Positions 1 through 21,372 of a DNA stretch of 21,372 nt are shown here, one piece after another. Under the pieces are notes generated by a model, which was not told the DNA's origin, did not search any database, and saw only the letters and a list, made by a program, of their open reading frames with translations. How positions within the stretch are numbered: the stretch's first letter is position 1; the number at the start of each line of letters is the position of its first letter. This DNA is from a virus, in the IMG/VR virus record IMGVR_UViG_3300034073_002121, positions 1-21,372 of that record, one strand, 5' to 3'. A program made the position numbers and the translations under genes.

Positions 1-337
1 CCCGGATCCCGTAATACTCGGCTCTCTCTTTGGCTGTCTCGACAGGAATGCGGCACAGCATCAGACCACCATTGCCGATGATCCCAGTGTACTTGCCTTC
101 ATCGATAACCGGAGCGTGGAACTCCGGATATTCGTCGGCCCGCACGGGTTCCCAACCTTCCCGCAGCCTTTGGTAGGCGTTGGTCTTGTCGTCTTCCCCA
201 CGGACCGAGATCCGAATCCAGCGATGCACAAACCCCGGAGGGGCTTTGGGAGCATCGAGGCGGCTGGGCGGTGCCCAAGGTTTGCGGCGCGAAGTGGCTT
301 CGCGAGTTTCGCTTGCGCGAGGCGTTCTATCGGTCAT
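1..337 (-). CDS. Small head-associated protein, C-terminus truncated by window edge
   Basis: The reading frame starts at ATG 335-337 and stays open to the window edge (about 112 codons). A clear AGGAG ribosome site lies 9 bases upstream, at 346-350. The N-terminus is basic and Pro-rich (residues 1-35, including SRRKPWAPPSRLDAPKAPPG), followed by a more ordinary segment with HRWIRISVRGEDD and later a Gly-rich GIIGNGGLMLCRIP stretch. I know similar short proteins from marine phage structural operons, placed between the scaffold and the major capsid gene, but with no firm function. Its position just downstream of the scaffold gene (6-base gap) fits a head-assembly or minor virion role. It contains no enzyme motif. 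The coding frame is sure; the function is inferred from neighbours only. Confidence 0.8.
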   Translation of the reverse strand, partial: MTDRTPRASETREATSRRKPWAPPSRLDAPKAPPGFVHRWIRISVRGEDDKTNAYQRLREGWEPVRADEYPEFHAPVIDEGKYTGIIGNGGLMLCRIPVETAKERAEYYGIR

Positions 338-342
338 GTCTC

Positions 343-1215
343 TCACTCCTTCACGTACTTGGCGTATTCTTCGAGAGGTACGCCAAGCCTTTTTGCAATC
401 GCGACCTGTGAGTGCGTCAACTTGACCGTCCTGCGCCCCTGATTTGTACTGCGGGATGCGGAGTTGCCAGCAGAGGCGACCTGACTTCCACCCGTTTTTC
501 GCGCCGCCGTAAATCGTTGCGGGAACTCCTTACGGAGACGGCGATCAATCTCACTATAATACTCATCACTCTGCGGGTCAAACCCCTCTTCGTTGACGAG
601 TTGCGCGTGGATCACACCAGCGGCGGCAGTCATGACCTTGTCCTGCCCAAACCACTCGTTGCGCGACTTCCATTCCAGTGCTTTCGGCTCAGGATCAACT
701 TGAGGCGGAGGAGCGGCTTGACGCCGCACCGGCTGCTGCTGCTGTTGGGCACGGAGACGCTGCTCCTGCTCCAGCCGCATCTTCGCGGTGTTGTAGCGCT
801 GCTGCTCGAAGGCAATCTGCGCCAGCTTCTGCTGGGCATCTGCCATACGATCCGTGTCACCAGCGTCGAACGCCTCTTTGTACTGGCGCTTGACCGCCTC
901 AAGTTGCGTCTCGATCCGCGTGCCATACTCAGACACATAGCCAGTATCCAGCGCCTGCATGCGCTGCTTCAACTGCTGGTTCTCGGCCATCAGCTGCTCG
1001 GTCAGGCGAACAGCTTCTGCCTTTTCGAGCTCTTCCTGACGGTACTTTGCCGTCAGTTTGCGGATGCGCGCTTGAACGCCCTTGCTGTAGCTTTCTAGCT
1101 CGTCCGGGTCATTCTCCGGTTTCGGGCGCTGCAGACGCTCCGAGCCAGAATCCGTGTCGCTATCGGGCTGCTCAACAACGATGCCTTCGTTGTCGTTCTC
1201 ATTGTCATCAGACAT
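343..1215 (-). CDS. Putative capsid scaffolding protein
   Basis: The product is about 290 residues. It is acidic at the N-terminus (DNENDNEG, then many D/E/S), has a long charged coiled coil over roughly residues 45-165 with a QQQQQ run, then a Pro/Ala linker, and ends in a basic helical segment (VKLTHSQVAIAKRLGVPLEEY). This acidic, coiled-coil and basic C-terminal tail layout is typical of phage scaffolding proteins, whose C-terminal helix-turn-helix binds the coat protein. Two adjacent ATGs (1216-1218 and 1213-1215) follow a GAGGTG ribosome site. I chose the inner one for its 7-base spacing; the frame also extends to a TTG at 1228-1230, which lacks a better site. The gene follows the GroES-like gene by about 11 bases and precedes the small head protein, so a head-assembly role fits. 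Confidence 0.75.
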   Translation of the reverse strand: MSDDNENDNEGIVVEQPDSDTDSGSERLQRPKPENDPDELESYSKGVQARIRKLTAKYRQEELEKAEAVRLTEQLMAENQQLKQRMQALDTGYVSEYGTRIETQLEAVKRQYKEAFDAGDTDRMADAQQKLAQIAFEQQRYNTAKMRLEQEQRLRAQQQQQPVRRQAAPPPQVDPEPKALEWKSRNEWFGQDKVMTAAAGVIHAQLVNEEGFDPQSDEYYSEIDRRLRKEFPQRFTAARKTGGSQVASAGNSASRSTNQGRRTVKLTHSQVAIAKRLGVPLEEYAKYVKE

Positions 1216-1226
1216 CATCTCACACC

Positions 1227-1712
1227 TCAAACATGCTTGATATCATCCGGCTCCAAGAGCGTGGCGATCACCTCATCATCGTTGATGATGCGGACCTCTC
1301 CGCCGTCGATCTTGAACCTCGAACCGGTGTATCGGCCAATGCAAATCCAGTCGCCCTGTTTGCACCACGGAGCGGCCCCGGGACCAAACTTGCGCTCGTC
1401 CTTGTACGCTTCCGGGCCGACGCGAAGGACGTACGCCACAACCGTGGCTACGGCCTCACGATCAACAAACTCGTCTGGGAGGAACAGACCGCCATCCGTT
1501 TTCTCCTTGCCCTTGTAAGGCATCACGAGAATACGCCAGCCAGTCGGCTGAGGAAGGCGATCAAGCAGTGGCTTTTTAAGAAGAGAGGGATCTAGGACTC
1601 GATCCGTTGGCTCAACGTACACGCTTTCAGCCGAAGCAGCGGACTTTTCAGCCAGCCTTTCCGTGTTGATTTTCTGCGCGACGTGATCAGGAAGATATAA
1701 TGTCCTCGACAT
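1227..1712 (-). CDS. GroES-like co-chaperonin (Cpn10 fold)
   Basis: The product is 161 residues. The first 50 are an unrelated extension. Residues about 52-154 match the GroES/Cpn10 plan: a first strand (GWRILVMPYK), a mobile-loop-like segment GKEKTDGGLFLPDEF (residues 68-82) with the GG-x-x-L signature that docks on GroEL, then VVAYVLRVGPEAYKD, KQGDWICIGRYTG and a C-terminal IINDDEVIATL that resembles the conserved end of GroES. Phage co-chaperonins such as T4 gp31 replace host GroES so that GroEL can fold the coat protein; I infer the same role here, supported by its place just before the scaffold gene. It starts at ATG 1710-1712, overlapping the preceding gene by 26 bases. It is longer than typical GroES (about 95-100 residues) because of the N-terminal extension. 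Confidence 0.8.
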   Translation of the reverse strand: MSRTLYLPDHVAQKINTERLAEKSAASAESVYVEPTDRVLDPSLLKKPLLDRLPQPTGWRILVMPYKGKEKTDGGLFLPDEFVDREAVATVVAYVLRVGPEAYKDERKFGPGAAPWCKQGDWICIGRYTGSRFKIDGGEVRIINDDEVIATLLEPDDIKHV

Positions 1713-1899
1713 CGTCAGCGGTCTTCTCCAGCAGGGTCTTCATTTCTTGCACAGCGAAGGAGAGGCCCCGAATCTCCCCCACCGTCATCTTGTACTGGTC
1801 CCAAGACTGCACGGAACCAGAAGCAAGTGCTTGCGTGAGATCAGCCTCCCGCTCACGCAACAACCTGTACATGTATTTTGCAAAGTCTACAACATCCAC
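1687..1899 (-). CDS. Small helical protein of unknown function
   Basis: The product is 70 residues and predicted mostly helical (MDVVDFAKYMYRLLREREAD, then QALASGSVQSWDQYKMTVGE, then an EMKTLLEKTADDVED tail). I recognise the general type from phage head operons, where short helical proteins with a YK-x-x-VGEIRGL-like centre sit upstream of co-chaperonin or portal genes, but no function is assigned. It starts with ATG 1897-1899, three bases from the stop of the Cys-rich gene, and its end overlaps the GroES-like gene by 26 bases, so the three are translationally coupled. A role in head completion or in portal/adaptor contacts is only a guess from the neighbourhood. Confidence 0.75.
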   Translation of the reverse strand: MDVVDFAKYMYRLLREREADLTQALASGSVQSWDQYKMTVGEIRGLSFAVQEMKTLLEKTADDVEDIISS

Positions 1900-2264
1900 T
1901 AGAAATACTCTCCATAATTTTCTTGTACGCTGGATGTGATCGGACCACCTTTCACCCAGCTATCGCAGGTATACTCAGCCTCGCAGACGAACTTCCACTT
2001 CTGGCAGTAGCCGGTGTTGCCCGTCTCGTCGCCAATGCACTCCATCATGTCTTCGGTCTGGTTGTACGCGCCGCAGCTGCCGCAGACACTGTCCTGACGA
2101 AACGCCCCGCCGGGTTCCGGCTCGCGGTAGTTCGCATACTCAACCGCCTCTTCGCGGTTCTCCGCGTTGACCTCAGGGTCCATCGTCGCGAGCGGGCACA
2201 TATCCCCCTCGTACTTGTCCACTTCCATCTCTTCGTCAGGAAGGACCTTGATCTCAATCCGCAT
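1899..2264 (-). CDS. Cys-rich HiPIP-like protein, possible iron-sulfur or zinc site
   Basis: The product is 121 acidic residues. The N-terminal half (MRIEIKVLPDEEMEVDKYEG onward) has no motif except one Cys at 23. The C-terminal half carries six Cys: C61-G-S-C64, C76 (ECIGD), C87 (GYC), C94 (FVC) and C100 (TCDSW). The order CxxC, C, then aromatic-C resembles high-potential iron-sulfur proteins, where CxxC, a third Cys and a G-W-C hold one 4Fe-4S cluster; spacing here is shorter and two further Cys follow. I remember similar marine phage proteins being labelled HiPIP-like, but this is unproven. It starts with ATG after GGAGAG, overlaps the o-spanin gene by 11 bases and lies between lysis and head genes. 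It could instead bind zinc. Confidence 0.7.
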   Translation of the reverse strand: MRIEIKVLPDEEMEVDKYEGDMCPLATMDPEVNAENREEAVEYANYREPEPGGAFRQDSVCGSCGAYNQTEDMMECIGDETGNTGYCQKWKFVCEAEYTCDSWVKGGPITSSVQENYGEYF

Positions 2265-2472
2265 GGCTCTCTCCGCAAAGGCGCTCGTAGGTTTCGTTGT
2301 GGATGATCGTGTCTACCAGAAGTTGACGGTCGTTGGCTACAAGCCACTTGATCGTCGCCTCCCCACCCAGCAGGTGAGGAACCGCGATGTCGCAGTAGTC
2401 CCCGTCAAGGGTCCTTGCGCACCCAGCGAGAAGCCCGGTCAGCAAGACCAGTGTCGTCCATGACCTCAACAT
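2254..2472 (-). CDS. Putative o-spanin (Rz1-like outer-membrane lipoprotein)
   Basis: The product is 72 residues with a lipoprotein signal: a short basic start (MLRSW), a hydrophobic core and an LLAGC lipobox, so Cys18 would be acylated and the mature protein of about 55 residues anchored in the outer membrane. The mature part (CDIAVPHLLGGEATIKWLV, then NDRQLLVDTIIHNETYERLC) is unlike the Pro-rich lambda Rz1, but it fits a short lipoprotein family often found after phage endolysins in alphaproteobacterial phages. The start lies inside the preceding i-spanin gene (68-base overlap in another frame), which is the classic Rz/Rz1 arrangement. Its likely job is to bind the i-spanin across the periplasm and fuse the membranes in the last step of lysis. 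Confidence 0.75.
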   Translation of the reverse strand: MLRSWTTLVLLTGLLAGCARTLDGDYCDIAVPHLLGGEATIKWLVANDRQLLVDTIIHNETYERLCGESHAD

Positions 2473-2656
2473 CGCGTCTCACCTCGTTCGCCTCTCGCAT
2501 CGCTTGAATACGAGCCTCGTTCCTCTTCGCCTCCGCCTTGGCGAGCGCGCCATCAACCCAGCGCGCCCGCATGCCAAAGATGCCGAAGATAAACGCCGCC
2601 GCCACCAGCGCGTAGATCTTCCACCGGAGCGGTATCAGCGCCAGCCAGCCGCCCAT
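2405..2656 (-). CDS. Putative i-spanin (Rz-like inner-membrane lysis protein)
   Basis: The product is 83 residues. One N-terminal membrane helix (about residues 10-28, KIYALVAAAFIFGIFGM) is followed by a charged coiled-coil periplasmic segment (ALAKAEAKRNEARIQAMREA and on to about residue 65). This N-in, C-out anchor with a coiled coil is the i-spanin plan. It overlaps the endolysin end by 22 bases and contains the start of the o-spanin lipoprotein in another frame, so the three form a lysis cassette. The start is ATG 2654-2656. Shorter than lambda Rz (153 residues) but within the range of compact marine phages. A holin role is less likely, since only one membrane helix and a long soluble coil are seen. 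Confidence 0.75.
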   Translation of the reverse strand: MGGWLALIPLRWKIYALVAAAFIFGIFGMRARWVDGALAKAEAKRNEARIQAMREANEVRRDVEVMDDTGLADRASRWVRKDP

Positions 2657-3270
2657 GCCTTGATCCTCTCACGCATGATGAAGGCACCCGCCAGAATGAT
2701 GATCGCCGCCAGTGCAACCACAATCAGTTGCGCGTTTCCGTCGAGCGCGCCGATGCTGGCCGCAGCCGTACCAGTGCCCGAAGCGATGGTTACCGCCGAA
2801 GCCTGCACGGTCTTGCTCTCGGAGATGTCCTCACGCTCCTTGCCGACAGGCTGTTCGGGCGGGAGGTTGGTCTCCGTCTTCGGGAACGGCGTGCCCCAGA
2901 ACCGGGGGTGACCCGTGTCGATGTGCATGAAGCCTTGCTTCGGGTAGTAGCCGAAGCCGGTGAACCCAACCGCGCGAGCCGCCAACTCAAACTCATGCGG
3001 GTCGTGGTTGTCCATGCGGATGTCGAACGCCTTGCCCTGCATGTGCAGGCTCTCGTCAGCCCCGCCGACCGCCTTGTTGTGAGCGCGGCTGCGATACCCA
3101 GACGTTATGAGAAGAGGGCGGTTGAGCTTGCTCCGAAGCGCCTGAAGCTTGTCCATCGCGTCTTCGTCAACCATCAACTCGCCTTCGCGCTTCGACGCCA
3201 TCTCCCGAGGGCTGAAGCTCGACCAGCGCCACTTGCTCTGCGGATAATCCTTCCAGTGCTTGTACAGCAT
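2635..3270 (-). CDS. Peptidase M15 endolysin with C-terminal membrane helix
   Basis: The product is 211 residues. Residues about 15-120 match the Peptidase M15_3 (PF08291) D,D-peptidase fold: SGYRS (57-61), the zinc ligands H76 and D83 in SLHMQGKAFDI, and H116 with D118 in GFMHIDTG. It would cut the peptide cross-links of peptidoglycan. A linker (about 121-178, rich in Glu/Thr/Ala) leads to one strong membrane helix (about 181-198, QLIVVALAAIIILAGAFIM) and a short basic end (RERIKAWAAGWR). No Sec signal is seen at the N-terminus, so the tail helix could anchor or export it; a pinholin-like or fused endolysin-holin role is possible. It starts at a TGATG junction with the upstream gene and overlaps the i-spanin. 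No separate holin gene is visible nearby. Confidence 0.85.
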   Translation of the reverse strand: MLYKHWKDYPQSKWRWSSFSPREMASKREGELMVDEDAMDKLQALRSKLNRPLLITSGYRSRAHNKAVGGADESLHMQGKAFDIRMDNHDPHEFELAARAVGFTGFGYYPKQGFMHIDTGHPRFWGTPFPKTETNLPPEQPVGKEREDISESKTVQASAVTIASGTGTAAASIGALDGNAQLIVVALAAIIILAGAFIMRERIKAWAAGWR

Positions 3271-3473
3271 CAGAACACCCCTAGAAATCGTTGCGGTCGC
3301 GCAATGCGGCTGAAGGACGAGACCATCCCGCCCTCTGCTTTCTTCTGCGGCCTAGACTTACCAGCCTTCGACAACGCAATCGCGACAGCCTGCTTCTGTG
3401 GCTTGCCACGCTCCATCTCGGTACGGATGTTCTCCGAGATGACCTTCTGAGACTTACCTTCCTTGAGGGGCAT
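3270..3473 (-). CDS. DUF6496-like small basic protein
   Basis: The product is 67 residues, basic. The first 40 ([19 protein letters not shown] then [15 protein letters not shown]) match a short conserved phage and bacterial family that I know as DUF6496, usually with a KSKKVISENI and KQAVAIAL core. The rest ([20 protein letters not shown]) is variable. No function is established; a helical nucleic-acid or structural protein role is possible. It starts inside the portal gene end (20-base overlap) and ends at a TGATG junction with the endolysin, so it is co-translated with both. The family assignment is from memory of the motif and was not searched. Confidence 0.75.
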
Positions 3474-5943
3474 TGTTCCGCTCCCTAGCCAGTTGTTGTT
3501 GCACGTTGATGCGCGTCATGTTCACCGCATTGCGGTTGTCCGCGATCTCTTCCTGACTTTCGATCCGAGCCGCAGCCTGCGCCGCGCTCTGCTGCAGCCG
3601 CATGAGTTCCATGCGCTCCTGCGACTGGTCCTCCTGAACCCTGCGCTGAAGATCCTGCTGCTTGAGACCCAGTTCTTGCATCCGGATCTGAACCAACGGA
3701 TCGTTCATCGGGTCGTTCCCAGCCGGAGCCATTTGGGGCAGGATCTCGGCCATGATCTGCTCCATTTGCATGGAGATCAGTTTCTCCAGCTGCGCAGGAT
3801 CCTGCATGCTCTGCTGAACTTGCATGATCTGCTGCTGCGCCATCGCAGGGTCAATCGCGCCACTCTGCGCCGCCAACTGCGCCTGAGCGATAATCCCTTG
3901 AATTTGCTGCATAACTACCTGCCGCGCCTTCTGCGACACATGCTCCATGATGTGGGCGTAGAACGTCCCCATGACCTGCGGCGATGTCAGCACCAGCGGC
4001 GTCCGCATGAACATCAGGTGCATCCGAATGTGCACGTCATGGTCCTGCTCGGGGAACGTCGTCAGGATTTCGCCCATCAACGCCCGAGCGTTCTCAATCG
4101 CAGGGTCCATGGGCTGCGGCTGCGGCGGAGGCGGCAGAATCTCGTCGATGTTCTGGACCTCGAGCGCCTGATACATGCGACGATACGCCGCATACAGGTT
4201 GTGCATCTGCGGGTTCGACTGCGCCAGCTGCAGCTGCGTCTGGGCCAGAGTAACCCGTTGGGCCATCGAGAAGATGTTCGGATCGCTGACAGGCACGACG
4301 TCGATGCGGTCATCGAAGTCCTGTGCCATGATCGTCCGACTGCCACCCTGAACCTCGTACGGGTATTCCTGCGGCAGGTTGTCGCGGAAGATCCGCGCAA
4401 GGATCCGGAACTCCTGCTTCTGCGCATAATGCAGCCGCTTGTGGATCGCCGACATGACCTTCATGCCGCGCTCCAGCAAAGCCACTGTAGTGCCCACAGG
4501 AGCCTGTCCGTTGGCGTCCGCTGTCTGCTGATCCGCCAGCGAAACAAAGCGCCTACCGCCCTCTACAAGGGCTCCCAGAAGCTGTGCCAGCGCCGCCGAC
4601 GGTTCCTTGTACGGAAGCGGGATAATCGAGTTCTTCACGTCCCCGCCCGGGGCGTCAATGTCCCGCCACTCGCCCGGCTGCAGCGGCTGGTCGTTGTCCC
4701 TGACCCGCACACCTCGGGCCTTAAAGCCAGCCGGAAGGTTCGCCAGCGTACCAGCGTCGATCAGCTGACGCAGGATGCTCGTCGCCGCGCGGCCAAGACC
4801 ACCGATCATGTGGATCAGGCCAAACCCGTAGAACCCAAGACCCGGCATGAACTTGTAATGCACGAAGTACTGGGTCTTCTTCGCGATGGGCTCGCCTTCT
4901 TTAAAGTTCCGGCGGATCGAGAGGATCTGACCAGACCCCTCGTCAATCGTCACGATGTACGGAAGCGCGATCCCCGTAGGCTCGCCATCCGGGCTGATGT
5001 CCTCGAACCCCTCGATGTCTATGTCCACATGCATCTCGAGGATCGTGTAGATCTCGTCGGTATACGTCTTTGACGTACCCTGCAGCTCGTCAACCTTCTG
5101 GCGAACCGTGTTGTCCTGCTCTTCGTACTTGCTCAACTCAACGTCGCGGTAGAACCCCGCAACCTGCATCTTGCGGATCTCGTTCTTGTCCATCCGCAAG
5201 ACATGCGTCACCCGCGATGCCGTCTGCAGATCCGAGGCAGCGTACGGAACCACCACGTCCTGCGCAGGCACGAACTTCGAAACAGCACGCTGCTTCGGCT
5301 CGTCGAAGTACACCTTCTTGAACGTCGAACCAGACAGCGGGAGATAGAACAGCAGCTGATCCATATCCGGATCGAACTCTTCCATGACCTCCATGATCTG
5401 GTAGTTCATGAAGTCCTTGACCCGCGAAGCCTGCTCCTCGCGCTCGGGGTTCTGAAGCCCGAGGATCTGCGTCTTGACCGGCCCGCCAGACGGCAGCAGT
5501 TCCTTGTACGCCTGCGCTTGGAACTGGGTCACACTCTCCGCGATCAGCGGGTGCGTCACGCCAGACGCGCCCTCAAACGGCTGAGTGCGGTCCTCGTATT
5601 TGACACCAAGCTGGTCCAGACCCTTAGTGTACGTCTCTTCCCACTCCGAGCGAGACTGTACATCCTCTTCGTAAGCCGCTCGCAGCTGGGTCGAAATTTC
5701 CCTAAGATACCCATCTTCGAGATACTCCGCCAAGTTCGCGCCGTGCGGGATGCTCTGCTCCTCTTCCATCCCTGCCATCATGGCCTGCAGCGCCTGAACA
5801 ATCGCACCGCCTTCGCCGTCAGGGATAACCTCGGCCCCGCCTTCAAAGCCCTCAGGCTGCAGAACCGACACATCCACGGATGCAGCAGAAGGATCCATGT
5901 CCTCCACGCGAATCCCCGGCGCGACAATGGGCGGCAGAGCCAT
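3454..5943 (-). CDS. Portal protein, P22-like
   Basis: The product is 829 residues, close to the large P22-type portals. After an acidic N-terminus (to about residue 85) come segments I associate with marine phage portals: [38 protein letters not shown], and a conserved [18 protein letters not shown]-type stretch around residue 250. Later parts include [19 protein letters not shown] and [17 protein letters not shown]. The last 150 or so residues are Gln/Met-rich and helical, ending in a long coil, as in the barrel of P22 gp1. The portal forms the dodecameric vertex for DNA entry and exit and docks the terminase. It follows the large terminase at a TGATG junction, the usual order. The assignment is strong; the exact family (P22_portal, PF16510) should be confirmed by profile search. 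Confidence 0.88.
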
Positions 5944-7421
5944 CAGTAGTACTCCCGTTTACGTCCGTAGTCAGGTCGTTCTTCTTCTTCACCAACCAAG
6001 GAGACGAACCCGCCCTGCCGGAACCGCATCAGGGCTAGCGTCATGCTATCACAAAAATCGTCATGTTCGCCATTCGGAAATGAAACCACCTCCTCGATGA
6101 CCTCATCCGCGAACTTCTTGTGCGTCGGAGCCCACACTACACCAGCTTCAAACAAGGGAGCAACCATATGCATGCGGGTGATCTTGTCTACACCGCCAGA
6201 TCCCTTCTTCTTCCCCGGTGAAAACCCAAGTGCTGGAATACCACGGTACCGCAACTCGTCCAAAAGCGGTGTGCCCGTCGCTTTTGCTTCGACCACAACC
6301 ATGTCCGGTTCCCAGTACTGGTGTTCCTCATACGCAACCTCTTTCAACTCAGGGAAACTCCAACGACCACGCTTCGCATCCAACAGTATGATGTGATCCG
6401 GCCCTCCTTCCTCTGGGTTGAAAACGCCCCACGTCGTAATCGCGGAGTAGTCAGCAGTCTCCTTCTTGGAGAACGCCGTGTCATACGCTTGAAGGACATA
6501 CTTCAGGTCAGGAATGTCGTCCTTCTCCCACGGCTTCCACCACTCCCGCTTGATGATCGCCGATTCCGACGCCGTCGGCGTCTGCTGCCACTGCGCATTC
6601 CATTTGGCGACAGGCAACGAGGCCTTGATTGATAGCAACGCCTCTTTCTGCCAGAATTCTGGCCACAACGGATCGCCAGACGGCATGATCGCCGGGAACT
6701 CTACAACCTCCCATTGATCCGCCATCACGTCACTACCCTGTGCCGCGAGTAGTTGCCCCGTGAGGTCCTTCTTTCCCCAGCGCGTCATGACCAGAATGAT
6801 CGCCCCGCCCGGCTGCAGACGCTGCCGAGGACCAGAGGTGTACCACTCATACGCATGGTCGAACGCAGTGTCGCTCAGAGCGTCCTGTTCCGAGTGCGGG
6901 TCGTCGATGATGAACAAATCCGCGCCACGACCCGTCACCGCAGCACCAACACCCGCAGCAAAGTACTCGCCGCCCTTGTCAGTGCCCCACTTGCCTGCGC
7001 CCTTGTTGTCCTCCTTCAGGATCGTGTTCGGAAAAATCTCGCGATACAAAGGGTTGTCGATCAGATCTCGGACCTTGCGGCCAAACCGAACCGCCAACTC
7101 CGTGTTGTGCGTGGCCTGAATGATCTTCAGCTTCGGGTTTCGGCCCAGAAACCACGCAGGCATCAGGTAGCTGGCGAACTCAGACTTCGAGTGTCGAGGC
7201 GGCATGTTGATGATCAGCCGCTTCAACTCCCCTCGAGCCACACGCTCCAGCTTCTCAGCGATGATCCGGTGGTGCCGACCCTCGATGAAGTTCTCGTAGA
7301 CGTGATGGGCGAAGGGCATGAAATGCTCCTCCGCCTGCTCGCGTATCTCCAAGCGCTTCTTGGCCTCCATCAAGACCAAGATTTCTTTGAGCGCTTCTTC
7401 CGGTAAAGCGTGAAGGTTCAT
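5943..7421 (-). CDS. terL: Terminase large subunit
   Basis: The product is 492 residues with both terminase domains. The ATPase half has a deviant Walker A (MPPRHSKSE, residues 73-81), a Walker B (LFIIDDP, 169-175) and a coupling-type TRWGKKDLTG (about 213-222). The C-terminal RNase H-like nuclease has the expected acidic residues: D313 (QAYDTAF), E378 (VVVEAK) and the HDDFCDS cluster (453-459). This matches the TIGR01630 group of phage terminases. It would translocate DNA into the prohead through the portal and cut concatemers. The start overlaps the end of the giant protein (ATGA at 7418-7421) with no good ribosome site, so coupling is likely. All key residues are present, so it should be active. 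Confidence 0.95.
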   Translation of the reverse strand: MNLHALPEEALKEILVLMEAKKRLEIREQAEEHFMPFAHHVYENFIEGRHHRIIAEKLERVARGELKRLIINMPPRHSKSEFASYLMPAWFLGRNPKLKIIQATHNTELAVRFGRKVRDLIDNPLYREIFPNTILKEDNKGAGKWGTDKGGEYFAAGVGAAVTGRGADLFIIDDPHSEQDALSDTAFDHAYEWYTSGPRQRLQPGGAIILVMTRWGKKDLTGQLLAAQGSDVMADQWEVVEFPAIMPSGDPLWPEFWQKEALLSIKASLPVAKWNAQWQQTPTASESAIIKREWWKPWEKDDIPDLKYVLQAYDTAFSKKETADYSAITTWGVFNPEEGGPDHIILLDAKRGRWSFPELKEVAYEEHQYWEPDMVVVEAKATGTPLLDELRYRGIPALGFSPGKKKGSGGVDKITRMHMVAPLFEAGVVWAPTHKKFADEVIEEVVSFPNGEHDDFCDSMTLALMRFRQGGFVSLVGEEEERPDYGRKREYY

Positions 7422-10400
7422 TCAGCAGCTGTAACCGTTCGAGTAACCGTGCGGGTCGAAGAAGGATACGGGCTCGGACCGGCAAAACCAACCTTCGAAA
7501 GATACGGACGCGTACCAACCGTCGGCCTGCCAACCGTCGATGTCTCCGTCTTCTGGCACACCCAACGACCACCAAGCTTGACCGCCGTGTAGCCTTCAGG
7601 ACACTCGAACGGGGCCTCTTCCTCTTCGGCAGCTTCGTCCACCGCCTCTTGGATGGTTATCTCAGCGCCGGGCTCCTCGGCCCCTGCACCGGGCTCTTCC
7701 TCCACCAAAGGCTCCTCAGGCGGTGGCTCGAAGTCTTCCGCGAAGGTAAAGACCCCGGTTGTCGGCGTCGTCTGGGTAGCCGTGGTCGTGGTTGTCGGCG
7801 TCGTCTCCGTGGCAACGGTGCCGGGGATCTGCCCCGCGATCTCAACCGCAGTTCCTTCGATGAAGTCTTCCGTGGGCGTGAACTCAAGGATCTCTGACGT
7901 GGTCTGAGAATCTGCAGTCAAATCAACGGGTTGTGCTGTGCCAACCTGCGTACCAGCGCCGACCGTCGTCAGGCTGCCGATGCCCGTCGTACCCGCAGTG
8001 CCGATGCCGGTCAGGGCCTCGGTCTGAGTTCTAGGGACAATCGCTGTCGATGGCTCCGCTGCAGGTGTCACGGCAGGCTGGGTAACGCTGGGAGGAAGCG
8101 TGGCTGTGCCCGCCGTGTCCACCGTAATCGCCTCCGGAGACCCAACCGTCGTGACCTCGTCGAAGACCTTGATGGCCTCGTCGAGGCTCTGGCCGGGCTC
8201 AACCGTCGCAATATGGAACGGATCGTTCGTCGTCAGGTTCTTGAGCGTGTACGTTCCATCCCGGTTGGCTGTGACTTGGATCTGCCCACCACCACCAGTG
8301 CCCGTCACGACGTCCGTCAGTAGCGTGTCGCGCTGCGGACGAACACGAGGAGCAGCCGCCGCAATCTCCCCAATCGTCAGCATATTCAAGCCAGTAGCGC
8401 GCTCAAGGTTGATGACTGTTTGAGGGGACAACTCACCCTTCTCCGCGATCTCGTTGTTGATGATCTCCGTCGCCGCAGCGACATCCATCATCGTGGCCGG
8501 AGCGCCGCCGATGTTGCGAATGCCAGCCTCGCCCAGCGTATCCGCCGCCTGCTGATACGCAGTCAGGATGCCCGTGGGCGTCTGCGCGATCTGACCCACG
8601 CCCGGACCCGTGGGCGTGAAGCCGGGGGTGACATCCGTGGCCGTGCCATCGATGGTCATCGTAGCTGCGGCACCGGGGCCCGGTGTGAAGCCGGGGAGAG
8701 GAGAGGCAGGGATGAACGGCGGTGGAGGGCTAGTGTATGACGTCTGCACAAACGGTGTCGTGGGTTGGGCAACCCCTGTAGCCAAGCCCAAACCGCCACC
8801 AATCAGCGCGCCAACCGCGCCTTCGCCGAGCATTTGCTCGAATGTCGGGTAGATGTCCTGACCGGTCAGACCAGCCGCCGGTTGGGCAATCGCGGCCTTC
8901 TCCAAGAAGCCCTCTTCTAGGCCCTCGGTTGCCGCCTCAACACCTGCACCGGCCAGCGTTGCACCAGTCCTGCTGGCAGGAACCCCAAGAGCACGGGTGA
9001 TAATGCCGCCGATGTTCGAGACATTGCGGGCAATCGCAGTGCTTCCCGCCCCCAAGGCTGTCAGCATCGGAGTGGCTTCGGCCATGACTCGGTTCTTGAC
9101 CGCAGCAAGCGCCGCAGCCTCGTCGCCGCCAGTCCGAGCAAGCATGTCCTGATACAGCTGGCTCTTCTGTACCTCCCCGCTCCGGTATGCAGCGTCGAAC
9201 GCGTCACTCACTTCGCGCGATCCCTCGCCCACCGTCATCCCTGCGCCAAGGGTGTAACCAAGCACGGGGTTAACAGCAGACACGGCAAGAGGAACCAAGG
9301 TTGATGGCCCCGATAGGACCGCCTGAGTGCCAAGAGCCTTCGGGTCGAAGATCAACTCATTCGGGTCCAGCCCCGCCGCTGCCGCAAGACGCGGGTCCAC
9401 CTGCCCGACATCATACCCAGCCTGAGTGGTGAAGATCGGGTTGAGAACTTCCTGCTGAAGCGTCGGGCTCATGTTTTGAAAGATCTGAGCCTCAGTTCCT
9501 CTGCCTTCCGCCGCAAGATCTCTGAAATACTGCTCCACGCCAGTAGGCGTCGTGGGCTGGTAGAATGCATCTACCTCCCCAGTCGGGCTGACGGTGACAC
9601 CTATTTGACTCGGATCCTGAGATGCGATGATCGATGCAATCCCCTCCGGGAGGAGAGAACCGGCCCGCGCAACTGAGAGATCCACAAGAGTAGTGCCCGT
9701 GCTAAGGGGACTTGCCCGCATCTCATCGAACTGACTCTGCAGAACTCCAGCAAGAGGGTCATACGAGTAGTCAATCTCCGGAGCGAAGCTGATCTCGCCA
9801 AGATCCACTACTTCGTTGCGCTCAACGCGGCCTGTCTCGGGGTTGAAGCTGTAGCCCGGGGTGACCCCAAGATCCGCCCCATACGACCCGTAGTAATCCG
9901 GCAGGTCCCCGTACAGTATGCCCGCATCAGGCCCCAGCGCAGCCTCTGCTCCGCTGACATAGACCCCCAACGAACCGTCCATCCCGCCGGGTTGCCCGTA
10001 CGGACGACCACTGGCCGTAACCGTATAGTCAATGGGCCTTGTCAGGTCCGACGCCCCGTACTCTGCGGCCTTTGCCACCGACCCTGCAGAGGGCGCGCCG
10101 CCTAGGAACCCGGTCTCCATAGCCTCCAAGCCCGTCATCTGGCCAACGTCTGCCAAACGGTCAGTGTAGGAGGCAAGGCTGCCAATCCCCGTCGCCGGAG
10201 GCCCAGCAAGGTCGGGCCGCTCCTCCGCCGTCGCCGTCGAGTACTCCTTGCCACCATAGGTGAACGTCTGGCCCGGGCCCAAGGTGCTGCGAGCATCCTT
10301 AAACGCCTCGTTGAAGCTACCGGCATACGTGAAATCCGTGCCAGTTGGCCCCGCTACAGCCGGAGCAGCCCCAACCTGCGCCGCATAGGAAGCACTGCCG

Positions 10401-11719
10401 CCCGGATCCCCAGTCGTAATCAGGCTCAAGAGGCTCCTGTCGGTCGCAGAGGCCGGATTCTGGGCGTAAGACGAACCTTCGTTCAGCGAAACCTGCGCAA
10501 TCGTCTCTTTCAGGTTCCTGTCAGCCGTGTTCGCGCTGACAGTATCCGTGCCCAAGCCAAGATTCTCGTTCACGCCCGTATATACGCGCGTCAAAGCCCC
10601 GCCAGATGTCTGTTTCCACTCGAAACCGTCACCAGCGTAGGTGCCCTGCGGGCTAACAGAGCCGATGAGAGTGCCAGTGGACTGGGGCGCTGTGCCAGAC
10701 ACATAACTTTGAAAAAACTCGGATGCTTCTCGTGCGGCATCCCTTTCGCTTGCGGCGAAAAGTGCAGCGTTTGCCGCGTCTGCCTCACGCTTGGTTGCGT
10801 AAGCATTACCCCTTGCGTCTAGGTACTCGTCTTGTGTGTTTTCTTCGATGTACCCTTTTGCTCGATTCTCTGACCGAGCACTGAAAACCATGTGTCCCTG
10901 CTCATTTACGACCTGATAAGGCTTTTCTGCGGAAGAGTTGTATTGAACAGACAACCCAGCTGTGTTTTCCACCTTTGTAGCAGGTGGAACGGATGTCACT
11001 GCTGGCTCAGGCTCAGGCTCAGAAACAAGAGTCTGGATGCCGGTCGGGGGCGGAGGCTCAGGTTCGCGCGTTACCTGCGCAGGCGAAGGGGCCTGCGAAG
11101 ACGCGTAGTTGCTGATAAGCGTCTCGTACCCGGGGAGAACCGTCCCAGACGTCGTGTAGCTCTTGATCGCAAGGTCCGGGATGCCGCCCAGCAGGCTCAA
11201 ACGAGCGTATTCGTCGTCGAAGCTGCCTACGACAGGGGTCGTGGCCCTGCCCGCAATCATCTCCGATACGGCCCTATCCATGGACGTTTGAGGGGCGGGC
11301 GAAGACGTCGTGGTTTTCGCCCCAGATCCAGTCGATGTTGTGGCCGCTGTCGTTGTGGCCGTCGCAGCCGAGGCTCGGTCGTCTCGGTCGTTCTGCTGGG
11401 AAAGGATCGCATTGACCCTATCCTGCGCCGCCTTCGACGCAGCAGCATCCGCAGCCTCTTTTTCCGCGCGAAGCTCCGCCGTTGTCTTGACCTGAACCGT
11501 CGTGCTCGGAGAAGTGGCAGCCGTCGAAACAGTTTTCGGCCCCGCAGGCGTGTTTATCGTCGTCGTAGTGGGGGGAGCAGTGGCCTGAATGGTGCCGCGA
11601 CCGCTGGAAACCTGCGACGTCATCGCCTGGGGGGCGGGAGCATCCGATGAAGCCCCCGAACCCTCGCTGCCTCCCCCAAAAACCCGACGATCCGCACCAA
11701 AACCCAGCAGTTTCAGCAT
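7418..11719 (-). CDS. Giant Thr/Ala/Gly-rich protein, possible internal or DNA-ejection protein
   Basis: The product is 1433 residues and the largest gene in the window. The first 250 residues are low-complexity (Thr, Ala, Ser, with a charged helix ELRAEKEAADAAASKAAQDR). The central region is Gly/Tyr/Pro-rich. Around residues 880-1000 lie amphipathic or hydrophobic segments: LVPLAVSAVNPVLGYTLGAG, a VEAATEGLEEGFLEKAAIA segment, and a GAVGALIGGGLGLATGVAQ glycine-zipper-like stretch that could enter a membrane. The C-terminus is Thr- then Glu-rich and carries one Cys pair (CPEGYTAVKLGGRWVC). I recall EGLEEG plus glycine-zipper blocks in internal virion proteins of podovirus-like phages, so a role in DNA ejection is a reasonable guess; an adhesive or structural role is the alternative. 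Start ATG 11717-11719 follows GGAGAG. No enzyme domain is visible. Confidence 0.85.
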   Translation of the reverse strand: MLKLLGFGADRRVFGGGSEGSGASSDAPAPQAMTSQVSSGRGTIQATAPPTTTTINTPAGPKTVSTAATSPSTTVQVKTTAELRAEKEAADAAASKAAQDRVNAILSQQNDRDDRASAATATTTAATTSTGSGAKTTTSSPAPQTSMDRAVSEMIAGRATTPVVGSFDDEYARLSLLGGIPDLAIKSYTTSGTVLPGYETLISNYASSQAPSPAQVTREPEPPPPTGIQTLVSEPEPEPAVTSVPPATKVENTAGLSVQYNSSAEKPYQVVNEQGHMVFSARSENRAKGYIEENTQDEYLDARGNAYATKREADAANAALFAASERDAAREASEFFQSYVSGTAPQSTGTLIGSVSPQGTYAGDGFEWKQTSGGALTRVYTGVNENLGLGTDTVSANTADRNLKETIAQVSLNEGSSYAQNPASATDRSLLSLITTGDPGGSASYAAQVGAAPAVAGPTGTDFTYAGSFNEAFKDARSTLGPGQTFTYGGKEYSTATAEERPDLAGPPATGIGSLASYTDRLADVGQMTGLEAMETGFLGGAPSAGSVAKAAEYGASDLTRPIDYTVTASGRPYGQPGGMDGSLGVYVSGAEAALGPDAGILYGDLPDYYGSYGADLGVTPGYSFNPETGRVERNEVVDLGEISFAPEIDYSYDPLAGVLQSQFDEMRASPLSTGTTLVDLSVARAGSLLPEGIASIIASQDPSQIGVTVSPTGEVDAFYQPTTPTGVEQYFRDLAAEGRGTEAQIFQNMSPTLQQEVLNPIFTTQAGYDVGQVDPRLAAAAGLDPNELIFDPKALGTQAVLSGPSTLVPLAVSAVNPVLGYTLGAGMTVGEGSREVSDAFDAAYRSGEVQKSQLYQDMLARTGGDEAAALAAVKNRVMAEATPMLTALGAGSTAIARNVSNIGGIITRALGVPASRTGATLAGAGVEAATEGLEEGFLEKAAIAQPAAGLTGQDIYPTFEQMLGEGAVGALIGGGLGLATGVAQPTTPFVQTSYTSPPPPFIPASPLPGFTPGPGAAATMTIDGTATDVTPGFTPTGPGVGQIAQTPTGILTAYQQAADTLGEAGIRNIGGAPATMMDVAAATEIINNEIAEKGELSPQTVINLERATGLNMLTIGEIAAAAPRVRPQRDTLLTDVVTGTGGGGQIQVTANRDGTYTLKNLTTNDPFHIATVEPGQSLDEAIKVFDEVTTVGSPEAITVDTAGTATLPPSVTQPAVTPAAEPSTAIVPRTQTEALTGIGTAGTTGIGSLTTVGAGTQVGTAQPVDLTADSQTTSEILEFTPTEDFIEGTAVEIAGQIPGTVATETTPTTTTTATQTTPTTGVFTFAEDFEPPPEEPLVEEEPGAGAEEPGAEITIQEAVDEAAEEEEAPFECPEGYTAVKLGGRWVCQKTETSTVGRPTVGTRPYLSKVGFAGPSPYPSSTRTVTRTVTAAE

Positions 11720-12114
11720 CAGTCTCTCCTAGCGTAGCTGCCTACCCGCTCACGACGCCGAGATAACGCCACAGGGGCCTCCGGATAGATCTCCGACAGG
11801 TGCCGCCGGATGTCTTTCGCGATGAAGAATACATCAGAACGCCCATACGGCGCAATCATGTTGGGGATGTAAAGCACCTCGCCACTATCTCGGGCGAAAA
11901 CCTCCACCCCAAGGTACTCACGCGTTTCAAACTCGCGCCTCGTGAGCCATGTCCACGTCACAAACCCAACCGGATCGTCACCCCGATAGTATACACGCAG
12001 CTTCCCATGCTCAAAAGCAGGGACCAACTGCCACCCAATGCGCTCACTCGGATACTTCGCGTAAGGTTCAGTCGTACACCACAGCCTTACAGCGTCCAAA
12101 AAGACGTTTCTCAT
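11719..12114 (-). CDS. HlyC-type toxin-activating acyltransferase relative, catalytic residues substituted
   Basis: The product is 131 residues and resembles the RTX toxin acyltransferase family (HlyC, PF02794): YAKYPSERIGWQLVPAFEHG, then VYYRGDDPVGFVTWTWLTRR, then LYIPNMIAPYGRSD, parallel to HlyC P-x-x-W-P, LPAI, the YPVAYCSWANL strand and WFIDWIAPFG. HlyC transfers an acyl chain from acyl carrier protein to a toxin lysine. In a gap-free alignment by eye, HlyC His23 falls on Tyr18 and Asp92 on Asn85, so both catalytic positions look lost. It may therefore bind acyl groups or act structurally, or use other residues. It sits between a lytic transglycosylase (ATGA overlap) and the giant protein (TGATG overlap), so it is expressed with virion genes. 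No RTX toxin target is visible in the window. Confidence 0.75.
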   Translation of the reverse strand: MRNVFLDAVRLWCTTEPYAKYPSERIGWQLVPAFEHGKLRVYYRGDDPVGFVTWTWLTRREFETREYLGVEVFARDSGEVLYIPNMIAPYGRSDVFFIAKDIRRHLSEIYPEAPVALSRRRERVGSYARRD

Positions 12115-12800
12115 CTACCCCGCGCCAAACTGCCAATCCCACCCATGCTCGGGTTGGTTACAGCTTGTATCCTAGGTGCAGAGTACGTGTCGATAGCTCC
12201 CAACCCGGGGATCCCGAGCCGACTCAAGGGCGACATCTGACCCATCTGACGCGTCCGCTGAAGATCCGGGGCACTCGGAGCACGCAACTGAGGCCGCTCC
12301 GGGAACAACTGGTCCACAAGCGCCGCAATGTCGTCCATCCCACGAGGATCTATCGGTGCTTCAACGCCCCCAGAGGCCCGAGGTCCAAGGTCCTCTCCAC
12401 CCTTGGTTGAAATCTGCACCCCAGAAAGCAACTCCGAAGCGTAATTCCGCGCAGCGTCGGACGTCGTACCTCGGTTCACGTTCCCCGCACCGCCGTTGTA
12501 CGCCTGCAAAGCCTTCTCATAGTCCCCGTCATACGCACGAACCAGCGCCGCCAAGTACTCAGCACCAAACCGAAGGTTGTCCACAGGGTCCAAACGGTCG
12601 TCAATCGGCCTCACACCATACCCCGGAGCACGGGCCGTCTCCGCCATGATCTGCGATAATCCCAACTCACCAGCCGCACCGCGCGCCTTCGGGTCAAAAC
12701 CACTCTCACGCTCGATCAAACGAACGTACAACTGAGGGTCAACCCCATACCGCTCCGCCATCTGAGCAGCTATCCGACGAAGATTCTTCTCCTCAGCCAC
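12111..12800 (-). CDS. Lytic transglycosylase (SLT fold), likely virion-associated
   Basis: The product is 229 residues. The first 125 match the soluble lytic transglycosylase domain: catalytic Glu32 in RESGFDP, the GLSQIM motif (47-52) and the AYNGG motif (100-104). It would cleave the glycan strand of peptidoglycan and form the anhydro product. The remaining part is Pro/Arg-rich and Gly-rich with no known domain, possibly a virion attachment segment. There is no signal peptide. Its place among structural genes, away from the endolysin and spanins, suggests a particle-borne enzyme that opens the wall during DNA entry, while the M15 enzyme serves lysis at release. The start overlaps the end of the HEXXH gene by 8 bases. 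Confidence 0.88.
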   Translation of the reverse strand: MAEEKNLRRIAAQMAERYGVDPQLYVRLIERESGFDPKARGAAGELGLSQIMAETARAPGYGVRPIDDRLDPVDNLRFGAEYLAALVRAYDGDYEKALQAYNGGAGNVNRGTTSDAARNYASELLSGVQISTKGGEDLGPRASGGVEAPIDPRGMDDIAALVDQLFPERPQLRAPSAPDLQRTRQMGQMSPLSRLGIPGLGAIDTYSAPRIQAVTNPSMGGIGSLARGR

Positions 12801-13629
12801 CGAACAACGCTCCTATCCCACGGCGAATGCTGTCCAAGATCCCCGGCTCTCGGTACTTGGCCCTCGGAGGCTCGCCAGTCCTCGGTCCACCAGCGTCAGG
12901 ATCACGAGACAACGCCTGCTGCGCACCACGCTCCAGACCAGAAGCAGCAGGATAAACCCGCTTCCCAAACGACGTCCCACGATGCTGCTGAAAAGACCTC
13001 ACATCCCCCGGGGTCTTCCTCTCCAACGTCTCCGCCATCGTGGCAAAACGACCCTCTAACGGTGCGTCAGGATTGTCATAGTACTCAACCAACCCCTCCT
13101 CGAACCCCGGAGTGCTCATCACACCACGCCGATACGACTCAACCGCCTCAACAACCTCCGGGTCAAACGCCTGCCGAAACTTGGCAGGGTCCTTCACAAA
13201 CTCAGAGTGAAGCTGCTGAATGCCACGGTGCCGAAACTCGTGCGCCATCACATCAGGCGAGGACAAATAATGAGGGGTCACATAAACTCGGTCCCCGGAC
13301 ATCGGACCTTCGTTGTAGATGTCTTGGTACCCGTAGTAGTTACCTACCCCAAACGCATCCGAAAAGTCCCGCCCCGCCGAAGCAGGAGCATACGCCGCAT
13401 CCGACTCCAGCTCCCGGAACCCCATCACCCGAAACCGCTCAGGGTCATACCCAAACCGCGCTATCGGGTCGTTCGCCAGCACAGGATCCAAGAAATACCG
13501 GAACTCCAAATCCCCCAGCTGCTCCGATGCCAAGCCGCCCAAACCCTGCGCCAGCTGCTTATGCGCATACCGCGCCCTAGACGCAGCCGACACAGGCCTC
13601 ATCGGTGGGATCAGAACAGGCTGGGCCAT
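12793..13629 (-). CDS. Putative zincin-like metallopeptidase with HEXXH motif
   Basis: The product is 278 residues. The only catalytic-looking feature is HEFRH at residues 130-134 (SPDVMAHEFRHRGIQQL), a canonical HEXXH zinc motif within a helix and preceded by a hydrophobic position. A possible third ligand is a glutamate in FEEGLVEYYD (about 176-185), about 45 residues downstream, as in gluzincins. The first 120 residues are Tyr/Gly/Arg-rich; the C-terminus after about 215 is Pro/Gly-rich with an IRRGIGALFGG amphipathic end. I do not recognise the family. It precedes the transglycosylase (8-base overlap), so it may be a virion protease or a peptidoglycan peptidase. An inactive structural protein with a chance motif is possible. 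Confidence 0.78.
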   Translation of the reverse strand: MAQPVLIPPMRPVSAASRARYAHKQLAQGLGGLASEQLGDLEFRYFLDPVLANDPIARFGYDPERFRVMGFRELESDAAYAPASAGRDFSDAFGVGNYYGYQDIYNEGPMSGDRVYVTPHYLSSPDVMAHEFRHRGIQQLHSEFVKDPAKFRQAFDPEVVEAVESYRRGVMSTPGFEEGLVEYYDNPDAPLEGRFATMAETLERKTPGDVRSFQQHRGTSFGKRVYPAASGLERGAQQALSRDPDAGGPRTGEPPRAKYREPGILDSIRRGIGALFGG

Positions 13630-13823
13630 CAGAACGTGCCCCGGAAACCCTTACCCGTCAGCTGCTGCTTCCCAGCATCAGGCATGCTCACGCCCTTGGT
13701 CCCGGGATAGTCCAACTCAGCAACCTTCGCGTCATAGTCAGCCTGAGACTTGACCATGCCACCCTTCTTCATGCCCATCTCACGACGACGCATCATCATC
13801 GGCTTCTTCATCATTCCCGGCAT
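13629..13823 (-). CDS. Small Met/Lys-rich protein
   Basis: The product is 64 residues. The first 25 are almost entirely Met, Lys, Arg and Gly (MPGMMKKPMMMRRREMGMKK), followed by KGGMVKSQADYDAKVAELDYPG and a short basic tail. I have seen Met/Lys-rich short proteins next to structural genes in marine phages, without assigned function. A GAGGG ribosome site lies about 4 bases before ATG 13821-13823, which supports translation. Its stop overlaps the start of the HEXXH gene. A basic peptide of this sort could bind DNA or be a packaged protein; that is speculation. Confidence 0.7.
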   Translation of the reverse strand: MPGMMKKPMMMRRREMGMKKGGMVKSQADYDAKVAELDYPGTKGVSMPDAGKQQLTGKGFRGTF

Positions 13824-13868
13824 CGCACCCTCCTAGGGCAAAGGTCCAAGGTCCGAGGTACTATAGCC

Positions 13869-14234
13869 TCAGTAGAAGAATCTCGCAACCGAAGCACGCA
13901 TCGCATCGTCCGTGAACGCCGTGCCAATAATGCTCCGACGCTTGCCCATCTCAGCCGTGAATAAAACTAAGCCTACATCCAACGCCACAAACCCGTAGAT
14001 GTCAGGTTTCATGCCACCCTGTCGGTCGTAGTACTCATAACGACTCGAACTGCCGTTCCTCCCATCTCGGGCCTTGGACGAGGACTTCACCTGTACCGTC
14101 ACAAGCCGACCGCTCCCAGTCCGACACCAGAGATCGTGACCGCTCAAATCCACCCGGATAACTCGCACCCCGCACGTCTCCAAGACATGCGCGACCAAGT
14201 ACTCGCCACCCCTAGAGATATCCACAGTCTCCAT
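13869..14234 (-). CDS. PD-(D/E)XK-like small nuclease candidate
   Basis: The product from ATG 14232-14234 is 121 residues. It has the pattern of small PD-(D/E)XK folds such as PDDEXK_5 (PF11645): an N-terminal helix with E11 (GGEYLVAHVLE), then SGHDLWCR with D34, then a strand VTVQVKSSSK where Q48-x-K50 stands in for the ExK motif. The frame extends upstream to a TTG at 14391-14393, but that part crosses the leader hairpin at 14275-14307 and is poorly protein-like, so I prefer METVDISRGG. No clear ribosome site is seen for either start. It is the first gene of the long minus-strand operon. It could be a Holliday-junction or restriction-type nuclease, or a non-catalytic relative because of the Gln substitution. 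Confidence 0.65.
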   Translation of the reverse strand: METVDISRGGEYLVAHVLETCGVRVIRVDLSGHDLWCRTGSGRLVTVQVKSSSKARDGRNGSSSRYEYYDRQGGMKPDIYGFVALDVGLVLFTAEMGKRRSIIGTAFTDDAMRASVARFFY

Positions 14235-14274
14235 GCGCCGGAATACACCAGAAAAACCCCACAAAAACAAGACA

Positions 14275-14307
14275 GGCTCAGAAGCGGGGGAGGACCGCTC
14301 CTGAGCC
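14275..14307 (-). terminator. Leader hairpin with T-rich tail on the minus strand
   Basis: Arms 14275-14287 and 14295-14307 pair over 13 positions with a single mismatch and a 7-base loop (GGCTCAG...CTGAGCC). Read on the minus strand, the arm is followed by TGTCTTGTTTTTG, a T-rich tail as in an intrinsic terminator. It lies about 40 bases before the first ATG of the virion operon and after its putative promoter, so it could act as an attenuator overcome by antitermination, or protect the mRNA end. Confidence 0.55.
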
Positions 14308-14434
14308 CGGAGCCCCATGACCAAGGCTCTGTACCACGGGGGACGTGGTGGTCGGGCATTGTAGCGTGGTTCCAAACGAAAATACACCGGCAATTTTTTG
14401 AGGGCACTTGTGGTTTGGTTGTTGGGCCAATGAA

Positions 14435-14463
14435 ATTACACCCGACACAAATTGAGACACCAA
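14435..14463 (-). promoter_or_regulatory. Putative promoter of the virion operon
   Basis: On the minus strand TTGGTG (14458-14463), a 17-base spacer and TGTAAT (14435-14440) match 3 of 6 and 5 of 6 consensus positions. It points toward the PD-(D/E)XK-like gene and the structural operon, and would give a leader of about 190 bases that includes the hairpin at 14275-14307. The match is by eye only. Confidence 0.3.
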
Positions 14464-14533
14464 CACACTAGGGGCGGGGCCGAGCGAAGGGCCCCCGTTT
14501 TAGGGGGGGTCCCCCTGCTGCACCGCAGCGAGA

Positions 14534-14573
14534 TGCGCCGCAGCGCGGCGCAGTAACCCCGGCTGCGCCGGGG
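14534..14573. repeat. Two adjacent GC hairpins
   Basis: TGCGCCG (14534-14540) pairs with CGGCGCA (14546-14552) across a 5-base loop, and CCCCGGC (14557-14563) pairs with GCCGGGG (14567-14573) across a 3-base loop. They sit inside a GC-rich run (about 14469-14610) with further G- and C-runs. They have no T tail. They may be structured RNA ends or a composition marker of an inserted segment. Confidence 0.5.
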
Positions 14574-14698
14574 CGGGGCGCGAGGGGCGCGGGCTGGCGA
14601 GCGGGGCGCGAGGAACAATGTCCGGGAACGGGGCAATCTTAGGGAAAATATTCTGCGCCCCAATGCATCAAGGCACTTGCAACCAGCGCACAAGCGCC

Positions 14699-14729
14699 CT
14701 ACATCTATGGATGTAGCCAATGGGGCTAC
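14699..14729 (+). promoter_or_regulatory. Two mutually exclusive hairpins upstream of the first plus gene
   Basis: CTACATC (14699-14705) pairs with GATGTAG (14710-14716) around a TATG loop, and GTAGCC (14713-14718) pairs with GGCTAC (14724-14729) around a 5-base loop. The two stems share 14713-14716, so only one can form. The pair lies about 10 bases before the leader and ribosome site of the gene at 14755. A switch in translation is possible but untested. Confidence 0.35.
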
Positions 14730-14735
14730 GGCTCA

Positions 14736-14757
14736 ATCAGAAAGGAACAGATCCATG
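14736..14757 (+). promoter_or_regulatory. Shared leader/ribosome site, copy 1
   Basis: The sequence CAGAAAGGAACAGA followed by TCC-ATG gives a strong AAGGA ribosome site and decides the start at 14755. The same leader recurs almost base for base before the next two genes. Confidence 0.8.
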
Positions 14758-14964
14758 CACAAGTCCTACGTCAGAGAGAAGACCCTTCAGGTGATCGTCG
14801 AGATCGATCTTTGGGGCATCGAGACCCTGATCGAGATCGCCGAGGGCGCGGCAAGCGCCGAGGGCGCGGGCTGGCGGGTGCGCGAGGCGCTCGAGAAGCT
14901 GAAGGTTGCGCGGCGCGAGGCTGCAGCCGAGGCGGTGCGCGAGCTCAGCAAGATCGCCGAGTAA
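14755..14964 (+). CDS. Small helical protein, first gene of the plus-strand block
   Basis: The product is 69 residues: MHKSYVREKTLQVIVEIDLW, then IETLIEIAEGAASAEGAG and a helix rich in Ala, Glu, Arg and Lys (REALEKLKVARREAAAEAVR). It is compact, acidic-basic and has no known motif. The start is set by the strong CAGAAAGGAACAG leader; an upstream in-frame ATG at 14677 lacks such a site and would read through the hairpins. It is followed by a 25-base GC hairpin (14972-14996), then the next leader. Codon use is more GC-rich than in the genes right of 18536. Unknown function; a regulatory or anti-host protein would fit the small, accessory-looking setting but nothing shows it. Confidence 0.75.
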   Translation: MHKSYVREKTLQVIVEIDLWGIETLIEIAEGAASAEGAGWRVREALEKLKVARREAAAEAVRELSKIAE

Positions 14965-14971
14965 CAACCCC

Positions 14972-14996
14972 GGCGGGGCGCGCCAAGCGCCCCGCC
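14972..14996 (+). terminator. GC hairpin after the first block gene
   Basis: GGCGGGGCGC (14972-14981) pairs perfectly with GCGCCCCGCC (14987-14996) around a 5-base loop. It follows the stop at 14964 by 7 bases. There is no T run, so it may be a 3' mRNA stabiliser or a U-less terminator. Confidence 0.6.
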
Positions 14997-15006
14997 ACAA
15001 CCTCAA

Positions 15007-15027
15007 CCAGAAAGGAACAGACCCATG
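15007..15027 (+). promoter_or_regulatory. Shared leader/ribosome site, copy 2
   Basis: CCAGAAAGGAACAGACCC-ATG is nearly identical to the leader before 14755 and fixes the start of the second gene at 15025. Confidence 0.8.
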
Positions 15028-15258
15028 CTGCAGGAATTGAACCAGCTGATCGAAGCGACCTCGAGCGGGCTTGATCATGCGCTCGACCTGCGCCGCGAGC
15101 TCGAGGTGATCGCGCGCGTTGAAAAGGCGCTCGCCACGATCAAGCAAGCGAAGCGCGATAGCGCGGTGGCCTATGGCTACGCTCACTTCACCGTGGCGCA
15201 CGTCGCCGAGCATGTCGTGAAAGCGCACGACCGCAAGACGTTCCACTGGAACGATTGA
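15025..15258 (+). CDS. Small helical protein, second gene of the plus-strand block
   Basis: The product is 77 residues: MLQELNQLIEATSSGLDHAL, a long helix with DLRRELEVIARVEKALATIK, then AYGYAHFTVAHVAEHVVK and a His/Trp-rich end (KAHDRKTFHWND). There are six His residues, five of them in the last 25 or so, which could bind metal, but no known motif is met. It has a strong leader ribosome site 10 bases before ATG. A GC hairpin at 15267-15287 follows the stop by 8 bases. Function is unknown. The small size and position in a hairpin-separated series suggest an accessory gene that can be gained or lost on its own. Confidence 0.75.
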   Translation: MLQELNQLIEATSSGLDHALDLRRELEVIARVEKALATIKQAKRDSAVAYGYAHFTVAHVAEHVVKAHDRKTFHWND

Positions 15259-15266
15259 AAACAGTT

Positions 15267-15287
15267 GCGGGGCGCTTGTCGCCCCGC
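15267..15287 (+). terminator. GC hairpin after the second block gene
   Basis: GCGGGGCG (15267-15274) pairs perfectly with CGCCCCGC (15280-15287), 5-base loop. It follows the stop at 15258 and precedes the third copy of the leader. No T run. Confidence 0.6.
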
Positions 15288-15307
15288 TACACTCAACCCA
15301 CGATCAA

Positions 15308-15328
15308 CCAGAAAGGAACAAGGAAATG
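15308..15328 (+). promoter_or_regulatory. Shared leader/ribosome site, copy 3
   Basis: CCAGAAAGGAACA, then AGGAA-ATG, matches the first two leaders in its first 13 bases. It fixes the start of the third gene at 15326. Confidence 0.8.
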
Positions 15329-15634
15329 CCCAACCTTTTCGCCAAGACGCGCCCCGTCACCCAACCCTACGCGATATACGAGAGCCCGCGCGGGTGGACG
15401 TGGCATGTGTGCAAGACTTACAAGACGGCCGCCAGCGAGGCAAAGGACCACTACGCGCGGTGGTTTGTCTGGGCGACGTCGCCCTACACGGGCGGGTCGT
15501 TCGAGGGCGGCGACACATACAAGCGCGACGTGGTCAACCTCGGGCGGCTTGTCGCGGCAGAGCCCGCATGGATCGAGGCCTATGCGCCGGGGCGCACGCT
15601 ACCGACGCCCGCCGAGCATCTCGCCACAGTCTGA
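15326..15634 (+). CDS. Small aromatic-rich protein, third gene of the block
   Basis: The product is 102 residues. It is rich in Trp, Tyr and Arg: MPNLFAKTRPVTQPYAIYES, then RGWTWHVCKTYKTAASEAKD, HYARWFVWATSPYTGGSFEG and GDTYKRDVVNLGRLVAAEPA. The alternation suggests beta strands with a compact fold; I recognise no domain. It has a strong leader ribosome site and is followed by a CAGCCCC hairpin (15647-15665) and the next gene. It may bind nucleic acid or protein, but this is not shown by any motif. Its sequence composition matches the other block genes. Confidence 0.75.
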   Translation: MPNLFAKTRPVTQPYAIYESPRGWTWHVCKTYKTAASEAKDHYARWFVWATSPYTGGSFEGGDTYKRDVVNLGRLVAAEPAWIEAYAPGRTLPTPAEHLATV

Positions 15635-15646
15635 CGCGCCGGTGCG

Positions 15647-15665
15647 CAGCCCCCTCGAGGGGCTG
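15647..15665 (+). terminator. Hairpin after the third block gene
   Basis: CAGCCCC (15647-15653) pairs with GGGGCTG (15659-15665) around the loop CTCGA. It follows the stop at 15634 by 12 bases and lies before the leader of the fourth gene. No T run is present. Confidence 0.5.
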
Positions 15666-15714
15666 CCATCCCGTGCGCCAGAGGGGCGGGCGATCCACTA
15701 GAAAGGGCGATGCA

Positions 15715-15930
15715 ATGTGCGAGAATCGAGTTGGCTACTGGTTCACACGCTCAAACGGGACCAGCAAGGAATATTTTGTTCGCTGCGGCAACACAGACCC
15801 ATACGGCGGGCGCGCGGTATGCGACGACTGCGCAGGCGATGCTGGCAAGCGCGCCGAGATCGAGCGCGCCGAGGCCTCGATCCGGGCAGACAATGCGGCC
15901 TCGAGGGCGGCGGGTTGGGGCGATTGGTGA
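15715..15930 (+). CDS. Small Cys-containing protein, possible zinc ribbon
   Basis: The product is 71 residues. It begins MCENRVGYWFTRSNGTSKEY, then VRCGNTDPYGGRAVCDDCAG. Cys2, Cys24, Cys36 and Cys39 give a C-x(11)-CxxC grouping that could hold zinc. The second half is a charged Ala/Arg helix (EIERAEASIRADNAASRA) ending GWGDW. The leader TAGAAAGGGCGATGCA precedes the ATG 15715 with an AAAGGG site at about 9 bases; it is a variant of the first three leaders. A longer in-frame opening upstream would run through the preceding gene and hairpin and is rejected. No function is known. A 14-base-stem hairpin follows at 15935. Confidence 0.7.
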   Translation: MCENRVGYWFTRSNGTSKEYFVRCGNTDPYGGRAVCDDCAGDAGKRAEIERAEASIRADNAASRAAGWGDW

Positions 15931-15934
15931 GCCC

Positions 15935-15981
15935 GCCCCGGGATCCGCTGCGCTATTTGGGGGCTTCGCGGATCCCGGGGC
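15935..15981 (+). terminator. Long perfect hairpin after the fourth block gene
   Basis: Arms 15935-15948 (GCCCCGGGATCCGC) and 15968-15981 (GCGGATCCCGGGGC) are perfect 14-base complements around a 19-base loop. It begins 5 bases after the stop at 15930. No T run follows. It marks the edge between the small block genes and the CCGCAGAG repeats. Confidence 0.6.
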
Positions 15982-16010
15982 TCGTGCCCGGGCAACATGG
16001 CGCGCGGGCA

Positions 16011-16117
16011 GAGCGGCGGGGCCGCAGAGAAACATTCCGCCCGGCCCGAGCGGCGGGGTCGCAGAGCCGCGCAAATATTGCGCGGGGGCGGGGAAGCGAA
16101 GCCGCAGAGCCGCAGAG
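16011..16117. repeat. CCGCAGAG repeats, left cluster
   Basis: Exact CCGCAGAG occurs at 16022, 16102 and 16110 (the last two in tandem), with one TCGCAGAG at 16059. A longer 19-base direct repeat, GAGCGGCGGGG-(C/T)-CGCAGAG, spans 16011-16029 and 16048-16066 with one mismatch. There is no open gene here. The right cluster at 16950-17106 uses the same octamer. I cannot name the element. Confidence 0.6.
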
Positions 16118-16199
16118 AAAGAAACCGGTTGTTGTCCGGTTGTTGTTCCGATAGAGTATCCGCAGGGCATTTCCGCCCTCTTAACTAGAAAGGTAGACC

Positions 16200-16895
16200 A
16201 TGCGTGGCATCATCTATCAGGGCCCGAGCCTATACGACGGCAAGCCCATCGTCGTTATCGCGACCTATTCCGAGCGGAACACGAAAACCGGAGGGGTAGT
16301 TCAAACCTATATCCTGCGCGCCGACATGAACCCGCTTGAAGCAAGCAAGACCGGCGACGATGCATCAATCTGTGGCACGTGCCCGCATCGCGGCACGCCC
16401 ACAACCGACCCCGCACGCAAGCAAGCGAAGGGCCGCACGTGTTACGTGAACCTCGGGCAAGGCGTGTTGATCACCTATCGCTCATTCCTGCGCGGCGTGT
16501 ATCCTGACGCGCAGACAACCGACGCGCGGCGCGCGATAGGGCGGGGGCGCGTCGTGCGCGTCGGAACCTATGGCGACCCCGCCGCCGTTCCGTCGCATGT
16601 ATGGGACGACCTGCTAGCAGAGGCGGAATCCCATACCGCATACACGCACGCGTCAGGATGGCGCCCGGAAATCGCGATGCAAAGCGCCGACAGTCTCGAG
16701 CAAGCCCGCGCCCATTGGGCCGAGGGGCGCCGCACGTTCCGCGTGCTTGTCGACCTCGGCGACCTTATGCCCGCGCAAGAGGTCCTATGCCCGGCAAGCA
16801 AGGAAGCAGGGCGCCGCACAACTTGCGCCGCGTGCAAGCTCTGCGGCGGCAATGCCACCCGCTCGCCTAAATCCGTGGCCATCGTGCAGCACTAA
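16200..16895 (+). CDS. Cys-rich phage/plasmid protein (DUF7227-like)
   Basis: The product is 231 residues. It contains ICGTCPHRG near residue 60, then TCYVNLGQGVLITYRSF near 80, RVGTYGDPAAVPSHVW near 123, AMQSADSLEQARAHWAEGRR near 159, and a C-terminal LCPASKEAGRRTTCAACKLC followed by GG. I recognise this series from a widespread phage and plasmid protein family (I believe DUF7227) that may relate to metal or Fe-S binding: seven Cys in CxxC-type sets. No biochemical role is established. The leader TAGAAAGGTAGACC-ATG gives a good site at 16187-16199. A perfect hairpin (16899-16918) ends the gene. It is the last plus gene of the block and is convergent with the nuclease gene at 17033. Family from memory, not searched. 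Confidence 0.8.
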   Translation: MRGIIYQGPSLYDGKPIVVIATYSERNTKTGGVVQTYILRADMNPLEASKTGDDASICGTCPHRGTPTTDPARKQAKGRTCYVNLGQGVLITYRSFLRGVYPDAQTTDARRAIGRGRVVRVGTYGDPAAVPSHVWDDLLAEAESHTAYTHASGWRPEIAMQSADSLEQARAHWAEGRRTFRVLVDLGDLMPAQEVLCPASKEAGRRTTCAACKLCGGNATRSPKSVAIVQH

Positions 16896-16898
16896 GAA

Positions 16899-16918
16899 CC
16901 GGGGGCCTCGGCCCCCGG
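16899..16918. terminator. Perfect hairpin between convergent genes
   Basis: CCGGGGGC (16899-16906) pairs with GCCCCCGG (16911-16918) around CTCG. It starts 4 bases after the stop at 16895 and lies between convergent genes, so it could work as a bidirectional terminator. It has a tight loop and no T run. Confidence 0.65.
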
Positions 16919-16949
16919 ACCTCTCACCTATGCACCCAGTGCATGGGAC

Positions 16950-17106
16950 CCGCAGAGCTATGCACGCCGCGCAGAGCAAAGGCGCAAGGCCGCAGAGCCG
17001 CAGAGCCGCAGAGCTATGCACCAGACGCATACCTACAACGAACCCGCAGAGCCCAAACCAAGCCGCAGAGCCGCAGAGCAACGAGCCTCGCAGCGAACCC
17101 GCAGAG
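16950..17106. repeat. CCGCAGAG repeats, right cluster
   Basis: Exact CCGCAGAG starts at 16950, 16990, 16998, 17006, 17044, 17063, 17071 and 17099, with a GCGCAGAG at 16969. Three copies in a row at 16990-17013 are head to tail. CTATGCAC also recurs (near 16927, 16957 and 17014). The right end lies inside the coding end of the nuclease gene, where the reverse-strand CTCTGCGG is translated. Confidence 0.8.
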
Positions 17107-17473
17107 CATCAAACATAGGGCCAAGAGCCTCGAACCTCGCACCCTCAGTCCCCGAGACCCCAGTTTTTCTAAGGTCTAGTCCTTTGTCCCCGTCAAAAAG
17201 GTGAATGAATCCAGTGGCTTGGGTCTTTACCAAGAAAAAAGTGGAGCCTCCGCGAGCCCAGTAGGCTAAATTCCACGCAACCTGATGGGGGCTAACCAGA
17301 ACCGCGTTGTTCTTTGATACTTTGAGTTCGCACCAAAAAGGCAGCCCATCCCACACGATATGGACATCAGGAACCCCGCCTCCGTGGGCGTTTTCTATGC
17401 GTGTAGCGAATGCCTTCGGGGGCAGGTTAGTTCTGATCTGTGTCCAGAAGTTCGATTCGGGGCCTTGGCTCAC
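17033..17473 (-). CDS. VRR-NUC/PD-(D/E)XK-like nuclease with repeat-encoded tail
   Basis: The product is 146 residues. Residues 1-90 match a small PD-(D/E)XK enzyme of the VRR-NUC type: E27 in TRIENAHGGG, PD at 35-36 (GVPDVHIVW), E49-L-K51 (FWCELKVS) and a following SPHQVAWNLAYWA helix with Q64. These would bind Mg and cut branched or damaged DNA; such proteins often accompany phage replication or packaging genes. The start is GTG 17471-17473, inside the small terminase gene (47-base overlap), giving MSQGPESNFWTQIRTN. The last 25 or so residues (VRCEARCSAALRLGLGSAGSL) are read through CTCTGCGG repeats, so the natural C-terminus was probably shorter. TAG is the stop. All motif residues are present. 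Confidence 0.75.
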   Translation of the reverse strand: MSQGPESNFWTQIRTNLPPKAFATRIENAHGGGVPDVHIVWDGLPFWCELKVSKNNAVLVSPHQVAWNLAYWARGGSTFFLVKTQATGFIHLFDGDKGLDLRKTGVSGTEGARFEALGPMFDALRVRCEARCSAALRLGLGSAGSL

Positions 17474-17975
17474 GGGGTGTCACATCCTTGAACTTGCCCT
17501 CGATCTGGAAGGCTTGGGGATACATCTGTTGAAGCTTGGCGAGACGGGAGACAATCTCATCCTTCGACATCTGATCGATCTGGTTGATGTTCTCGCGCCG
17601 GTCAACAGTCAACCCGCCGAGGGCAGACCTGATCTTCTCAGCGTTGATCGCAGCCGAGAAGTGACCAGCCTCCTCAGCACCCTTCGACAACTCCGACAGG
17701 CGTTGCAGCTGGCCGATGGTGGTGACCCCATACCGACGCTCTCGCTCCTCGCGAAGCTCTTGGATGTAGTCGAGAACGTGGGGGAAATCCCGCCCGTTGA
17801 GAAGCTTCGACGCGATCTCTCGTGCGGTGGTGTGAGCATACCCAGCCTGCCGGGCACACTCAGCATTCGAGAACACCCCCTCGACATACTTCTGAGCGAA
17901 CGTCATCTGCCGGTTGGTGAGCTTGCGCCCATGCTCTTCCTCGAGCCGTTCTTTGACTTCCTTCGATACCTTCAC
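17427..17975 (-). CDS. terS: Terminase small subunit
   Basis: The product is 182 residues from GTG 17973-17975, preceded by a perfect AAGGAGG site 7 bases away; a longer frame to 18017 lacks any such site. It matches the Terminase_2 (PF03592) plan: KLTNRQMTFAQKYVEG, SNAECARQAGY and TTAREIASKLLNG as the helix-turn-helix DNA-binding domain (about residues 16-65), then a coiled-coil oligomer helix (VLDYIQELREERERRYGVT) and a Glu/Lys-rich end. It recognises packaging-site DNA and stimulates the large subunit. It is about 10 kb from the large terminase and separated from it by a plus-strand block, which is unusual. A promoter candidate lies just upstream (18003-18031) in the TGAGGACA-rich region. 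Confidence 0.85.
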   Translation of the reverse strand: MKVSKEVKERLEEEHGRKLTNRQMTFAQKYVEGVFSNAECARQAGYAHTTAREIASKLLNGRDFPHVLDYIQELREERERRYGVTTIGQLQRLSELSKGAEEAGHFSAAINAEKIRSALGGLTVDRRENINQIDQMSKDEIVSRLAKLQQMYPQAFQIEGKFKDVTPREPRPRIELLDTDQN

Positions 17976-18002
17976 AGCCGCGCCTCCTTGTGCGTTTTTG
18001 CA

Positions 18003-18031
18003 ACAATAGAACAACAACCCAAACCGGGCAA
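18003..18031 (-). promoter_or_regulatory. Putative promoter for the small terminase
   Basis: On the minus strand TTGCCC (18026-18031), 17 bases, then TATTGT (18003-18008). Each hexamer matches 4 of 6 consensus positions. Transcription would start near 17996, only about 20 bases before the GTG start. A TGAGGACA box lies 14 bases upstream of the -35. Confidence 0.3.
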
Positions 18032-18044
18032 GACAGGGCCAAGC

Positions 18045-18369
18045 TGAGGACAGCTGAGGCGGAGCAACTGTCCTCAGCTGTCCTCAGGTGTCCTCAAATT
18101 TGCCCCTGAAACCCCCCTTCCCAGAGGTGTTTGTTGTCAGGTTGCATGGAAACAGCAGGCACAGGGCATGTAGACAACACAAAGTGAGGACAGTGAGGAC
18201 ACTTGGCAAAATGAACTGTCCTCAGGCAAGTGACCCGTAACCCATTGATCTGTTTCAAGAAAAAGAGGGGTGAGGACAGTGAGGACGCTGAGGCGGGTCA
18301 TTCCCACTTTTTTTTTTCAGAAAACGAAAATCATTCAGCCCGGAAAAGTGTCCTCACTGTCCTCACCCC
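18045..18369. repeat. TGAGGACA box array with 20-base inverted repeat
   Basis: TGAGGACA is at 18045, 18185, 18194 and 18271; TGTCCTCA at 18069, 18079, 18089, 18217, 18349 and 18358, each 8 bases; a degenerate TGAGGACG is at 18280. Three lie exactly 10 bases apart (18069, 18079, 18089); the paired boxes at 18185, 18271 and 18349 are 9 bases apart. The two strings 18267-18286 and 18350-18369 are perfect 20-base complements around 63 bases that include ten consecutive T (18308-18317). Such phased boxes next to an AT-rich segment are what replication iterons or cooperative operators look like. I cannot name the protein that would bind them. Confidence 0.85.
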
Positions 18370-18411
18370 CTCCCAGACCCAAGGTCCGAGGCCCAAGCCC
18401 CACCCTCCTGC

Positions 18412-18460
18412 TGTGCATTTATGCACACAACTCGCCCCTTGCTCCTGCATTTCTGCACAC
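18412..18460. promoter_or_regulatory. Two TGTGCAT-type operator candidates
   Basis: TGTGCATTTATGCACA (18412-18427) is a perfect palindrome with a 2-base centre. A second partial copy TGCATTTCTGCACAC (18446-18460) repeats 14 of 15 bases of the first at exactly 32 bases distance, about three helix turns. They lie directly upstream of the promoter at 18474, where a repressor or activator could act. Confidence 0.5.
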
Positions 18461-18473
18461 GATCTTCCCGCGC

Positions 18474-18502
18474 TTGACAACCTCCTCGACCGGCCCTAGT
18501 CT
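18474..18502 (+). promoter_or_regulatory. Promoter of the right plus-strand genes
   Basis: TTGACA (18474-18479) is a perfect -35; after 17 bases TAGTCT (18497-18502) is a weak -10 (3 of 6). It sits just after the operator candidates and about 35 bases before the first ATG at 18536. The GC-rich spacer and weak -10 resemble alphaproteobacterial promoters. Confidence 0.55.
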
Positions 18503-18535
18503 ACAACCATTCAACAACTACGGAAGGAAGCAGAG

Positions 18536-18847
18536 ATGAACTACGCGAACCTGATCAGCTACAGCGACGTTGCGCCTTACGAGGTGTTGGCTGTGAGCAA
18601 GAGCGGCAGGCAGATCACGGTGCGGGCCATGCGTGCCGAGCGTGACCCGAGCTGGAAGCCTGAGATCGTGCCCGGTGGGTTTCTGGGGCACTACGTCAAC
18701 CAGAGTGAGCAGCGTTGGATCATCACCCCTAACGAGAGTGGGGAGCCGATGAAAGCGCACAAGCGCGCCGATGGTTACTACTGGTCTGCGTTTGGCAAGC
18801 ACCGGCTCGAGGCCCAGCCTCGCGCGTTCTACGACTACAACTTCTGA
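18536..18847 (+). CDS. Small phage protein of unknown function
   Basis: The product is 103 residues: MNYANLISYSDVAPYEVLAV, then VRAMRAERDPSWKPEIVPGG, FLGHYVNQSEQRWIITPNES and AQPRAFYDYNF at the end. I recognise it as a conserved phage-encoded family with MKAERDP-type and FYDYNF endings and unassigned function. The start follows GGAAGGAAGCAGAG at ideal spacing and is the first gene after the promoter at 18474. The 20-base gap to the next gene holds its GAGGAG site. Its place as first gene of the rightward operon suggests early expression. Confidence 0.75.
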   Translation: MNYANLISYSDVAPYEVLAVSKSGRQITVRAMRAERDPSWKPEIVPGGFLGHYVNQSEQRWIITPNESGEPMKAHKRADGYYWSAFGKHRLEAQPRAFYDYNF

Positions 18848-18866
18848 TCAACGAGGAGACATACCA

Positions 18867-19049
18867 ATGAGCGTGAATCTTTATTTAGCCGAGCAGGCAG
18901 AGCTGCTGCGTGCCGAACATGGCGGCACATGGGGCGAGCATCCAGACTTCCCTGTTTCTGATTGGATGTATGAAGCGTCCAACGGCGACACCCGTTTAGG
19001 GTATTGGGAGTGGTGCGTTGCGAGCCTTCCGGATGAGGAGACAGACTGA
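18867..19049 (+). CDS. Small Trp-rich phage protein
   Basis: The product is 60 residues: MSVNLYLAEQAELLRAEHGG, then TWGEHPDFPVSDWMYEASNG, then DTRLGYWEWCVASLPDEET. The YPVSDW and NGDTRLGYWEW core is shared by many small phage proteins of unknown function. The ATG 18867 follows GAGGAGACATACCA, a strong site. An upstream in-frame start at 18771 would overlap the preceding gene for 77 bases and lacks a site, so it is rejected. The stop overlaps the next start (TGATG). No function is known; its hydrophobic-aromatic pattern suggests a binding protein. Confidence 0.75.
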   Translation: MSVNLYLAEQAELLRAEHGGTWGEHPDFPVSDWMYEASNGDTRLGYWEWCVASLPDEETD

Positions 19050-19309
19050 TGATCAACACTCCGCTGCGTTTTAAGATGGTTCGGACCGCTGACGGCGGCA
19101 CGACGTTGGTGAAGAATGTCACCCTAGACTGGGCTCTTGAGTGGTGGGAGGAGCATGAGGTCTGCCCCGAGTGTGAGGGCTCTGGGCGGGTAGAGGTTGA
19201 GTATGTGCGTGGGTACGGCCCCAACGCTGGTTTGGGTTATCGCTGGGATGTGTGCGAGGAGTGCAAGGGCCAAGGCACGACACCCGTGGAGGGAGATGGC
19301 GATGAATGA
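19049..19309 (+). CDS. CxxCxGxG zinc-binding protein, DnaJ-like motif
   Basis: The product is 86 residues. It has two DnaJ-type half-sites: CPECEGSGRV (near residues 39-48) and CEECKGQG (near 69-76), separated by a Gly/Tyr-rich loop. Four Cys would hold one zinc ion, as in the zinc-binding repeats of DnaJ. The rest is short (MINTPLRFKMVRTADGGTTL and DWALEWWEEHEV at the start, then a Gly/Glu tail). No J domain is present, so it is not a chaperone itself; many phages carry such small zinc proteins. It overlaps both neighbours: TGATG at 19047-19051 and about 8 bases at its end. Function unknown. Confidence 0.8.
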   Translation: MINTPLRFKMVRTADGGTTLVKNVTLDWALEWWEEHEVCPECEGSGRVEVEYVRGYGPNAGLGYRWDVCEECKGQGTTPVEGDGDE

Positions 19310-20144
19310 CATCATGAGTGTTACGGCTCTGGTTCGCGACTACCTTCAGTTGCACAACCCTGCCTTGATCCTGACGCTTTCGGAGGGTCAGTACTTCGAG
19401 TTGTCGGACGAGGTGATGGACGCTGCCGAAGATCTGGCCAAGGACATTACGATACGCAAGGAGGTAACTGGGAGGGCTTTTCTTCCTGAGGATGCCCGGC
19501 TGCCTGCCCAGCCAACGATCCTGTGGGCCAAGATGATGAAAGACAACATCATGGTTTGCCACGAGCCGATTTCTAATGCTGGGAAGGTCCGTGTGGTGGC
19601 GTATTCTGGGTACATGCCGCCGCTGGTTTTGGGGGAGTATGCTCCGGGCAGTGTCGAGGCATCTATCAACAGGGCGAGCCCTCACAAGGAGCACGCTGAG
19701 ATCAACGAGATGAGCCGAGCCGCGACGGTTGTCCTAGTAGCGGCTACTTTGGCCCTGATCAACGCTCCGAGGATCACGAAGCGTGTTGTGGCTGGCACGC
19801 GCCAGAGCCGCCGGGCTGCGGCTCGCAAGATCGGGGCCAACCCGGAGCAGTGGCATCGTGTGGAGTGGGACCTGACGAAGCCGAAGGTTGAGCGTGGCGA
19901 ACGTCTGGGCAAGGGGTGGCATATGCCTCTGCATTATACGCGCGGGCACTGGCGTCGGTCTGATGAGGGGCGTGGGAAGGCTGTGCTGTTACCGGGCAAG
20001 GGGTGGCACACATGGGTTGACGGGTACTGGTCTGGGCATCCGTCGTATGGGATCAAGCGCGCGGTTTATGCGCCGAGGATAGGAGAGAAGGGTGCAAGCG
20101 GAGATCGACATGCTGCGTTCGAAGGTAGCGAAGCAGCGCAGTGA
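19302..20144 (+). CDS. Conserved phage protein, His/Trp-rich C-terminus
   Basis: The product is about 280 residues. The ATG at 19302 has a GGAGG site 9 bases away; an ATG at 19296 is only 3 bases from it. The middle has one hydrophobic stretch (AATVVLVAATLALINAP), which may be buried rather than a membrane segment. The end holds a conserved pattern, HYTRGHWRRSDE then GKGWHTWVDGYWSGHPSYG and YAPRIG. I recognise a widespread phage family with the LALINTPR and VRGHWR blocks and unknown function. It ends inside the start of a GTG-start coiled-coil gene (about 50-base overlap). A structural or DNA-binding role is possible from the basic residues, but no motif shows it. Confidence 0.75.
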   Translation: MNDIMSVTALVRDYLQLHNPALILTLSEGQYFELSDEVMDAAEDLAKDITIRKEVTGRAFLPEDARLPAQPTILWAKMMKDNIMVCHEPISNAGKVRVVAYSGYMPPLVLGEYAPGSVEASINRASPHKEHAEINEMSRAATVVLVAATLALINAPRITKRVVAGTRQSRRAAARKIGANPEQWHRVEWDLTKPKVERGERLGKGWHMPLHYTRGHWRRSDEGRGKAVLLPGKGWHTWVDGYWSGHPSYGIKRAVYAPRIGEKGASGDRHAAFEGSEAAQ

Positions 20145-20253
20145 GATAGCGCGGTTGCAGCAGGTTGTTGCGCGGCTGGCGACGGAGAAGGCTGAGTTGC
20201 TGTTGGATTTGAAGATGTACAAGCAGGAGCTGGAGAAGAACGATGTTGAGTAA
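20092..20253 (+). CDS. Short coiled-coil protein with GTG start
   Basis: The product is 53 residues: MQAEIDMLRSKVAKQRSEIA, then RLQQVVARLATEKAELLLDL and KMYKQELEKNDVE. Leucines and other hydrophobics recur at 7-residue steps, a classic coiled coil (dimer or trimer). GTG 20092 has an AGGAGAGAAG site just upstream. It overlaps the previous gene for about 50 bases and the next for 11 bases. The coil fills the protein, so it may be an oligomerisation partner, scaffold or anti-host factor; nothing further is visible. A shorter version from ATG 20110 is possible. Confidence 0.65.
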   Translation: MQAEIDMLRSKVAKQRSEIARLQQVVARLATEKAELLLDLKMYKQELEKNDVE

Positions 20254-20458
20254 GGAACAGCAGGACAAGTTCTTGGATTCTTTGCCTGAGGATGCGGCGA
20301 TTTCGGACATGGCGGCGATGACGTTGGTGATAGCGAGTGTGTATGAGCTCGATGTTTCCGAGTTCAAGGTGTTGATTTTGACGCTGGCGACGGCGGTTGA
20401 GAGTGGGAGTTATGAGAGGTTGCTGGCTGACAACCAGCGTCAGCGGAGGATGAACTGA
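20243..20458 (+). CDS. Small helical protein of unknown function
   Basis: The product is 71 residues: MLSKEQQDKFLDSLPEDAAI, then DMAAMTLVIASVYELDVSEF and KVLILTLATAVESGSYERLL with a basic end. It is predicted helical with two hydrophobic stretches that are too short and polar to be clear membrane helices. ATG 20243 is preceded by GGAG at about 8 bases. It overlaps the coiled-coil gene by 11 bases and its stop touches the next start (TGATG). It is of a kind often found in early phage operons. I do not recognise the family. Confidence 0.7.
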   Translation: MLSKEQQDKFLDSLPEDAAISDMAAMTLVIASVYELDVSEFKVLILTLATAVESGSYERLLADNQRQRRMN

Positions 20459-20649
20459 TGGCCAAGTGGCAAGAGCCTAGGATCAAGGACCTATTATCCA
20501 CGCTGGGTCGGATCGAGCGTGTTGCTGAGTTGATCATGAACGACAAGACGGCTGCGTCGTACTGGAACACGCAGCGTGCACGGGAGATCAAGTTGCTGGC
20601 GGAGATAGCGACGAACATTGTGAGGGAGCCGCTGAACAATGGAGAGTGA
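20458..20649 (+). CDS. Small helical protein of unknown function
   Basis: The product is 63 residues: MAKWQEPRIKDLLSTLGRIE, then RVAELIMNDKTAASYWNTQR and AREIKLLAEIATNIVREPLN. It is amphipathic helical with no cysteine and no motif. It starts at the TGATG junction with the previous gene and follows GGAGG at 5 bases, which is a good ribosome site. The next gene begins inside its end. Such short, tightly overlapping genes are typical of phage early regions; the sequence gives no hint of the target. Confidence 0.7.
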   Translation: MAKWQEPRIKDLLSTLGRIERVAELIMNDKTAASYWNTQRAREIKLLAEIATNIVREPLNNGE

Positions 20650-20845
20650 TGGGATGGACATTGTGGCGAAGCTGGAGCGGCTGGCGTTCTACGCAGAGCG
20701 GGTGATTGAGGACGAGCACTATGGGAAGCGCCTCATTCTGGCTGAGGGTGTGGCTGATGTGGTCCACGAGGCGATGGACGAGATCGTCGATCTTCGGGCC
20801 CAGTTGTTCAACGAGCAGGAGGCGAGGAAAGATGGCGACGCATGA
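20639..20845 (+). CDS. Small helical protein of unknown function
   Basis: The product is 68 residues from ATG 20639, or 63 from ATG 20654, which has a GGAGAG site 8 bases away and may be the true start. It reads MDIVAKLERLAFYAERVIED, then EHYGKRLILAEGVADVVHEA and an acidic helix (DEIVDLRAQLFNEQEARKD). The pattern is similar to the neighbouring 63- and 71-residue helical proteins, so they may be distant duplicates; this is only an impression. Its last bases overlap the next gene by 14 bases. Confidence 0.65.
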   Translation: MESDGMDIVAKLERLAFYAERVIEDEHYGKRLILAEGVADVVHEAMDEIVDLRAQLFNEQEARKDGDA

Positions 20846-21002
20846 GGAACCGCTGCCCAAGTGGCTGGAAGAGGAATTGAAGCAACAGGGTTTAGGCACC
20901 AAGCTGCTGGAGCGTGAGTTGTTCTTGCAGAAGCCAGACAAGCGCGACCCGAGCGAGGTGAGCAAGCCTGCGTATAGAAAGGGAGAAGAATGTCCGTTCT
21001 GA
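20832..21002 (+). CDS. Short charged protein
   Basis: The product is 56 residues: MATHEEPLPKWLEEELKQQG, then LGTKLLERELFLQKPDKRDP and AYRKGEECPF at the end. It is highly charged and likely partly disordered. ATG 20832 follows GCGAGGAAAG. A longer in-frame opening upstream reads through the previous gene in another frame and is rejected. It overlaps the Pro-rich gene by 13 bases. No family is recognised. Confidence 0.65.
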   Translation: MATHEEPLPKWLEEELKQQGLGTKLLERELFLQKPDKRDPSEVSKPAYRKGEECPF

Positions 21003-21241
21003 GTGTGACAATCCTGACGGTTGGCCTATCCACAGGTTGGCAAGGCTATGTCGGTGTGTACGCCGAGATGGATCACTGCCGTGACGTGCAGGCGCTGATC
21101 GCGCATGAGGAGCCCGGTGCGGTGACTGTGTGTGAGACGCATAGGCTGTATGAGCCGGTGCCGATCCCGCCGCCGAGGCCTGCTGGTTTACGTGCGGTGC
21201 GTGAGCCTGTGCCGATCCCGCCGCCGAGGCCGAGCAAATGA
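20990..21241 (+). CDS. Small Pro-rich repeat protein with possible signal sequence
   Basis: The product is 83 residues. The N-terminus MSVLSVTILTVGLSTGWQGY is hydrophobic and could be a signal peptide or membrane anchor, with no clear cleavage site. A Cys pair follows (Cys30 in MDHCRDV and Cys48 in VTVCETH), suitable for a disulfide. The C-terminus holds EPVPIPPPRP twice, 17 residues apart, ending PRPSK. The DNA repeats over 29 bases at 21152-21180 and 21203-21231 with one mismatch, so the tail arose by an in-frame duplication of 51 bases. A spanin-like, secreted or membrane-bound role is possible. The start follows AGGGAGAAGA, and the gene overlaps the next by 4 bases (ATGA). Confidence 0.7.
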   Translation: MSVLSVTILTVGLSTGWQGYVGVYAEMDHCRDVQALIAHEEPGAVTVCETHRLYEPVPIPPPRPAGLRAVREPVPIPPPRPSK

Positions 21242-21372
21242 CCGAGGCAGTGAAGGAAGGAACGATTCGCGTGGTCGAGTGGATGCTCGACTACGACGCT
21301 GGGCCGCTGATCTTGTCGAACAATTTCCGCTGGCGTCTTGAGCAGTATCTCGGAGGTCAGTGGGTCGAGATC
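21238..21372 (+). CDS. Unknown protein, C-terminus cut by window end
   Basis: The frame opens at ATG 21238 in an ATGA junction with the Pro-rich gene and stays open to the window edge for 45 codons. It reads MTEAVKEGTIRVVEWMLDYD, then AGPLILSNNFRWRLEQYLGG. No ribosome site is strong (it may be coupled). I do not recognise a family; too little is visible. Confidence 0.6.
   Translation, partial: MTEAVKEGTIRVVEWMLDYDAGPLILSNNFRWRLEQYLGGQWVEI

Follow-up and report, generated by a model that had tools for sequence, protein, structure and literature searches.

A lineage-specific box array upstream of terS in an uncultivated phage as a probable replication origin read by the phage's own primase

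The ori and crr iterons of P4 are octamers, and two iteron regions are needed in that system. In P4, short repeats at the origin are read by the C-terminal winged helix of the alpha protein, a primase (PMC4234260). In SPP1, pac spans the terS promoter and start, and the HTH of SF6 TerS is nearly sequence-blind (PMC4737164). Replication origins have hardly ever been established for lytic phages from the environment, and in the literature covered, which included few subscription journals, we found no description of a system pairing an AEP primase with iterons.

Here we analyzed an array of short boxes in a 21,372-nucleotide fragment of an uncultivated phage (the window, meaning the whole stretch of DNA analyzed). 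No better-known close relative of this phage was found. Its structural genes, encoding TerL, portal, GroES and an internal virion protein with a transglycosylase, point to a podovirus-like phage that is distant kin of the pelagiphages HTVC023P and HTVC027P. The array lies between the terminase and the rightward early-like genes, the gene-free position assigned to it in the original prediction; indeed, the gap from terS (about 17975) to 18536 holds no gene with support. The features of this region are as follows.

17033 to 17473, minus strand: gene for a PDDEXK-type nuclease, directly downstream of terS and a conserved neighbour (family alignment; one relative matches PHROG_2165 and PHROG_93)
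17427 to 17975, minus strand: terS, terminase small subunit, with a GTG start at about 17975 (PHROG_51, 1.6e-18; Pfam Terminase_2 PF03592, 1.1e-10)
18045 to 18052, plus strand: box 1, TGAGGACA (exact match)
18069 to 18076, 18079 to 18086 and 18089 to 18096, minus strand: boxes 2 to 4, three TGTCCTCA at 10-bp spacing (exact matches)
18185 to 18201, plus strand: boxes 5 and 6, a TGAGGACA pair at 9-bp spacing (exact matches)
18217 to 18224, minus strand: box 7, TGTCCTCA (exact match)
18267 to 18369, no strand: perfect 20-bp inverted repeat framing 63 bp (computed)
18271 to 18287, plus strand: boxes 8 and 9, TGAGGACA and TGAGGACG, spaced 9 bp apart and making up the left arm of the inverted repeat (sequence)
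18308 to 18317, no strand: T10/A10 tract, with an A-tract at the matching place in relatives (sequence and relatives)
18349 to 18365, minus strand: boxes 10 and 11, two TGTCCTCA spaced 9 bp apart and making up the right arm of the inverted repeat (exact matches)
18474 to 18502, plus strand: possible rightward early promoter, TTGACA-17 nt-TAGTCT, with a weak -10 (sequence; the TTGACA half and the spacing recur in relatives)
18536 to 18847, plus strand: first rightward (early) gene (PHROG_19789, 1.4e-9)

Exact copies of TGAGGACA/TGTCCTCA occurred 11 times in the window, ten at 18045-18365 and one stray at 2826. The expectation for the whole 21-kb window was 0.74, and none of 100 dinucleotide shuffles reached 11 copies. 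The ten exact boxes that had been predicted in some 320 bases were thus recovered, in a span of 321 bp. They are locally enriched, with 10 of the 11 window copies in the array, which answers the proposed check on their genome-wide rate. One more site, TGAGGACG at 18280-18287, made an eleventh box, and degenerate copies, TGAGGCG, were found at 18055 and 18289. Within clusters, the start-to-start spacing was 9 or 10 bp, the phase given in the original prediction, such that the 11 boxes form short direct repeats spaced by about one helical turn. The inverted repeat described there, framing 63 bases with a run of ten T, was likewise recovered: it was perfect over 20 bp (18267-18286 and 18350-18369), grew to 23 bp at 96%, and consisted of two box pairs, with the T10 tract between them. 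The G+C content was 51% in the array region vs 60% in the window. A consensus scan did not detect the possible promoter at 18474-18502.

The neighbourhood of the array was partly conserved. The PHROG_2554 protein (16200-16892, plus strand) faces the pair formed by terS and the PDDEXK nuclease in nearly all relatives; its gene, terS, the nuclease gene (17033-17473, minus strand) and the array are conserved as a module, whereas the early neighbours vary and the identity of the first rightward gene differs between relatives. Many near-tandem copies of CCGCAGAGC occur at 16020-16120 and 16930-17110, on both sides of the PHROG_2554 gene.

Relatives were collected via TerS in viral contigs (eighty) and via the primase (many more); a TerS search for relatives in bacterial genomes returned none. 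In nearly all of about 100 terS-bearing relatives, a single array of boxes was located upstream of terS, and in most cases an A-tract stood at the corresponding position. The array therefore recurs at the same place in relatives, as the original prediction had asked to be checked. Only one array was seen in each long contig; one of 51.6 kb, for example, had one cluster. The box sequence was lineage-specific, with a general form of xxxxxAC over 7-8 bp and AC always last. The types included TGTTTAC, TGATTAC, TGAGTAC, TGAGGAC, ATTTAC, TGCATAC, TTAATAC, TGATGAC, GGATGAC, TCATGAC and TTAGTAC, as well as TTTCTAC, ATGCTAC, GTTAC and TATAC types in a distant clade. The boxes of one array changed together inside an otherwise conserved region. 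Thus, between L080 and L088, several boxes shared one identical substitution and there were few other differences. Because the boxes change in concert, a trans-acting protein that reads all of them must exist.

Repeats of other kinds were also observed. In HTVC027P, a distant cultured pelagiphage, the only repeat upstream of terS was a different, irregular one. The repeats upstream of terS were of the CAAGC type in HTVC027P and of the GCGAG type in 023Pt_psg01 (L095:11177-11313 and L096:3394-3510), and HTVC023P carried CTAGGAAA five times upstream of terS (L408:11680-11771). In one relative, the product of a plus-strand gene (L104:8356-9207) matched the NCBIfam TIGR-Tas RNA-guided endonuclease model at 2.6e-21, below the curated cut-off; PHROGs labels this family transposase. 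The repeat-rich stretch that precedes the gene (L104:7779-8330) may be a guide array.

We compared close relatives that differ in their boxes. In one such pair, G020 (TGAGTACA) and L179 (GGATGACA), most genes were 93-100% identical over 12.7 kb (SNF2, 99%; UvrD, 100%; terS, 97%), and gp34 and a few small genes differed more than the rest. The two primases had 10 differences, 8 of which clustered within a single 50-residue bin of the C-terminal domain: more than 420 residues were identical, followed by a short C-terminal stretch that was GGECYLKKNIKKDDGSRKQLRVW in one and GGDCYQRKYITKDDGKSKYLRVW in the other. By comparison, three pairs of primases with the same box (92-96% identity) had zero changes in that stretch.

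Primase/box pairs from about 30 loci were used to derive a rule. Residue 474 (G007 numbering; 473 in L207) corresponded to box base 4, with H for T, K for G and T for A. Similarly, residue 476 (475 in L207) corresponded to base 3, with A or S for T and N for A. In chemical terms, N commonly contacts adenine, and K or R commonly contact guanine. The rule was written before new loci were fetched, and it was correct in three of three new close genomes (L338, L311 and L327, the latter two being a sister pair). It was violated in the distant L369, from a clade at about 44% identity, where N occurs with T at base 3. Further exceptions were L118 (N, with C at base 3) and L179 and L343 (R, Y), of which L343 repeats the L179 case.

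Mutual information was calculated for 1,560 variable columns of the primase, SNF2, DUF7307, gp34, UvrD, PolA and TerS. In this unsupervised test, which compares columns sharing one history and is not a formal phylogenetic test, primase residue 474 ranked first of all columns for base 4 (0.74; next, 0.54) and residue 476 ranked first for base 3 (0.59; next, 0.50). The base 4 result was stable, residue 474 being first in three subsets. For base 3, a SNF2 column tied with residue 476 in the main clade alone (0.59 vs 0.57). No convincing partner column for base 5 was found among the seven proteins. The change of base 3 from T to A paralleled that of the residue from A/S to N on at least six tree edges. 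Some other columns outscored 474 and 476 in spanning-tree concordance, a measure less clear than mutual information as it counts A and S as different and counts related lineages repeatedly.

The primase gene lies beyond the end of the window; in the nearest relative, it is encoded ~8 kb further right. The wing of the window's primase was deduced from L207 and L208, whose DNA is 95-98% identical to that of L010; the latter has an array of the window's layout and box, but its contig ends just before the wing. The evidence for this assignment is strong but indirect, because wings can change in near-identical primases. In the window's clade, the wing has K473 and N475 (L207 numbering) and the box type is TGAGGAC. 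The AlphaFold model of the L207 primase (L207:5577-7112) had a mean pLDDT of 84. In this model, residues 432-492 form a winged helix (pLDDT about 84-92), and K473 and N475, placed by counting from invariant residues, alternate on the first wing strand (471-477). The fold of the catalytic part matched the CAPP Prim-Pol domain (E 4e-11) and RSF1010 RepB', the G007 homologue matched the Pfam AEP-TOTE primase domain PF22548, and PHROGs calls the family primase. Together, the comparisons, which extended to hundreds of relatives, indicate that the window phage's primase recognizes the boxes via two residues of its last domain, and we infer that this C-terminal winged helix binds the origin.

Homologous primases, 26-38% identical, were found in cultured phages. 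In DMU1 (L406), GAGCAACC occurred 11 times vs 1.3 expected, with arrays preceding both the primase gene and terS. In PMBT28 (L407), TGGAACG occurred 23 times vs 6.7 expected, with one array preceding the primase gene and another within a gap at about 43.6-43.9 kb. The Klebsiella phage VLCpiS6a (L411) has the PMBT28 box and also two arrays. In all three, the boxes have AAC where xAC stands. The PMBT28 wing has K with G at base 4, in agreement with the rule, and R or K at the second wing position is paired with G, as it is in L366 and L380. JeffCo also fits, but its boxes alone are not above chance (6 vs 3.7). DMU1, PMBT28 and VLCpiS6a each also encode an adenylosuccinate synthetase of a type associated with 2-aminoadenine genomes, so their box adenines may carry a modification.

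Based on these data, we assign a probability of roughly 0.77 to the reading that the phage's replication origin is located here, with the array as its iteron cluster and each box bound by the C-terminal winged helix of the phage's own AEP primase. Each 7-8-bp box would be one site for this domain, with K473 and N475 reading box bases 4 and 3, respectively. With primases bound next to one another on these boxes, which are phased and inverted about the A-tract, the DNA would be opened or bent, and primase, UvrD-like and SNF2-like helicases and family A polymerase would be brought together at a single site. Physical binding, duplex opening and initiation are in this sense predictions from sequence.

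With less assurance, we incline to a wider view: that across a large group of lytic phages with a global distribution, an AEP primase reads an iteron origin directly via a wing code of two residues and two bases (H-T, K-G and T-A; A/S-T, N-A and R-G). Origin and primase would switch together, so that nearly identical phages would come to have origin types incompatible with one another, and the primase sequence would allow the origin to be predicted, also in cultured phages of Acinetobacter, Salmonella and Klebsiella. If so, origin and initiator would be known together for a large group, with a protein-DNA code readable from sequence and dozens of matched natural variants in which to ask why origin specificity diversifies. 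A possible driver is the need to keep co-infecting relatives or satellites from using the phage's origin, or the opposite.

GC skew was evaluated and rejected as evidence for an origin. The minimum in the window, at 18520, coincided with the divergence point of gene direction. Across contigs, minima were at or near the array in most, and maxima lay at gene convergence, ~16 kb away; in G001, the trend reversed across a reversed SNF2 gene. The skew thus measures gene direction, and the minimum at 18520 is unusable as origin support. Of the skew switch proposed as a check, the switch itself is present at the array, but it is equally explained by gene direction.

Alternatively, the primase might bind the array as a regulatory or copy-control site, as at P4 crr, or as a priming site, with initiation occurring elsewhere. 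The two arrays each of DMU1 and PMBT28 are consistent with such a role, as is the need for two iteron regions in P4. In the window's own family, however, the single array per genome in long contigs leaves no second candidate, and we consider this explanation unlikely.

It is quite unlikely that the array is a packaging start, pac, bound by a TerS ring as in SPP1. The array is immediately upstream of terS in all relatives, the SPP1 pac repeats are at the same place (PMC4737164), and the A-tract could favour wrapping. Nevertheless, box and TerS recognition helix vary independently, on which ground TerS was rejected as the main reader; it is probably not the box reader. Specifically, L080 and L088 have identical TerS over about the first 155 aa and near-identical flanks, but different boxes (TTT vs ATT). 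Conversely, the array was unchanged where the recognition helix had been swapped wholesale, and EHASR-type helices accompanied five different boxes. Moreover, an HTH as nearly sequence-blind as that of SF6 TerS would still need a sequence-specific reader.

The TerS recognition helix (window residues about 48-60) is itself a hypervariable cassette, with KQASVL, NTASKL, VSASKL, EHASRL, VTASKL and EIASKL among its forms. The cassette has been exchanged as a whole, down to its synonymous sites, in terS genes that differ very little elsewhere (L046/L035/L041/L031/L022; the window vs L016), and the neighbouring array stays unaltered.

Other candidate readers were rejected as well. The PHROG_2554 protein and the PDDEXK nuclease beside terS had no box-linked residues by eye. 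A winged-helix-like protein of 146-155 aa has a divergent C-terminus, but its C-terminal part is identical in G020 and L179 despite their different boxes. An 80-aa winged-helix protein (L115:4974-5213) carries an identical helix whether the phage has TTT or ATT boxes, and it was not detected in some of the genomes that have an array. Finally, gp34 and DUF7307 are fast-evolving, and gp34 diverges also between phages with the same box.

That the array is the operator of a phage transcription regulator for divergent terS and early promoters is very unlikely: the promoter region is divergent, boxes lie near putative -35 regions and small winged-helix proteins of the 80-aa family are encoded nearby, but the sites are restricted to one locus and neither the 80-aa nor the 146-155-aa protein follows the boxes. 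Of the two readings offered in the original prediction, iterons at a replication origin is favoured by the single array, its conserved place and the tracking of the box with the primase winged helix; the cooperative repressor array is not, as neither dispersed sites nor a covarying repressor were found.

With respect to known systems, the array resembles SPP1 and SF6 pac in that repeats lie upstream of and at the terS start, but differs in that the box sequence does not follow TerS. As in plasmid Rep/iteron systems and lambda O/ori, there are phased short repeats and the initiator would be encoded by the replicon; the T10 tract between the inverted box pairs may correspond to the A/T-rich DNA beside the repeats of those systems. 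Unlike in those systems, the initiator would be the primase itself, and the boxes are 7-8 bp, occur in both orientations and switch in concert among many close relatives. With pRN1 ORF904, the proposed initiator shares an AEP primase and a C-terminal winged helix that would act at the origin. The pRN1 origin is a large stem-loop, explicitly without iterons, and its protein has an SF3 helicase domain, whereas here there is an iteron array whose inverted repeats are box pairs.

The likeness to P4 alpha lies in the C-terminal winged helix of the modelled window-clade primase, which is predicted to bind the origin. In P4 alpha, a TOPRIM-type primase is joined to an SF3 helicase in one protein, whereas the primase here is of the AEP type and the UvrD-like and SNF2-like helicases are encoded by separate genes. 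P4 has two iteron regions per genome, as compared with one array in the window's long relatives and two in DMU1 and PMBT28, and the switching of boxes between lineages is a feature of the present system, unlike P4. If the proposed reading is correct, AEP primases and the P4-like winged-helix reading of iterons are united in one protein. By these comparisons, the present system is outside the P4 and pRN1 families as defined but would work like P4.
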